Shown piece after piece: positions 1 to 64,000 of a DNA stretch of 64,000 bases. Under the pieces are notes generated by a model. It did not search any database and was not told the origin of the DNA. It saw only the letters and a list, made by a program, of their open reading frames with translations. The translations under genes were made by a program, and so were the position numbers. Numbering within the stretch: the first letter of the stretch is position 1; each line of letters begins with the position of its first letter. Location of the stretch: positions 113,772 to 177,771 of the forward strand of contig NZ_JADZAJ010000005.1 in the NCBI RefSeq assembly GCF_020852615.1. Direction: 5' to 3'. The stretch is from Nitrosomonas sp. (lineage in GTDB: Bacteria > Pseudomonadota > Gammaproteobacteria > Burkholderiales > Nitrosomonadaceae).

Positions 1-759
1 GGAGCCATTCAGGATGCGGAGACGATAAGCGCGTGTTTTGACAGGAATAGTGTAATTATGCTGACCATTTACCAGAATCGTATCTCCCAGAAAACCCTGC
101 ATACGCTGATGCATGGTCAGCGCATAGTAAAACTGGTTATCCGGGGTAAAACTGCGATCCTGAATGATCAGGGGAACGTCAAACTCACCACCAGGCAAAT
201 CCAGTTTGCGCTCTACCTCATCTGTGATGGTAATAAGTCCGGCAAGCCCCTGATATACCTGTCTGGCTGTTAATTCATGTGTATGCGAGTGATACCAGTT
301 GGTTCCTGCGGGGTTTTTTACCTCAAATTCATATACATATTGTTCACCTTCAAGAATGGCGTACATCGGATGCCCATCCATGATTTGCGGTACATGCATG
401 CCATGCCAGTGTGTTACACAGGGCTGCGGTAGCTGATTGTAAAAAAACAGCCGAACTTTCTGGCCTTGTTCAAAATTGAGGATAGGGCCCAGGTAACCGG
501 GAAGTTCCTTTAGGGTACCTGCTGGCCCTTTCAGCAATTTACCGGTGTATTTGAAAACCCGGGTACTCGCTCCAGGCAAAATCGGAATTGCAGTGGTCTG
601 TGCAGTCAAGGCTATTTCGACATCAGGCTTGAATGCACTGTCGGGAATCCGGTTGAGATTCCGGCTTTCCGGAAATACCACACCGGGCAGGGTGGTGGTA
701 AACGTTCCCAATGCGGCATATTGCAAAAATCTGCGACGATGATGATTGATGGTTGACAT
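1..759 (-). CDS. Multicopper oxidase, N-terminal part (cut by window edge)
   Basis: The reading frame is open through base 1, so only the first 253 residues are present; the ORF track misses it because the stop lies outside the window. The N-terminus has a twin-arginine export signal (HHRRRFLQYAALG), so the folded, copper-loaded enzyme should act in the periplasm. Two copper-ligand motifs typical of the first cupredoxin domain are visible: HWHG at residues 117-120 and HSH at 157-159, the latter within WYHSHTHEL. Domain 2 begins near the edge (YRLRILNGS). Such enzymes couple one-electron oxidation of a metal or organic substrate to O2 reduction; the T1 site that would hint at the substrate lies in the missing C-terminus. 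The ATG is preceded by AGAAGG. The gene is divergent from the porin gene, with an inverted repeat between them. Family call is strong; substrate unknown. Confidence 0.9.
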   Translation of the reverse strand, partial: MSTINHHRRRFLQYAALGTFTTTLPGVVFPESRNLNRIPDSAFKPDVEIALTAQTTAIPILPGASTRVFKYTGKLLKGPAGTLKELPGYLGPILNFEQGQKVRLFFYNQLPQPCVTHWHGMHVPQIMDGHPMYAILEGEQYVYEFEVKNPAGTNWYHSHTHELTARQVYQGLAGLITITDEVERKLDLPGGEFDVPLIIQDRSFTPDNQFYYALTMHQRMQGFLGDTILVNGQHNYTIPVKTRAYRLRILNGS

Positions 760-796
760 GGTAATTAACCTTCTGCGTTAACGGGAATATAAACAA

Positions 797-819
797 GTAT
801 CAGCTTACATAAATGATAC
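797..819. promoter_or_regulatory. Inverted repeat upstream of the multicopper oxidase gene
   Basis: GTATCA at 797-802 and TGATAC at 814-819 form a perfect 6-bp inverted repeat with an 11-base spacer in the AT-rich divergent region. The size and spacing suit an operator for a dimeric regulator. No regulator is identified, so this is only a candidate site. Confidence 0.35.
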
Positions 820-936
820 GCAAGTGTGGAATAAAACCTGCACGATTTCAAAAAGTGAAAAATAAATATGTGTAAAATTTACCGGATTTCTGTTGCCCGG
901 ATGTTTTGGGGAAAGCAGTGAGATAATTGTTGTACC

Positions 937-950
937 TTGAGATTTATCAT
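937..950 (+). promoter_or_regulatory. Possible FNR/NNR-type box before the porin gene
   Basis: TTGAG-ATTT-ATCAT matches the FNR-family consensus TTGAT-N4-ATCAA at 8 of 10 defined positions. It lies about 22 bases before the ATG at 973, in the divergent region between the oxidase and the porin. If real, the true start of the porin must lie downstream of it, which argues against the track start at 937. A match of this quality can occur by chance in AT-rich DNA. Confidence 0.3.
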
Positions 951-972
951 TATTTATAGGGTGTGTTTAGAA

Positions 973-2589
973 ATGTACAAAGCTGATCCTGAAATTCATG
1001 CTTTCAATCGAGAGAGGATTGTTAATACATTGAAAATGGCGGTCATATGTTTGGGTTTCCTGGCCGGAAATAACCTGGCATTAGCGGATGAGAGGGTAAC
1101 TTCCGCTGAAGCGCAGGTAGACTGGTCCAACGTACCGTTCGTCACTCCTCCCCCGCGCGCCGGGATTTTTGTCAAACCACCAGCAGGCCCGGGTTATTTT
1201 TCTTTACTGGATTTGATCAATGGTAACAGCCGTGAAAAACCGCAAACAGATCCTTTCCCACCTTCCGCCCTGACAACAACGCCAGCTTACGATTTTGATT
1301 TCCGTTACCTTGAGCAACCGGGCCACGAAAAAGATTTTTTTGATCCGGTCAAACGTATCCACCTGGGTAATGACTGGTTGTTGTCTTTTGGCGGCAGTTT
1401 CTGGTATCGCTATATGCATGAAACAGATAGCCGTTTGAATGCTGCCGGAATCAATAATAACTACCATTTATTGCGCACACGGCTGAATGCTGATCTCTGG
1501 TATCAGGATCGGTTCCGGTTATTCGCCGAGATGCTGGATGCCCGTGCTTTTGGGCTGGATTTACCGAGTCTGGCAATCGACCGAAACCGTACCGATATGC
1601 TTAACCTGTTTGCCGATGTCAAGTTGGGTCAGTTTTTGAATGGCCCGGCTTATCTGCGGGTAGGGCGCCAGGAACTCGCTTACGGGTCACAACGCCTGAT
1701 ATCGACGCTGGATTGGGCAAATACCCGCCGGACGTTTCAGGGAGTAAAAACTTTCTGGCAGAACCCGACGTTTAATCTGGACGCATTCTGGGTACGACCA
1801 ATGACGACTGAACCCAATAATTTCGATAACTGGGACAAGGATCGTAACTTTGTCGGCTTATGGGGGACTTATAAAGCTGTTCCGGGCCAGGTGTTCGACC
1901 TGTATTACCTGAGCCTGATCGACAACAGAGTCATTTCCCCAGCCAATATTAACCAGGGTAATGTGCTGCAGGGAGATTCGATTCTGCACACCATCGGCAC
2001 GCGCTGGGCGGGTGACTATGAACGTATCCTCTATGAACTGGAAGGTATGTATCAGTTCGGGAGACGTTCTCATCTTGATATTTCAGCTTTTTCGATTGCT
2101 TCCGGAGTGGGTTATCAGTTACCGCTGCCGATGAACCCTCAGTTCTGGTTACGCTATGATTTTGCCTCGGGGGATCGCAATCACCGTGACGGACATAGCA
2201 ATACATTCAACCAGCTTTTCCCGTTCGGGCACTATTATTTTGGCTATATGGATCAGGTGGGGCGGCAAAACATTCATGATTTTAATGCACAATTCACTTT
2301 GCATCCTCAGCCGTGGGTCACATTCCTGGGGCAGTATCACCGTTTCTACCTGGCGAATAAACGTGATTATCTGTATAACGCGGCCGGAGTGGGAATAATG
2401 CGCGATATCACCGGCCAGTCAGGCAGCCATGTAGGGGATGAAATCGATTTTCTGCTTAATTTCCATGTTGCACGGCATCACGATGTGCTGTTGGGATATT
2501 CAAAACTTTTTACCGGCGAGTTCATCAAAAGTATGCGTCCCGGTGCTTCACCTGATTTATTCTATGCGCAGTATAATTTCCGGTTCTGA
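973..2589 (+). CDS. Alginate-export-type outer-membrane beta-barrel protein
   Basis: About 538 residues, with a hydrophobic export signal (MAVICLGFLAGNNLALA) and a long run of alternating aromatic/polar strands. It ends in QYNFRF, a terminal Phe typical of outer-membrane barrels. The body (LRTRLNADLWYQDRFRLFAE, YLRVGRQELAYGSQRL) resembles the Alginate_exp family, whose members form a passive channel for anionic or hydrophobic solutes; the solute here cannot be read from sequence. The start is uncertain: ATG 973 gives a long n-region, TTG 1030 or ATG 1036 gives a compact signal, and AGAGAGGA at 1011-1018 would suit TTG 1030. The track start at 937 is a TTG inside a possible FNR box. A small NrfJ-like gene follows after 49 bases, so the two are probably co-transcribed. 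Confidence 0.8.
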   Translation: MYKADPEIHAFNRERIVNTLKMAVICLGFLAGNNLALADERVTSAEAQVDWSNVPFVTPPPRAGIFVKPPAGPGYFSLLDLINGNSREKPQTDPFPPSALTTTPAYDFDFRYLEQPGHEKDFFDPVKRIHLGNDWLLSFGGSFWYRYMHETDSRLNAAGINNNYHLLRTRLNADLWYQDRFRLFAEMLDARAFGLDLPSLAIDRNRTDMLNLFADVKLGQFLNGPAYLRVGRQELAYGSQRLISTLDWANTRRTFQGVKTFWQNPTFNLDAFWVRPMTTEPNNFDNWDKDRNFVGLWGTYKAVPGQVFDLYYLSLIDNRVISPANINQGNVLQGDSILHTIGTRWAGDYERILYELEGMYQFGRRSHLDISAFSIASGVGYQLPLPMNPQFWLRYDFASGDRNHRDGHSNTFNQLFPFGHYYFGYMDQVGRQNIHDFNAQFTLHPQPWVTFLGQYHRFYLANKRDYLYNAAGVGIMRDITGQSGSHVGDEIDFLLNFHVARHHDVLLGYSKLFTGEFIKSMRPGASPDLFYAQYNFRF

Positions 2590-2638
2590 TCAGCAGACTG
2601 GTGTAGCTTTTTTCACAACTTTATAAAGGGAAAAATAA

Positions 2639-2974
2639 ATGTTAAAAACAGTATTTGCTGCAATGCTGACAGTTTCACTCGCAAGCGTTAACCTGTCTGC
2701 CGCCTATGCAGAAGAAGCACCTAAAGTTGAGACAATGCCTGCGGATGAGGGAATTGTCGTTTCCTCAATTGATGCGGCAGGCTATACTTATATGGAACTT
2801 GCCAATGGTGACAAGAAAATCTGGATAGCAGCACCAACGACCAAAGTCAGCAATGGTGAACACATTCGCTTCGTGGAAAACATGAGGATGCATAATTTCA
2901 CCAGTAAAACCCTGAATCGGACATTTAACGAGCTGATTTTTGTGACTTCTACACAAACTGCGGTAGCAAAATAA
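2639..2974 (+). CDS. NrfJ-like small periplasmic protein
   Basis: This is a 111-residue exported protein with a clear signal peptide ending near AAYAEE. The mature part holds GYTYMELANGDKKIWIAAP, then a hydrophilic turn, then MRMHNFTSKTLNRTFNELIF. That pattern (Tyr-rich strand, W[IL]AAP, then M.NF.SKTLNRTF) is what I recall from the NrfJ-related OB-fold family, found near nitrite-reductase and other periplasmic redox genes. AAGGGA precedes the ATG. It follows the porin gene by 49 bases and probably belongs to the same transcript. Its role is unproven; in related clusters it is thought to assist a metalloenzyme or bind a metal. No Cys residue is present in the mature protein. Downstream it converges on uvrB. 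Confidence 0.65.
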   Translation: MLKTVFAAMLTVSLASVNLSAAYAEEAPKVETMPADEGIVVSSIDAAGYTYMELANGDKKIWIAAPTTKVSNGEHIRFVENMRMHNFTSKTLNRTFNELIFVTSTQTAVAK

Positions 2975-3001
2975 AATTATTCCCTGTCGAGGAGAAGGAA
3001 A

Positions 3002-5101
3002 TCAGGCTCGCTGTTGCCTGGCAGATTTTCTACCTGGTTTTTTGCTGATTGTTTGTGGCAGTTCTTTGATCTCGGCAGGATCTACCATACCGATAAAGAG
3101 TTTATTTCTAAGGTTTTTTATTTCGTCACGATACCGGGTAGCCAGTTCGAATTCCATATTCCTGGCTGCTTCCAGCATATTTTTTTCCAGACGCTGAATT
3201 TCTTTTGCCAGCTGCATCTCATTCATGGCGGCATAGCGTGCCTGAACCTGCGCAATTTTCTGGTGTTCTGCTGCATTTTCACTATCATAAACACCATCAA
3301 TCAGATCCTTGATGCGCTTACTGATACCGCGCGGTGTAATGTTGTTCTGCTGATTAAACAACTTCTGTCTGGTGCGTCGCCGCTCGGTTTCATCAATGGC
3401 GCGCCGCATAGAACCGGTGATCCGGTCGGCGTAGAGGATGGCTGTACCATTAACATGCCGGGCAGCACGCCCCATGGTCTGAATCAGCGATCGTTCCGAC
3501 CGCAGAAAACCTTCTTTATCAGCGTCCAGTATGCCAACCAGTGAAACTTCCGGAAGATCCAGTCCTTCCCGCAGCAGGTTGATGCCCACCAGAACGTCGA
3601 ATTTGCCCAAGCGTAAATCCCGAATGATTTCAACCCGTTCAACGGTATCAATATCGGAATGCAGATAACGTACCCGGATACCATGATCAGAAAAATAATC
3701 AGTCAGATCTTCAGACATGCGTTTGGTTAGCGTGGTGACCAGCACCCGTTCTCCCTGAGCAGCCCGAACAGAAACTTCCGACATCAAATCGTCCACCTGG
3801 GTAGCAATCGGACGAATGATGATAACCGGATCCACCAGGCCGGTTGGCCTTGCAACCTGTTCTGCAATCTGGCCACTGTGCTGAATTTCGTATTCTGCCG
3901 GAGTAGCTGAAACAAAAATGGTTTGCGGCATCAGCTTCTCGAATTCCTCGAATCGGAGTGGCCGGTTATCCAGTGCGGAGGGCAGACGAAAGCCGTAAGC
4001 CACCAGGTTTTCTTTTCTTGAACGATCACCTTTATACATTCCGCCGATCTGAGGGACAGTAACGTGGCTTTCATCAATAACCATGAGTGCGTTGTCCGGC
4101 AGATAGTCAATAAGTGTAGGCGGAGGATCTCCAGGCTGCCGCCCTGACAGGTGGCGTGAATAATTTTCAATCCCCTTGCAAAAACCCAGCTCATTGAGCA
4201 TTTCCAGATCAAAGCGTGTGCGTTGCTCCAGACGCTGGGCTTCCACCAGTTTGTGATTTTCATAAAAACAGCTCAATCGCTCGGCAAGCTCGGTCTTGAT
4301 GGTTTCTATGGCCCGCAGGGTGGTGCTGCGCGGGGTAACATAATGACTGGAGGGGTAGACCGTATAGCGTGATACTTTTTGCCGGGTATGTCCGGTAAGC
4401 GGATCAAACAATGTCATGCTTTCCACTTCGTCATCGAACAGGGAAATACGCAACGCAATCTCGGAATTCTCTGCCGGAAAAACATCCAGCACATCCCCGC
4501 GGACACGAAAAGTACCGCGCGCAAACTCAAATTCATTCCGCTGGTACTGCATGCCCGTGAGACGCTGGACGATATCTCGCTGCGAGATTTTTTCGTGCTC
4601 ACGCACGTGCAGGATCATGCCGTGATAATCAACCGGATCCCCGATACCGTAGATACAGGAGACCGTTGCAACAATAATTGCATCGTCCCGTTCCAGCAGA
4701 GATTTTGTGGCAGACAGGCGCATCTGCTCGATATGCTCATTGATACTGGAATCTTTTTCGATAAACAGATCACGGGAGGGGACATAAGCTTCCGGCTGAT
4801 AGTAATCATAGTAGGAAACAAAATATTCCACCGCATTTTCCGGGAAAAATTCCCGCATTTCGGCATAGAGCTGCGCAGCCAGTGTTTTATTGGGGGCCAT
4901 AATGATGGCAGGACGCCCCAGCTGTGCAATCACATTGGCGATAGTGAAGGTTTTGCCGGATCCGGTTACGCCAAGCAGCGTCTGGAAGGATAAACCGGAT
5001 TCCATCCCTTCCACCAGCTTGCTAATGGCTTCCGGTTGATCGCCTGCTGGCTGAAATGCCTGATTGAGCTTGTAAGGACTGCCCGGAAAAGTAATAATCA
5101 C
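3002..5101 (-). CDS. uvrB: Excinuclease ABC subunit B
   Basis: UvrB is the DNA-damage-verifying helicase of nucleotide excision repair. It is loaded by UvrA and recruits UvrC. The protein shows the Walker A motif GVTGSGKT, the beta-hairpin region ([18 protein letters not shown]), the DESH Walker B motif ([11 protein letters not shown]), helicase motifs through QTMGRAARH, and a C-terminal UVR domain ([19 protein letters not shown]). The ORF track starts at TTG 5122, which has no ribosome site. A GTG ending at 5101 ([16 protein letters not shown]) has AAGGTGA upstream and fits the family N-terminus better, giving 699 residues. The gene diverges from the aminotransferase gene across about 75 bases; no LexA-like box was recognised there. 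The family call is certain and only the start is open. Confidence 0.96.
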
Positions 5102-5177
5102 GGATTTGTAAGTCACCTTCAAAATTTAACGTTTTTGATTCTAACATGTGCAAATCACATCCATCAGGAGCTGTATC

Positions 5178-6371
5178 GTGAAACTCTCACAACGCGTTCA
5201 GGCGATTAAACCTTCTCCCACGCTGGCTGTCACTGCTAAGGCAGCCAAACTCAAGGCGGAAGGGAAAAATATTATTGGTCTGGGAGCTGGTGAGCCGGAT
5301 TTCGACACACCGCTGCATATCAAGGATGCGGCAATTACGGCGATCCGCAATGGATTTACGAAATATACGGCAGTGGGTGGAACAGCATCTCTGAAACAGG
5401 CGATCATCTCAAAATTCAAACGGGAGAATTCACTGGAATTTGTACCAGGAGAAATTCTGGTTTCCAGTGGGGGGAAACAAAGCTTTTTTAACCTGGCGCT
5501 GGCGACAATTGATCCGGGTGATGAAGTTGTGATTCCTGCCCCTTACTGGGTCTCTTATCCTGATATTGTGCTGATTGCCGGTGGAAAGCCGGTTTTCATC
5601 AATACCGGAATTGGAGAGAAATTCAAAATTTTACCAGATCAGCTGGAAAAAGCGATTACACCCAGAACCCGCATGTTTGTCCTTAACAGTCCGGGCAATC
5701 CTTCCGGCAGTGTATACAGCCTGGAAGAACTGCAGGCCCTGGGTGCGGTATTGCGTAAATATCCTGATATTCTGATTGCCACGGATGATATGTATGAGCA
5801 TATTCTTCTGGCTGGAGATAAATTTGTTAACGTTCTGAACGCGTGCCCGGATCTGAAAGAGCGTACTGTTGTACTCAACGGCGTATCCAAGGCTTATGCC
5901 ATGACGGGATGGCGTATCGGCTATTGTGGCGGGCCGGCGGCAATCATTACTGCAATGGAAAATATCCAGTCACAAAGCACCTCCAATCCAAACTCGATTG
6001 CCCAGGTTGCGGCTGAAACTGCATTAAATGGAGATCAATCCTGCATGATCCCGATGATTACTGCCTTTCAAGAACGTAACCAGTTTCTGACAAATGCATT
6101 GAATTCCATTACAGGAATTCGCTGTCTGTTATCTGAGGGTGCTTTCTATGCTTTTGTGGATGTGAGGCAGGTTATCAGCCGCTTACATTCACAAAAAATA
6201 CTGCAGGATGGCAGTGACCTTGCTTTCTGCAACTACATACTGGAAAAGGCGGAAGTGGCTGTTGTTCCGGGCTCAGCCTTTGGTTGTGAAGGTTACATGC
6301 GGCTATCGTTTGCAACTTCGATGGACAACCTGCGGGAAGCCATGAAACGTATTACCGGTTTACTGGGTTAA
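5178..6371 (+). CDS. Aspartate aminotransferase (class I/II, type Ib-like)
   Basis: A PLP-dependent transaminase of 397 residues, probably interconverting aspartate and oxaloacetate with 2-oxoglutarate/glutamate in the cytoplasm. The PLP lysine lies in NGVSKAYAMTGWRIGY. Other family signatures are GAGEPDFDTP near the N-terminus, NSPGNPSG, and the C-terminal substrate-binding Arg in GYMRLSFATS. The track start at 5148 lacks a ribosome site; GTG 5178 has AGGAG seven bases upstream and matches the usual N-terminus (VKLSQRVQAIKPS). Similar enzymes accept prephenate or aromatic amino acids, so exact specificity is not settled. It is transcribed alone, and an 11-bp inverted repeat lies downstream. 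Confidence 0.92.
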   Translation: MKLSQRVQAIKPSPTLAVTAKAAKLKAEGKNIIGLGAGEPDFDTPLHIKDAAITAIRNGFTKYTAVGGTASLKQAIISKFKRENSLEFVPGEILVSSGGKQSFFNLALATIDPGDEVVIPAPYWVSYPDIVLIAGGKPVFINTGIGEKFKILPDQLEKAITPRTRMFVLNSPGNPSGSVYSLEELQALGAVLRKYPDILIATDDMYEHILLAGDKFVNVLNACPDLKERTVVLNGVSKAYAMTGWRIGYCGGPAAIITAMENIQSQSTSNPNSIAQVAAETALNGDQSCMIPMITAFQERNQFLTNALNSITGIRCLLSEGAFYAFVDVRQVISRLHSQKILQDGSDLAFCNYILEKAEVAVVPGSAFGCEGYMRLSFATSMDNLREAMKRITGLLG

Positions 6372-6410
6372 TCGTTTCCCCTGTGAAATGTACTCAAAAC
6401 AACCCGGCTT

Positions 6411-6440
6411 TGACTTCCTGCCACATGCAGCAGGAAGTCA
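6411..6440. terminator. Perfect inverted repeat after the aminotransferase gene
   Basis: TGACTTCCTGC and GCAGGAAGTCA form an 11-bp perfect stem with an 8-base loop, 40 bases after the aminotransferase stop. No T-run follows on either strand, so it may be a weak bidirectional terminator or an mRNA 3'-end stabiliser rather than a classic intrinsic terminator. Confidence 0.5.
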
Positions 6441-6546
6441 TATACAGCAAAGCATACCGGCTGTTGTAAACTGTCATAAAAAAACGACACACCTTCGTAT
6501 TTCTGCTCGTATCCAGCTCTCTCCCGTGTGCTGTTTTTACAGCGGG

Positions 6547-6798
6547 TTATTCTTCCTGATCAGATACAGCACGTCTGCTCTTCCGGATCAGACCCTGTTC
6601 TTCTGCCTTGCGTAGCGCTTCATACCTGCAGTGGACTTCAAGAAGCGCCATAATTCTCTGAAACTGAGTCCGAACAGTAGCGGGTGTCCGATCCAGATAT
6701 TGTGCGAGGACTTTTGTGTTGGTTGTTCTTTTCTCCCGGCTCGCCTCGAGTAAGCTGTAATGTGATGGAGGTAAGCGTTTTAGCTGTTTGAGATCCAT
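6547..6798 (-). CDS. Small helix-turn-helix protein, LuxR-like fold
   Basis: An 83-residue protein starting MDLKQLKRLPPSHY. That ATG has GGAG eight bases upstream and is preferred over the track start. The core (TNTKVLAQYLDRTPATVRTQ, then a helix and EALRKAEEQGLI) has the spacing of a LuxR/sigma-region-4-type helix-turn-helix. It follows the pattern 'locate in the cell by repeated divergent HTH, then recognition helix, then EAL..A...G', although it diverges from any named family I know. It has no receiver or ligand domain. It is divergent from the fibre-protein gene at 7353, across about 550 bases of non-coding DNA, so it is a candidate regulator of that cluster. This link rests on position only. 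Confidence 0.6.
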   Translation of the reverse strand: MDLKQLKRLPPSHYSLLEASREKRTTNTKVLAQYLDRTPATVRTQFQRIMALLEVHCRYEALRKAEEQGLIRKSRRAVSDQEE

Positions 6799-7352
6799 AT
6801 ACATTTCTCCAGTTTGATTGAAGTTCAACTGAAATACTATTCAGGATTATTATTCAATCAGTTACAGGTACTGCTTTGAGGGTAACCCTATTATTTACAG
6901 TTTAGCCCATCTCAGCACTATTCGTTAGTTATAAAGCAATAAATATGCCATAAATTTATATATTTGATTTTTAATGTTTATTATCTGCCGGATTAGCTAT
7001 GTTCAGAAGGATTGTAAAATTTTCCGGCAAATATACTACTGCATTACCATGGGTAAAGTGCTGAGTTTTTGGGGGCTATTTTGAGATAGCTATATAAAAA
7101 ATCGGAATAAAAATACCTGTGTGAATAACCTTTTTCCTCCAATACCAGCTGTTCCTGCTGCCTCCTCTGCTCTGATCCATTTTGCAATTCCTGACTCTGT
7201 ATGCAATTGCAGTATTGTCCTGACGGGCACAACCTTCTTACTATGCTTAACGCAGCAAGTGCTGTGGCCAATAGGCGACATTTAACTTGTTGGGGTTGCA
7301 ATACAGATTACGTAATCTGTGTTTTATAAATTTTATGAAAAAGGAAAATACC
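6799..7352. other. Long AT-rich regulatory region before the amyloid-like cluster
   Basis: About 550 bases separate the HTH gene from the ATG at 7353. It is AT-rich, especially 6930-7000. The short ORFs in it (for example the minus-strand 7044-7301) lack ribosome sites and convincing coding character. I see no tRNA, and no clear sigma-54 (GG-N10-GC) promoter. The length suggests a regulated promoter with a long leader, or a small RNA that cannot be recognised by eye. Confidence 0.4.
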
Positions 7353-8528
7353 ATGGATCAATTTTCTAAAAAAATTCTGGTTGCCAGTATCGTTCTGGCA
7401 TTTGGTGCAGCAGGTAATGTTTGGGCAGCCGGAAGTGACAGCCCGGCTCCTGTTACCAAAAGCGTAACAGATGGAAAAGATGTCACAAACGCCGGAAAAG
7501 GTGCCAGTAACTCGGCAGCCAATGGTGGAAGTACTTCAAGCACAGCTGACAGTAGCAACAGCGGTAATACCGACAGCAGCAACAGCGGTAATACACAAAC
7601 CGATAACAGCAACAGCAGCAAAACTGTTACCAAAACTGACAACACCAACAACAGCGATAATCGTGTTGATAATACCAACAACACCAAGACCATTACCAGG
7701 ACAGACAGCAGCACAAACGACAGCAACAACAGCAAAACCAAAACTGTTACAAATACTGACAGCAGCAATAACAGCACCAATGACAGCAATAACAGAACTA
7801 AAACTGTAACTGCTGACAGCAACAACACTGACAGCAGCAACAACAGTGACAACAGCAGCAAAACCAAAACTGTTACGAAAGACAGCTATAACGACAGTAG
7901 CGATAACAGCCAAAGAACCAAGACTGTAACCCGCGACAGCAACAACGATAACAGCAGTGCTAATGCTGATGGTAAAGGCAACGCATCTGCTAACAACAGC
8001 GGTACAGCAAGTGTAACTGACAGCAGTGGTAGCGGTAACACCAAAACTGTTACAAAGGACAGCAACAACGACAACAGCAGCGCAAGCGCACATGGTAAAG
8101 GCAATGCTTCTGCTAACGGTGGCAGCACAGCAACAGCTGACAACAGTGATAACAGTGATAACAGCAAAGCCGGTGCCAAAGATAGAGGTGCAGCTGCAAA
8201 TGGCGGCGGCTCAGCAAGCGTGACCGATAGCAGCGATAACAGCAGAACCAGCGCTAAAGGTGATGGCAGTGCTGCAGCTAACGGCGGTAATGCAACAAGC
8301 ACCTATTCTGTTAACAATGCGTCACTGAGCGGTGTGGTAACCGGTCAGGCTGCTGATGGTGTGCCTGTCAGTGATGCAGTTGGTCTCGTAGGCGGTACTC
8401 TGAGCAACAACATTGATAATTCAATCAATGGTGCCGGCCTGAACCAGGTTGCTCAAAATCTGGGATCAAGCTCCCTGATCCAGCAACAGGTTTCCTTCCA
8501 GGGTAACGTAAACGTTAACCGCCCATAA
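7353..8528 (+). CDS. Secreted Ser/Asn/Asp/Thr-rich repeat protein, candidate fibre (amyloid-like) subunit
   Basis: A 391-residue protein with a clear Sec signal (MDQFSKKILVASIVLAFGAAGNVWAAG). The ATG at 7353 has AAGGAAA upstream and is chosen over the track start at 7287. Residues of about 30-310 are almost only N, S, D, T, K, G and A, with no Cys and hardly any aromatic residue. Imperfect repeats pair a T/K-rich strand (TKTVT, seven copies including KTITRT) with an N/D/S-rich stretch (DSNNDNSS). The repeats grade into A/G/N-rich units (GKGNASAN, AAANGG). A distinct C-terminal tail of about 80 residues (ASLSGVVTGQ...QQQVSFQGNVNVN) is more ordered. Position and export suggest it is the material secreted by the downstream peptidase/barrel genes, as FapC is in Pseudomonas, but the repeats differ and the C-terminal CxxC of FapB/FapC is absent. 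Function is inferred. Confidence 0.7.
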   Translation: MDQFSKKILVASIVLAFGAAGNVWAAGSDSPAPVTKSVTDGKDVTNAGKGASNSAANGGSTSSTADSSNSGNTDSSNSGNTQTDNSNSSKTVTKTDNTNNSDNRVDNTNNTKTITRTDSSTNDSNNSKTKTVTNTDSSNNSTNDSNNRTKTVTADSNNTDSSNNSDNSSKTKTVTKDSYNDSSDNSQRTKTVTRDSNNDNSSANADGKGNASANNSGTASVTDSSGSGNTKTVTKDSNNDNSSASAHGKGNASANGGSTATADNSDNSDNSKAGAKDRGAAANGGGSASVTDSSDNSRTSAKGDGSAAANGGNATSTYSVNNASLSGVVTGQAADGVPVSDAVGLVGGTLSNNIDNSINGAGLNQVAQNLGSSSLIQQQVSFQGNVNVNRP

Positions 8529-8565
8529 AACTGAACAGCTAACAGGGTAGAGGTGTAACTTCAGG

Positions 8566-8603
8566 CTGGCAGGCAACAGTAACGTTGTCTGCCAGTTTTT
8601 TTT
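8566..8603 (+). terminator. Strong intrinsic terminator inside the amyloid-like cluster
   Basis: CTGGCAGGCAAC (8566-8577) pairs with GTTGTCTGCCAG (8584-8595) over 12 bp with one G-U pair and a 6-base loop, followed directly by eight T. It lies between the repeat-protein gene and the next gene. Partial read-through would give much more of the first protein than of the secretion genes, which is the stoichiometry expected for a fibre subunit. Confidence 0.85.
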
Positions 8604-8644
8604 CCAGGATAGGAAAAAAATATGAGTAACAAGTGGAGACGATT

Positions 8645-9013
8645 ATGAAAACCTGTACCAGAAAAGGTTTTGTTGTACTTGCGATATGGATGACCGTCAG
8701 TATGACCTGCGGGGCATCGGGAGTAAGGTCACTTGCACAGGAAGATCATTATCTTCCTCAGGCTGAAAGAGCATCACTGGAGGAGCTTGATAATGCAACA
8801 GGACGTGAAGGAGTTGATGTAACCACTCTAAATAATATGAACGTCCGCGCACTGCTTGCCGGCAACAGGGCCACAAACAATGCAAGCGGTTTTAATTCCA
8901 TTGATAACGGTTCTTTTGTTGGGGCAAGTGGTATGTTTTCGGTAATACAGAACTCGGGAAACAATGTTCTTATTCAGGATTCGACAATTATCAATGTAAC
9001 GATACTGCCCTGA
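8645..9013 (+). CDS. Small secreted protein of the amyloid-like cluster
   Basis: A 122-residue exported protein; ATG 8645 has GGAG six bases upstream, better than the track's GTG at 8633. After the signal (MKTCTRKGFVVLAIWMTVSM...) comes an acidic stretch with ASLEELDNATGREGVDV. This aligns in layout with ASDEELASLRGGFILPNGIQV of the fourth gene: 'EEL', then a glycine pair or near pair about six residues later, here G53-x-x-G56. The rest (SGMFSVIQNSGNNVLIQDSTIINV) is rich in Asn and beta-branched residues and looks beta-prone. It may be a minor fibre component, a nucleator, or an accessory protein comparable to FapB or FapE. No named family is recognised. It is the first gene after the internal terminator. 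Confidence 0.6.
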   Translation: MKTCTRKGFVVLAIWMTVSMTCGASGVRSLAQEDHYLPQAERASLEELDNATGREGVDVTTLNNMNVRALLAGNRATNNASGFNSIDNGSFVGASGMFSVIQNSGNNVLIQDSTIINVTILP

Positions 9014-9095
9014 TTTGAAGTGTGCTTACAGGAAATAAAATTTCAGGTTATCCGCAAAACCGCGAGCTATGCCGTTGTCTGTTCTGGAAATAAGC

Positions 9096-9794
9096 ATGAG
9101 ATTTTTATTTAGATTATTCGTTATTTTGCAAATTTTCTGGGTAATCCGGGGAGGAGAAGCATTTGCCATGGATATGATTGGTGTAGCGGGCGGAGCCAAT
9201 TTCAATATTCAGGGAAAAAGCTTTGCAGAACGGCGATTCAATACGGTTTACAGGCAACAGTTTGATTTCAGCTGCGGATCGGCTGCGTTGGCAAGCCTGC
9301 TTACTTTTCATTATGACGATACAGTTAATGAGCAGTCTGTTTTCATAGACATGTACCAGAATGGTGATCAGGAAAAGATCAAACGGGAAGGCTTTTCCAT
9401 GCTGGATATGAAACTGTATCTTGAACGCAGAGGATATCGTTCGGATGGATTCAAGATTAATCTGGATCAGCTTTGGGCTACCGGGAACCCTGCCATTACC
9501 ATTATTAACCTTAATGGCTACATGCATTTCGTCATTATTAAGGGGGTGGATGAAGAAAAAGTTCTACTGGGGGACCCGGCAATGGGTGTCAAGTCCATGG
9601 ATCGTACCGAATTTGAAAAAATATGGGGTAATCGCATCTTGTTTCTGATCCATAGCGATACTGATCCTGCAGTAAGCTATCAGAAAATACATGCAGAGTG
9701 GGCTGGAAGACTGGCGCCATTGGGCGAAGCGGTAGATCGAACAAGTTTGGGTGTCTTCAATGTACTGCGCCCGGGCCCCTGGGATTTTCGATAA
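9096..9794 (+). CDS. Periplasmic C39-family cysteine peptidase (FapD-like)
   Basis: A 232-residue stand-alone C39 peptidase without ABC-transporter domains. Its N-terminus is a secretion signal (MRFLFRLFVILQIFWVIRGG), which places the catalytic domain in the periplasm. The catalytic set is visible: Cys60 in RQQFDFSCGSAALASLL, His144 in GYMHFVII and Asp160 in LLGDPAMG, with Gln54/Gln55 as candidate oxyanion residue. C39 enzymes cut after double-glycine motifs, and the next gene encodes a protein with GG at residues 61-62. In Pseudomonas, FapD is such a peptidase in the Fap amyloid operon. ATG 9096 (GGAAA upstream) is preferred to 9069 because it gives a clean signal peptide. Only 21 bases separate it from the next gene. 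Confidence 0.85.
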   Translation: MRFLFRLFVILQIFWVIRGGEAFAMDMIGVAGGANFNIQGKSFAERRFNTVYRQQFDFSCGSAALASLLTFHYDDTVNEQSVFIDMYQNGDQEKIKREGFSMLDMKLYLERRGYRSDGFKINLDQLWATGNPAITIINLNGYMHFVIIKGVDEEKVLLGDPAMGVKSMDRTEFEKIWGNRILFLIHSDTDPAVSYQKIHAEWAGRLAPLGEAVDRTSLGVFNVLRPGPWDFR

Positions 9795-9815
9795 TTTGTG
9801 TAATACGAGAGAAAA

Positions 9816-10316
9816 ATGAAAACTACTGATTTCTTTCCGGCTGTTAGGCGCATGCAATTGCGCCTGATGTTATTGGCACTGTTCTGTTTTATGAAACAGG
9901 TGCACGCTGGAGATATTAACGCCGACTCCGCAACACAAAGTGTTTTTCATCAGGAATGGGAACGGGCGTCAGATGAAGAACTCGCTTCTCTCAGGGGAGG
10001 ATTTATTCTTCCCAATGGGATACAGGTTGATATGAGTCTGGAAAAATTTATTCATTTGAATGATGTGCTGGTGCATTCGTCTTCCGTTCACGTTCCGGGA
10101 GAAGGTGTGCTTCTGCAAGCCGGAGGAATGAACTCCGTGTCCGGTTCTGTTGCTGTGCCACAGCTCAGCACCTTTATCCAGAATACACTGGATAGTCAGC
10201 ACATTGACGCACTGACGAAAATCAACATAGATATCAGCAATGTAAAAGGAGCAACGGCAAGTCTAGGTAATCACCGAATGATTACCGATTATCTGGCTCC
10301 TGCACTGTCGCGGTAA
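9816..10316 (+). CDS. Small secreted protein with double-glycine motif
   Basis: A 166-residue exported protein with signal peptide ending around MKQVHAGD. After a short hydrophilic stretch it carries ASDEELASLRGGFILPNG, a textbook double-glycine processing motif (Gly61-Gly62) but placed after a Sec signal instead of at the extreme N-terminus. This fits cleavage in the periplasm by the C39 peptidase encoded just upstream. The remainder (GGMNSVSGSVAVPQLSTFIQNTLDSQHI...) is beta-prone and rich in Ser, Val and Asn. I recall similar 'ELxxLRGGF.LPNG' proteins beside C39 peptidases in other Beta- and Gammaproteobacteria, without an established function. It could be an accessory fibre component (FapA/FapE position) or a substrate of the barrel. 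The start has GAGAGAAAA upstream. Confidence 0.65.
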   Translation: MKTTDFFPAVRRMQLRLMLLALFCFMKQVHAGDINADSATQSVFHQEWERASDEELASLRGGFILPNGIQVDMSLEKFIHLNDVLVHSSSVHVPGEGVLLQAGGMNSVSGSVAVPQLSTFIQNTLDSQHIDALTKINIDISNVKGATASLGNHRMITDYLAPALSR

Positions 10317-10367
10317 TCCAGCCTGATGCTGCCCGATATAAAAAATATATGTGAGGAAGACAGCCAG

Positions 10368-11717
10368 ATGTCAAATATGACTTATAAATTATTTGCCGGT
10401 TGCCTCACAATATTTCTTGCTGTGTATTCTCAGGCAGGAAGGTCTTCGGATGAAATACTTGAGCAATATAAATCTCTTTTTTCGCAGCAGCAGAAGGAAT
10501 TTGAGAAACAGCGGCAAATTATTATCGAGCAGGGAAAAGAGATCGAAAAACTGAAATCCCGTCTGGATTCCCTGACACAGCAGCCAGCCGGCCAGCAGTC
10601 CACCAGCAACAGGGCTGATAAAGGAGCAGAGCAACCGGATTCAGCAAAATTACCCCATTCAAAAGCAGTCGCAGCGCAGCCTGTTGACAAAAGAGATGAT
10701 CATCAGGCGCAGGCACGTGCCGAATCCGGTAATCTTCCAAGTGGCCCGGTAGGGCAGGCGCCACCTAAGCAGAATGAAAAACCAAGACCACCTGAAATGC
10801 CCAGGTTGAGTGATTCGGTAGGAGGAGTGCTGACGCGTAAAGGCAAAATAGTGATTGAACCTTCGCTGGAATATGCTTTTACGGGAGGGAGTCGGGTTTT
10901 TCTGGATGCATTTACCTTTCTTCCGGCTATTGCCATTGGTCTGATCGATATTCGCCAGATCAAGCAGCATAGCCTCATGGCGAGTATTGGTGCCCGTTAC
11001 GGTCTGACAGACCGTTTGGAAATCGAAGCGAGAGTTCCCTACCGGGCCCGATTTGATGAACAACGCTCAAGACCGGTCAGTATTGGCGCAGCAATTGATG
11101 AAACATTTAATGCTTCCGGTAATGGTCTGGGAGATATTGAATTTGCCGCTCGCTACCAGCTGAATTCAGGTGCGGGAGGATGGCCTATTCTGGTGGGCAA
11201 CCTGCAAGCTACAGCGCCTACAGGTAAAGGCCCGTTTGATATTAAATATGCCAGGGCTCAGGGGGTTCCGGGTGCGGTATTTCCTACCGAGGTTCCTACC
11301 GGATCAGGTTTTTTCAGTTTTGAGCCAAGTGTGACTGCACTGTATGCAACTGATCCGGCAGTGTTTTTTGCAAACCTGGCCTATAACTACAATATGGGCT
11401 CCAAACAAAAAGCAATTGACGGGTCAGGTGACAGGTATAAAGTTGATCCCGGCTATGGTCTTGGTTTAACTGTTGGTATGGGGTTTGGGATAAATGAACG
11501 TTCTTCATTCAACATCGCGTACTCTCACCGCCATATCTTTAATACCAGGATCAATAACCAGACGTTGAAAGGCAGCCAGCTTGATATAGGCCAGTTGCTG
11601 ATCGGCTACGCCTTCAAGTATTCACCACAGACCACCCTGAACTTCTCCTTTGCAATAGGCACAACCGAAGATGCACAGGATGTGAGGCTCAGCTTCAGGG
11701 TACCTATGGTCTTTTAG
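10368..11717 (+). CDS. Outer-membrane barrel with N-terminal coiled coil (FapF-like secretin/porin)
   Basis: A 449-residue protein from ATG 10368 (GAGGAAG upstream). The order is: signal peptide (residues 1-25); a heptad-rich helix of about 45 residues (ILEQYKSLFSQQQKEFEKQR... IEKLKSRLDSL), predicted to be a coiled coil; a Pro/Gln/Ala-rich linker to about residue 145; then a beta-barrel with alternating strands (GRIVIEPSLEY-like start, ...LNFSFAIG...) ending LSFRVPMVF. This domain order matches FapF of Pseudomonas, a trimeric barrel with an N-terminal coiled coil that exports Fap amyloid subunits. The gene closes the cluster and follows the GG-motif gene by 51 bases. It could also be annotated as a generic transporter/phenol-degradation-type barrel, but the coiled coil and neighbours favour FapF. 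Confidence 0.75.
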   Translation: MSNMTYKLFAGCLTIFLAVYSQAGRSSDEILEQYKSLFSQQQKEFEKQRQIIIEQGKEIEKLKSRLDSLTQQPAGQQSTSNRADKGAEQPDSAKLPHSKAVAAQPVDKRDDHQAQARAESGNLPSGPVGQAPPKQNEKPRPPEMPRLSDSVGGVLTRKGKIVIEPSLEYAFTGGSRVFLDAFTFLPAIAIGLIDIRQIKQHSLMASIGARYGLTDRLEIEARVPYRARFDEQRSRPVSIGAAIDETFNASGNGLGDIEFAARYQLNSGAGGWPILVGNLQATAPTGKGPFDIKYARAQGVPGAVFPTEVPTGSGFFSFEPSVTALYATDPAVFFANLAYNYNMGSKQKAIDGSGDRYKVDPGYGLGLTVGMGFGINERSSFNIAYSHRHIFNTRINNQTLKGSQLDIGQLLIGYAFKYSPQTTLNFSFAIGTTEDAQDVRLSFRVPMVF

Positions 11718-11769
11718 ATGTCCCGGGGCGCCGGATCAGGTCAGTTAATACAATCAATCTTACTTTGCA

Positions 11770-12882
11770 TCATTTCAGCCCCAGGCTCTCCAGTACTTTT
11801 TCGTGATTCCATTTTCCGTGAAACAGGCGGCCTTTATGATCAGGCGTACGGTCACTCGTCCAGGTAATATACTGTCCATCCGGGGTAAATACCGGTAATC
11901 CATCGAATCCTTCCTCATCAGTTACCCGCACCGGCTCTTTTGTACCGTTGATATCAACGATATAAAGCTCAAAATTACGATGCCCTTCAACATTGGTTGC
12001 AAAAATAATGTACTGATTTGACGGGTGATAAAAAGGTGCCCAGGACATTCTGTTAAGCCGGGTGACTTGTTTCTGATCTGACCCGTCAATATTCATGGTA
12101 AATATTTCTGCTTCCTGCCCGTTTTCTGAAAAGCGGCGCCAGACAATCCGCTTCCCGTCCGGACTGAAGAATGGCCCTCCGTCATAGCTGCTGGTGTGTG
12201 TCAGTCTTTTAATATTGGAACCATCTGCATCCATGATATAAATATCGATCATGGAAGAAGGGTTGTTGTTGAAAAGAATAGTTTCTGCTTCAGACAAGGG
12301 TTCATTGTACGCCCGGCGATTGGAAGCAAAAGCAATCAGTTTTCCGTCAGGCGACCAGGAGGCTTCTGCATCATAGCCCTTAGTATGGGTCAAATTCCTG
12401 ATATGCCCACCGTTGAAATCCGCTTCGTAGATATCGTAGAACTCATCGTAATCCCAGGCGTATGCCCGGCGCTGGCCGGATTTTCTCTGTTCAATTTCAG
12501 CCACCATTTTGGCCTTAACCTCAGGGTCATCATGGGTTGAAGAAAACAGTACTTTTTCCTGGCTGGGGTGTATCCATGAACAGGTCGTTTTGCCAACACC
12601 GGGCGAGATCTGTTGTACATTCCCATTTGTCAGGTTTTTCAGATAAATCTGATAAAAAGGATTCTCACCGGTAACTTCGGCCTGATAAACCAGCCATTTG
12701 CCGTCAGCACGATAATAACCTTCACCTGACCGGACTTCCTGATCCGAAATCTGCCTTGCATCGGTAATGAAACCGGCAGCATCTGCCTGTGTCACAGCAA
12801 AAAAACAGGCAATGATCAGTAAACTGCGGGCAAATAAGTACGGAAGGTCAGAAAAATTGATCGATTGTGTAAAATTTTTCAT
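11770..12882 (-). CDS. TolB-like beta-propeller protein, exported
   Basis: A 370-residue protein with signal peptide (LLIIACFFAVTQADAAG) followed by repeated PD40/WD40-like blades, recognisable as 'DAEASWSPDGKLIAFASNR', 'DGGPFFSPDGKRIVW', 'APFYHPSNQYIIFATN' and 'GLPVFTPDGQYITWTSDR'. These are the strands of a TolB-type six-bladed propeller, but the N-terminal TolB domain is absent and no tol/pal genes are near, so it is not TolB itself. It is divergent from the large protease gene at 13062, which suggests a shared role in periplasmic peptide handling; propellers of this type often accompany peptidases. No catalytic motif is visible. Confidence 0.8.
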   Translation of the reverse strand: MKNFTQSINFSDLPYLFARSLLIIACFFAVTQADAAGFITDARQISDQEVRSGEGYYRADGKWLVYQAEVTGENPFYQIYLKNLTNGNVQQISPGVGKTTCSWIHPSQEKVLFSSTHDDPEVKAKMVAEIEQRKSGQRRAYAWDYDEFYDIYEADFNGGHIRNLTHTKGYDAEASWSPDGKLIAFASNRRAYNEPLSEAETILFNNNPSSMIDIYIMDADGSNIKRLTHTSSYDGGPFFSPDGKRIVWRRFSENGQEAEIFTMNIDGSDQKQVTRLNRMSWAPFYHPSNQYIIFATNVEGHRNFELYIVDINGTKEPVRVTDEEGFDGLPVFTPDGQYITWTSDRTPDHKGRLFHGKWNHEKVLESLGLK

Positions 12883-13061
12883 TTAGTTCATAATTCCTGT
12901 TGGTAAATAAAAATCATTTAAACATAGCTTCCGGAAAAAAGTAAGCTGATCCACCTGTCGGAAGAGTAGCTGATTGGCTTCAACTGCTGTCAGACAAGTA
13001 AACAATTACTCCAATTCAGGCGGAATCGGATCAATCACCCTTATCCACCACCCAATCCAAT

Positions 13062-16000
13062 ATGACAAAATCCGCCAGATTGCTTTCTTCATGCTGCCTT
13101 ATTGCTGCCAGCCTCTTCTGCAGCATCAATGTATCTGCCGGCAACCAGATTTTTCATCATCAGATGGAGGTAATGCTTTCACCGGACAGTTCAGAAATCC
13201 GGGTGAAAGATCAGATCCGGATACCGGCAAACAGAGTGGACCAGACAGCAGCCACTCGCCTGGAATTCAGTCTGCATGCCGCTCTGACCGTTATTGCAGA
13301 TGAAGATACTGAAGTTATTGTTCAGACGGCAGGTAATACCGATGTACATGCCGGCCCCGTACCCCTGAAACGATACAGAGTCACACTTCCCGCAGGAAAA
13401 GATACTTTTTCCCTTGGCTTCAGCGGGCATATTCACCATGCAGTGCGCGATCCCAGCCTGGAATACGCACGCAGTTTCAGCTATTCACCCGGACTGATTA
13501 CCGAAGAAGGGGTATTCCTTGCCAGCTCCACTGCCTGGTATCCGCAATTTGACGGAGATATGGTGTCATTTCATCTGGATGTTCAGCTGCCTGCCGGCTG
13601 GGATGTCGTCAGTCAGGGCAAACGGGTTGCCGAGCAAACTACAAAAACTGTCCGGCACGTTATCTGGGAAGAAATAAATCCACAGGACGATATTTACCTT
13701 GTCGCCGGACGCTACCAGCGTTATCAGCAATCTATCGGGGCGGTGGAAGCCTATGTTTACCTGCGCAGCCCCGATCAGGCGCTGGCACAAAAATATCTGG
13801 ATACCACAGGGCAATATATTGCCCTGTATAACAGGCTGATCGGTCCTTACCCTTATCCAAAATTTGCACTGGTCGAGAATTTCTGGGAAACCGGTTACGG
13901 CATGCCTTCTTTCACGCTGCTGGGGCCAAAAGTCATCCGTTTTCCGTTCATTCTGCACACCTCCTACCCGCACGAGATTCTGCACAACTACTGGGGCAAC
14001 GGAGTATTCGTTGATTACAGCAAAGGAAACTGGTCAGAAGGGTTGACGGCTTATCTTGCCGATCATCTCACCAGTGAGCAGAGCGGCAAAGGGGAAGAAT
14101 ACCGTCGTGATGTGCTGCAGAAATATACTGATTTTGTGAATCAAGAAAAGGATTTCCCGATTATCCGTTTTACCTCACGCCACAGTCCCAGTTCAGAAGC
14201 AATCGGTTATGGCAAAACTATGATGCTGTTTCATATGTTGCGGCAGGAATTGGGAGACAGGGATTTTATTAACGTGTTGCGCAGCTTTTATAAACAATAT
14301 CTATTCAAACAGGCGACTTTTGAAGATTTGCAGAATATTTTCAATACACAAACCGGTAAGGATTTTTCTTCATTTTTTCAGCAATGGGTGTATCAGAGTG
14401 GTGCGCCGGATCTGTTGCTTGAAAGTGCACAAGCTGAGCCTAATACAGCATCCGGGGAGAAAAGTTATCGGCTAAAAGCGATCATCAAACAAACGCAATC
14501 GGGGATGCCTTATCAGCTGAATGTGCCGGTTGCCGTACATCTGGAAGGGGAGACAACTGCCTGGCAGACGCGGATTAATATTGATCAATCGGTAAACCTC
14601 ATCGAACTGGATCTGCCGGCACGTCCGGTACGGATTGATGTTGATCCGCAATTTGATGTATTCCGGCGTCTGGACAGTCGTGAAATTCCCGCTGCCCTGT
14701 CACAGGGATTTGGTGCAGAAAACCCGTTGCTGATCCTGCCGGCCAGTGCCGGCAGGGAATTACTGCAGGCATATCAGCAGCTTGCCGCTACCTGGCAGAA
14801 AACCCAGTCCGGTTCACTGGAAATTATTCAAGATGATGAGCTGGAAACATTGCCTGCAGATCGCACTGTCTGGATCCTGGGTTGGCAAAACAGATTCAGT
14901 CATCACATGATTACTGCTCTGTCGGAGCATCATGTGACCGGTAAAACAGGAGAATTGCAGCTGAATGGGCAAACTTACCAGCAGGAAAAACATGCTGTGG
15001 TGCTGTCAGTGCGACAACCGGCCAACCCCGACCTGACATTGCTGTGGGTGGCAGCAGATCAACCTGAAGCGATTGCGGAACTGGCCGGAAAACTGCCGCA
15101 TTACCGCAAATACAGTTATCTGGCATTTGAAAGCGGGGGAGAGGGCGGGGAATTAAACAACATCAGTAAGGGCCAGTGGCCGGTAACCCGCTCACCCCTG
15201 ACGCGACTGATCACACAGAAGGGTGATGCTTCGCTTACCTCCGGCCATACCGGCACGCTGGCGCCACGCCATGCACTGGCAGAGTTACCGCCACTGTTTT
15301 CAGAAAACCGCATGCTGGAAGATATTACATTTCTGGCTGGTGAAACGCTTAAAGGACGCGAGCTTGGCAGTCCGGAACTGGATAAGGCAGCAGACTATAT
15401 TGCACAGCAATTTCAGCAGGCAGGGTTGCAACCCGGTGGCGATGGAAAGGGTAAGGAGGGCTATTTTCAGGATTGGCATCAGGAAGTGGGGGCACCAAAA
15501 GGCAAAATCCCGCTGCGGAATGTTATTGGCATCCTGCCTGGTATCAATCCGCAACTGACCGGACAAAGCCTGATTATCGGCGCACATTACGACCATCTCG
15601 GTTTGGGCTGGCCGGATGTGCGTGCAGCCAATCGCGGCAAGATTCATTATGGTGCGGATGATAACGCCAGTGGTATTGCCGTTATGCTTGAACTGGCGCG
15701 ACAGATTGCAACCAAATGGCAACCGCAACGCACCATTATTTTTATTGCCTTTACCGGAGAAGAAGCTGGTTTACTGGGTGCTACCCATTACCTGAGCAAT
15801 CTGACCGGTTACCCGGCGGACAAGATCATTGCCATGCTGAACCTGGATACCGTTGGTCGATTGGGAAACAATCCTGTTACTGTGTTTGGTACAGGAACAG
15901 CAAGCGAGCTGGTGCATATATTCCGCGGCGCTGGTTTTGTTACCGGTATTCCCGTTAACGCGATAACCCATGATTTTGGCTCCGGTGATCAGACTGCTTT

Positions 16001-16496
16001 TATCAAAACCGGGATACCGGCAGTCCAGTTCTTTGGCAGCACACACAAGGACTATCACACGCCGGGTGACACCATCGATAAAATCGATACGGCCGGGCTG
16101 GTCAAAGTGGCAGCCATTCTCAAGGAAGGTGCAGAATATCTGGCCAATCGTCCTGAACTGCTAACGGTTGCGCCGGGTAACGGTCATCGGTCAGCCGGCA
16201 CAGTACAGGCACCCGATCGGATAAAAGCCAAACGCAAAGTCATTATTGGTACCGTACCGGATTTTTCCTGGCAGGGGGAGGGGGTACGTGTGGATGGTGT
16301 GCTTCCTGATTCACCGGCACAGCAAGCACAATTACAGCCGGGCGACATACTGACCCGGCTGGCGGGACAGCCCATCACTGATTTGAGATCATACGCCGAT
16401 ATTCTTCGTCAACTGAAGGCAGACAGGGAAGTCGAACTGCAGTTTCAGCGGGGAAAAGAGCACACAGCAATAAAAATTGTACCGGTTGAGCGTTAA
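13062..16496 (+). CDS. Exported gluzincin aminopeptidase-M28 peptidase-PDZ fusion
   Basis: A 1144-residue protease with signal peptide ([21 protein letters not shown]). Domain 1 is M1-like: zinc motif HEILH at residues 304-308, with the third ligand Glu326 in NWSEGL. The spacing is HEXXH-X17-E, one residue shorter than the usual M1 X18. Domain 2 (about 750-1030) is an M28 peptidase with dinuclear zinc ligands visible in GAHYDHLG (His842), [24 protein letters not shown] and [12 protein letters not shown] domain ([19 protein letters not shown]) closes the protein. The combination implies periplasmic or surface trimming of peptides from the N-terminus by two catalytic centres. It is divergent from the TolB-like gene. 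The family of each domain is clear; the substrate is not. Confidence 0.88.
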
Positions 16497-16517
16497 CAGA
16501 CTGACAGTAAAACCAGA

Positions 16518-17516
16518 TCAATCATCAACCTTGACTTCATTTACCGGTATTTCCCCGGCAAGGAACTGTTTTACATTATCAAAGGTTGTCAGTGCGATCT
16601 GGCCGAGTGCTTCCTGTGTAAAAAACCCCTGATGTGCAGTGATCAGTACGTTCGGAAAAGTCATAAGCCGTGCAATGGTATCGTCGAGAATAATCTGATC
16701 GGAGAGATTCCGAAAAAACAGATCTTCTTCCTGCTCATAAACATCTATCCCCAGATAGCCGATTTTGCCTGATTTCAATCCGGCAATGACGGCCCTGGTA
16801 TCTACCAGTCCACCTCGTCCGGTATTAATCAGCATAACGCCCGTTTTCATTTGAGCAATGGTTTCATTATTGATGAGATAGCGCGTTTTTTCATTAAGCG
16901 GGCAATGCAGCGAGAGAATATCGCATTGTGGCAAAAGCGTATTGACGGCAACATACGAGACGCTCATTTTCTCCATCTCCGGTTTCTTTACCGGATCATA
17001 AGCAAGAATATTGCAACCCAGACCATGCATAATCCGGCAAAAAACTTCACCAATATGACCGGTACCAATTACACCTACCGTTTTTTTATAGAGATCAAAT
17101 CCAAGCAGCCCGTTTAACGAAAAATTCTGTTCGCGGATTCGGTTATATGCCTTGTGCGTTTTGCGATTCAGCGCCATGATCATTGCCAGTGCATGCTCCG
17201 CCACGGCATGCGGAGAATAGGCGGGGACGCGTACCACTCTGATGTTGCAGATTTGAGCTGCCTTAAGATCCACATTATTGAAACCGGCGCAACGCAATGC
17301 GATGAGCGGTATATTCAGCCGGGCAAGCTGGCGGATAACTGCTTCATTAAGGCAGTCGTTGACAAAAACACATACGGCATCACTTCCATCGGCTAGAAAT
17401 ACAGTGCGTTCAGTCAGCTTTTCTTCCAGAAAAACAAATTCAAAACACGTATCTGCACAATATTTTGTAAATGATTCGCGGTCATACGGTTGTGTACTGA
17501 AGAAAGTAATTTTCAT
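16518..17516 (-). CDS. ldhA: D-lactate dehydrogenase (NAD-dependent, fermentative type)
   Basis: A 332-residue D-2-hydroxyacid dehydrogenase that closely follows Escherichia coli LdhA in layout: CVFVND, IALRCAGFNNVDL, VRVPAYSPHAVAEHAL, GVIGTGHIG (NAD-binding glycines), SLHCPL, NTGRGGLVDT (catalytic Arg), GIDVYEQEEDLFF and TAHQGF with the catalytic His. It should reduce pyruvate to D-lactate with NADH in the cytoplasm. The ORF track extends upstream to 17732, but the ATG ending at 17516 (MKITFFSTQPYD) fits the family. In an aerobic autotroph-like genome such an enzyme suggests fermentative survival under oxygen limitation. It is convergent with the protease gene and divergent from earP. Confidence 0.93.
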   Translation of the reverse strand: MKITFFSTQPYDRESFTKYCADTCFEFVFLEEKLTERTVFLADGSDAVCVFVNDCLNEAVIRQLARLNIPLIALRCAGFNNVDLKAAQICNIRVVRVPAYSPHAVAEHALAMIMALNRKTHKAYNRIREQNFSLNGLLGFDLYKKTVGVIGTGHIGEVFCRIMHGLGCNILAYDPVKKPEMEKMSVSYVAVNTLLPQCDILSLHCPLNEKTRYLINNETIAQMKTGVMLINTGRGGLVDTRAVIAGLKSGKIGYLGIDVYEQEEDLFFRNLSDQIILDDTIARLMTFPNVLITAHQGFFTQEALGQIALTTFDNVKQFLAGEIPVNEVKVDD

Positions 17517-17602
17517 TGGCTGTTTCCCGGCAAGGGTACCTGCATAAAGGAAAGAAACATATGAATTGTAATGGAGCCATTTAATTGACAACGGGAAAAA
17601 CG

Positions 17603-18721
17603 ATGCGCTGGGATATTTTCTGTCATGTAGTTGATAACTACGGCGATATCGGTGTCTGTTGGCGTCTGGCACGTCAACTGGTGATGGAATTTGCTGTTTC
17701 CGTACGAATACTGATCGATAATCTGGATTCAATGCAGCGCATTTGCCCGGAAACCAACCCTGATCTGGCTGTTCAGCATATCCTGGGGATAGAGATTCTG
17801 CACTGGGTTATGCCATTTCCGGATCTTGTACCGGCAGATGTTGTGATTGAGGCTTTTGGCTGCGAATTACCCACCCGTTACGTGACAGCAATGGCTGCTG
17901 AAAAAACAGGCCCTGTATGGATCAATCTGGAGTATCTATCTGCCGAGCCATGGGTAGAAAGTTGCCACGGTCTGGCTTCTCCCCATCCTGGTTTACCGTT
18001 GATCAAATATTTTTTTTTCCCGGGCTTTACAGCAGAGACCGGTGGATTAATACGGGAAGCCGGATTATTTTCCCGGCGGGATGCGTTACAAACAAATTCA
18101 GCAGGATTGTGGCAGGAATTGGGTATCCCCGGCCCAATCCCGGGTGAAACCACCATTTCACTGTTTTGTTATAGCAGTGCCCCGACCCGTAATTTACTGG
18201 ACGCCTGGGCAAATTCAGCATCACCAATTCGATGCCTGCTGCCTGAAGGTGCAGTTTCGCAGCAGGTAGCCGGCTGGGCAGGCAAATCATACCTTGCAGC
18301 GGGAGAATGCATTCAGCGCAGAAGCCTTATTTTGCAGGTTATCCCTTTCCTGTCACAGGAAAATTATGATCATTTGCTGTGGGCATGCGACTGTAATTTT
18401 GTACGCGGTGAAGATTCTTTCGTACGCGCGCAATGGGCAGCACGGCCCATCATCTGGCAGATTTATCCACAGCAGGAAAATATACATTTAACCAAACTCA
18501 ATGCTTTCCTGGATCTTTATTGCCAGAATCTGATCAAAGAAGCAGCTGATGCCTTGCATGCCTTTCACCGGAGCTGGAACCGTAACGAAAACCCGGATTG
18601 GGATGCTTTCTGGACACATCAGAAAATACTGCAATCTCATGCAATCAGCTGGGCTGATCAGCTTGGGAAAATGCCCGACCTCACTTCCAGTCTGGTAGAT
18701 TTTTGCAGAAACCGGCAATAA
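17603..18721 (+). CDS. earP: EF-P arginine rhamnosyltransferase EarP
   Basis: A 372-residue GT-B type glycosyltransferase of the EarP (DUF2331) family. It moves rhamnose from TDP-rhamnose to Arg32 of elongation factor P. The N-terminal signature WDIFCHVVDNYGDIGVCWRL carries the two Asp residues (Asp11 and Asp15) that are essential in characterised EarP proteins, and the C-terminal nucleotide-sugar site (FVRGEDSFVRAQWA) includes the conserved Glu-Asp. The track's TTG at 17585 adds six residues; ATG 17603 with GGGAAA upstream is preferred. Its target gene efp starts 65 bases downstream and carries the matching Arg32, so the pair validates both calls. Confidence 0.95.
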   Translation: MRWDIFCHVVDNYGDIGVCWRLARQLVMEFAVSVRILIDNLDSMQRICPETNPDLAVQHILGIEILHWVMPFPDLVPADVVIEAFGCELPTRYVTAMAAEKTGPVWINLEYLSAEPWVESCHGLASPHPGLPLIKYFFFPGFTAETGGLIREAGLFSRRDALQTNSAGLWQELGIPGPIPGETTISLFCYSSAPTRNLLDAWANSASPIRCLLPEGAVSQQVAGWAGKSYLAAGECIQRRSLILQVIPFLSQENYDHLLWACDCNFVRGEDSFVRAQWAARPIIWQIYPQQENIHLTKLNAFLDLYCQNLIKEAADALHAFHRSWNRNENPDWDAFWTHQKILQSHAISWADQLGKMPDLTSSLVDFCRNRQ

Positions 18722-18786
18722 TTCCTTCGCCCCACTGGGGAAGACGAAGTATAATTCCCTGTTTTTCCACAACTTATAGTAATTAG

Positions 18787-19344
18787 ATGAAAACTGCTCA
18801 AGAACTTCGTGTAGGTAATGTGTTTATGCTCGGCAAAGATCCAATGGTCGTACTGAAAACTGAATTTTCCAAGTCGGGACGTAATTCCTCTGTAGTTAAA
18901 ATGAAATATAAAAACCTGCTGACTGAATCACCAGGTGAAGCTGTGTACAAGGCTGATGATAAATTTGATGTGGTGGTACTGGAAAAGAAAGAAGTTACCT
19001 ATTCCTATTTTGCCAGCCCAATGTACGTATTCATGGATGCTGAATTCAACCAGTATGAAATTGAAGAAGAAACCATGAGTGCCGCACTCAGCTTTCTGGA
19101 AGATGGCCTGCCTTGCGAAGTTGTGTTCTACAACGGCAAACCCATTTCAGTTGAGCTGCCCAATGTTGTTGTACGTGAGATTATTTATACCGAACCCGCT
19201 GTCAAAGGTGATACCACAGGTAAGGTAATGAAGCCCGCGAAAATCGCCACCGGCTTTGAACTGGCTGTACCTTTATTTTGTGAAATCGGTGACAGAATTG
19301 AAATTGACACCCGGACAAACGAGTATCGCAGCCGTGTCAAATAA
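18787..19344 (+). CDS. efp: Elongation factor P (Arg32 type)
   Basis: EF-P, 185 residues, relieves ribosome stalling at consecutive prolines. The loop that reaches the peptidyl-transferase centre reads [10 protein letters not shown], with Arg at position 32 instead of the Lys34 of Escherichia coli EF-P. It is therefore modified by EarP-dependent rhamnosylation, not by EpmA/EpmB lysylation, and earP lies directly upstream. The three OB-like domains are complete, ending in [16 protein letters not shown] 13-bp hairpin lies about 33 bases after the stop. Confidence 0.98.
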
Positions 19345-19376
19345 ACAATAGTGATATCTGTACTCAATATGCTGAT

Positions 19377-19412
19377 ATTCCGACATACACGGGGGTACTT
19401 GTATGTCGGAAT
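19377..19412 (+). terminator. Perfect 13-bp hairpin after efp
   Basis: ATTCCGACATACA pairs perfectly with TGTATGTCGGAAT around a 10-base loop, 32 bases after the efp stop. Only a short AATTT follows, so it is a likely terminator without a strong T-run. It also marks the edge between the conserved efp gene and the phage-like scar. Confidence 0.65.
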
Positions 19413-19474
19413 AATTTACTGATAACACCACAGCGCAGAAACGGCCAGCGTTTTTATCCTGCCGAACAAGCCGA

Positions 19475-19879
19475 TCATAACATCTCCCCCTTGATCACCT
19501 TCAGCGGCACGACGGGGGCAGACTGCCGACGGTATTCCTCATCCCACATCCGGGCTTTGTCGATCATCCAGGTAAGCGGGTAAAGATCCCCGGGAGTGAA
19601 GATTTTCCCCTCGGGCGAAATGAGCTGGTTACGCAGTAACATCCAGCCTTCCCAGGCCTTAAAGGGCAGTTCATAGCCGGTCATGATGCGCAGCAGTCGG
19701 AACGCGGCATACGGTATCCGTACGACGCCGCGTTCCCAGTACTGGACAGTCCGCAGTGAAACCCGAAGCATGTCGGCAACCTGTTGACGGGTAAGCCCCG
19801 CCAGAATCCGCGTCTCACGCATAACGTCATAGTTCACGGGTTTGTAGGGTTTACGCTTGTAACGGCGTTTACGGGGCAT
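19475..19879 (-). CDS. VC1465-family Xer recombination activation factor (XafT-like)
   Basis: A 134-residue protein with a basic N-terminus (MPRKRRYKRKPYKP), a helix-turn-helix (LTRQQVADMLRVSLRTVQYWERG) and a second conserved block (PYAAFRLLRIMTGYELPFKAWEGW, then PEGKIFTPGDLY). This layout is what I recall from the VC1465/XafT family, encoded by filamentous and TLC-type phages. Those proteins switch on XerCD recombination at dif without FtsK. The gene lies only 540 bases from the chromosomal dif at 20417, which strongly supports the assignment. It overlaps the small upstream gene by 11 bases. No phage rep, coat or assembly gene is found nearby, so it is a remnant of an integrated element. Confidence 0.8.
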   Translation of the reverse strand: MPRKRRYKRKPYKPVNYDVMRETRILAGLTRQQVADMLRVSLRTVQYWERGVVRIPYAAFRLLRIMTGYELPFKAWEGWMLLRNQLISPEGKIFTPGDLYPLTWMIDKARMWDEEYRRQSAPVVPLKVIKGEML

Positions 19880-20081
19880 GGTGATACCTCACAGGCAGCG
19901 GGATATACCAGCGATGATGACGACGGTGATAAAAGGCACCTTCAAAGCGACCCTCAGCACACCAGTCGAGAATATCGCCCAGGGGAAGGCGAAGGTGACG
20001 AGCCAGGGATTCATCCGCGATCACGCCAGTTACCGAATTAGTGAAAAAATCACCTGATTTTCCAGGGTAAAAACGAGTCAT
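19869..20081 (-). CDS. Small helix-turn-helix (excisionase-like) phage-type protein
   Basis: A 70-residue protein from the ATG ending at 20081 (MTRFYPGKSGD), with GGAG six bases upstream. The core SLARHLRLPLGDILDWCAEG followed by a basic strand (YHRRHHRWYIPLPVRY) has the winged-helix pattern of small excisionase or DNA-binding proteins seen just upstream of XafT-type genes in filamentous phages. It overlaps the XafT-like gene by 11 bases, so the two are translationally coupled. It probably controls the element's own promoter or recombination; no more specific role can be claimed. Confidence 0.6.
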   Translation of the reverse strand: MTRFYPGKSGDFFTNSVTGVIADESLARHLRLPLGDILDWCAEGRFEGAFYHRRHHRWYIPLPVRYHHAP

Positions 20082-20104
20082 TTCAGTCTCCAAAACCAAT
20101 TTTA

Positions 20105-20245
20105 AGACTAGCGCCGGTTAGTCTAATTTTTCCCAGAATGGGAATGAATGGACTGGGTGTCAAAGAGTGCAAAACTGCCAAAATGGCAGTAAATGGACTA
20201 GGCAAAATAAAGTGCAAGGAGTGCAAAATTTGCACTGAATGGACT
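20105..20245. repeat. Cluster of hairpins and ~45-bp-spaced direct repeats
   Basis: Four perfect hairpins lie within 130 bases: GACTA-N8-TAGTC (20106-20123), TTCCCA-GAA-TGGGAA (20130-20144), CTGCCA-AAA-TGGCAG (20175-20189) and the palindrome GTGCAAAATTTGCAC (20221-20235). ATGGACT recurs at 20148, 20193 and 20239, spaced 45 and 46 bases, and AGTGCAA recurs at 20166, 20211 and 20220. The block sits between the phage-type genes and dif. It resembles the structured intergenic (replication-origin) region of a single-stranded DNA phage or small replicon. Confidence 0.65.
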
Positions 20246-20274
20246 AGTGTTACTATGTCCATTCGGGCATTCCT

Positions 20275-20300
20275 CACTCCTCGCTGCGCTCGTCGTTCGG
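20275..20300 (+). other. Stretch resembling ColE1-type origin-flanking sequence
   Basis: CTCGCTGCGCTCGTCGTTCGG occurs in this stretch. A very similar string borders the origin of ColE1-type plasmids, and I recall it in filamentous prophage remnants. It supports a replicon origin for the scar between efp and ogt. The match is from memory and was not computed. Confidence 0.35.
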
Positions 20301-20416
20301 TTGCCCTCATTTCCCCCCGCTCAAAGTAGAAAATCAAACAGGTTTTGCTGAGTAACTTTTCAATTTGACATAATGCATTTCTTCCTGCGTTTTTATACCG
20401 GCAGCATGAGCACTGA

Positions 20417-20444
20417 ATTGCGTATAATGTATATTATGTTAAAC
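20417..20444 (+). other. dif: Chromosomal dif site (XerCD recombination site)
   Basis: The 28-bp stretch has an XerC arm ATTGCGTATAA, a central region TGTATA and an XerD arm TTATGTTAAAC. By my alignment it matches Escherichia coli dif at 24 of 28 bases, with an identical central hexamer and 10 of 11 bases in the XerD arm. dif resolves chromosome dimers at the terminus and is the target of filamentous phages and other Xer-using elements. The adjacent XafT-like gene and the change in dominant gene strand around this point support the call. Confidence 0.9.
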
Positions 20445-20545
20445 GGTGGATGATTTATTTCTGAATAAACGCTATATCGCTTACCATTAACCATTGACTC
20501 AATTGGTACTGCTAAAAAATTAAATCATACTGGGAAGGTCGGATA

Positions 20546-21043
20546 ATGAACTACTACACTCTTCTGGAAAGTCCTGTTGATCGGTTATTGCTTATGAGTG
20601 ATGACGATTTTCTGACGGGGGTGTATATGGAGATTGAGATACAGAAATTACTGCCGCGTATCATAGGGAATAGTAACTGGCGACAGGATAAAGTACCTTT
20701 CACTGAAACAATTGCTCAGCTAAACGCTTATTTTGCGAAGGAACTGATTGAGTTTGATCTGCCAATGAAAGCAATCGGAACCCCTTTCCAGCAGGCTGTC
20801 TGGCAGCAGTTAAGTACCATCTCCTATGGTGAAACTGTCAGTTACAAATACATCGCTGAGCGTATCCACCTGCCTAAAGCTGCACGTGCTGTGGGTATGG
20901 CCAACGGACAAAATCCCATTTCGATTATTATTCCCTGTCATCGTGTAATTGGCGCCAATGGCAAGCTGACGGGCTATGGCGGTGGAGTTCACCGTAAGCA
21001 GTGGTTACTGGCACACGAAGACAGGCAAACCTCTTTCACCTGA
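20546..21043 (+). CDS. ogt: Methylated-DNA-[protein]-cysteine S-methyltransferase
   Basis: A 165-residue O6-alkylguanine-DNA alkyltransferase of the single-domain Ogt type. It takes the alkyl group from damaged guanine onto its own cysteine. The acceptor Cys is in IIPCHRVIGANG, preceded by the Arg-finger/recognition helix (RAVGMANGQNP) and followed by YGGGVHRKQWLL. No AdaA-type regulatory domain is attached. GGAAGG lies upstream of the ATG. It is the first intact gene east of dif and converges on rsmA. Confidence 0.95.
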   Translation: MNYYTLLESPVDRLLLMSDDDFLTGVYMEIEIQKLLPRIIGNSNWRQDKVPFTETIAQLNAYFAKELIEFDLPMKAIGTPFQQAVWQQLSTISYGETVSYKYIAERIHLPKAARAVGMANGQNPISIIIPCHRVIGANGKLTGYGGGVHRKQWLLAHEDRQTSFT

Positions 21044-21053
21044 TTCCTGATTA

Positions 21054-21824
21054 TCACCTGTTCTCATAAATCTGCCTGGTAATCGCAGAATATTGTTTCA
21101 GGGACAGATTCTCTGCTCGCAACCCTGCATCAATTCCTAACTGTTCAAAATTACTGACAGTCAGGTAGTTCCGCAGCGTATTACGCAATGTTTTACGCCG
21201 CTGAGAGAATGCAGCAGTCACCAGCTCGGCAAACAGCTTTTCCTGTTCAAATGGAATAACCGGCTCCGCTCTTGGCCGCATGCACACAATGGCAGACTGG
21301 ACTCGTGGCGGCGGGTTAAACGCTTCTGCAGGCACATCCAACATCTGTTCCATCTCAAACCGGTTCTGCAGCATGAGTGACAAACGCCCGTAATCCGATG
21401 TGGAAGGTAATGCCACCATACGTTCCACCACTTCGAGCTGCAGCATGAAATACATATCAATAATCAGATTGCTGAATTGAGCCAGATGAAACAGCAATGG
21501 TGTAGAAATGTTATAGGGCAGATTTCCAACGATCCGCAATCTATCCCCCAGCGCAGAGAAATCAAATTTCAGCGCATCAGCATTATGGATAACCAGCTTC
21601 TCGGTATCAGTACGAGAAAGATGATCGACAATATCCCGATCTATTTCAATAACCTGCAGCTTGTCAAGAATGCTGAGAAGCGGTCTGGTCAGCGCGCCCA
21701 GTCCAGGCCCTATCTCGATCATCCGGTCACCGGGTGCCGGATGAATGATATGGATAATTTTGGTAATGAGGTGTGTATCGACCAGAAAATGCTGGCCAAA
21801 ACGTTTGCGCGGGATGTGCCGCAT
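21054..21824 (-). CDS. rsmA: 16S rRNA (adenine1518/1519-N6)-dimethyltransferase
   Basis: RsmA (KsgA) dimethylates two adjacent adenines in the 3' hairpin of 16S rRNA late in 30S assembly. The SAM-binding motif (IEIGPGLGALTRPLL), the acidic loop (VIEIDRD) and the catalytic NLPY motif (VGNLPYNISTP) are present, with RKRFGQHFL at the N-terminus. The ATG ending at 21824 gives 256 residues; a GTG at 21860 would add 12 residues and has no better ribosome site. It lies downstream of pdxA by about 80 bases, in the common order surA-pdxA-rsmA, so it is probably part of the lptD-surA-pdxA-rsmA transcript. Confidence 0.96.
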   Translation of the reverse strand: MRHIPRKRFGQHFLVDTHLITKIIHIIHPAPGDRMIEIGPGLGALTRPLLSILDKLQVIEIDRDIVDHLSRTDTEKLVIHNADALKFDFSALGDRLRIVGNLPYNISTPLLFHLAQFSNLIIDMYFMLQLEVVERMVALPSTSDYGRLSLMLQNRFEMEQMLDVPAEAFNPPPRVQSAIVCMRPRAEPVIPFEQEKLFAELVTAAFSQRRKTLRNTLRNYLTVSNFEQLGIDAGLRAENLSLKQYSAITRQIYENR

Positions 21825-21907
21825 AGCAGTGTGCTGAGTAGGTTTTGAATAAATCTGCACACACCAGTCCGATTTTCCCGGATTTAAGGTTATGACAGAG
21901 ACTGGCT

Positions 21908-22915
21908 TTATTGGGCTACAGCAACGGTGCGTGTTTTCTCGATGAGCATCAACGCTGTTTCAATCGCAGTATTCATACTGCCGGTTTCAGCCCGTCCGCT
22001 TCCGGCCAGCTCCAATGCCGTGCCATGATCAACAGAAGTACGAATAATGGGCATTCCCAAACTGATATTGACGCCGTGTCCAAAGCTGGCATGTTTGAGC
22101 ACCGGTAATCCCTGATCATGGTACATGACAAAAATACAATCGTATTCCTTGAGCCTGGGCGGGTTGAACATGGTATCTGCCGGTAACGGACCGAGCAGAT
22201 TCATCCCTTCCTGTCGCAATTTTTCCAGTACCGGGATAATTACATCGATTTCTTCCCGGCCGAGATGACCGGATTCTCCTGCATGTGGATTCAGTCCTGC
22301 CACGGCAATACGCGGGTTTTTGATCGCAAAACGTACTATCAGATCATGGTGAATGATACGCAGCTTTTGTTCCAGCCGTTCAGGTGTAATGGCTGCTGGT
22401 ACATTTTTGAGTGGCAGGTGTGTCGTAGCCAGCGTTACTCGCATCCCTCCCCCGGCCAGCATCATGACTGCGTGGCTGTCAGTCAGCTCAGACAGGTATT
22501 CAGTATGCCCGGAAAATGGAATACCGGACTCACTGATAATGCCTTTATGCACCGGCGCTGTAACCATGGCATCAGCCTTACCTGTAACACAGGCTTCAAC
22601 AGCCAGCCGCAACGTTTCCAGAACGTAAGCAGCATTGCTGACATCCAACTGCCCCGCTACAACAGGATTTTTAACAGGTACATGCCGCACGTGCAAGTAA
22701 CCTGCCTGATGAGTACAGGTATTGGCAGCTTTCTCGTCTATCAGCTGTAAAGGTAATCCCAGTTTTCCGGCACGCTGCTCAAGTACATGGCGATCAGCAA
22801 TGACTGTCATCCGGCAGGGCAAATTCTGCTGTGCAATCTGCACACATAAATCCGGACCAATGCCGGCAGGTTCACCCGCAGTTACCACCAGATGAGGAAT
22901 GAAAGAAGGTGCCAT
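21908..22915 (-). CDS. pdxA: 4-hydroxythreonine-4-phosphate dehydrogenase
   Basis: PdxA oxidises 4-phosphohydroxy-L-threonine in the DXP-dependent pathway to pyridoxal phosphate. About 335 residues from the ATG ending at 22915 (MAPSFIPHLVVTAGEPAGIG). The metal and substrate residues lie in TAPVHKG, GHTEYL, LNPHAGE and MYHDQGLPVLK, ending with the SVDHGTAL region. Its place between surA and rsmA is the common proteobacterial order. A TTG three codons upstream is possible but has no advantage. Confidence 0.96.
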   Translation of the reverse strand: MAPSFIPHLVVTAGEPAGIGPDLCVQIAQQNLPCRMTVIADRHVLEQRAGKLGLPLQLIDEKAANTCTHQAGYLHVRHVPVKNPVVAGQLDVSNAAYVLETLRLAVEACVTGKADAMVTAPVHKGIISESGIPFSGHTEYLSELTDSHAVMMLAGGGMRVTLATTHLPLKNVPAAITPERLEQKLRIIHHDLIVRFAIKNPRIAVAGLNPHAGESGHLGREEIDVIIPVLEKLRQEGMNLLGPLPADTMFNPPRLKEYDCIFVMYHDQGLPVLKHASFGHGVNISLGMPIIRTSVDHGTALELAGSGRAETGSMNTAIETALMLIEKTRTVAVAQ

Positions 22916-22968
22916 ATTAAACAATTACCCGGTTTTATTTACGAACAGGGGGTCACTCTGCAGGATTA

Positions 22969-24312
22969 TCAGTTATCTTCGATCTTGTACTCGACATAAG
23001 CCTGATCCCTGAGCTGTTGTAGCCATTCCTGCACAATAGCATCCGCCTTGCGCGCATGGATGGTTTTACGAGCCATTTCGCGCTCCTGACGTTCACTGAC
23101 ATCCTGCGAGCGTCGCTCGATCACTTTGATCAGATGCCAGCCAAATGGAGAGCGAACCGGCTGGCTGACCTGACCAGGCAGCAGTATATTCATTGTTTGC
23201 TCAAACTCCGGCACAGTATCACCTGGCGAAACCCAGCCCAGATCTCCTCCGGCAGAGGCGCTGGCATCTTCTGAATGTGCCTTGGCAACATCCATAAAAT
23301 CCGCTCCGTTATGGATGCGTTCCATGAGCTGACCAATCAGCTGACGAGCATCTTCTTCTGAAACCAGTTCACTGACTTTAATCAGAATATGTTGCGCATG
23401 GGTCTGCTCGATAATGGCTGCTTTCTTTTCCTGCTGGCGACGTGCGAGCAGTTTGAGGATATGAAAACCAATCGGGCTTCGCACAACTGGCGTAATCTCT
23501 CCGGGCTGCATTTTTATCAGCATTTCGGCAAAGGGTGAGCCCATCTGGCCAACAGGCCGCCAATCCATCTCCCCCCCCTGCATGGCATCCGATGCATCAG
23601 AAAATTCAGCAGCTACCTGAGCAAAACTGATTCCCTGGCGAAGATTCTCATAAGCTGTCTCAGCACGCTTGTGTCTGGCTTCAATCTGGGCTTCACTCAT
23701 CTGTTCAGAAATCTGCACCAGAATATGGGCGATACGGTATTCTTCGTTATTAGTGGGTGAATTAGCCTGATTCTTCAGAAAATTATCAATTTCACTTTCA
23801 GTTACGTTAACGCGGCTGTTTACTTCCTGCTCTTTCAGTCGGGACATCAGGATTTCACCACGGATTTCCTCACGGAACTGGCTCATGTCTGTTCCTTCCT
23901 GAAAAAGAATCTGCCTGAATTCTTCCATAGTCAGGTGGTTATCTTGTGCAATCCGGCGCAGCGTCTGGTCAAGATCGTTATCACTGACAGTTACCCCGAT
24001 TTCTTTCGCACGTTGCAGTTGTATCCGCTTAAGGATTAAACGTTCCAGCAGCTGTTTTTCCAGAATTTCCATACGTGGCAGCTGCGTGTTCTGTTTTTGC
24101 AGCTGCTGAACCGTACTATGCAGAAGTTCACTGATTTCCTGCTGAGTGATAATTTCCTCGTTCACAACCGCCACAATACGATCGAGCGGTTTAATATCAT
24201 TCCGTGAATCGGAAACCCGGGCCGAAACGTTGATTGCCCATATAAAAACCAGCATGCCGATCAGAAATCTTCTGCTGATTTTCAGTTGCCTGTTACTGCC
24301 AGATTGGATCAT
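22969..24312 (-). CDS. surA: Periplasmic chaperone/peptidyl-prolyl isomerase SurA
   Basis: SurA escorts outer-membrane barrels across the periplasm; LptD, its best-known client, is encoded just upstream. The 447-residue protein has an N-terminal signal anchor region ([18 protein letters not shown]), a SurA N-terminal chaperone domain ([17 protein letters not shown]), and two parvulin domains (IAHILVQIS...GGEMDW and AQHILIKVS...[11 protein letters not shown]). It closes with a short C-terminal helix segment ([10 protein letters not shown]). Its ATG overlaps the lptD stop codon by one base (TAATG), so translation is coupled. Confidence 0.96.
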
Positions 24313-26483
24313 TACAGTTCTGCCTTTGTATAGCCCGGGATACCCTGTCGCAAGACATCGATCGGATTAGTACCAATCCTCATTAAATCGTTCAATTCCA
24401 GCTGGACAAAAAAGTTGGTCGAAGTACTTTGTGATGCATCAGTAAACCGGTTAGCCACCAAACGCAGCGTCCAGCAGCACGCGTTATATTCGAGACCCAC
24501 CAGACCGGCAATCAATTTATCATTCTTCAATGAATAATTGACGGCTAAAAACCCCTGCCAGTTCTTCAGAAATGACCATTGAGTGGAAAGATCAACCTGT
24601 TCCAGAACATCCCGCGTAAAGCGATAACCTGCATTTACAATCTGCCCGGGAGCAGGTCGATAGCTGATCCCTGTGCGTATTTTCTCGATCAGAAAATTAT
24701 TCTGATTTAACTGCACACCTGAATCTGTCTTGATAGATTGCGTAAGATTCCCGGAAATTTCTGCGATAAAGTCTGAACCGGCTCTGGTAACCTGAGGAGA
24801 GTTAAGTAACACCCGGCGCTCAGTAAAACGGACTCTCTGACCGGCTGAAATACGCAGATACTCGTTACCCGTCGCGGAGTGGATCAGGCGGGAACTGACT
24901 GCCATCGTAATTTCATTGGCATCATTGATTCTGTCTTCGCCACTGAACCGCCTTTCCAGAAACAGCTGCGGGTAGCTAAAGTCCATTTCAGCAGAATCAA
25001 AGTTAGGTAATAACTGCTGATTTCTGTATGGAATATAGGTATAAAAAACACGGGGTTCAATGGTCTGGACAAAATTCTGGTTTCCCAGCGTGGTATCGCG
25101 TTCCATCGCAATACCGCTATCAAGGCTGAAAATGGGAACAGCCCGGCTCATATTTTTATCATCGGAATCAGGGCTTGCCGACCTGTTCAAATTATAATGT
25201 GTGTAATGAAGCGACATTCTGGGGCGAATAAACCCAAAAGAATTTTCCAGTGGAAAGCTGACACCAGGCAGTAATGTCAGGCGTTGGCCATGTGGCAAAG
25301 TAGGATGCGAGAAATTTGACCAGCTGCTGGCAAGATCAAAATCGAAACCATATACATTCCTTTTCGAAGCATTTACAGTAAATCGCGGCAGAATTTTGAA
25401 AGGAGAAGTAATCGGAATTCTCGGGTCCTGAACAGTCTGGAATTGCTGGACAAGTGTACTAAAGGAAAGCATGCCATTGCGACCCAGCTCACTGAAATAG
25501 CTGGCAAAAGCCTGTTGCAACAGGTTGGTCTGGGACGTCACAAGAATATTGTTACCCAGATCCCGGAAATAATTATGGTCTGATACCTTGTTAAAGTTAA
25601 CCATTCCAAACCATCCCGAGCCCAGGTTCTGGTAATGATTAAGCTGCATTCCATAACGTTTGGTGCTGGTTACCAGGTCATTTGGCAAATAATCCAGTAA
25701 AAGCTGTCCATTAAGTGCCTGTCCAATATAGCGAAACTCGTTATTCAGCATCAGGCCACGCTTGCTCATCAGCCGTGGCGTAATCGTTGCATCGTAGTTC
25801 GGCGCAATATTCCAGTAAAAAGGGACAGAAAGCTCGACTCCCCTCCTGCTGGAGTTACCCATAATGGGTGATAAAAATCCAGTCTTTCGTTCATTGCCGT
25901 AAGAAAAATTCATCCACGGCAGGTACAAAATGGGCACATCCTTAAACCGGATCGTCGCACGGCGGGCAGTTCCTTCCTTCTTGTTCTTATCCACTTCCAG
26001 ATCATCCGCCAGAATGTACCAGTCATGGTTATCCTCGGGACAAGTGGTGTAGCGTACTTTTTTGAAACGATACTGTTTTTCTCCATGCAACAATAATAAT
26101 TCTGCTTCACCACGTCCGCTACCATCTTTCTGAAGATAGCGCGGATTAATCAGCTCTCCTGTATCATCATTCAGATTCATCTGCAGGTAAGTGCCCCACA
26201 ACGTATCGTCCGGCCGCTCAAGCATTGCATTACCTTCAACTTCAACATCATCACTGCTTTGATAGTATTTCACCCGATCGGCTGTTAAGGTTTCATCCCC
26301 GCGGCGCATGCGTACATTACCGGTTGCTTCAACTTCCTGCTGATAATACCCATCAATCCGGTCTGCTTCGATATGCACCGGCTGACTGTTTCCGGCCCGG
26401 GATGACTGATCTGCACTCATGGTCCGGACAGGAAACAGCACCAGACAGATACACAGAATCCAATGCAGTTTAAGTTTGTTCAT
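24312..26483 (-). CDS. lptD: LPS-assembly protein LptD
   Basis: LptD is the outer-membrane translocon that inserts lipopolysaccharide into the outer leaflet, together with LptE. The 723-residue protein has a signal peptide, an OstA-type jellyroll N-domain ([20 protein letters not shown]) and a large barrel. The adjacent Cys-Cys pair (NACCWTLRL), needed for the long-range disulfides, is present, and a Cys in [11 protein letters not shown] fits the second N-terminal partner. I see no Cys matching Escherichia coli Cys31 at the start of the mature chain, so probably only one of the two native disulfide pairs forms. It heads the lptD-surA-pdxA-rsmA group and is divergent from the helicase gene. 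Confidence 0.95.
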
Positions 26484-26684
26484 TCAGGGCTGAAACGTTA
26501 GCGAAGTTTTTGCAGATGTATTTTTATAAAGGCGCTATTATCCGACAATTTTTCCGGATGCTCGACCAGAACAGAAACCGGGTTTCGGGTGATTTTACCT
26601 GTTTGAACCAATAATCTGACGCCGGTGGCAGATTGCCCGGAAAAGCGCATATCGCCCCGTTATTTTTATCTACCAGCTATTTCC

Positions 26685-28619
26685 ATGCCTGATCTTAATG
26701 CTATTTTTTCTGCTGATGGACTGCTTGCGCGGACTATACCAGACTATCGTCCACGTACCCAGCAGCTGGAAATGGCGCTATCCATTTCACAGATCATTGA
26801 AAAACAAGAAATTCTGGTTGCTGAAGCCGGTACAGGAACAGGTAAAACCTATGCTTATCTGGTACCGGCTTTACTGTCCGGCGGAAAGGTAATTGTATCA
26901 ACCGGTACGAAAACGCTGCAGGATCAGCTTTTCCAGCGTGATATCCCAACCATGCGTGCTGCCCTGAAAATCCCGGTAACTGTTGCATTACTCAAGGGGC
27001 GCGCCAATTATATCTGTCATTATCATCTTGAGCGCACACTGAATTCGGATCAGATTCATTTTGCCAACCGGGCAGAAGTAAAATACCTCCACCTGATTGA
27101 GCGTTATGCCGGTACCAGCAGTCATGGTGATAAAAGCGGTCTGGATAAAGTGCCGGAACAGTCTTCCATCTGGCAGTATGTCACTTCCACGCGTGAAAAC
27201 TGTCTGGGATCAGATTGCCCGCATTACAAACAGTGTTTTGTGATGGAAGCCCGCAAACAGGCACTGGCAGCCGATATGATCGTCGTCAATCACCACCTGT
27301 TCTTTGCTGATGTCATGCTTCGTGATGAAGGATTGTCCGAACTGCTGCCTGCCTGCAATACCGTGATATTCGATGAAGCGCACCAGTTACCCGAAGTGGC
27401 CAGCCTGTTTTTTGGTGAATCCGTCAGTACAGGTCAGATACAGGTACTGGTGCGTGATACTGATACTGAAGCACTGCTTGAAGCCCGGGACTTCACCCCT
27501 CTTTCTGATGCCACCGCAGCTGTTGAAAAAGCGGTGCTGGACTTACATCTGACCATTACAGAAAAACATGCCCGCCTGTCTTCCACAGCAGCCGCACAGT
27601 ACTCCGGATTTAGTGAGGCACGTCAGGAATTACAGGAAAAACTGACTTCACTGACGGGATTGCTCGAAACTCAGGCTGTCCGCTCCCAGGGATTGCAAAA
27701 CTGCTGGGCACGAGCACAAGTCATACTCAACCGGATCAGACAGTGGCACGAGCAATCGGAATCACCGGATTCCATCAGCTGGATCGAAACCTACAGTCAA
27801 AGCCTGCAGTTCAATACCACCCCTCTATCTGTTGCAGAGATCTTCAGTAAACAGCTCCATGCCTCCGCCCGTGCCTGGATATTTACCTCTGCCACTTTGT
27901 CGGTCAAAAAGGATTTTTCCCATTACAACCGGATGATGGGGCTGTTTGATGCCAAAACAGCCAGCTGGGACAGCCCGTTTGATTATCCCAATCAGGCGCT
28001 GCTTTACGCTCCCGCTCAACTGCCTGATCCGAATACGCCACACTATACTGAAAGTATTGTCGAAGCAGCATTACCTGTTATCCGGGCAAGCCAGGGACGG
28101 GCTTTTATCCTGTGTACCAGCCTGCGCAACATGCAGCAGATTCATGATTTACTGCAAGCGTCTTTTCAACAGGAGCAGCTTGATTTTCCTTTACTGCTGC
28201 AGGGGCAGGAAACTCGCTCTGCTCTTCTGGATCAATTTCGCAAGCTGGGTAATGCGGTGCTGGTAGGCAGTCAATCTTTCTGGGAAGGCATTGATGTCCG
28301 CGGACGGGCGCTTTCACTGGTTATTATTGATCGTTTACCCTTTGCTTCACCCGATGATCCGGTGCTGTCCGCCCGTATCGAAAAAATTACCCGCGAAGGC
28401 CGTAATGCTTTCATGGAATACCAGCTGCCTCACGCCGTCATCAGTCTGAAACAGGGGGCCGGTCGCCTGATACGGGATGAAAGTGATCGTGGCGTACTAA
28501 TGATCTGCGATCCGCGCCTGGTATCCAAATCCTACGGTAAACGGATCTGGCAAAGTCTACCGCCGATGAAACGTACGCGCGATCTGGAAGAAGTAAAATG
28601 TTTTCTGACAGCTGTTTGA
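26685..28619 (+). CDS. DinG/YoaA-family ATP-dependent DNA helicase
   Basis: A 644-residue superfamily-2 XPD-like helicase. Motifs in order: Walker A (AEAGTGTGKTYAYLVP), Fe-S cluster cysteines (ENCLGSDCPHYKQC, plus a Cys upstream in RANYICHYH), DEAH box (VIFDEAHQLPE), SATLSVKKDFSHY, and motif VI (LKQGAGRLIRDESDRG). The iron-sulfur domain marks it as a 5'-3' helicase of the YoaA type, close in size to YoaA, more than to DinG, which is longer. ATG 26685 (MPDLNAIFSADG) fits the family; the track's upstream start does not. It probably acts in replication-fork or damage repair. Confidence 0.9.
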   Translation: MPDLNAIFSADGLLARTIPDYRPRTQQLEMALSISQIIEKQEILVAEAGTGTGKTYAYLVPALLSGGKVIVSTGTKTLQDQLFQRDIPTMRAALKIPVTVALLKGRANYICHYHLERTLNSDQIHFANRAEVKYLHLIERYAGTSSHGDKSGLDKVPEQSSIWQYVTSTRENCLGSDCPHYKQCFVMEARKQALAADMIVVNHHLFFADVMLRDEGLSELLPACNTVIFDEAHQLPEVASLFFGESVSTGQIQVLVRDTDTEALLEARDFTPLSDATAAVEKAVLDLHLTITEKHARLSSTAAAQYSGFSEARQELQEKLTSLTGLLETQAVRSQGLQNCWARAQVILNRIRQWHEQSESPDSISWIETYSQSLQFNTTPLSVAEIFSKQLHASARAWIFTSATLSVKKDFSHYNRMMGLFDAKTASWDSPFDYPNQALLYAPAQLPDPNTPHYTESIVEAALPVIRASQGRAFILCTSLRNMQQIHDLLQASFQQEQLDFPLLLQGQETRSALLDQFRKLGNAVLVGSQSFWEGIDVRGRALSLVIIDRLPFASPDDPVLSARIEKITREGRNAFMEYQLPHAVISLKQGAGRLIRDESDRGVLMICDPRLVSKSYGKRIWQSLPPMKRTRDLEEVKCFLTAV

Positions 28620-28671
28620 TGTATCCCGCCTCCTGATTGTTTATCAGACTCAACCATAACTGGAGACCGAT

Positions 28672-30255
28672 ATGACAACATTTATACGTATTCTTGCTTT
28701 TGCAGCTTTATTCTGGACCGGAATCGTGCTGGCTGATGGTAATCACCACGCCACATATGATATTGATCAGGAAAAACTCGGAAAAGTACACTTCCCGGTA
28801 TCTTGCACACCTGCTGCACAAATTCAGTTTGATAAGGCTCTGGCAATGTTGCACTCGTTCTGGTATGACGAGGCGGAAAAAGCTTTTCAGCGGGTTATCT
28901 CGATTGATCCGGGCTGTGCCATGGGGTATTGGGGAATTGCCATGAGTCTTTACCAGCAGTTATGGGCAACCACACCAACCATGGAAGAAATGCAGCGGGC
29001 ACACGATGCACTGGCACAGGTACAGCCATCCATGATTAAAACCGCGCGGGAAAAAGCCTATCTGGGTGCAATTGCCATCATCTATCCGGTAACAGAGAAT
29101 GGCCATGATTACAGTGCACGCAAGCTGGCGTATGAACAGGCCATGCAACAGATTGCTGAACAATTTCCGGATGACAGCGAAGCCACACTGTTCTATGCGC
29201 TGGCATTGATTTCCAATGCATCACTGGATGACAAAACCTTTACCCGGCAAAAACAGGCATTGCATTTGCTGCAACGTATCCTGAAAAAAGAGCCGCATCA
29301 TCCCGGCGTGGCACACTACATTATTCACAGCAGTGATTATCCTGAACTGGCTGCAGCCGGGCTGGATGCCGCCCGTGCTTATACGTATATTGCACCAGCA
29401 GTACCACACGCTTTGCACATGTCCTCGCATATCTTTGTCCGGCTGGGGCTGTGGCAGGATGTCGTGCAATCCAATCTGGCTGCTTGCCGGGCCTCTCAGG
29501 AACATGCTTCAGATAACTACGGAGATGACATTCACTATAAGGACTATCTGCTGTATGCCTATTTACAGTTGGGTGAAACGGAGAAAGCACGTGCAATTGT
29601 GCAGGAAATACTGACGACAGATCAGGCGCATCCGCATAACACCACAATTGCCTACGCCTTTGCTGCTATTCCGGCACGCTTTGCTGCCGAGCGTGGTGAC
29701 TGGCACGCAGCAGCCGGATTGAGCGTTCATCCGGCAAATTTTCCATGGCAGCAGTTTGGCTGGTGTGAAGCACTCACCCACTTTACCAGAGGGATGGGAG
29801 CGGCCAGAACCGGTGATACAGACGAGGCACGACAAAGCCTGCAACGATTAACCGTGTTGCGTGATCACGATTACACTGCGCATCAGGATTACACTGCCGG
29901 CCAAATTGAAATCCAGCGTTTGACAGTGGCTGCCTGGATTGCACTGGCAGAAAATCATGCTGAAGAAGCACTGCAACTGATGCATGCAGCGGCTGATCTG
30001 GAAGACTCAACTGAAAAAGATAATGTCACCCCGGGTTCCATCCTTCCGGCACGTGAATTACTTGGGGAATTATTGCTGACACTGGATCAGCCTGCAGCTG
30101 CACTTAAGGAACTGGAAGCTTCCCTGCAACGTACACCTAACCGGCGCAATAGCATTTCACTCGCAGCCAGAGCTGCAAAGAAGGCGGGTGATCTACCCAG
30201 GGCAGACCGCTATGAACGGCAATTTCAGGCGTTGCAGTACAAGGAACCGGGTTAA
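28672..30255 (+). CDS. Exported tetratricopeptide-repeat protein, function unknown
   Basis: A 527-residue protein with signal peptide (FIRILAFAALFWTGIVLADG). The chain is mostly alpha-helical with several TPR-like pairs: FDKALAMLHSFWYDEAEKAFQRVI, RILKKEPHHPGVAHYIIH, YLQLGETEKARAIVQEIL, LLTLDQPAAALKELEASLQR. The conserved segment HYIIHSSDYPELAAAGLDAA with APAVPHALHMSSHIF is typical of a family of bacterial TPR proteins I know only as hypothetical. TPR domains bind proteins; none of the usual enzyme motifs is present. It starts 52 bases after the helicase stop, with GGAGA before the ATG, and converges on purD. Confidence 0.8.
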   Translation: MTTFIRILAFAALFWTGIVLADGNHHATYDIDQEKLGKVHFPVSCTPAAQIQFDKALAMLHSFWYDEAEKAFQRVISIDPGCAMGYWGIAMSLYQQLWATTPTMEEMQRAHDALAQVQPSMIKTAREKAYLGAIAIIYPVTENGHDYSARKLAYEQAMQQIAEQFPDDSEATLFYALALISNASLDDKTFTRQKQALHLLQRILKKEPHHPGVAHYIIHSSDYPELAAAGLDAARAYTYIAPAVPHALHMSSHIFVRLGLWQDVVQSNLAACRASQEHASDNYGDDIHYKDYLLYAYLQLGETEKARAIVQEILTTDQAHPHNTTIAYAFAAIPARFAAERGDWHAAAGLSVHPANFPWQQFGWCEALTHFTRGMGAARTGDTDEARQSLQRLTVLRDHDYTAHQDYTAGQIEIQRLTVAAWIALAENHAEEALQLMHAAADLEDSTEKDNVTPGSILPARELLGELLLTLDQPAAALKELEASLQRTPNRRNSISLAARAAKKAGDLPRADRYERQFQALQYKEPG

Positions 30256-30269
30256 TTTGTTTTCGTTAT

Positions 30270-31565
30270 TCAGCTTTTCAATCCGCGATAGCCAATATCC
30301 CGGCGCATCTGGCAGCCATCGAAATGAATATTTTTTACAATGGCATACGCTTTGGATCGCGCCTGCTGAATAGTTTCACCCAGAGCTGCCACACTCAGCA
30401 CGCGCCCACCTGCAGTCAGGATTTGCTCTCGATTTTCACTGCTTGTAGTGGTGCCGGCATGAAAAATATGAAATTCATTAGCGTTACGCTGATCCGCCAT
30501 TGCGCTTTCCAGTCCATGAATAACATCATTTTTCCTGGGATTGTCCGGATAACCGTGAGCGGCCATGACAAGGCATAAAGCAGCGCGAGTATCCCACTCG
30601 GCATTGATTTGATCCAATGTGCCACTGGCAGCGTGATTGAGCAGCGTAAACAAATCTGTCTTCAGTCGCAGCAAAATGACTTGAGTTTCCGGGTCACCCA
30701 GACGGCAATTAAATTCCAGTACCCTGATATCTCCATGAGGAGAGATCATCAGCCCGGCGTAAAGAAATCCTGTGTAAGGCTGCGCCTGCTGTGCCATGCC
30801 ACGGATGGCAGGCATAATAATGGCTTGCATGATTTTGTCATGCAAATCCGGGGTAATAACGGGGGCAGGAGAATAGGCTCCCATACCGCCCGTGTTCGGC
30901 CCTTCATCATTATCCAGTAAACGTTTGTGATCCTGGCTGGTAGCCAGTGGTATGACATTTTCTCCATCTGATAACACAATAAAACTGGCTTCCTCGCCTG
31001 CCAGATATTCTTCAATCAGGATCTGCGACCCGGCTGCACCCAGTTTGTTGGCAACCAGCATGGTATCAATGGCGGAATGCGCTTCTTCCCGTGTTTGCGC
31101 GATGATGACGCCCTTACCGGCGGCCAGTCCATCCGCCTTGATCACAATCGGGACATCGTGCTGACCAATATAGCGATGGGCAGCTGCGGCATCACGGAAT
31201 GATTCGGACATTGCTGTCGGTATGCCGTGCTTTAACATGAACGCCTTGGCGAAACTTTTGGAGCCTTCCAGTTGCGCGGCATAGCGGACAGGTCCCACTA
31301 TCTTCAAACCGGCTGCCTGGAAGGCATCGACAATACCTTCAGTCAATGGTGCTTCCGGGCCGACGACAGTCAGATCAATTTTTTCCTGTTGCGCAAACGC
31401 TACCAGATCAGGGATAGCAGTCACCGGAACATTCTTTAATCTGGATTCCAGCGCGGTTCCCGCATTACCGGGAGCAACAAAAACAGTTTCAACCTGCGGG
31501 GATTGGGCCAGCTTCCAGGCAATAGCATGTTCTCTGGCGCCGCTGCCAATTACGAGTAGCTTCAT
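30270..31565 (-). CDS. purD: Phosphoribosylamine-glycine ligase
   Basis: PurD joins glycine to phosphoribosylamine, giving GAR, in purine synthesis. The 431-residue ATP-grasp protein begins MKLLVIGSGAREHAIAWKLA, with VAPGNAGTA, the ATP-grasp core (PIVIKADGLAAGKGVIIA), EEYLAGEEASF, EGPNTGGMGAYSPAP and the metal-binding FNCRLGDPETQ. It lies 39 bases after purH on the same strand, in the classical purH-purD order. Confidence 0.97.
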   Translation of the reverse strand: MKLLVIGSGAREHAIAWKLAQSPQVETVFVAPGNAGTALESRLKNVPVTAIPDLVAFAQQEKIDLTVVGPEAPLTEGIVDAFQAAGLKIVGPVRYAAQLEGSKSFAKAFMLKHGIPTAMSESFRDAAAAHRYIGQHDVPIVIKADGLAAGKGVIIAQTREEAHSAIDTMLVANKLGAAGSQILIEEYLAGEEASFIVLSDGENVIPLATSQDHKRLLDNDEGPNTGGMGAYSPAPVITPDLHDKIMQAIIMPAIRGMAQQAQPYTGFLYAGLMISPHGDIRVLEFNCRLGDPETQVILLRLKTDLFTLLNHAASGTLDQINAEWDTRAALCLVMAAHGYPDNPRKNDVIHGLESAMADQRNANEFHIFHAGTTTSSENREQILTAGGRVLSVAALGETIQQARSKAYAIVKNIHFDGCQMRRDIGYRGLKS

Positions 31566-31604
31566 TATTGGTTCAAATGGAATTTAAAAATGCGCAGTCG
31601 CCAC

Positions 31605-33167
31605 TTAATGCCTGAAATGCCTGACACCGGTAAAAACCATGGCTACCCTCTGTTCATTGGCGGCAGCAATGACTTCTTCGTCGCGAATACTGCCACCGGG
31701 CTGGATCACAACGCTGGCACCAGCCTGCGCAAGCACATCCAGACCATCCCGGAACGGGAAGAATGCATCGGACGCGACAACTGAACCATGCAGATCAAGA
31801 TTGGCCTGACCTGCTTTGATCGAAGCGATACGTGCGCTGTCCACCCGGCTCATCTGACCGGCGCCGATCCCCAATGTCTGGCCATTAGCACAAAATACGA
31901 TCGTATTGGATTTGACGAATTTCGCTACCCGCCAGGCAAACAGGCAATCCTCGATTTGTGCGCTGGTGGGTTTGATTTGTGTTACTACCTGCAACTGATC
32001 GGCTGTGACGTTGAGATCATCCGGTGTTTGCACCAGTAATCCACCATCAACCCGCTTCAGATCATAGCGATTACCATGCGTACCGAGCGGAACGGTAAGC
32101 ACGCGGATATTGGCCTTGCTGGCCAGAAGCTGTCTGGCTTCTGCACTGAATTCCGGTGCAATGATGACTTCGACAAATTGCTGCAATATGGCTTTGGCCA
32201 GATCCGCTTCAACTGGGCGATTAAGCGCGATAATGCCGCCAAAAGCGGATACCGGATCAGTGGCAAATGCCTTCTGGTAAGCAGCCGGCAGATTTTCCGC
32301 AACTGCTACTCCACAGGGGTTGGCGTGTTTGACGATAACGCAGGCTGGCTGGTCAAAAGTTCTGACACAGGCCCAGGCTGCATCAGTATCGGCAATATTG
32401 TTATATGACAATTCCTTGCCCTGCAATTGCTGATAATCTGCCAGACTGCCGGCAACATCGGCAATATCACGATAAAACGCAGCCTGTTGATGCGGGTTTT
32501 CACCATAACGCAAGGATTGAGCCAGCGTGAAACTGAGATTGAGTTGATCCGGGAAAGGTTTGCGCCGTGAATCTGCTGATTCCAGTGCAGTCAGATAATT
32601 GCTGATGGCGCCATCATAGTGAGCAGTATGCGAAAAGGCTTTTTTGGCCAGCTGAAAACGATAATCCTGATCTACTGATCCGTTACTGGCGCGCATTTTT
32701 TCCAGCAATATCCCGTAATCCTGCGGATCGGTTACAACAGCCACTCGCTGGAAGTTTTTGGCAGCTGCCCGGATCATGGTTGGGCCACCGATATCAATAT
32801 TCTCAATCGCCTCTTCAAACGAACAATCGGGCCGGGCAATTGTTTGGCTAAATGGATAAAGGTTAACCACTACCAGATCAATTGTCGGAATTTGTGCCTG
32901 TTCCATCGTCTGCCGGTGCTCAGGTAAATCCATTCTGGCGAGAATACCCGCGTGTACTTTGGGATGCAGCGTCTTGACCCGGCCATCAAGCATTTCAGGG
33001 AATCCGGTATAGTCACTCACTTCAATAACAGGAATTCCGGATTTTTGAAGTAACTTTGCAGTGCCACCGGTTGAAAGAATCGTAATGTTGAACTGATGCA
33101 GGACTGTTGCCAGTTCAACCACACCCGTTTTGTCCGAAACACTGATTAATGCCTGTTTTATATTCAT
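31605..33167 (-). CDS. purH: Bifunctional AICAR transformylase/IMP cyclohydrolase
   Basis: PurH performs the last two steps of IMP synthesis. The 520-residue protein has an N-terminal MGS-like cyclohydrolase domain ([41 protein letters not shown]). The AICARFT domain carries the KHANPCG motif ([15 protein letters not shown]) and ends in FTGVRHFRH. The gene starts only 7 bases after the fis-family stop, so dusB-fis-purH-purD is probably one transcript. Confidence 0.97.
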
Positions 33168-33174
33168 TTAAAAA

Positions 33175-33417
33175 TTATCCGATCTGATGTTTGATTAACC
33201 GGTTGCGCAAGGTATTGCGATTGATACCAAGTAAATCAGCTGCTTTACTCTGATTGCCCTGAGCGTATTGCATGGCGATTTCAATAAGTGGTTTTTCCAC
33301 ACTGTGTATTACCATTTCATAAATGGGGCATGGTTTTTCACCATCCAAATCCTGAAAATAGGCTTCTACTGCCCTGCGAACGCAAAGTGCAATTTCATTT
33401 TCGTTGATTACAGTCAT
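33175..33417 (-). CDS. fis: Fis-family DNA-binding protein
   Basis: An 80-residue Fis-type nucleoid protein. Its C-terminal helix-turn-helix (QSKAADLLGINRNTLRNRLIKH) is the hallmark of the Fis/NtrC-C family. It begins inside the end of dusB (4-base overlap), the same dusB-fis order as in gammaproteobacteria. In betaproteobacteria the small Fis homologue is shorter than the 98 residues of Escherichia coli Fis, as here; its beta-hairpin arms are reduced. Confidence 0.9.
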   Translation of the reverse strand: MTVINENEIALCVRRAVEAYFQDLDGEKPCPIYEMVIHSVEKPLIEIAMQYAQGNQSKAADLLGINRNTLRNRLIKHQIG

Positions 33418-34427
33418 GCCTCAATGGCCTCTTCATCAATATAGGTAAGGGTGTGACCCTGATCGGCGAGTTCAGAGAAGAATTGCTGCGTGGCCGACAG
33501 CTGTTCTTCAACGGTTGCGAGACGATTCATCGCATGGCGAAAAGCGGCAGAGCCGGCAAGTCCACGCGTATACCAGGAGATATGTTTGCGTGCTATCCGT
33601 ACGCCAGAATATTCGCCATAGAAAAGATACAGCTCTTGCAGGTGATCAATCAAAACACGCTGAATTTCAGCCACTTCAGGAGAAGGCAGGAAATTTCCTG
33701 TCGTCAGATAATGATGGATCTCCCGAAAAATCCAGGGTCTTCCCTGAGCAGCCCGCCCAATCATGACAGCATCAGCACCGGTATATTCAAGCACTTCCTT
33801 CGCTTTTTCCGGTGTATTGATGTCGCCATTGGCGATAATCGGGATATTGATCGCCGCCTTGACAGCGGCAATAGTGTCATATTCAGCCTGTCCCCGGTAA
33901 GCACAGGCACGTGTACGGCCATGAATGGCTAACGCCTGTATACCGCTGCTTTCCGCAATCCGTGCAACACTGACTGCATTTTTATGCTGCGTATCCCACC
34001 CGGTTCTGATTTTCAGTGTTACCGGAACATCTACGGCCTGCACTACCGCATCAAGAATCCTGCTGACCAGAATTTCATCTTTCAGCAAAGCTGACCCTGC
34101 CATCACATTACAGATCTTTTTGGCCGGGCAACCCATGTTGATATCAATGATTTCGGCACCCTGATCAGCATTGTGGCGTGCAGCCTGTGCCATCATGGCC
34201 GGATCTGCCCCTGCGATCTGTACCGAAACCGGCTTTACTTCTCCTTCATGGCTGGCACGGCGCCGGGTTTTTTCTGATCCATACAGCAGGGAATTACTGG
34301 AAACCATTTCCGATACAGCCATCGCAGCTCCCATCCGTTTGCATAGTTGCCGAAAGGGACGATCGGTCACTCCCGCCATGGGAGCTACGACCAGCTTATT
34401 TTTAAGCGAATAGGAACCAATTTGCAT
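33414..34427 (-). CDS. dusB: tRNA-dihydrouridine synthase B
   Basis: A flavin enzyme that reduces specific uridines in tRNA D-loops. The 337-residue product has APMAGVTDRPFRQLC, the catalytic Cys in NMGCPAKKICN, VTLKIRTGWD, AIHGRTR and FMN-phosphate binding near ANGDINTPEKA and GADAVMIGRAAQGRPWIF. The ATG ending at 34427 (MQIGSYSLKNKLVVAPM) is preferred to the longer track start, which would add a Pro-rich leader. The stop overlaps the start of fis. Confidence 0.95.
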   Translation of the reverse strand: MQIGSYSLKNKLVVAPMAGVTDRPFRQLCKRMGAAMAVSEMVSSNSLLYGSEKTRRRASHEGEVKPVSVQIAGADPAMMAQAARHNADQGAEIIDINMGCPAKKICNVMAGSALLKDEILVSRILDAVVQAVDVPVTLKIRTGWDTQHKNAVSVARIAESSGIQALAIHGRTRACAYRGQAEYDTIAAVKAAINIPIIANGDINTPEKAKEVLEYTGADAVMIGRAAQGRPWIFREIHHYLTTGNFLPSPEVAEIQRVLIDHLQELYLFYGEYSGVRIARKHISWYTRGLAGSAAFRHAMNRLATVEEQLSATQQFFSELADQGHTLTYIDEEAIEA

Positions 34428-34584
34428 GTGGCAGACAAAGCTCGTTATAAAAATATTAGGGGGGAAACCCGGCGGCTGCAAGGTAATGCCGGCCACCATA
34501 CAAATTCAGCGAACCTGATTGAAAAACCGTCTCAACTGCCAGAGGTGAGTAAATCCGGGCTGTACGTTCCGGGGGAATGCGGAA

Positions 34585-35775
34585 TTATCCAACAAACCAG
34601 CCTTTACTGCCAAATATCATCTGGCGCGCCACCCATTGCCGGGCTGGCGGCAGGATATCCAGCGCTGTCAGTCCCAAGCCATTGCAAGCCTGAACCAGTG
34701 ATATGTCTGCTGTGAACAGTTTTACCAGAGAATCCGTAAATAGCCGGCTCATATGTTTATCGCCCTGACGCCGCCTGCTGTAGGCCGCCAGCATCCTGGC
34801 AGAACCTGGTTCACCCGGTGTGTCTGACGGGATACGGGTAATTTCACTGGCAAGTTCCCATGCATCACGCAGCCCAAGATTGAAACCCTGACCGGCGACC
34901 GGATGAAGGGTCTGTGCAGCATTCCCGATCAGGACAGACCGATGGCCAATGATAGTCGATGCATGTTTAAGAATCAGCGGGAAGCTTGAACGCTGACCAA
35001 CACAGATAAAATCACCCACACGATTGCCGAATTGCTCGTGCAGATGCAGCAGAAACGACTTGTCATCCAGTTTCAATATTTTATTTGCGGTGGCAGCGGG
35101 CATCGTCCATACCAGCGCATATCCTTCACTTGCCGGCAGTAATGCCAGGGGCCCATTCAGCGTAAAACGTTCAAATGCCGTTTCCGGCAAGGCTGATTCA
35201 ACCTTGACATTAGCCACAATGGCCATCTGCCGATAGTCATGGGCATAATATCGAACCCCATCAATCTGCTCCGCAAGTTTTCCACCATCTGCCAGCACCA
35301 GCAATTTGGCACATACCTGTTTGGTTACTCCTGCCTGCTGGTACGTTACCTGCGCCAATGGCAAATCAGTTCGAACGGCAGTTACCAGCGCATTGATCCG
35401 ATAAACGGCACTGCTGCTCCGCACCGCTTGTCCCATGGAATGATAGAGATTATGGTAGTTAACTACATACCCCAACTCCGGGACATCGGCATCTTCCGGC
35501 GTAATAACGGTATGGCCGAAATAGCCCCGGTTAGAAATATGAATTGTGGTAATGGGTGTGGGCTGTATCAGGTTTTTCCAGATACCCAGCCGTTGCAGAA
35601 TTAACCGGCTGCCGTATGAAAGCGCCAGTGGACGCGGATCATCCACTTTTTCAGGCAATTCACGTGCCTCCAGCAGCAGAACTGAAAATTCATACTCGCG
35701 CAAAGCCAGTGCCAGCGCCATTCCAACCGGGCCACCACCTGCAATGACAATATCAAATTGCTCAACTACCATCAT
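34585..35775 (-). CDS. UbiH/UbiF/VisC/COQ6-family FAD-dependent hydroxylase
   Basis: A 396-residue flavoprotein monooxygenase of the ubiquinone-hydroxylase family. It shows the FAD dinucleotide motif (IVIAGGGPVGMALALAL), the DG-type motif (LLVLADGGK) and the second FAD motif (RSVLIGNAAQTLHPVAGQGFNLGLRD). It is expected to add a hydroxyl group to the ring of a ubiquinone precursor. UbiH, UbiF and UbiI cannot be told apart here by eye, so no symbol is given. About 90 bases separate it from dusB downstream and 60 from hisD upstream. Confidence 0.9.
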   Translation of the reverse strand: MMVVEQFDIVIAGGGPVGMALALALREYEFSVLLLEARELPEKVDDPRPLALSYGSRLILQRLGIWKNLIQPTPITTIHISNRGYFGHTVITPEDADVPELGYVVNYHNLYHSMGQAVRSSSAVYRINALVTAVRTDLPLAQVTYQQAGVTKQVCAKLLVLADGGKLAEQIDGVRYYAHDYRQMAIVANVKVESALPETAFERFTLNGPLALLPASEGYALVWTMPAATANKILKLDDKSFLLHLHEQFGNRVGDFICVGQRSSFPLILKHASTIIGHRSVLIGNAAQTLHPVAGQGFNLGLRDAWELASEITRIPSDTPGEPGSARMLAAYSRRRQGDKHMSRLFTDSLVKLFTADISLVQACNGLGLTALDILPPARQWVARQMIFGSKGWFVG

Positions 35776-35839
35776 TACTTAAACAAGCTGATTGACCAGA
35801 CATGCTGACTTTATCCCCTGCTTCCCAATCTATGATTTT

Positions 35840-37138
35840 TTACCGGCAGCGCGACTCAGCTGACCCGGCATGGGCATCCAGCCCTTCTCCTTTTGCCAGA
35901 ATAGAGGCTATTTCACCCAGTCTGGATGCTCCGGTCGCTGAAACCTGGATCAGGCTGGTTCGTTTCTGAAAATCATATACCCCCAGTGGTGAGGAAAAAC
36001 GTGCTGTGCCGGAAGTGGGAAGAACGTGGTTAGGTCCGGCACAATAATCTCCCAGCGCTTCACAGGTATATCGCCCAAGAAAAATTGCACCGGCATGCCG
36101 GATGCTGTCCACCCATTGCTCTGGCTGATCAACGGACAGTTCCAGATGCTCAGGCGCAATCCGGCTGGCAATTTCACAGGCTTCTCTCAGATTGCGTACA
36201 TGAATCAAGGCACCGCGATTTTCCAGTGAAGCACGAATAATGGCCCGGCGTGGCAGTGTATCAATCAGGCGGGAGATGCTGTCTGCCACTGCGGCAAGAA
36301 ATGATTGATCCGGGCTCAGTAAAATTGATTGTGCCTGTTCATCATGTTCGGCCTGTGAAAACAGATCCATGGCAATCCAGTCCGGATTGGTTTTTCCATC
36401 ACAGATCACCAGAATTTCTGATGGCCCTGCCAGCATATCAATACCGACTGTGCCAAAGACATGCCGTTTTGCTGCTGCCACATAGGCATTACCTGGCCCG
36501 ACAATTTTATCCACCCTGGGAATGGTTGCCGTACCATAAGCCAGAGCGGCAACGGCCTGTGCCCCTCCAATGGCGAAAACACGATCCACTTCACAGATTG
36601 CAGCGGCGGCCAGTACCAGCGGGTTTTTCTCGCCTTTGGGCATTGGCGTTACCATGATTAACTCCCCGACACCAGCCACGCGAGCAGGAATCGCATTCAT
36701 CAGTACGGAAGAAGGATAAGCCGCCTTGCCTCCGGGAACATAAAGTCCCACCCTATCCAAAGCGGTAATCTTCTGTCCCAGCCGCGTACCGTCCGGTTCA
36801 ACATAATCCCATGATTGGGATAACTGTTTTTCATGGTAGACCCGTATACGAAAAGCAGCCTGTTCCAGCGCGTCGCGCTGTGCTCTGCCCAGAGCCGACA
36901 GCGCAGATTTTAATTGATCCCGTGACAGCTCAATTTCTTCAACCCGGGTAATTCCCGGGTTATCAAAGCGGCGTGTAAATTCAAGCAGTGCATCATCCCC
37001 ATGAGTTCTGATCTGACGCAGAATTTGGGTTACAGTTCGCTCGATCTCACTATCGACAGAAACTTCAAAACTCAACAATTTGTCAAGCTCTGCCTGAAAA
37101 TTCACATCGGCTGATGACAGCTGCCTTATTTGAATCAT
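35840..37138 (-). CDS. hisD: Histidinol dehydrogenase
   Basis: HisD oxidises L-histidinol to L-histidine in two NAD-dependent steps. The 432-residue protein has [47 protein letters not shown], the zinc/catalytic region ([12 protein letters not shown]) and [11 protein letters not shown], with [16 protein letters not shown] near the end. It follows hisG by 21 bases, so hisG-hisD form a pair; the rest of the his pathway is not in the window. Confidence 0.97.
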
Positions 37139-37159
37139 GGTAATTTTGGAATCGCTGGA

Positions 37160-37810
37160 TTACGGGTTTTCTGGAATCGCCGCACTGAAGGCTTCCAGTA
37201 ATGGCTGTATCGTGGTGTTTTTCAGCTTCAGTGCTGCCTGATTAGCAATCAGGCGGGCTGAAATCGGCATAATCTCTTCGACTGCATGTAAATGATTGGC
37301 TTTGAGTGTACTGCCGGTTGAGACCAGATCGACAATGGCATCCGCCAAATCAACCAGTGGCGCAAGCTCCATCGAACCGTACAGCTTGATCAGATCGACA
37401 TGCATCCCTTTTGCAGCAAAATGACTGCGTGCAGTTTTTACGTATTTGGTAGCCACACGCAAGCGGGCGCCGCGAAATACTGCCGAGGCATAATCATAAT
37501 CATCCCGTACTGCAACCATCATGCGGCATCGGGCAATTTTCAGATCAAGCGGCTGATACAGCCCAATGCCGTCATGTTCCAGCAGCACATCTTTCCCGGC
37601 CACACCCAGATCTGCCGCTCCGTATTGCACATAGGTCGGTACATCTGTGGCACGCACCATAACAAGTCTGACATCCGGTCGGTTGGTCCCAATAATCAGT
37701 TTACGCGAGGAACCGGGATCATCGCTCGGAATGATCCCGGCCGCCTGCAGAAACGGGATGGTGTCTTCAAAGATCCGCCCTTTGGAAAGGGCAATGGTAA
37801 TGTCGGACAT
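37160..37810 (-). CDS. hisG: ATP phosphoribosyltransferase, short form (HisG_S)
   Basis: HisG starts histidine synthesis by coupling ATP and PRPP. At 216 residues it is the short catalytic form, which lacks the C-terminal histidine-sensing domain and needs HisZ for activity and feedback control; hisZ is not visible in the window. Motifs: [18 protein letters not shown], the phosphate-binding stretch near [18 protein letters not shown]. The ATG ending at 37810 replaces the track's TTG at 37813. It lies 9 bases after the sodB stop. Confidence 0.96.
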
Positions 37811-37819
37811 CAACAGTCG

Positions 37820-38458
37820 TTATCCAAGATTTGCCGCAGCAAATTCCCAGTTAATCAGTTTGTCGATTACCGTGTTGACATAATCAGGACGGCGATTCTG
37901 AAAATCCAGATAGTAGGCATGTTCCCATACGTCAATCGTCAGCAGCGGACGAATGCCACGCGTCAGAGGCGTATCTGCGTTACCCGTTTTAATGATGGTT
38001 AATTTGGACCCCTCCTGGGCAAGCCAGGCCCAGCCACTACCAAATTGTGTGACAGCCGCATTGGCAAACTCCTGTTTGAAAACCGCCACACTGCCAAAGG
38101 CTTCTTCAATTTTCTGTTTCAGTGCGGCAGGTGGCTCCCCTCCTCCTTTGGGGCTGAGGCTGTGCCAGTAAAACATGTGATTCCAGATTTGTGCTGCATT
38201 ATTAAAAATACCTGCTTTATCCGCCTGGCCGGCTGTAGCTGTGATGATCTGCTCCAGTGACTGCCCGGCAAACGCCGTTCCTGCAACGAGCTTGTTCAGG
38301 TTATCAACATAGGCCTTGTGATGTTTGCCATAGTGAAAGCTCAGTGTGTGCGCGGAAATAACCGGCTCTAATGCATTATCGGCATAAGGAAGTGGTGCCA
38401 GCACGTAGGCATCTCCTGATTGCGCAGCTTTCGAAAAATTATCCAAATTAGTACTCAT
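37820..38458 (-). CDS. sodB: Superoxide dismutase (Fe type)
   Basis: A 212-residue Fe/Mn-family superoxide dismutase in the cytoplasm. Metal ligands are visible in [13 protein letters not shown] (His), [11 protein letters not shown] (His) and [14 protein letters not shown] (Asp-equivalent and His region). [10 protein letters not shown] and [11 protein letters not shown] resemble the iron form. The ATG ending at 38458 has AGGAGAGAAA upstream and is preferred to the longer track start. It precedes hisG-hisD on the same strand. Confidence 0.95.
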
Positions 38459-38530
38459 TTTCTCTCCTTTATTTCTGAAAATGGATTTTAATATTGAAAA
38501 CATAAGGTTGGACGATATAAATGGGAAAAA

Positions 38531-38965
38531 TTATTGACTGTTGTTTGTCACTTCAGTTGCGAAGGTTACCTGATTGTATCCGGCCAATCTCGCAGCTTCC
38601 ATTACTGTGATTACCGATTGATGCGTTGCCTTTGCGTCAGCACTGATAATGATGATCGGATTTTCCTGGTTTCTGGCCGCCCCCTGTAAAGCATCACGCA
38701 GACCTTCAATACTGGAAAACTTAATCGGAACAAGGTTAACCGTATAATTCCCTGTTGCACTGACTGACACATCTATCACCTTTGAGGTATCCGGGGCCTG
38801 GTCGGCTTCAGTGGCGGCAGCCTGGGGTAATGTTATTTCCAGCTCTGAGAATTTTGAATACGTTGTGGTAATAACCAGAAAAATGAGAATTACCAGCAAC
38901 ACATCAATCATTGGTATGAGGTTGATCTCCGGCTCTTCTTTTTTTTGTCCTCGTTGAAAGTTCAT
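38531..38965 (-). CDS. ExbD/TolR-family biopolymer transport protein, orphan
   Basis: A 144-residue protein with the ExbD layout: short cytoplasmic N-terminus (RGQKKEEPEINLIPMIDV), one membrane helix with the key Asp (MIDVLLVILIFLVITTTY) and a periplasmic domain. ExbD works with ExbB to energise TonB-type transport or TolA. No exbB, tonB or tolQ is nearby, so its partner must lie elsewhere. It is transcribed toward sodB with about 70 bases between. Family call is strong; the system it serves is unknown. Confidence 0.88.
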   Translation of the reverse strand: MNFQRGQKKEEPEINLIPMIDVLLVILIFLVITTTYSKFSELEITLPQAAATEADQAPDTSKVIDVSVSATGNYTVNLVPIKFSSIEGLRDALQGAARNQENPIIIISADAKATHQSVITVMEAARLAGYNQVTFATEVTNNSQ

Positions 38966-39156
38966 TGATATCTTTCCGGATAATAGATCAATAAAAAACA
39001 GCCGGTTGTCATCTTTCTGCTGGAATTACGGTAGCGGATATAAACGTTACGCTCCCGAAACTTGCGGGTTAACAGACTTATTCTAGTTTATTATTACCAC
39101 TTTCACCATGCCCAGGCATATTTTGAACTGTTCCTGTTTTCTGTAGAAGGTTGCAT

Positions 39157-39648
39157 GTGGATCATCCAGTAGTCAGTATTGTAATGGGCAGCAGCAGTGA
39201 TTGGCCGGTCATGCAGCATGCTGCAGATACCCTGAAAAACTTTAATATCCCACACGAAGCCCTGATAATTTCGGCACATCGCACACCTGACAGGATGTTT
39301 GAATACGCTGAAACTGCCCGTAATCGTGGAATCAGATGCATTATTGCCGGAGCAGGAGGAGCAGCCCACCTCCCTGGCATGATTGCCGCCAAAACCACTC
39401 TTCCTGTTTTGGGGGTTCCAGTTACATCAAAACATCTGCAAGGGGTAGATTCACTTTTATCCATCGTGCAGATGCCAAAAGGGGTGCCTGTTGCCACTTT
39501 TGCCATCGGAGAAGCAGGTGCTGCCAATGCCGCGCTGTTTGCCGCCGCCATTCTGTCTGGTGAAGATATTTTACTTGCTGAAAAACTTGATCAATTTCGT
39601 AAAGATCAGGCAGCGTCTGTCGCCGCAATGGCCCTCCCGGAATTATGA
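39157..39648 (+). CDS. purE: N5-carboxyaminoimidazole ribonucleotide mutase
   Basis: PurE converts N5-CAIR to CAIR in purine synthesis. The 163-residue protein has the family signature [35 protein letters not shown] and [22 protein letters not shown]. The only ATG near the start is out of frame. GTG 39157 has AGAAGG six bases upstream and is preferred to the track's TTG at 39151, which touches that ribosome site. It overlaps purK by 4 bases (ATGA). Confidence 0.96.
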
Positions 39649-40775
39649 TGTATATAAAACCAGGCGCTATGCTGGGTCTGCTGGGTGGCGGACAGCTGGG
39701 AAGAATGTTTGTCATGGCGGCACAGCAAATGGGGTACCGGGTGACCGTACTTGATCCGGCAACCGAGAGCCCGGCCGGAAGTGTTGCAGAACGCCATTTA
39801 CAGGCAGATTATCTGGATGAACAGGCGCTTGACGAATTAAAATCAACATGTGCTGCGGTAACTATCGAATTTGAAAATGTACCTGCCCGGGCGTTACGTT
39901 ATCTGGCGGAGCATTGTATTGTCAGCCCCGGTGCTGAGAGTGTTTCAATTGCACAGAATCGGATCCTCGAAAAACAGTTCCTTGCTGAAAATAATTTTCC
40001 GATTGGACCATTTACTGTTATCCGCGATGAGCAGGATATTTCCAGGATAGACACATCGCTGATTCCGGGCATACTTAAAGCCAGTCAGTTTGGTTATGAT
40101 GGCAAAGGACAAATATCAGTTGACGATGCAGGGAGCCTGCCCGAAGCATTCTCAAAACTTGGAAATAAACCCTGCGTGCTGGAAAAACGGTTACCTCTTG
40201 ATCGTGAAATCTCCGTTATCCTGGCACGTGACAATCTTAATCAGATTGCTCTATTCCCTGTTCCTGAAAACCGTCATGAACAGGGTATTCTGGATATGAG
40301 CATTGTTCCGGCTGCGTTACCGGATGAAATTATTGGGAAAGCACGCACCATTGCTCAACAAATTGCCATACGGCTGAATTATATTGGTGTGCTGTGCGTA
40401 GAGTTTTTTGTGCTGGCTGATGGCAAGGTTCTTGTAAACGAAATTGCCCCCCGGCCGCACAACAGTGGGCACTATTCACTAAATGCCTGTATTACTTCTC
40501 AATTTGAACAACAGGTTCGTGTTTTATGTGGATTGCCTCATGGCAGTACTCAGCTGATACAAGCTGCTGTCATGACAAATATACTCGGAGATCTGTGGAA
40601 AAATGGTGATCCCGACTGGAGTCTGATATTAGGCAATCCCCAGGCCAAATTACATTTATACGGAAAGCACGAAGCAAAACCGGGAAGAAAAATGGGACAT
40701 TTCACTGTACTGGCAGATACAGTTGAGCAGGCCATGCAGCAATCCACACAAATCAGATCAGCTTTGCGGCGCTGA
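39645..40775 (+). CDS. purK: 5-(carboxyamino)imidazole ribonucleotide synthase
   Basis: PurK carboxylates AIR with bicarbonate and ATP, giving the substrate of PurE. The 376-residue ATP-grasp protein starts [21 protein letters not shown], with [16 protein letters not shown] and the C-terminal metal site ([15 protein letters not shown]). It overlaps purE by four bases, and purC follows after 28 bases, so purE-purK-purC is an operon. Confidence 0.97.
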
Positions 40776-40803
40776 TACGGGATATTTATAAACGAATAAC
40801 ATC

Positions 40804-41694
40804 ATGTCAAACACAACAGCACTGTTTGAGACCAGCATCACCAGCCTGCCCTTATTACACCGGGGTAAAGTGCGCGATCTCTATGAAGTGGATGAAAATA
40901 ATTTACTGATTGTACAAACTGACCGTATTTCAGCATTTGATGTGGTGTTACCGACCACGATCCCGGAAAAAGGGAAAATTCTGACAAAAATCTCCCGCTT
41001 CTGGTTTGATAAGCTTGCCCATATTATTCCGAATCATCTCACCGGAATCGCCCCCGAAACCGTTGTTCACCCCCGTGAGCGCGATCAGGTTGCAGACCGT
41101 TCTTTTGTGGTCAGAAAACTGAAGCCTTTACCTGTTGAAGCCATTGTTCGCGGTTATCTCTCTGGTTCAGGATGGAAAGATTATCAACGCACCGGTACCA
41201 TTTGTGGCATCACCCTCCCGAAAGGGTTGCGGGAGGCCGATAAAATTCCAGGTGGTGCAATTTTTACCCCATCGACCAAGGCGGAAGCAGGGTCGCATGA
41301 TGAGAACATCTCCTGCGCTGCCTGCGAACAAATTCTGGGAGCACCATTAGCTTCAGCTGTCAGCAAATATGCTGTGGCACTTTATACAGCCGCTGCTGAT
41401 TATGCGCTGACACGGAATATTATTATCGCGGATACCAAATTTGAATTTGGCCTGGATAAAGCCAGTCAGATTTATTTGATTGATGAGGCTTTAACACCGG
41501 ATTCTTCACGCTTCTGGCCCGCAGAAAGTTATGAGCCGGGGAAAACACCGCCCAGCTATGACAAACAATTTATTCGTGACTGGCTGGAACAGACTGGCTG
41601 GAATAAGATTCCACCCGCACCTTCTATCCCGGATGACGTTCTTGCCAAAACGATAGAAAAATACCGGCAGGCTTACCAGGTACTAACAAGGTAG
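40804..41694 (+). CDS. purC: Phosphoribosylaminoimidazole-succinocarboxamide synthase
   Basis: PurC (SAICAR synthase) joins CAIR and aspartate using ATP. At 296 residues it is the longer form seen in yeast and many betaproteobacteria. Motifs: HRGKVRDLYEVDENNLLIVQTDRISAFDVVLP, VVRKLKPLPVEAIVRGYLSGSGW, and IADTKFEFGLD with IDEALTPDSSRFWP. It ends the purE-purK-purC operon. Confidence 0.97.
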   Translation: MSNTTALFETSITSLPLLHRGKVRDLYEVDENNLLIVQTDRISAFDVVLPTTIPEKGKILTKISRFWFDKLAHIIPNHLTGIAPETVVHPRERDQVADRSFVVRKLKPLPVEAIVRGYLSGSGWKDYQRTGTICGITLPKGLREADKIPGGAIFTPSTKAEAGSHDENISCAACEQILGAPLASAVSKYAVALYTAAADYALTRNIIIADTKFEFGLDKASQIYLIDEALTPDSSRFWPAESYEPGKTPPSYDKQFIRDWLEQTGWNKIPPAPSIPDDVLAKTIEKYRQAYQVLTR

Positions 41695-41749
41695 CTGAAG
41701 GCGGCTTTCTGTTACAAAACGAATCAGAATCATTCAGGCCACTACCCCG

Positions 41750-43270
41750 CTACTGTATTTCTTCAATCGGAAACGGGCACCCCACTAAAAATCCCTGGAT
41801 ATAATCAATCCCGATTTTTGCCAATCTTTCCCGAATATCCTGCGTCTCAACCAGCTCACCTATTGTTCCAATTTTTAGGGCATGTGCAAATTTGCTGATA
41901 TTTTCAACTTTTTTCAGATCTTCCGCATCACGCAATATGTTACAGATCAGGCTGCCATCTATCTTTAAAAAATCAGCCCGAATATGCTTCAGCAAATCAA
42001 ACGAACTGCGATCATGGTTAAAACTGCATAACGAAATAAGGCAGCCAGATTGCCGTAATTTTTTTACAAATTGAGCTGTGTTTTGCAAATTATCCATTGC
42101 ATCAGCTGTTTCAATTTCGAAACATAGTTTCCCCGGTTCAATTTTGACAGCGTTCAGCAATTGCCGAATATGATCAGCAAACAGTGGATCGTTTAACGTA
42201 CTCCGTGCCAGATTAATCCCAAACGAAACTCGCGATCCCTGTTTCTGTTTAGCAATGTAATGAATTATTTTTTCAGCCACCCACTTATCTAAACGTGGCA
42301 TCAGGTTATATTTTTCAACAAAGGGCAGAAAAGCACCCGGAGGAATCAGGTTGGATTCCTCCTCCGCCATTCGTATGAGTACCTCATAGCAAATTGGCAC
42401 TTCCTGATCCGATCTTGCAGCAACTATGCTTTGGCAGTACAGATGGAATTCATTCTGCTCGATAGCCTGAATAATTCGCTTTGAAAAATCTACAGACACC
42501 CAGGCTACTTGTTGATCCGTGTTCTTACCTGAAATCTGTGTATCTTTAGTTCCCTGTAATTGCTTTTGCCAGGCCGCTACCTGATCTCCCATATTTTGCG
42601 GCAGTATTTCCCCTTTTTTCATTAATCGCGGAGTGTAAAGCATATAAAACCCTATCACCCTGCCAGCCGAATCAAAGTGCGGCATAAAATGACCTGTAAC
42701 CAGACACGCTGACTGATTTGCAAGTTGCTGAACATATTGGTTCTGTACAGTCTCTCCTGAGAGTACGCGTTCAATAGCAACACCAATATCAAAAAATAAC
42801 GATTGATTAAAAAATTCTTTAAGGAATCTGTTTTCCACTTGCTCAGATCGTAATCCAAACCATTGCCGGAAGGCCCGGTTGTGGTACTGGCACTGTTGCT
42901 CTGTACTAAAATAAGCGAGCATTACTGGAAAGTTTTCATCTACGATCTGTAGCTTTGCCTTACTCTCTGAAGAAGTTTTTTCAGCCCAGAGCCGATATTT
43001 AATCTCATTAGCCAAGCGCTCTTTTTGTGCTGCTAATTGCGCGAATTGCTTTGCAAAAACTTTTTCGGTATGTGCAATTTGTACAATCATCACCAGAATT
43101 GCTGCCAGCAGGATTACCCATAATCCGGCAACAATATATGAGTCAGTCGTAATTAAAGAATGATCCAATGCAATTAATAAAGCCATGACAACAACTGCTG
43201 CCATGGCCGATAAGAAAGGTTTAATCGCACTGATTTTTGAAGTGGTACGCATAGCCATATTCAGGAGCAT
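41750..43270 (-). CDS. Membrane PAS-EAL protein with degenerate EAL domain
   Basis: A 506-residue protein with two N-terminal membrane segments (LSAMAAVVVMALLIALDHS and YIVAGLWVILLAAILVMIVQ), a coiled region, a PAS-like domain (VDENFPVMLAYF, YHNRAFRQWFGL) and a C-terminal EAL domain. The EAL signature is YEVLIRM, the tolerated EVL variant. However, the metal-binding Asp pair of DDFGTG is replaced: the segment reads LISLCSFNHDRSSFD, with Cys-Ser at about residues 415-416. The later KIDG and QGFLVGCP motifs remain. With the Asp pair lost it probably cannot hydrolyse c-di-GMP and may bind it as a sensor or act through protein contacts. It lies next to the RpfE-like gene on the same strand. Confidence 0.85.
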   Translation of the reverse strand: MLLNMAMRTTSKISAIKPFLSAMAAVVVMALLIALDHSLITTDSYIVAGLWVILLAAILVMIVQIAHTEKVFAKQFAQLAAQKERLANEIKYRLWAEKTSSESKAKLQIVDENFPVMLAYFSTEQQCQYHNRAFRQWFGLRSEQVENRFLKEFFNQSLFFDIGVAIERVLSGETVQNQYVQQLANQSACLVTGHFMPHFDSAGRVIGFYMLYTPRLMKKGEILPQNMGDQVAAWQKQLQGTKDTQISGKNTDQQVAWVSVDFSKRIIQAIEQNEFHLYCQSIVAARSDQEVPICYEVLIRMAEEESNLIPPGAFLPFVEKYNLMPRLDKWVAEKIIHYIAKQKQGSRVSFGINLARSTLNDPLFADHIRQLLNAVKIEPGKLCFEIETADAMDNLQNTAQFVKKLRQSGCLISLCSFNHDRSSFDLLKHIRADFLKIDGSLICNILRDAEDLKKVENISKFAHALKIGTIGELVETQDIRERLAKIGIDYIQGFLVGCPFPIEEIQ

Positions 43271-43308
43271 TTATCGAAATACTTATTCCCCAAAAAACTG
43301 ACAGCAAA

Positions 43309-44340
43309 TTAGCTGTAAACACTCAGCGGGTGTACTGAAGCCCAGAATTTCCAGAAATCACCAGGCGTTACTACAAAATCCCGGGTGGCATTTTCATTGA
43401 CTGCAGTCAATTTTAATTGCCGAATTTTTTTCTTTCTCAGGGCCTGGAGTAATGGTAAAAACCAGTTTTTTTCCAGGTTAACCAACTCGTTCCGCCAGCT
43501 GTACGCATCCCTGTATTGAGCATATTTCTGCAGATCATCCAGCACAATCAATTGCCTGCCCACGTTACTGGAATGATTGAGTAATGCATCTGCATCTTTC
43601 GGTAAAGGATGGTGCATACCCCCCCCTGCTTCTGCCAAAGCCCGGGTAAATAAGTTATTTCCCCAAACGCTGTCATAGGTTGAATGTATCTTTGCAGGCC
43701 GGACTCCACCTCCCCACACCCACAAACTGTTTATTGGCAGCTCACCTCGCATTTCTCTGGCCTGATTTATCGGGTGCTCATAAAAAATCATCTGGATTTC
43801 ATTAATCCTGCTGTTCCAGCTCCTGCTGTTTTTTCCCTGCGGCAAAAGGTTGTTGATGTTTTTCCCGGCAGCTTCGCTCAATAAAAATGTTTTTAAATCC
43901 GGAATCTCATTGCATTTCAGGTACCAGCGATTGGGGTGAAGGGGCAGTAAAGCTGCTCCATCATCTGAAAGAAGCTTATTGATACTATCGGCAAGAGAAT
44001 TTGCTTCCTTTAAGGAAATATTCAGAATGTGACTATCTCCAAGGAGTATGTGGTTATTTTCGATTCGCAAATAAACCGGATCAGCTCGCAGCCAGTAATT
44101 TTCTCCAATTTCAATTTTATTTTCTTCATGTAACAGCATGATCGAAGCTACAGGCCAATCATGTTGTTTATCAACATTAAAATTTTTACATAGCCAGGAT
44201 TCCAATACCTGCCCTGCAGCTGTAGCACTATCACTTTTAGCCAGAATAGTTTCCAAAGCGGGCAATTTCAAATCACGATAGATATCAGTTAGTGATCTAT
44301 CCGGCCAAAACATATCAGGAATAAATAAATGCAGATTCAT
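43309..44340 (-). CDS. RpfE-like conserved protein
   Basis: A 343-residue cytoplasmic protein. The motifs WLRADPVYLR, HPNRWYLK, LPDLKTF-like and INSLWVWGGG are those I recall from the RpfE family of Xanthomonas and many betaproteobacteria, sometimes labelled 'regulatory protein' or loosely phosphoglycerate mutase-like. The biochemical function is not established. The fold of the N-terminal part (LHLFIPDMFWPD) resembles an alkaline-phosphatase-type start but no metal-site motif is evident. It begins its own transcript after a 270-base AT-rich gap and is followed by the EAL protein gene. Confidence 0.7.
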   Translation of the reverse strand: MNLHLFIPDMFWPDRSLTDIYRDLKLPALETILAKSDSATAAGQVLESWLCKNFNVDKQHDWPVASIMLLHEENKIEIGENYWLRADPVYLRIENNHILLGDSHILNISLKEANSLADSINKLLSDDGAALLPLHPNRWYLKCNEIPDLKTFLLSEAAGKNINNLLPQGKNSRSWNSRINEIQMIFYEHPINQAREMRGELPINSLWVWGGGVRPAKIHSTYDSVWGNNLFTRALAEAGGGMHHPLPKDADALLNHSSNVGRQLIVLDDLQKYAQYRDAYSWRNELVNLEKNWFLPLLQALRKKKIRQLKLTAVNENATRDFVVTPGDFWKFWASVHPLSVYS

Positions 44341-44647
44341 TTAAAGTAAAAAAATAAAAGACTTGAAAATAAATAATTATTGTGACTTGAAGATATGTAT
44401 TTTTCAGCCCGGCTATAGATCTTATCTACTGCTTAAGTATCTCGCTGTTATGCTCTGTGTACATTGCTTCATCTCGTACCATCCGGTTTCAGAGGCACCT
44501 TTATAAATTAATAAGAACCATTAGTTGCATATTTGTCAGATTTGAATATAATTTTAAGAATCGTTCTCATTATTAAATGCAGGCATAGCTGGCAGGCCTT
44601 AAGTATAGAACGTGAATCTGAAAACTATTCGACAAAAAATATCTTTC
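44341..44647. other. AT-rich divergent region between the RpfE-like gene and bfd
   Basis: About 300 bases. The only structured element I recognise is a candidate Fur box (listed separately) near the bfd side. The remaining sequence is AT-rich with no ORF of note and no clear RNA gene. Confidence 0.4.
44556..44574 (+). promoter_or_regulatory. Candidate Fur box before bfd-bfr
   Basis: AAGAATCGTTCTCATTATT matches the 19-bp Fur consensus GATAATGATAATCATTATC at 12 positions. It lies about 75 bases before the bfd start and just ahead of an iron-storage pair, which is exactly where iron control is expected. Confidence 0.55.
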
Positions 44648-44848
44648 ATGTATATTTGTTTATGCAAGGGCGTAACTGATCGTGATATCTGTCAGGCTGT
44701 AAAACAGGGCGCTGTAAGGATGCGTGATCTGAGAAGCAGCCTGGGTGTTACCGGACAGTGTGGTGTTTGTGCTTGCCGTGCCAAAATGACGCTGGATAAA
44801 GCATTAAGCCAGGAATTTGCTCAGCAGGCTGGTGTCAGGTCATTGTAA
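44648..44848 (+). CDS. bfd: Bacterioferritin-associated ferredoxin
   Basis: A 66-residue [2Fe-2S] protein that reduces bacterioferritin to release stored iron. The Cys pattern is MYICLC near the N-terminus (CxC) and GQCGVCAC near residue 40 (CxxC with one extra Cys), the Bfd arrangement. ATG 44648 gives the usual MYxCLC start; the track's GTG 12 codons earlier lacks a ribosome site. Its partner bfr begins 54 bases downstream, and a Fur box lies upstream. Confidence 0.93.
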   Translation: MYICLCKGVTDRDICQAVKQGAVRMRDLRSSLGVTGQCGVCACRAKMTLDKALSQEFAQQAGVRSL

Positions 44849-44902
44849 AAACCGTACCCGGTTTGCCGGTATTTGTTAACAGTTCATTTATAGAGAAAAA
44901 CC

Positions 44903-45367
44903 ATGAAAGGGAATGCCGATATTATTCGCTGGCTAAATCGTCAGTTACAGCATGAATTGACTGCGATCAATCAATACTTCCTTCATGCGCGTATGTATAA
45001 AAACTGGGGATTTAACAAACTGGGATCGCATGAATATCACGAATCTATTGAAGAGATGAAACATGCAGATCAATTGATTGAACGTATTCTTTTTCTTGAG
45101 GGGCTGCCTAATCTGCAAGAACTTGGCAAGTTATTGATTGGTGAAAATGTACAAGAATGTATCTCTTGTGACTTAGAGCTGGAGCGTACTGCCAGGGAAA
45201 CACTTATCAGTGCAGTCGCCGCTTGTGAAACAGCTCAAGATTTTGTCTCACGTGAAATTTTCAAGGAAATTCTGGAAGATACAGAAGAGCATATTGACTG
45301 GCTGGAAACTCAGCAGGATATGGTTCAAAGTATCGGGTCACAAAACTGGCTGCAAAGTCAGATTTAA
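44903..45367 (+). CDS. bfr: Bacterioferritin
   Basis: A 154-residue iron-storage cage subunit. The ferroxidase ligands lie in [20 protein letters not shown] and the [14 protein letters not shown] helix, whose Met is the haem ligand shared between two subunits. The second pair is in [14 protein letters not shown]. It forms a transcript with bfd. The chain length and both metal sites are standard, so it should be the haem-containing, catalytically active form. Confidence 0.96.
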
Positions 45368-45485
45368 TTTTCTGAGCGTATTTCACTGGTGGCCAGGTTG
45401 TAAACCGGTTCTGTCTGTCTATGCAGACTGTTAAAGATCAGGATATACAGTAGAATACTGTGCATAGTGAACTAGGTTTATTACT

Positions 45486-46286
45486 ATGACTATCCATTGT
45501 ACCCAGTGCAACAGCGGTCGTGTCTACAGGTCAAGATTAAGACCTGGTGAGCGTACTCCCGCCCATTTATTGCTGGCTCCTTATCGCTGTCGTGACTGCA
45601 AAACGCGTTTCTGGGGGCGGGACAGCAATGCCTATCTGGTTACTGCTGTAGGAATAGGTAGTGTACTTCTACTGGGCTCCCTTACTTGGATAGGATTTTC
45701 TTCTGATGAATCAGTAGAAAGAAGCCCGCTGTTACAGCCACAAACAGCATCTACCATAGATTCACTTCAATCCAGTTCCCAACTTCCCTCTCCCAGCCCG
45801 TCAGCCAAACCGACACTTACTGAAGCAATTGCACGTGGAGAGAATATTGATCTTCAGTCAGTTAAAAGTGAGAACACAAACATTTTACCTAATCCGGACG
45901 ATAACCGGCTTTATACAATTAATTTATTCCTTGAAAAAGCAAAAAAAGGTAATGCGGACGCCCAATACCAATTGGGTATTCTGTATCTAACCGGGAAAGG
46001 GACACTTCAGGATTTTTCAGAAGCGTCAAAATGGTTTATTTCTGCAGCTGAACAAAATCACCCACTTGCACAATATGAGCTGGGGTTGCTTTATCAAATT
46101 GGTCAGGGTGTGGAAATGGATAACGAAAAAAGTTATATGTGGTTGAATCTGGCAGCAGCTGCTGGTATAGAACAGGCTGCACTTGCTCGAGACAAGGTCA
46201 TGCGATTGCTTAGCCGTACTCAACTTGCTTCAGCACAAAAAGCGGCCCGGGAATGGCTTACTTCCAGAAATAAATCTGAAAAATAA
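45486..46286 (+). CDS. Zinc-ribbon membrane protein with Sel1 repeats
   Basis: A 266-residue protein with three parts. First, a small zinc ribbon (IHCTQCNSGRVY...YRCRDCKTRFWGRD, two CxxC knuckles). Second, one membrane helix (YLVTAVGIGSVLLLGSLTWIGF) followed by a Ser/Pro-rich linker. Third, a C-terminal set of Sel1-like repeats (GNADAQYQLGILYLTGKGTLQD, HPLAQYELGLLYQIGQGVEMD, SYMWLNLAAAAG). Sel1 repeats usually mediate protein contacts. The topology suggests the ribbon is cytoplasmic and the repeats periplasmic. No named family is recognised; it may be transcribed from its own promoter after bfr. Confidence 0.75.
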   Translation: MTIHCTQCNSGRVYRSRLRPGERTPAHLLLAPYRCRDCKTRFWGRDSNAYLVTAVGIGSVLLLGSLTWIGFSSDESVERSPLLQPQTASTIDSLQSSSQLPSPSPSAKPTLTEAIARGENIDLQSVKSENTNILPNPDDNRLYTINLFLEKAKKGNADAQYQLGILYLTGKGTLQDFSEASKWFISAAEQNHPLAQYELGLLYQIGQGVEMDNEKSYMWLNLAAAAGIEQAALARDKVMRLLSRTQLASAQKAAREWLTSRNKSEK

Positions 46287-46314
46287 ATTCCTTCCCCGAG
46301 CTTGATAAATCAGT

Positions 46315-46339
46315 AAAAAACACTCCAGCCTTTAGAGTG
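46315..46339 (-). terminator. Short hairpin with T-run after pntB
   Basis: On the minus strand CACTC (overlapping the pntB stop) pairs with GAGTG around a 9-base loop and is followed by six T. The stem is only 5 bp, so termination may be partial, but the position directly at the end of the pnt genes supports it. Confidence 0.45.
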
Positions 46340-47711
46340 CTTTTACCATATCCTCAACAACCTTTTTGGCATCACCGAATACCATCATGGTCTTGTCCAT
46401 ATAGAAAAGATCGTTATCCAACCCTGCATAACCAACAGCCATACTGCGCTTGACAACCATCACTGTGCGCGCCTTATAGGCTTCCAGAATCGGCATTCCG
46501 TAAATTGGACTACCCTGCACATTTGCAGCCGGGTTAACCACGTCGTTTGCACCCAGTACAAGAACAACATCCGTATTCGGGAAATCACTATTGATTTCGT
46601 CCATCTCCTGTACCATCTCGTAAGGAATTTCAGCCTCTGCAAGTAAGACGTTCATATGCCCCGGCATACGGCCTGCAACAGGGTGAATGGCAAAACGTAC
46701 ATTGATCCCTTTCTTATGTAGTGCCTGCGCCAACTCTTTAACTGCATGTTGTGCACGTGCAACCGCCAGCCCATACCCGGGAATGATGATAACGCTATCC
46801 GCATTCCCCATCAGGAATGCCGCATCATCTGCGCTACCGCTACGATAGGATTTCTGTGTGCCATCATCAACACTCTGACTGCCGCCATCGCTACCGAAAC
46901 CTCCCAGAATGACAGAAAGGAACGGGCGATTCATGGCCTTACACATGATATAGGAAAGAATTGCACCAGAACTGCCCACCAGCGAGCCCGCAATAATCAG
47001 CATCGGATTCCCGAGTGAAAAGCCAATTCCTGCAGCTGCCCATCCGGAATAGGAATTCAGCATTGAGATCACAACTGGCATATCTGCACCGCCAATTGGA
47101 ATAATGATAAGGAAACCAAGCAGGAAAGCAATAGCAGTCATTGCTGAAAATGCTGTCCAGTTTGTTGCCTCGCTAAAGAAAAACCATAATCCGAAACCGA
47201 TCATAACAATGGCCAGTAACAGATTGATCATGTGCTGACCACCAAAAATAATTGGTGCTCCACTCATCCGGCCGGACAGTTTAAGAAATGCAATAACAGA
47301 ACCGGACCATGTCATGGCGCCAATGAAGGTACCCAGAAAAAGTTCGAGTTTGTTGCCGGTTGGCAATATTTCAGGCAAATCAAATGAAGCCGGATTATTA
47401 ACGGCTGTAATTGCAATAAATACTGCAGCCAGACCAACAAGTGAATGCATAAATGCAATCAGTTCCGGCATAGCCGTCATCTGGATACGCTGCGCTATAA
47501 TTGAACCAATGATTGCACCAATAGCGATACATCCCAGAATTAGCCCCCAGTTTCCGGTAATCGTCAATGTAGTAGATACAGCGATAGCCATACCCAACAT
47601 GCCAAGAAGATTTCCGCGGCGAGCAGAAAGAGGTGAACTCAACCCCTTAAGTGAGAGAATAAAAAATACAGCTGCGACCAAATAGGCAAGAGCAATAAAA
47701 TTAACAGACAT
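46332..47711 (-). CDS. pntB: Proton-translocating NAD(P) transhydrogenase subunit beta
   Basis: PntB (459 residues) carries about nine membrane helices and the NADP-binding domain III (SVIIIPGYGLAVARAQHAV, KVRFAIHPVAGRMPGHMNVLLAEA-like region, LVLGANDVVNPAA). With PntA it uses the proton gradient to reduce NADP with NADH, a major NADPH source in chemolithotrophs. It starts one base after the pntA2 stop, so translation is coupled. Confidence 0.96.
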   Translation of the reverse strand: MSVNFIALAYLVAAVFFILSLKGLSSPLSARRGNLLGMLGMAIAVSTTLTITGNWGLILGCIAIGAIIGSIIAQRIQMTAMPELIAFMHSLVGLAAVFIAITAVNNPASFDLPEILPTGNKLELFLGTFIGAMTWSGSVIAFLKLSGRMSGAPIIFGGQHMINLLLAIVMIGFGLWFFFSEATNWTAFSAMTAIAFLLGFLIIIPIGGADMPVVISMLNSYSGWAAAGIGFSLGNPMLIIAGSLVGSSGAILSYIMCKAMNRPFLSVILGGFGSDGGSQSVDDGTQKSYRSGSADDAAFLMGNADSVIIIPGYGLAVARAQHAVKELAQALHKKGINVRFAIHPVAGRMPGHMNVLLAEAEIPYEMVQEMDEINSDFPNTDVVLVLGANDVVNPAANVQGSPIYGMPILEAYKARTVMVVKRSMAVGYAGLDNDLFYMDKTMMVFGDAKKVVEDMVKAL

Positions 47712-48020
47712 TTAGGCTTTTCCTTTTTTGTCTTTTTTCTTAAACATTTCCAGCATCCGCTGAGTAACCAGAAATCCACCAAATACATTGATAGATGCCA
47801 GAATAACGGCAGCAGCCCCCAACCAGGCACCCCAGTCAGCCTCAGTAGATCCGGCTGCCAGCATTGCCCCTACCAGAATGATGCTGGAGATGGCATTGGT
47901 CACGGACATTAAAGGGGTGTGGAGAGCTGGCGTCACATTCCACACTACATGGTAACCAACGAACACTGCCAGTACAAATATTGTCAGATTAACAATCGTT
48001 GGATCGACTTCTCCAATCAT
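47712..48020 (-). CDS. Transhydrogenase alpha subunit, membrane part (PntA2)
   Basis: A 102-residue membrane protein with about three hydrophobic helices ([56 protein letters not shown]). In Escherichia coli this part is fused to the NAD-binding domain; here alpha is split into two genes, as in Rhodospirillum (pntAA/pntAB). It lies between pntA1 and pntB with short gaps. Confidence 0.95.
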
Positions 48021-48072
48021 ATGTTTTCCTTATAGAAATTCATAAATTTTTATGAGTACAGCAAGTGTTCAC

Positions 48073-49200
48073 TTATACCTTGCCAATTACTTCCCCGGCA
48101 ATACAGGCCAGGCTGCCATTGATAACCTCGTCTTCACGATCTATTTTGAGCTCACCGGTTTGTGCATCAAGTATCAGATTCAGAAAATTCAGCAGATTAC
48201 GTGCATATAACGCACTGGCATCGGCTGCCACCAATCCGGGTAAATTCGCAATACCCACCAGATGTACGCCGTGTTTAACCACTGTTTTACCCAATTCTGA
48301 TAATGGGCAGTTCCCACCCGCCTCAACCGCCATATCAACAATGACTGACCCCGGCTTCATGGCCTTAACTGTTTCTTCACTGATGAGAACAGGTGCAGGT
48401 CGCCCTGGAATCAGAGCTGTCGTAATAATAATGTCAGCAGCAGCAGCGCGATCCTGAATCAACTCACCTTGCCGGCGTTTATAATCCTCCGACATCTCCG
48501 ATGCATACCCGCCAGCTGTCTCGGCTTTGGCTTTTTCTTCATCCGTCAGTGGAACTTCCACAAACTTTGCCCCTAAACTCTCAACCTGTTCCTTGACTGC
48601 TGGCCTTACGTCAAAAGCTTCAACTACAGCTCCCAGCCGTTTGGCAGTGGCAATAGCCTGTAACCCGGCCACACCCGCCCCCAGAATCAGCACACGCGCT
48701 GCCTTAACTGTACCTGCAGCCGTCATCAGCATGGGGAAAAATTTCTGGTATATATTAGCAGCCAGGATAACTGCTTTATATCCGCCAATATTGGCCTGGG
48801 AAGAGAGAACATCCATACTTTGCGCTCGCGATATACGCGGTAATTTTTCCATCGCAAACGCAGTTATCCCATGCCTGGCTACAGATTCGAGTTCCTCCAG
48901 ATGATGTGGTGCAAGCAAGCCAATAAGTACGGCATCCTTTTTCATTAGTGCCAGCTCACTTATTTCCGGCCCTCTCACTTTCAGCACAATCTGAGATTGC
49001 TCATATAGCTGCGAAGCAGAAGAAACAACAGTAGCACCTGCTTCCTGAAAGGCCGAATCCGGAATACTCGCACCAACACCAGCACCTGACTGCACCAGAA
49101 CGATATGCAATCCCTTGGCAGTTAATTTTTTGACAGTTTCCGGCGTGGCCGCCACGCGCGTTTCCCCTGCACGTGTTTCAGCAGGTATGCCTATGTGCAT
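48073..49200 (-). CDS. pntA: Transhydrogenase alpha subunit, NAD-binding part (PntA1)
   Basis: The soluble domain I of transhydrogenase, 375 residues, binding NAD(H). Motifs: MHIGIPAETRAGETRVAATPETV at the start, QANIGGYKAV, VLILGAGVAGLQAIATAKRLGA (dinucleotide binding) and the mobile loop around DYKRRQGELIQ. Together with the two genes downstream it makes a complete H+-transhydrogenase. The NfnBA-like flavoprotein gene lies just upstream on the same strand, placing two NAD/NADP-balancing systems side by side. Confidence 0.95.
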   Translation of the reverse strand: MHIGIPAETRAGETRVAATPETVKKLTAKGLHIVLVQSGAGVGASIPDSAFQEAGATVVSSASQLYEQSQIVLKVRGPEISELALMKKDAVLIGLLAPHHLEELESVARHGITAFAMEKLPRISRAQSMDVLSSQANIGGYKAVILAANIYQKFFPMLMTAAGTVKAARVLILGAGVAGLQAIATAKRLGAVVEAFDVRPAVKEQVESLGAKFVEVPLTDEEKAKAETAGGYASEMSEDYKRRQGELIQDRAAAADIIITTALIPGRPAPVLISEETVKAMKPGSVIVDMAVEAGGNCPLSELGKTVVKHGVHLVGIANLPGLVAADASALYARNLLNFLNLILDAQTGELKIDREDEVINGSLACIAGEVIGKV

Positions 49201-49326
49201 GGATATTCCCCCTTATTATTTTGATAATTCATTGATTAGAATTGATATAAATTTAATTAATGCTGGATTATAAATCAATTTACTGTTGATTAAATCTCGG
49301 TGGCATTTTCTGCCCGGTCAGGAAAT

Positions 49327-52300
49327 TCAGTTACCGCCATGTTGCAGACAGTGACCGATCCACCGGCCTGTCAGCTTCTCCTGAACACTATTTTGGCGTA
49401 AACGTGATGCCAGCCCGCTAAAATCAACCATATCCAGCGGCTGATCCTGGTTAAAACAGGAAAATACATATGTGACCTCCCCCGTTACCGGGTCTTTCTG
49501 CGGCTGCAGACACTGTGCACAAATCTCTTTCATCATGCATTGCATCGGGGAATTGATCGAGCCAACTGCAAAATGTTCCGCCTTAAGATAAGGAGCAAGC
49601 TGCTGATGCCGTGCCGCACCGACAGCAGCCATCATACGATCGGAACCGATAACAATAATACGATCAGCTGCCTGCATCGGAATCGGTATACGGCCAAGTT
49701 CACCCCTGGCATAAGCCACCATCGCCTGCACAATATTCCCGACATAACTCAGATCACCCGGGCGGGAAGGCTGAAACCCGGGTGCCTCGTCACTGCACCA
49801 GACAATGGTATCCGCTGCTGCTTCTATTTCTGCCACCTTATAACGATCTGCCAGCTTTTTGTATCCGGCAAAATACAGAACCCTGCAACCGGCAGCACGT
49901 GCGGCAGCACCAATAGAGAATAACACCGCATTACCCAGACCGCCGCCAACCAATACAACGGTTTCATTGGATTCAATCTCTGTTGGAGCACCTGTCGGGC
50001 CCATCAGTACGACCGGTTCGCCTGGCTGCAGCAAAGTGCATAAATTTGCTGATCCTCCCATTTCCAGTGCTATCAGCGAAACCAGTCCTTTGGATACATC
50101 AACCGAAGCACCGGTGAGTGCGATACCTTCCATCGCAAGACGAGTCTCTCCAGAAATTTTGGCAAGTGATGCATAATTCTGGAAGCGATAAAACTGCCCC
50201 GGGTGAAAATGACGTGCTGCCTGCGGGGCATGAACAACAACTTCTATGATGTTTGAGGTCAGTCTTTCCACCTTATGCACAGTAGCACGCAACAATCCTC
50301 CAACTTCAGCAAAAAACCGGGAAGGAGCCTGTGCTGACGCAGGATCGACTTGAGCCAGCACCTGGCTTACTACAGGATACCCCTGCTTAGCGCTCGCCAT
50401 TGCCTTAACCACATTTCCCGAATAAGACGGATGCAAATCACCGAAGAAACTGATAAAGCGTCCGTCATCAGAGCAACTTAACAATACTGCCGGTATTTCC
50501 GGTTTAGGGTTACTCCGAACCGCATCAAGGGGGTTGCCCTGCTCATCGCAGGAAGCGAAATAGCGCCCGTTCAGCTTGAAATTTTGTGCATCTTCACGCG
50601 CCAGAACTGTATTTGGCTGAGTTCCCGCAGCCACCAGGATTGTACGCGCAGGCAGAGTAACCTCTCTGGTTTTTTGCCAGCTGCCTTCCTCATTTACCTC
50701 CTGTACCGTAAAGTGAATGGATTGAACATGTTCCCACTGATCAATATCAATTCTCGCTGGTGTCAGACCCTCTGCAAAATATATTCCTTCTTCCAGTGCC
50801 TTCTCTACTTCTTCGTGATTCAGCGTATAAGAAGGGCTGTCGATCAACCGTTTCCGATAGGCAATCATGGCACCACCCCAAGATTGCAATAATGCGGCAA
50901 CACGAGGCTCACGCCCTTCCAGCGCAGCTAAAGCCTTTTCGCTGCGGATGGCTTGCGCATGTCTCATAAATTCTTCCGCAATCTCGCATTCTTCACTATC
51001 CCAGTTCACGCGCACCGCTTCTTCACCCTGTACGGCGGCCAGTATTTCATAGCGCTGCAGGAATTTTTCCACCTGAACCGGATAATAGGCCAGTGCTTCG
51101 GTCGCTGCATCAATAGCCGTCAGCCCCCCTCCAATTACTACAACCGGTAAGCGTAACTGCATATTGGCAATGGAGCTGCTCTGTGCTGCACCTGTCAGCT
51201 GGAGAGCCATCAAAAAATCGGAAGCTGCACGCACACCGCGTGCCAACCCGTTGGGAATGTCCAGAATTGTTGGGCGCCCTGCACCTGCTGCCAGTGCAAT
51301 ATGATCAAAACCAAGATCCCATGCATCTTCAACAGTTAGTGTGCCACCAAAACGCACACCACCAAACAGGGCAAATTCCGAGCGACGCTCCAGCAACAAA
51401 CGGATCAGTTTGAGAAAATTCTTATCCCAGCGGACTGTTATGCCATATTCAGCGACACCACCGAATCCGGCAGGCAACCGTTCCCCCAGATCTTCACCCA
51501 GTTGTTTTACATCAAAAATTGGTACAAAGGCACTGCGCTCACCCGCTATATTTATCCCGGACACCGCAGCCGATAAAGGCTCTATTTTTAACCCATCGAC
51601 CCCTACCACAGTATGCCCATCATTCATCAGATGATGCGACAGCGTATAACCCGCCGGCCCCATACCGACCACCAGCACTTTCCTGCCGGTTGCCGCTTTA
51701 GGATAAGGTCTGAGAAAATCAAGAGGATTCCAGCGCGTCAACAAGCTGTAAATTTCAAATCCCCAGGGCAATTCAAGTACATCTTTCAATGTCCGTGTCT
51801 CAGCCTGAGGAATATTGACCGGATCCTGCTTCTGATAAATACACGATTTCATGCAATCATTACAGATCCGATGGCCCGTTCCGGCACACATTGGATTATC
51901 CAGCACAATCATAGCCAGACTGCCGATTGCCACCCCCTGTGATTTCAGTTTATGAAATTCTGAAATCCGTTCTTCCAGCGGACAACCGGCCAGCAATACA
52001 CCCAGATCATTTTTTTTGAATGCTTTAACTTCCGGAGTTTCTTTTGATTTTTGTAAAAATCCTTTTGAACAGGAATCTTTGCCCTGTTCATGGCACCAGA
52101 TACAGTAATTGGTTTCATCCAGAGCACCTGTTAAATCAGTTCCCTGATCAGTCAGCGAAAACCCTTCCCGATGCCGGGTATGGTCAAGACTGTGAACCGT
52201 ATATCCATTCAGGTCATTACTCGTCAGCGACAACAGATGCCGGGAATCTAGTTTACGCGGAGATTTAAACAAAATACCCTGCCGGGTATGCGCCTGCCCT

Positions 52301-52869
52301 TCGGGGGTACGTAACGCCCAGGCAGCATATTGCAATGCAAGTTCAAGTTGTGCTGCATGCTTGGCTTCATCTTCCAGCCAGCGCGCAACATGAGACGCAA
52401 AAACCAGCTCCGAAAAAGGCTGACCAAATTCTTTGGTTAACTTCTGTTCAAGTGCCACCCCATCCAATACCTGCAATACCTCATCGCTCACTTTGCCCCT
52501 GGCTTTCCGCTGTACAAACTGCCGTTTGCAAAAATAGAGCGGAGCAAGCTCGTGATGGCGTGCTGCCAGCGCATTTACCTCGGCTTTAATACCAAACAGT
52601 GTTGCGATGAAATCCTCCAGCCAGGGGGCAATCTCAATCAGCAAAGCAGATTCATCTTTTTGCGCCAGTTGCTCAGGGTTCTGACGACCGCGAATCAGCT
52701 GATCATGTAATGGGGCATCACCTTCCCTAAGAAAATTCAGGAACAGCTGATCAAGCTTGACCAGTCCATCACGCTCATATAACTCGGGAAAAGACATACC
52801 AAACCCGAGCGCGAGTACAGCATCAGAAGTCGTTGAAGGATTATTACGTGTTGATCGGAAATCAATCAT
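49327..52869 (-). CDS. Fused GltD/NfnB-like and PyrK/NfnA-like iron-sulfur flavoprotein
   Basis: A 1180-residue oxidoreductase in one frame. After an N-terminal region of about 240 residues of unknown fold come Fe-S motifs (YCIWCHEQGKDSC, then CAGTGHRICNDCMKSCIYQ at about 326-345, leading into DPVNIP as in the GltD/DPD N-domain). A Rossmann FAD domain follows (KVLVVGMGPAGYTL at about 395) with a second nucleotide fold (LPVVVIGGGLTAIDAA). The C-terminal third is FNR-like (HFHPGQFYRFQN; ETVVLVGGGLGNAV) and ends in PyrK-type [2Fe-2S] cysteines (CMMKEICAQCLQ ... FSCFNQ at about 1109-1137). The order matches NfnB followed by NfnA, the bifurcating ferredoxin:NADP oxidoreductase, fused. It sits between pntA and the cys genes. 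Electron partners are unproven. Confidence 0.8.
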   Translation of the reverse strand: MIDFRSTRNNPSTTSDAVLALGFGMSFPELYERDGLVKLDQLFLNFLREGDAPLHDQLIRGRQNPEQLAQKDESALLIEIAPWLEDFIATLFGIKAEVNALAARHHELAPLYFCKRQFVQRKARGKVSDEVLQVLDGVALEQKLTKEFGQPFSELVFASHVARWLEDEAKHAAQLELALQYAAWALRTPEGQAHTRQGILFKSPRKLDSRHLLSLTSNDLNGYTVHSLDHTRHREGFSLTDQGTDLTGALDETNYCIWCHEQGKDSCSKGFLQKSKETPEVKAFKKNDLGVLLAGCPLEERISEFHKLKSQGVAIGSLAMIVLDNPMCAGTGHRICNDCMKSCIYQKQDPVNIPQAETRTLKDVLELPWGFEIYSLLTRWNPLDFLRPYPKAATGRKVLVVGMGPAGYTLSHHLMNDGHTVVGVDGLKIEPLSAAVSGINIAGERSAFVPIFDVKQLGEDLGERLPAGFGGVAEYGITVRWDKNFLKLIRLLLERRSEFALFGGVRFGGTLTVEDAWDLGFDHIALAAGAGRPTILDIPNGLARGVRAASDFLMALQLTGAAQSSSIANMQLRLPVVVIGGGLTAIDAATEALAYYPVQVEKFLQRYEILAAVQGEEAVRVNWDSEECEIAEEFMRHAQAIRSEKALAALEGREPRVAALLQSWGGAMIAYRKRLIDSPSYTLNHEEVEKALEEGIYFAEGLTPARIDIDQWEHVQSIHFTVQEVNEEGSWQKTREVTLPARTILVAAGTQPNTVLAREDAQNFKLNGRYFASCDEQGNPLDAVRSNPKPEIPAVLLSCSDDGRFISFFGDLHPSYSGNVVKAMASAKQGYPVVSQVLAQVDPASAQAPSRFFAEVGGLLRATVHKVERLTSNIIEVVVHAPQAARHFHPGQFYRFQNYASLAKISGETRLAMEGIALTGASVDVSKGLVSLIALEMGGSANLCTLLQPGEPVVLMGPTGAPTEIESNETVVLVGGGLGNAVLFSIGAAARAAGCRVLYFAGYKKLADRYKVAEIEAAADTIVWCSDEAPGFQPSRPGDLSYVGNIVQAMVAYARGELGRIPIPMQAADRIIVIGSDRMMAAVGAARHQQLAPYLKAEHFAVGSINSPMQCMMKEICAQCLQPQKDPVTGEVTYVFSCFNQDQPLDMVDFSGLASRLRQNSVQEKLTGRWIGHCLQHGGN

Positions 52870-52967
52870 GTTTTTAATCAGTAATTGGGTATTTTAGATA
52901 CGGATACGAGGGGTGAGATAAACCGAAACCAGCTGATAACGTAATATGTGATTCAGCAGATACCCGA

Positions 52968-54245
52968 TCAGGAATTACAAATCATGCCAGCAGCAACAGT
53001 GTTGTTGCTGACTTCATCAATCAGGATAAAACAACCGGTTCCACGATTTTTTGTGTACTCGTCAATAACGAGCGGCTGCTGCACTTTCATCCCGATCCGG
53101 GCAATATCATTCATAACCAGAGTGTCAGCCACCTCATGATTCATGGTATTGATATCAACCCGATAATCAATACGACCAATCAAACCTTTAACCATACGTG
53201 TCGTATGCTTGACAATATATTTCCGGCCGGAATCAAATGCCTGTTCAGACAGCCAGCAGAGTATGGCATCGAATTCCCGGGTAATTTCGGGCTGTCCGCC
53301 ACTGCTGACCAGCATATCTCCTCGAGAGATATCCAGATGATCTTCAATTGTCAGGGTAATGGATTGCGGAGCAAATGCTGTTTTCAGAGTATCGTTATAA
53401 AAAAGGATTTCCCTGATATGCGACGTCAAACCGGAAGGCAGCACTGTTACAGGATCCCCTACCTTGACAGATCCGGATTCAACCCGTCCCATATAGCCAC
53501 GGAAATCATGCATGGCCTCTGTTTGAGGACGTGAAACCCACTGTACCGGAAAACGGAAATCCTGCGTATTGATATCGTGTTCTGTATTGATCGTTTCCAG
53601 ATAATCCAGCAAAGGCTTTCCTGAGTACCAGTTCAGATTATCTCCGCGCTCCACGACCATATCACCCGCCAGCGCGGACATCGGAATATATTCAACAGAG
53701 CGCAGCCCTAATGCCTGTAAAAAAGGAGAAAACTCGGAGCGAATCTGGTTGAAGATATCCTGGGAATAACCAACCAGATCCATTTTATTGATCGCCACCA
53801 CCAGATGAGGAATCCCCACCAGGCTGGCAAGGTAAGCATGCCGTCTGGACTGTGTCAGAACCCCTTTGCGTGCATCAATCAGAATAATTGCCAAATTTGC
53901 TGTAGAAGCGCCCGTTACCATATTACGGGTGTACTGCTCATGGCCAGGTGTATCAGCGATAATGAATTTACGCCTGGGGGTGGTGAAATAACGATAAGCC
54001 ACATCAATAGTAATCCCCTGCTCCCGCTCTGCCTGCAAACCATCAGTAAGCAGCGAGAGATCCATTTTCTCCATCCCTCGTTTGTTGGAAGTTCTGGCAA
54101 TGGCACTCAGCTGATCCTCGAAGATAGACTTGGAATCATGTAACAGACGCCCTATCAGCGTACTTTTGCCATCATCCACACTTCCAGCTGTAATAAATCG
54201 CAGTAGCTCGGCATGGTCGAGGCCGACATTTTCAACGACTGACAT
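52968..54245 (-). CDS. cysN: Sulfate adenylyltransferase subunit 1 (GTPase)
   Basis: CysN, 425 residues, is the GTPase that drives ATP sulfurylase with CysD to make adenosine phosphosulfate. G motifs: TAGSVDDGKSTLIGRLL (P-loop), ADTPGHEQYTRNM (G3) and AINKMDLVG (G4), with EREQGITIDVAYR (switch I). No C-terminal APS kinase (CysC) domain is attached, which fits direct APS reduction by the CysH type encoded upstream. About 55 bases follow cysD. Confidence 0.95.
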   Translation of the reverse strand: MSVVENVGLDHAELLRFITAGSVDDGKSTLIGRLLHDSKSIFEDQLSAIARTSNKRGMEKMDLSLLTDGLQAEREQGITIDVAYRYFTTPRRKFIIADTPGHEQYTRNMVTGASTANLAIILIDARKGVLTQSRRHAYLASLVGIPHLVVAINKMDLVGYSQDIFNQIRSEFSPFLQALGLRSVEYIPMSALAGDMVVERGDNLNWYSGKPLLDYLETINTEHDINTQDFRFPVQWVSRPQTEAMHDFRGYMGRVESGSVKVGDPVTVLPSGLTSHIREILFYNDTLKTAFAPQSITLTIEDHLDISRGDMLVSSGGQPEITREFDAILCWLSEQAFDSGRKYIVKHTTRMVKGLIGRIDYRVDINTMNHEVADTLVMNDIARIGMKVQQPLVIDEYTKNRGTGCFILIDEVSNNTVAAGMICNS

Positions 54246-54300
54246 GTTTCAGAAAAACCTATGAAGATAAAAAATAAAATTGAAACTGCCCGGCGGTACG

Positions 54301-55218
54301 CTAAAAATAACCTTCCCGCTTTCGCAACTCCATTGACGCTTCGGAAGTCTGGTCATCCATGCGTGTTGCGCCGCGCTCGGTAATCCGAGTTAACGCTGTT
54401 TCCGCAATGATTTCTTCAACATTTCTGGCATGAGAGGCTACCGGGCAGGTACAGCTCATATCCCCGACGGTACGGAACCGTACCATTATATTTTGCACAT
54501 GCTCTCCTGCCTTAGGCTGAACCAGATATGACACCGGCACCAGACTGTTATCCCGCACAATCACCTCTCTTTCATGTGCGTAATAAATTGAAGGAATTTC
54601 AAGCTGTTCCCGTCCAATGTATTCCCAGATATCCAGTTCTGTCCAGTTACTGATCGGAAAAACCCGGATATTTTCACCCGGGTGTGTCCGGGTATTGTAG
54701 AGACTCCATAGCTCCGGGCGCTGATTCTTGGGATCCCACTGCCCGAATTCATCACGAAATGAAAAAATACGTTCCTTTGCACGTGCTTTCTCTTCATCTC
54801 TGCGGGCGCCGCCAATACAGGCGTCAAATCCGAATTCCTCAATCGCGTCCAGTAGCGTAATTGATTGAAAAGGATTGCGGCTCTGGCCTTCAGAGCGTAA
54901 AACAACTCGACCGCGCTGAATGGAATCTTCCATACTGCGTACTATCAGACGTTCTCCCAGATTTTTTGCCCGGTAGTCACGAAACTCGATAACTTCCGGA
55001 AAATTATGGCCGGTATCGATATGCATCAGCGGAAAAGGAAAATGGCTCGGACGGAAAGCCTTTTCAGCCAGCCTCAACAAAACGACTGAATCCTTTCCAC
55101 CGGAAAAAAGCAGTACAGGGTTGGTGCACTCTGCAGCCACTTCCCGCATGATATGGATCGCTTCACTTTCCAGTGCATCCAAATGAGTAAAATTTAACCG
55201 TTGATTCATCTTGTTCAT
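54301..55218 (-). CDS. cysD: Sulfate adenylyltransferase subunit 2
   Basis: CysD, about 305 residues, performs adenylyl transfer from ATP to sulfate. The PP-loop motif is LLFSGGKDSVVLLRLA; other family segments are HIDTGHNFPEVI, CIGGARRDEEKARAKERIFS and FPISNWTELDIWEYI. The track start (TTG 55224) is replaced by the ATG ending at 55218; MNQRLNFTHLDAL a few codons on is also possible. It follows cysH by 12 bases. Confidence 0.95.
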   Translation of the reverse strand: MNKMNQRLNFTHLDALESEAIHIMREVAAECTNPVLLFSGGKDSVVLLRLAEKAFRPSHFPFPLMHIDTGHNFPEVIEFRDYRAKNLGERLIVRSMEDSIQRGRVVLRSEGQSRNPFQSITLLDAIEEFGFDACIGGARRDEEKARAKERIFSFRDEFGQWDPKNQRPELWSLYNTRTHPGENIRVFPISNWTELDIWEYIGREQLEIPSIYYAHEREVIVRDNSLVPVSYLVQPKAGEHVQNIMVRFRTVGDMSCTCPVASHARNVEEIIAETALTRITERGATRMDDQTSEASMELRKREGYF

Positions 55219-55230
55219 TAACAAATTGAT

Positions 55231-55929
55231 TTATGTTTCCGCTTTTCTGGCATGCAGACCACATTCTTTAGATTCAGGATTTTCCCACCACCATCGCCCG
55301 GAACGAATGTCCTCTCCCGGAGTAATCGCTCTTGTACAGGGTGCACAACCTATACTGGGATAAAAACGATCATGCAGTGAATTGTAGGGAACCTGCTGCT
55401 GCCTGATATAGTCCCACACATCCTTTTCTGTCCATTCACAGAGAGGACTGAATTTATGCAAACTGTGATCATTATCAAAAACCAGTAACTTCAACCCGTC
55501 GCGTGTTGCAGACTGCTCACGGCGCATTCCTGTAATCCAGGCTTTTTTGCCGGCCAGAGCCCGTTTCAAAGGCTCAACCTTACGGATATAACAGCAACGC
55601 TTGCGCAAGTCGATGCTATCGTAAAACCCATTCGGCCCGTGTTGTGCCACATAACTTTCGACAGCTGATGCATCAGGAAAATAGGCATATACAGAAACAC
55701 CATAATGCTCTTTTACCTTTTGCATCAGATCATAGGTTTCCTCTGGCAGCCGGCCGGTATCCAAGGTAAACATACCAATCCCGGGATAATGGCGCACGAT
55801 CAGATCTGTCAGCACCATATCCTCAGCACCAAAACTGTTGGCAAATACGGCAGGTGCATAATTCTGCTGAATATCACTCAGCACACCGTGCAATTGATCA
55901 ACTTTTTGCTGCAATGCCTGATCTTCCAT
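55231..55929 (-). CDS. cysH: APS reductase (assimilatory, 4Fe-4S type)
   Basis: A 232-residue thioredoxin-dependent reductase of activated sulfate. The two Cys pairs CCYIRKVEPL and GCAPCTRAI coordinate a [4Fe-4S] cluster, which marks an APS reductase, not a PAPS reductase. The catalytic Cys is in SKECGLH at the end. The PP-loop is degenerate (ANSFGAEDMVL), as usual for the family. This agrees with cysN lacking a kinase domain. The ATG ending at 55929 is used in place of the track's TTG. Confidence 0.95.
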   Translation of the reverse strand: MEDQALQQKVDQLHGVLSDIQQNYAPAVFANSFGAEDMVLTDLIVRHYPGIGMFTLDTGRLPEETYDLMQKVKEHYGVSVYAYFPDASAVESYVAQHGPNGFYDSIDLRKRCCYIRKVEPLKRALAGKKAWITGMRREQSATRDGLKLLVFDNDHSLHKFSPLCEWTEKDVWDYIRQQQVPYNSLHDRFYPSIGCAPCTRAITPGEDIRSGRWWWENPESKECGLHARKAET

Positions 55930-55956
55930 GGTGAAATCCAACCTGCCAGGAAAGCC

Positions 55957-58059
55957 TCAAACAGTGGAAGCCGGATTACCGGTCTGATGCTTCAAAACAG
56001 CCCCACCTGAAATTTGCGGCAATGCACCTTCCAGATCAAGCTGGCGATCAAATTCCATACAGAATTTCGCTGCATCATTAGTCCAGGCATCCATTTCAGC
56101 GTACCATTCAGTCAGTAGCTGATCATTTAACCCTTCATCCGGCCAGGAAAAATACCGCACAAAGTTAGAAATGGATTTCGCCAGGGCGGAATGCGCAGGG
56201 GCTATTTGCGCTAACTCCATAGCCTGTTCTGCAAGTGTTTCATGTTTACGCCCCCCGGCCAGCTGTATTACTCCCTGGCTGATCATTTGAATAACTGCCT
56301 CAGCAGATTTAAGGGATTCCACAAAATCACGCTGGAATTTCAGCGCATTGCGGTAATTCCGCTCATTAGCTGCGTCAAAGAAGGTTGTACCAATCTGCAC
56401 CTGCTTGGCTCCCGCACATTCGCCTCCACCCAACTGCAATACTTTAAAATCATCGGCATGGCCGTGATCACGCGCGACAGAAGCCAGTTCCTCAGAACTG
56501 ACCTCTATTAAATCAGCAACCAGTTCACTGAAATATCCGGTACCTTTACGGCGAGTCCAGTTAAAAAATGATTCATCCGCTGCACGATCCGCATCAAATG
56601 AGGTTTTCACGCGATCAATGGCTGTCTCAATGCGAGCGGTTGGAACAGAAGGCCCCTTGAAAGCCAGCCCTCCCCCTGCCATCCCATCCCCTCCAAAATA
56701 CATCTGATAATGCGGTACCAGCTTGCCATGCATGCGCTTACCTTCACCATATATACCAATATCTCCGACTTCAGGCTGAGCGCAGCCATTGTGGCACCCT
56801 GACACACGAATCCTCAGATCGTGCTTGCCACCTGATAATTTTCCTCCCACAGTAGGACTGGAAGTAATCCCCAGTCGGCATGTGGATGTACCCGGACAAG
56901 CCACAACATTATCACCCGCCCTGGGTAAACCCAGATCCAGCCCGGCCAGCGCAAGCTGGATATCAGAGAGCAAGTCCTGCGGCACGTTTACCAGCATCAT
57001 GTTTTGATCCTGGGTTGTACGCACTTCGAGAAAATCATGTTTCTTTAATAACCCGGCCAATCCTCTCAACTGAACAGCACTTAGCTGTCCCAGACGGACA
57101 CTGATTGGCACTACTTTTAAGTCAGGCTGTTTTTGTTCAAAAATATGACGTGGTGCACCCTGACCAGGCGCCTCAACATCTGTTCTGCCTGCCGCCCATT
57201 TTCCTTCGGGGTAAGGCTGGTTTTTCAATACCTCTTTGATACGGGCAAGCTCTTCCTGATATTTTCCGATAAAACCTTCTTCACCAAATTTATCCACCAG
57301 AAACTTGATACGTGATTTTGCACGCTTGGCTCGATCTGAATATTTGTTATGAACGGTCAACGCTGCTTCGATAACCAGAAACAGATCCTTTTCTTCAATA
57401 AACGGCTCAACCACAATTGCTTCATGCGGTTTATGACCAAGCCCGCCACCAATTACAATTTTGAAGCCAAACTTCCCTTCCTGATTCTTGACTGCAACAA
57501 TTCCCAGATCATGGATCATGGACTGAGCGCAATCCGATTCGCATCCCGAATAACTGATCTTGAATTTCCGTGGCATCAGCTGATTAAGCGGTTTGCGTAA
57601 AAAGTGCCGTACCGTAGCATTAAGATAATGAGTAACATCGGTATGCTCTCGTGAGCACACCCCTGCCAGGGGACACGCAGTAATATTGCGGATCGTATTG
57701 CCACATGCTTCCCGCGTTGTCAGGCCACCCTGCAGCAAACGGCGCATGGCAGCCGGCGTATCTCTCAGCGGGACGTAATGCAGCTGGATATCCTGACGGG
57801 TTGTGATATGTGCCTTATCGTGCTGTGCGTAGTTTTCCAGCACATCTGCAATTGCCTCAAGCTGTGTGCGCACCAGTCGCCCGCCCGGAATTTTGACACG
57901 CACCATGTGGACACCTTCCTGCCGCTGACCGTAGATACCCATTTGCAGACGGGTGGCCATAAACCGGTCACCATCCACCTGACCATTTATCATTCCGAGC
58001 ATCGCCTGCTCGTAGGCATCAATTTCTTTGCTGTCAGCAAGATCAGTCAAATAATCCAT
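55957..58059 (-). CDS. cysI: Sulfite reductase hemoprotein-type protein (CysI-like), long form
   Basis: A 700-residue nitrite/sulfite reductase family protein. The siroheme-[4Fe-4S] ligands appear in CPGTSTCRLG and SGCHNGCAQPEVG, with TTRQDIQLHYV and the substrate-binding Arg/Lys residues (RKFKISYSGCESDCAQ) in the N-terminal half. The C-terminal 130 residues are an extra helical domain beyond the Escherichia coli CysI length of 570. The start is the ATG ending at 58059 (GGAGAG upstream). The gene heads cysI-cysH-cysD-cysN; no flavoprotein cysJ is in the window, so the electron donor is unclear. It could also accept nitrite. Confidence 0.9.
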   Translation of the reverse strand: MDYLTDLADSKEIDAYEQAMLGMINGQVDGDRFMATRLQMGIYGQRQEGVHMVRVKIPGGRLVRTQLEAIADVLENYAQHDKAHITTRQDIQLHYVPLRDTPAAMRRLLQGGLTTREACGNTIRNITACPLAGVCSREHTDVTHYLNATVRHFLRKPLNQLMPRKFKISYSGCESDCAQSMIHDLGIVAVKNQEGKFGFKIVIGGGLGHKPHEAIVVEPFIEEKDLFLVIEAALTVHNKYSDRAKRAKSRIKFLVDKFGEEGFIGKYQEELARIKEVLKNQPYPEGKWAAGRTDVEAPGQGAPRHIFEQKQPDLKVVPISVRLGQLSAVQLRGLAGLLKKHDFLEVRTTQDQNMMLVNVPQDLLSDIQLALAGLDLGLPRAGDNVVACPGTSTCRLGITSSPTVGGKLSGGKHDLRIRVSGCHNGCAQPEVGDIGIYGEGKRMHGKLVPHYQMYFGGDGMAGGGLAFKGPSVPTARIETAIDRVKTSFDADRAADESFFNWTRRKGTGYFSELVADLIEVSSEELASVARDHGHADDFKVLQLGGGECAGAKQVQIGTTFFDAANERNYRNALKFQRDFVESLKSAEAVIQMISQGVIQLAGGRKHETLAEQAMELAQIAPAHSALAKSISNFVRYFSWPDEGLNDQLLTEWYAEMDAWTNDAAKFCMEFDRQLDLEGALPQISGGAVLKHQTGNPASTV

Positions 58060-58364
58060 TTTCACTCTCCGTAGCTTCCTTTAGTGCGCTATATTGTTGT
58101 TTGTTATAAATTTGTTGAATTATTTCAACAGGGAAAGCGCAGCATTTTATCTGATAATCACGTACTGCTGGCGCCAATCTTGTAAATAAGAGGCTGAATT
58201 ACCGCATTATCGGCCATATAACATCATCCGGATTTTGTTAGCCGGCAATTTTTAATCGTATCAGTCGTATCCCGCCTCAGCTCTATTTTTCCGAGAGCTT
58301 AACAATATTTTTTTATAAAATAAAATACTAATAAATTAAATACATATTACTAAAATATATATAA
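58060..58364. other. Divergent cysI/cysB-type regulator region with an operator-like palindrome
   Basis: About 300 bases, very AT-rich near the regulator start. TGTTGAA-TTAT-TTCAACA at 58113-58130 is a perfect 7-bp inverted repeat, 60 bases before cysI. It could be a CysB-type or other operator, but LysR sites are usually looser (T-N11-A). No ORF or RNA gene is seen. Confidence 0.4.
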
Positions 58365-59318
58365 ATGAAACTCCAGCAACTGCGATACCTCAATGAAATT
58401 GCCAGGCAAAAGCTTAATCTGTCCAAAGCAGCGGGTGTACTGCATACCTCCCAGCCCGGCATTAGCCGGCAGATCCAGCTGCTGGAACAGGAGCTGGGCG
58501 TTGAAATCTTTACACGCAACGGGAAACGTCTCACACATATCACCCCGCCGGGATTAGCGATTCTCGAAACAGCGCAGAGAATGCTGCAAGATGCGGATAA
58601 CCTGAAAAAGATTGGCAAAGAATTCAGTGACAGAGAAAGTGGCACACTCATTATCGCCACGACACATACACAGGCACGATATGCTCTGCCCGCCGTCATC
58701 AAACGTTTTATCGGGCGCTATCCAAAAATCAAGCTAACATTGCGTCAGGGCAGTCCGATTGAAATAGCCACCTGGGTTTCCTCCGGCAAAGCTGATTTGG
58801 CCATTGCAACCGAAGCAATCGAATTATTTGATGAACTCGTTATGTTGCCTTGCTATGAATGGAACAGATGTATCGTTGTTCCTCCCAGACATCCTTTGCT
58901 CCTGCTCAGGGAATTAACGCTTGAAGCCATCGCTGAACACCCTATTGTCACTTACGATTTTGCTTTTACCGGCCGTTCCAAAATCAACCAGGCATTTGAA
59001 GCCAGAGGACTAAAACCAAACGTCGTTCTGACAGCGATTGACGCTGACGTAATCAAAACCTACGTGGAAATTGGATTGGGTGTGGGCATCCTGGCAAAAA
59101 TGGCTTTTGATCCGGTGCGCGACAAGAAGTTACGGGCGATTGATGCCGCGCATTTGTTTGAACCCAGCACCACCCGTATCGGTATCAGTCGTAACAGCTA
59201 TATTCGCCACTATATTTACGATTTTATCGAGATGTTTGCTCCACATCTGGATACAGAAACTGTCAAAAAAGCATTAACGAAGCATGTCTCCGCAGAATAT
59301 AAACAGCAAACCCGTTAA
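58365..59318 (+). CDS. cysB: CysB-type LysR-family transcription regulator
   Basis: A 317-residue LysR regulator. The N-terminal HTH (LNEIARQKLNLSKAAGVLHTSQPGISRQIQLLEQELG) has the CysB signature, including the 'ARQKLNLSKAA' stretch; the effector domain contains ATTHTQARYALP and RQGSPIEIATWVSSGKADLAI, close to the acetylserine-binding core of CysB/Cbl. It is divergent from cysI and is the natural activator of the cys genes under sulfur limitation. Cbl is the alternative name for the paralogue, but with one copy near the cys operon CysB is more likely. Confidence 0.9.
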   Translation: MKLQQLRYLNEIARQKLNLSKAAGVLHTSQPGISRQIQLLEQELGVEIFTRNGKRLTHITPPGLAILETAQRMLQDADNLKKIGKEFSDRESGTLIIATTHTQARYALPAVIKRFIGRYPKIKLTLRQGSPIEIATWVSSGKADLAIATEAIELFDELVMLPCYEWNRCIVVPPRHPLLLLRELTLEAIAEHPIVTYDFAFTGRSKINQAFEARGLKPNVVLTAIDADVIKTYVEIGLGVGILAKMAFDPVRDKKLRAIDAAHLFEPSTTRIGISRNSYIRHYIYDFIEMFAPHLDTETVKKALTKHVSAEYKQQTR

Positions 59319-59418
59319 TGCGCAAAGATCAGGTTGACTGCCACACAAACAGCGATATTGAAAGTGCCTGACAACCACTGCGCACGCGAATGGCCATCAG
59401 GCTATATCAGATAGCAGA

Positions 59419-60528
59419 CTACAGCTTCGCGCCAGTACCTACCAGGACAGCAGAAACAATCTTGTAAGAAAAAGTTTCAGGTTCCAGACTGTCTTGCGGA
59501 CGTCCGTCGATCTCTGCATGCGGATAGCCAAAAGATGGCAGTTTGCCAATAGCACAAGCCTTGCCGAGATCAACATTTTCTCCATCGTTGAAAGCCACCC
59601 AGTTCATCTCCCAGGATCCAAACAGCTTTTCTCTCAACTGACTGATTGTTTCATGGTTATGTGGCAATGATTCAGCTGCCGCCACCCTCGCCACATCAGA
59701 CGGATCTACCGGCACCCAACCGAATCCGGAAAGATAAAATTCCGCCTGGCAATGCTGGGAAGTACTTACATCCCCTGTTTTACCCAGGTTTTTGTTCAGT
59801 GCAGAGTCATTGATACGAATCCCGTACTGGATTCTGGCCGGGATGCCGGAAGCACGCGCAAGTCCGACAAAAATCGTATGAATATCAGCACATTTCCCGC
59901 TGAGTTTATCTTTCTTCGAAAGTAGACTCCGTAGATCGCCATTGCCCTGGCCGCGCATATTCACATCATAAGCAACATTATCAATCACCCAGTCATAAAT
60001 GGCGCGTGCCTGTTGCAAAGGTGAGCCTGCCCTGGCCTGGCCAGTTATGGAAAATGCTGTTTTTTTCACAGCATCGTCTAACGGGATCAGTCTGGTTGAC
60101 TGCAAATAGCGTTTTACATCCTGAGGAATCACAACCCTGGCCGGTGCCTTATAAAAACGCAGATCAACCGACCGATCACACGTTTTTACGATGCTGCTCA
60201 CCTTGACGGTACGCTCTCCCCCTTTTTGCCATTCGGCATGGAATACCGGTGAGCGGGTACCGGGTAACATGCTGAATCCGGCTGAACTGGCATTGCCACT
60301 CCAGTTGCTTCCCTGTGTGAACTGGTAAGTGGTATCCGTGGTATCCGGCAGTGGCAGCCACAGCTTTGCAGCTTTACCTGCCGCGGGTAACGTCACCTGA
60401 TACGTCAGCTGATAACCACGCCATTTAGCCTGATTTAAAGGCAATGCGGCTGCTCGTGATATTGCCGGAAACAGTGCCGCAGCTGCCGCACCTGACCCAA
60501 CCAGCTTGAAAAAACTCCTGCGTTTCAT
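59419..60528 (-). CDS. Tat-exported transglutaminase-like protein
   Basis: A 369-residue protein whose ATG (ending at 60528) has GAGGAG upstream. The signal MKRRSFFKLVGSGAAAAALFP is a twin-arginine type. The core has the transglutaminase/protease Cys-His-Asp set: SGKCADIHTIFVGLARASGIPAR (Cys), STSQHCQAEFYL (His) and GWVPVDPSDV (Asp). Such periplasmic proteins act as cysteine proteases or amidases, and some cross-link proteins. No partner gene adjoins; it is convergent with the cysB-type gene and divergent from the esterase. Confidence 0.85.
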   Translation of the reverse strand: MKRRSFFKLVGSGAAAAALFPAISRAAALPLNQAKWRGYQLTYQVTLPAAGKAAKLWLPLPDTTDTTYQFTQGSNWSGNASSAGFSMLPGTRSPVFHAEWQKGGERTVKVSSIVKTCDRSVDLRFYKAPARVVIPQDVKRYLQSTRLIPLDDAVKKTAFSITGQARAGSPLQQARAIYDWVIDNVAYDVNMRGQGNGDLRSLLSKKDKLSGKCADIHTIFVGLARASGIPARIQYGIRINDSALNKNLGKTGDVSTSQHCQAEFYLSGFGWVPVDPSDVARVAAAESLPHNHETISQLREKLFGSWEMNWVAFNDGENVDLGKACAIGKLPSFGYPHAEIDGRPQDSLEPETFSYKIVSAVLVGTGAKL

Positions 60529-60609
60529 ACAACTCCTCATCAATGGTAGTATTGGAACCCGCTAAATTTATCGCTGCCGGCCAACCTCGTCAATTCCCAA
60601 CGGTTTTTC

Positions 60610-61284
60610 ATGCCAGACAACTCATTTCAGCTTGCCGCAATTGATATTACAACCGGCGACAACCCGTTATACACCGTGATATGGATGCACGGGCTGGGGG
60701 CAGATGGTAATGATTTTGTACCCGTTGTACAAACGCTCGATTTGCCAGCCGTTCCAGTCCGTTTTCTGTTTCCTCACGCTCCCCTGCAACCCGTCACCAT
60801 CAACGGCGGCTATACCATGCGGGCCTGGTACGATATCCGGCATACTGATCTCATTGAACAGGAAGATGAAGCCGGGCTGTACAGATCTCAGCATGCCATC
60901 ACGGCACTCATCGAACGTGAACACCAGAGGGGTACCCCGTCTGACCATGTTATTCTTGCCGGGTTCTCGCAAGGCGCTGCCATGGCACTGCAAACCGGAT
61001 TACGTTATCCAGGCAGGCTTGCCGGCATTATCGCGTTATCAGGCTACCTTCCGCTCGCTCATAAAATTGCTGAAGAGGCACATACCGCCGGCAAAGCCAC
61101 TCCCGTATTCATGGCACACGGGAATGAAGATCCCATCGTTCCGATAGCATTGGCACACACCTCGCTGCAACTGCTGCGCAAATACCATTATTCTGTAACC
61201 TGGCATGAATATCCGATGGAGCACAGCGTATGTAATCAGGAACTGGCCGACATTTCCCGCTGGCTGAAAACCCTCCTGAAATAA
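60610..61284 (+). CDS. Alpha/beta-hydrolase carboxylesterase (phospholipase/carboxylesterase family)
   Basis: A 224-residue esterase. The catalytic triad is Ser in LAGFSQGAAMAL, Asp in FMAHGNEDPIVPI and His in YPMEHSVCNQE, with the oxyanion stretch WMHGLGADGNDF near the N-terminus. This is the small esterase family related to acyl-protein thioesterase. It starts 82 bases after the divergent transglutaminase gene and is followed by the transporter gene after 15 bases, so they are probably co-transcribed. Confidence 0.9.
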   Translation: MPDNSFQLAAIDITTGDNPLYTVIWMHGLGADGNDFVPVVQTLDLPAVPVRFLFPHAPLQPVTINGGYTMRAWYDIRHTDLIEQEDEAGLYRSQHAITALIEREHQRGTPSDHVILAGFSQGAAMALQTGLRYPGRLAGIIALSGYLPLAHKIAEEAHTAGKATPVFMAHGNEDPIVPIALAHTSLQLLRKYHYSVTWHEYPMEHSVCNQELADISRWLKTLLK

Positions 61285-61299
61285 GAGTAAATTCAGGCA

Positions 61300-61989
61300 A
61301 TGGCTCACGACAACAACCATTATTCACACCGTTCCGGCTGGTTACGAGCCGCCGTACTGGGTGCTAATGACGGCATTGTTTCAATCGCCAGCCTGATTAT
61401 CGGGGTGGCCGCCGCTTCTACTACCGTGAATGAAATCGTTCTTGCGGGCGTGGCCGGCCTTGTTGCCGGCGCCATGTCAATGGCAGCGGGTGAATATGTA
61501 TCTGTCAGCTCTCAATCCGATACAGAAAAAGCGGATATTGCCCTGGAGCAATATCATCTTGACCGGGATATTGATTTCGAACTGCAGGAACTTACGGATA
61601 TCTACATCAAACGAGGCCTGCAACCCGAACTGGCATCACAAGTTGCTGAAGAACTCATGGCACATGATGCACTGGATGCTCATCTGCGAGATGAACTGGG
61701 TCTACACGAACGCACCAACGCAAAACCCATTCAGGCTGCTTTCACTTCGGCAGGCATGTTTACTGTTGGTGCCTCGATTCCTCTCGCGGCAACTATCATT
61801 GCACCTGCAGGCCAGATTATTCCTACTGTGGCAGCATCCTCTCTGCTCGCACTTGCTGCACTGGGCGCAGAAGCCGCCTATCTTGGAAGAGCCAATATAG
61901 TGACAGGTACTGCACGTGTCATTTTCTGGGGAGCGCTGGCCATGGGATTTACCGCACTTACCGGCATATTCTTCGGGATCGTTGCCTGA
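61300..61989 (+). CDS. VIT1/CCC1-family iron/manganese transporter
   Basis: A 229-residue inner-membrane protein. The hallmark N-terminus (GWLRAAVLGANDGIVSIASL) and second helix (GLVAGAMSMAAGEYVSVSSQ) contain conserved metal-pathway residues; a soluble acidic helical segment (EELTDIYIKRGLQPELASQV) follows, then three more helices. Members export or sequester Fe2+ or Mn2+. It lies 15 bases after the esterase gene. Confidence 0.88.
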   Translation: MAHDNNHYSHRSGWLRAAVLGANDGIVSIASLIIGVAAASTTVNEIVLAGVAGLVAGAMSMAAGEYVSVSSQSDTEKADIALEQYHLDRDIDFELQELTDIYIKRGLQPELASQVAEELMAHDALDAHLRDELGLHERTNAKPIQAAFTSAGMFTVGASIPLAATIIAPAGQIIPTVAASSLLALAALGAEAAYLGRANIVTGTARVIFWGALAMGFTALTGIFFGIVA

Positions 61990-62039
61990 AGGTAACCTGC
62001 AGCAACACCAACCATTTTCATCATAAAAGGAGCCCTGCC

Positions 62040-62492
62040 CTGGATCTGATCTTATGGCGCCACGCTGAAGCGGAAGACCGCATTCCCGATTCAGCACGTG
62101 AGTTAACCGAAAAAGGCCTGAAACAGGCACAGAAAGTGGCCCGCTGGCTTGAACCCAGACTACCGGAAAATACCCGCATTATCGTCAGTCCGGCTGTACG
62201 CACACAGCAAACGGCCTCGGCACTGACCACCCGCTTTGAAACCAGTGATCAGATAGGTACAAGCACCACACCACTCAAAATACTGAACACAGTTGCCTGG
62301 CCGGCGGCGGAAGGAACAGTGCTGGTAGTGGGACACCAGCCAACCCTCGGCAAAATTGCTTCCCTCCTGCTCAAAGGAGATGAAAGCGGTTTCACTGTAC
62401 GCAAAGGCTCAATCTGGTGGTTCAGCTGCAAACAAAAAGATGAGCAGGGAGGCACTATTTTGCGGGCGGTGATCACCCCTGAAATTCTGTGA
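62040..62492 (+). CDS. sixA: Phosphohistidine phosphatase SixA, apparent CTG start
   Basis: A 150-residue histidine phosphatase that removes phosphate from phosphohistidine, for instance in phosphorelay domains. The catalytic RHG-type motif is WRHAEAED, with the second Arg-containing segment (IIVSPAVRTQQTA) and VVGHQPTLG holding the other His. The track starts at 62136 and lacks the catalytic motif. Extending upstream in frame gives no ATG, GTG or TTG; CTG 62040 (LDLILWRHAE) has AGGAG seven bases upstream and matches the family N-terminus. The shorter track form would be inactive. Translation initiation at CTG is rare but plausible here. Confidence 0.85.
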   Translation: MDLILWRHAEAEDRIPDSARELTEKGLKQAQKVARWLEPRLPENTRIIVSPAVRTQQTASALTTRFETSDQIGTSTTPLKILNTVAWPAAEGTVLVVGHQPTLGKIASLLLKGDESGFTVRKGSIWWFSCKQKDEQGGTILRAVITPEIL

Positions 62493-62612
62493 ATCCCCCT
62501 TCTTATTTCCCAAAATAAGGCGAAAAAACAGCTGCTGACAGTGACATAGTGGTAAAAATACGGCTGTATCCTTCCCTTTCACCGATCAGATCAAACCACC
62601 AGTACAGCACAC

Positions 62613-63563
62613 ATGAAAATACTGCCTTCCCTGTTTTCCCCTGCAGGCAAAAACGCAAAACTTTCCATTGTCATTTACCATCGCGTACTGCCGGAACCGG
62701 ATCTGCTAACGGGAGAAGGAGGAATCGCACAGTTCGAAAAGGGATTGAGCTATCTGGTTAACAACTTCAACGTTCTGCCCTTATCCGAAGCAGTAAACCG
62801 GCTGCGCAGCGGCACTTTGCCTGCCCGCGCTGCCTGCATTACCTTTGACGACGGTTATGCGGACAATGCCGAAACTGCACTCCCTATTCTGCAAAAACAC
62901 GGTATCACCGCAACATTCTTCATCGCTTCCGGTTTTCTCGATGGAGGAAGAATGTGGAACGATACCGTCATCGAATCGGTACGACTGGCCCGGGGTGACA
63001 GACTCGACCTGAGCTCGATCGATCTGGGGAACCACGCCATCACTACACTTGAACAACGGCAGGCTACCCTGAACCGGCTGATAGGCAAGCTGAAATATCA
63101 GTCCCACGCAACCCGATCCGAACTGGTGGAAAAACTGAGCACCATAATTGCGGCCAGACTGCCGGACAATCTCATGATGACTTCAGCACAGGTTAAACAG
63201 TTACATGAAGCCGGAATGGAAATCGGCGGCCATACCCTCACCCACCCGATTCTCGCCAGCATCGATGATGCTGCCGCCCGTACCGAAATCGCAGAAGGTA
63301 AAGCGAAACTCGAAGCCATCATCGGCACACCCCTGCGCCTGTTCGCCTACCCGAACGGCAAACCGGGAAAAGACTACCTGTCTGCCCATGTAGAAATGGT
63401 CAAGGATGCCGGATTTGAAGCAGCTGTTTCAACCGCATGGGGAGCTGCCCGACAGGATAGCGACAAGTTCCAGCTACCGCGTTTCACCCCCTGGGATAAA
63501 AGCGAATGGCGCTATGTACTGCGCATGGTGCAGAACATGAGACAAAGAATTCAGACTGTATAA
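62613..63563 (+). CDS. Polysaccharide deacetylase family protein
   Basis: A 316-residue NodB-fold deacetylase. Motifs: IVIYHRVLPEPDLL, the metal/catalytic ITFDDGYADNAETALPIL (Asp pair), IGGHTLTHPIL (His pair) and LRLFAYPNGKPGKDYLS. The fold is of the kind found in exopolysaccharide clusters of betaproteobacteria with exosortase, where it trims N-acetyl groups from sugar polymers. No export signal is evident, so it is probably cytoplasmic. It follows sixA by 120 bases. Confidence 0.9.
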   Translation: MKILPSLFSPAGKNAKLSIVIYHRVLPEPDLLTGEGGIAQFEKGLSYLVNNFNVLPLSEAVNRLRSGTLPARAACITFDDGYADNAETALPILQKHGITATFFIASGFLDGGRMWNDTVIESVRLARGDRLDLSSIDLGNHAITTLEQRQATLNRLIGKLKYQSHATRSELVEKLSTIIAARLPDNLMMTSAQVKQLHEAGMEIGGHTLTHPILASIDDAAARTEIAEGKAKLEAIIGTPLRLFAYPNGKPGKDYLSAHVEMVKDAGFEAAVSTAWGAARQDSDKFQLPRFTPWDKSEWRYVLRMVQNMRQRIQTV

Positions 63564-64000
63564 CGTTTATTGGGCGCTGTATCTTCCCTGCGCCCGTGGA
63601 GATACTTCTCCGATCCGATATTCGCTAAAGTCACCAGAATAGAAATTGATGGATTAATTCGGTTCAATTCAATGTCTGGATAAACAAAACTCTCGTTATG
63701 ATCATTCGTAATAACTCTAGTTTTTACAGAATAGATCCCTTGAAATCGCCCATAAAAGCCAATCCACTCAGAAATCCGGGTGAATCCCTGAATCACCGTC
63801 TTCAGAATATTTTCCTGGATGATGTTGCTCCTTATTCCATAGCAGCATTATGTTTTGTATTAATAGCCGCGTAGGAATGGATACGGTGGTATACACAAAC
63901 ATCACCAAACCCGGTTTTATTTACAGTGATGGCTATACCTTGTATCGCAACACTTCTATGGAAAATTTATAAAGGGCGCAAAGAAGTCAAGCGTATCAAG
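63564..64000. other. Terminal 430 bases without a convincing gene
   Basis: A minus-strand ORF (63551-63796, reading into ...RISEWIGFYGRFQGIYSVKT) extends upstream to an in-frame stop without any ATG; its only start is a GTG inside the frame. A plus-strand ORF of 41 codons (ATG 63850) also ends before the edge. Neither shows a recognisable domain or a ribosome site. The stretch may be degraded coding sequence or the promoter region of a gene beyond the window. Confidence 0.35.

Follow-up and report, generated by a model that had tools for sequence, protein, structure and literature searches.

Which product is secreted by five neighbouring genes of an ammonia-oxidising Nitrosomonas, and by what kind of machinery, is the question raised by positions 7353–11717 of the window, the stretch of 64,000 nucleotides that was analysed as a whole. 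An earlier note on this DNA had described five same-strand genes, and all five reading frames were found on the forward strand. They encode an exported low-complexity protein of 391 amino acids rich in asparagine, serine, aspartate and threonine, the candidate major fibre subunit (g1, 7353–8528), a small exported protein of 122 amino acids, which bears a C39-type leader and is regarded as a minor subunit resembling FapB (g2, 8645–9013), a periplasmic C39 peptidase of 241 amino acids resembling FapD and FilB (g3, 9069–9794), a small exported protein of 166 amino acids which is FapE-like by position and leader motif (g4, 9816–10316), and a FapF-like outer-membrane barrel with an N-terminal coiled coil (g5, 10326–11717). 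A hydrophobic signal-like segment was read by eye at the N-terminus of each of the five proteins, that of g1 included, in line with the export claimed for g1. No family was assigned to g1, g2 or g4 by Pfam and PHROGs. The answer we favour, with a probability of about 0.7, is that the locus is a divergent FapDEF-type system which would cleave, export and assemble the components of a cell-surface fibre, and thus a remote relative, as yet without a name, of the amyloid-fibre secretion system of Pseudomonas. It builds on the homologies of g5 and g3, a conserved gene set, a leader motif and a shared module; the amyloid nature of the product is something we infer.

FapF is a trimeric 12-strand barrel with an N-terminal coiled coil. 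In searches with NCBIfam models g5 scored 148 bits for FapF and 65 bits for FilC, and the Pfam family Phenol_MetA_deg reached 18.6 bits, so that FapF was preferred over unrelated transporter families, with a score below the 700-bit equivalog cut-off of the NCBIfam FapF model. Among proteins in the PDB FapF was found with an E value of 4e-45 and no other solved barrel family was matched. The AlphaFold model of g5, which is weak (mean pLDDT 58), has a long N-terminal helix at residues 41–84 followed by a strand-rich C-terminal barrel, the architecture proposed earlier, and in a Foldseek search with this model the top 18 matches were all FapF (best 2e-18). The peptidase g3 matched Pfam Peptidase_C39 at 3e-19 and scored 136 bits for FapD (1e-39), below the FapD equivalog cut-off of 330 bits, and 124 bits for FilB. 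Its catalytic triad is C69/H153/D169 with Q63 at the oxyanion position in the numbering of the 241 amino acid protein; counted from an internal start at 9096 these are the Cys60, His144 and Asp160 which had been reported as intact. Q-x5-C-G is present in 80 of 82 relatives and the histidine and aspartate in all 82, and the C39 fold was matched in PDB entries 6mpz, 4ry2 and 3k8u. The ABC transporter fusion of PCAT type I secretion is absent from g3, which is a stand-alone protein as had been claimed.

What might the peptidase cut? A C39 leader consensus L(-12)xxxE(-8)L(-7)xxxxGG has been reported for PCAT1, and the groove of LahT accommodates Val-4, Leu-7 and Leu-12 (PMC6959990, PMC6363468). 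Shortly after their Sec signal peptides g4 and g2 contain predicted leaders of this type, on the forward strand at 9978–10001 and 8783–8806, respectively. That of g4, E(-8)L(-7)ASL(-4)RG(-2)G(-1) followed by F, is read from EELASLRGGF, has all of E(-8), L(-7), a hydrophobic residue at -4 and G(-2)G(-1), and would be cut after RGG. Its position -12 is alanine, and A, V, L, I or M across the family rather than strictly leucine. The motif L(-7)xx-hydrophobic(-4)-R-G-G, searched as L-x3-RGG[FM], was found in 72 of 73 g4 proteins and in none of 2716 background reading frames, counts which come from related sequences and are therefore not independent events. In g2 the leader reads E(-8)L(-7)DNATG(-2)R(-1), with a predicted cut after TGR; L(-7) is invariant in 57 g2 proteins and G(-2) nearly so, and 17 of 72 relatives depart from RG[GRK]. 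The double-glycine leaders of g2 and g4 had been missed in the earlier note. The AlphaFold model of g2 is of low confidence (pLDDT 52.5, pTM 0.19); its best-modelled block contains a short helix at residues 45–51, corresponding to leader positions -10 to -4, which agrees with the helix seen in C39 complexes, an observation which is given little weight.

The same register is common to FapE proteins, Pseudomonas included, as LxxLRG[KR][YF], with four of the sequences sharing it scoring above the FapE cut-off, and to FilA as LSxVTGQ. Against the FapE model itself g4 reached 14 bits (cut-off 250) in a match confined to the leader, with no similarity downstream of the motif. Many candidate substrates have arginine, lysine or glutamine at P1; classical C39 peptidases prefer glycine, alanine or serine there. 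From the leaders we infer that g4 and g2 are substrates of the peptidase, with cutting at these sites as a prediction, and by the shared register FapE and FilA may be substrates of theirs. As g2 and g4 carry the classic C39 cutting site, this suggests what g3, and its counterpart FapD, may cut. The target of FapD has been called unclear and Fap proteins have been described as having no canonical C39 sequences; the peptides missing in Fap proteomics are the N-terminal ones of FapE (PMC5557850).

Besides the leaders, the exported proteins have related C-termini. The g1 protein has no cysteine in its 391 amino acids, and asparagine, serine, aspartate and threonine make up 68% of residues 61–320. 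Among g1 proteins the C-terminus is conserved and the body variable, being rich in these four residues in Nitrosomonas and methanotrophs and containing 20–37% glycine in many Burkholderiales. The C-terminal module of g1 (8424–8498, forward strand, INGAGLNQVAQNLGSSSLIQQQVSF) resembles Fap repeats: a comparison with 76 diverse termini scored 17.7 with a null maximum of 13.4 (0/200 shuffles), and with the closest relatives only the comparison was not significant. The corresponding module of g2 (8900–8995, forward strand, IDNGSFVGASGMFSVIQNSGNNVLIQDSTIIN) scored 24.2 against the Fap repeat (null maximum 16.5, 0/200 shuffles) and 45.3 against that of g1 (null maximum 14.2). In g4 a module at 10164–10241 (forward strand, LSTFIQNTLDSQHIDALTKINIDISN) is related to that of g2 (score 26.7, null maximum 14.6, 0/100 shuffles), and g4 was not significant against Fap repeats. 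One bona fide FapB matches the g2 profile at 4e-4; g2 has no match to the NCBIfam FapB model. FapC, the major Fap subunit, contains three Fap repeats of about 39 residues, and no match to it was found among the locus proteins or in the genome, g1 having just one divergent copy of the Fap type, at its C-terminus. The view that g1 lacks FapC-like repeats therefore proved only partly right: it stands for the body of g1, and has to be revised for its end, as g1 and g2 each close with one divergent Fap repeat. The low-complexity body of g1 may act as an extended linker and not as an amyloid core.

An intrinsic-terminator-like hairpin lies between g1 and g2 (8563–8598, forward strand). A hairpin follows g1 in five of five neighbours of the N. 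europaea/eutropha type and in 15 of 65 loci, where 0.6 were expected. Because of it the genes further downstream are probably expressed at a lower level than g1, and g1 is probably made in excess. A scheme can be proposed in which Sec would take all five proteins across the inner membrane. After cleavage by signal peptidase, the double-glycine leader of g4 and g2 would lie close to their newly formed N-terminal ends, where the soluble periplasmic g3 would bind it and, judging from motif and register, cut g4 behind RGG and g2 behind (T/R)G(R/G). Trimmed g4, in the role of FapE, and g2, in that of FapB, would start export through the coiled-coil barrel g5. The g1 protein, probably present in excess, would be exported unfolded via g5 and make up the bulk of the fibre, where it may dock or nucleate by its single Fap-type C-terminal repeat, which is common to g2 and occurs in a related form in g4.

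Conservation of the neighbourhood was examined in 82 loci containing a g3-type peptidase gene. The genes for g2, the C39 peptidase and g4 were contiguous in 73 of these, a g1-type protein was encoded upstream of g2 in 73 of 77 loci, and the gene set is conserved in many other genomes across Beta- and Gammaproteobacteria. The genes are thus kept together in relatives, and recurrence of the five-gene set is far beyond chance. That ordinary transport genes and unrelated exported proteins became neighbours by accident, as the weak matches of the g5 barrel to generic families might be read, was rejected on the ground of this conservation and deserves hardly any credence. It is also quite improbable that the locus is a branch of the putative pilus system Fil (FilA-F): the FilB score of g3 is near its FapD score and the FilA-type proteins share the leader register, but g5 fits FapF far better than FilC, none of the five genes encodes a FilA-type protein, and the P1 residue is glutamine in FilA and glycine or arginine here.

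Another reading is that g3 cuts the periplasmic linker of g5 and so opens or closes the pore, the RGG of g2 and g4 having another role such as binding the peptidase as a chaperone. An earlier proposal has FapF itself being cleaved (PMC5557850), and a GG motif (VGGVLT) is found near the plug of g5-type barrels of Nitrosomonas. This GG is not kept in relatives (PGVLT and PTVLT there), whereas the RGG of g4 is nearly invariant, and barrel cleavage at GG was judged unlikely for want of conservation. Also against this reading, the catalytic residues of the peptidase are conserved. A serious possibility, though not the favoured one, is that the same machine delivers a flexible adhesin or matrix polymer which is not amyloid, with a disordered g1, rich in N/S/D/T or in glycine, held to the cell surface by its C-terminal module and forming no cross-beta fibre. 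A body which diverges freely while the C-terminus alone is kept, and one repeat in place of the three of a FapC missing from the genome, are in keeping with this; against it speaks that the module of g1 and g2 is related to the amyloid repeat of FapB and FapC, and highly variable linkers occur in Fap homologues as well (PMC3792158).

The near-textbook double-glycine leader of g4, which occupies the FapE position, also bears on better known systems, as alignment with it exposes the same register in FapE with lysine or arginine as the last residue. This yields a precise prediction for Fap, namely that FapE is cut after LRG[KR], and suggests that Fap, Fil and the present branch share one activation step. 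It seems rather probable that the stand-alone periplasmic C39 peptidases FapD, FilB and g3 form one class of secretion activator, recognising dedicated initiator subunits (FapE, FilA, g2 and g4) by an N-terminus of two stages in which the double-glycine leader is placed behind a Sec signal peptide, and that the locus represents a third, widespread, unnamed branch with its own class of fibre subunit, combining a freely evolving low-complexity body with one conserved Fap-type repeat. Granules of ammonia-oxidising bacteria are reported to contain unidentified amyloid-like matrix proteins (PMC6291783), for which the locus is suggested as a candidate source.

With the fapABCDEF operon of Pseudomonas the locus shares the FapF-type coiled-coil barrel, a C39 peptidase in the periplasm and a Fap-type repeat in exported subunits; in both, the gene immediately downstream of that for the peptidase codes for FapE or a FapE-like protein with an L(-7)..RG[KRG] leader. 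The mirroring of the Fap operon put forward earlier is borne out for g5 and g3, and the three findings named there against it, a barrel closer to an unrelated transporter family, a repeat protein that is not exported and genes not conserved together, were not made. The gene order does differ, being near-collinear as C-like, B-like, D, E-like, F in contrast to A-B-C-D-E-F. A three-repeat FapC is missing, g1 and g2 each having a single divergent repeat at the C-terminus, g4 has the canonical RGG and FapE RG[KR], g2 bears a leader of a kind not seen in FapB, all locus proteins score below the NCBIfam Fap cut-offs, and FapA is not among the five genes, a loss of fapA being common in known Fap systems (PMC3792158). 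With cut-offs unreached, no FapC and this order, the locus is not a Fap operon proper. The Fil system of Pseudomonadales likewise has a periplasmic C39 peptidase, a related barrel, FilC, and an exported subunit with the leader register LSxVTGQ; it differs in that the locus barrel is closer to FapF, the locus has no FilA match, and P1 of the leader is Gln rather than Gly or Arg. With the C39 domains of PCAT, ComA and LahT the locus has in common the fold and the leader consensus E(-8) L(-7) hydrophobic(-4) GG, but its enzyme is stand-alone, periplasmic and free of an ABC transporter, and its leader comes after a Sec signal peptide and may have Gly, Arg, Lys or Gln at P1.

All five open reading frames on one strand that the earlier note had described were found again in the window, which belongs to an assembly of 2.09 Mb. 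The first, g1 (7353-8528), encodes a low-complexity protein of 391 amino acids with zero cysteines, in which asparagine, serine, aspartate, and threonine make up 68% of residues 61-320. The genes g2 (8645-9013) and g4 (9816-10316) encode small exported proteins that match no Pfam family, g3 (9069-9794) a C39 peptidase (Pfam 3e-19) with Q63, C69, H153, and D169, and g5 (10326-11717) an outer-membrane barrel whose N-terminal helix is long. The signal peptides of the five proteins were assigned by eye only. Convergent with the locus lies a gene for an exported beta-propeller protein with PD40/WD40-like repeats (11770-12882, minus strand). Farther on, a plus-strand gene (13062-16496) encodes a protein of 1144 amino acids combining, as judged by eye, an M1-type aminopeptidase, an M28-type peptidase, and a C-terminal PDZ domain, an unusual architecture.

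The machine encoded by the locus is Fap-like. Among the NCBIfam models g3 matched FapD with 136 and FilB with 124 bits, and g5 matched FapF with 148 and FilC with 65 bits, all of these below the equivalog cut-offs. The peptidase g3 also matched LahT, PCAT1, and ComA in their C39 domains. A profile built from eight barrels matched FapF in the PDB at 4e-45 with no other credible match, and a Foldseek search with a g5 model of middling confidence (58) yielded FapF chains as the top 18 matches, followed by a COG4313 channel at 2e-11. In the window's genome no second copies of the C39, g2, or FapF-type genes were detected at the thresholds used, the sole further barrel match being weak (12.8 bits), and FapC was not found. 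The interpretation as a Fap-like secretion locus is supported, in the form of a divergent, widespread relative which is not a Fap operon.

Closely similar loci occur in Nitrosomonas eutropha and N. europaea, and g5 falls inside Nitrosomonas in the barrel tree. The barrel is patchily distributed in Nitrosomonas, with matches at E<=1e-3 in 10 of 37 genomes, two of these matches being weak or fragmentary. The gene order of the block is shared by seven relatives, representatives of other families within the order carry the whole block or parts, and two genomes of this genus and order comparison contain tandem g1 copies. Scanning a single genome for each species gave 419 barrel relatives, from which 80 loci were kept, including Nitrosomonas, methanotrophs, Burkholderiales, Dyella, Neptunomonas, and others. 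Together with eight genus and order loci, some from species already present, this made 88 loci, 82 of which contain the peptidase. In 73 of these 82 the peptidase gene is flanked on the same strand by g2 on its upstream side and g4 on its downstream side; most of the others are located at the ends of contigs or contain long overlapping reading frames. In 73/77 loci g2 is preceded by a large low-complexity protein of the g1 type, whose body ranges from rich in Asn, Ser, Asp, and Thr to more than 30% glycine but whose C-terminal 45 residues are conserved. The barrel gene differs in orientation between loci. On a Croceicoccus plasmid the same layout is annotated as hypothetical, hypothetical, C39 family peptidase, hypothetical, transporter, and the branch therefore appears unnamed. 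Pairs of fapD and fapF are known in further phyla, the present branch not being described there (PMC6173800).

With midpoint rooting, Nitrosomonas barrels are nested within those of methanotrophs (loci L066-L145, forks 98/92 and 97/93) and other Burkholderiales form a separate clade; a transfer of the barrel between methane oxidisers and ammonia oxidisers is possible. Locus L107, from a record titled Cytophagales (Bacteroidota), is nested among alphaproteobacterial ones, and its label is probably a binning error. Eight loci (L019, L020, L072, L091, L111, L116, L125, and L139) have two g1-type paralogues each, in tandem or nearby, which may be major and minor subunits.

The FapE model matched g4 at residues 51-69 only, ASDEELASLRGGFILPNGI, and this segment is a double-glycine leader with E(-8), L(-7), L(-4), G(-2), and G(-1), positions being counted back from the predicted cut. 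For C39 leaders the consensus in the literature is L(-12)xxxE(-8)L(-7)xxxxGG, position -4 being hydrophobic (PMC6959990, PMC6363468). The pattern L-x3-RGG[FM] is found in 72/73 g4 proteins, the single exception reading RAG, against 0/2716 other reading frames of the same loci, and L-x3-RG[GRK] in 55/72 g2 proteins against 26/2716; the patterns were picked after inspection of the data, and since the sequences are related, the counts are not independent events. Leucine at -7 is invariant across 57 aligned g2 proteins, and the g2 of the window has TGR. In L095, a Methylocaldum locus, alanine replaces the glycine at -2 in both g4 (RAG) and g2 (RAR), and in its near neighbour L097 in g2 only.

The last approximately 35 residues of g2 are related to those of g1 (score 45.3, null maximum 14.2) and of g4 (26.7, null maximum 14.6). 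With diverse alignments this module also matched the Fap repeats, for g1 with 17.7 (null maximum 13.4, 0/200) and for g2 with 24.2 (null maximum 16.5, 0/200), the aligned columns being I-x3-[AF]-x2-AxG-x3-V-x4-G; a first test of g1 using few close relatives only had failed. Thus the earlier statement that FapC-like repeats are lacking holds for the body of g1 and fails for its end.

Between g1 and g2 a hairpin of 15 pairs followed by a T tail (8563-8598) is present, as in all five neighbours of the N. europaea/eutropha type; strict criteria found it in 15/65 loci, compared with 0.6 in shuffles. This is consistent with overproduction of a major subunit. Upstream of g1 and divergent from it, a minus-strand gene (6547-6828) kept in close Nitrosomonas relatives encodes a helix-turn-helix-like protein of 93 amino acids. 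A perfect 16-bp palindrome, CAGATTACGTAATCTG (7304-7319), lies 34-49 bases 5' of the g1 start and has imperfect counterparts in N. europaea and N. eutropha; the two are a possible regulator and operator.

The analysis shows the homologies, the conservation of the gene set, the leader motif, and the common C-terminal module; leader cleavage, export, and fibre formation by these proteins are what we infer for the function of the locus. The proteins would be exported by Sec, signal peptidase would expose the leaders of g4 and g2, and g3 would cut them. The trimmed initiators g4 and g2 would then engage the coiled coil of g5, and g1 would next pass through the pore and polymerise or adhere via its Fap-type end. 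The product may be an amyloid or a flexible adhesin.

In Pseudomonas, FapD and its cysteine were reported to be essential, only FapE to show complete N-terminal processing, and the Fap proteins to be devoid of canonical C39 sequences, while the target of FapD was described as unclear (PMC5557850); in a 2025 review FapD is still only "thought" to process FapE and FapF (PMC12822426). The motif [LM]xx[LMIQ]RG[KR][YF] is carried by the FapE proteins found, four of which exceed the family cut-off (20 windows, one of which, from a barrel reading frame, is to be discounted), and FilA-type proteins carry LSxVTGQ (nine unique windows). A profile comparison of g4 with the FapE N-terminus scored 27.9 (maximum of 100 column shuffles 14.3), with no similarity past the motif. 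These leaders are inferred to be the substrates of the C39 peptidases, and the main value of the locus is that the question of the FapD substrate becomes directly testable.
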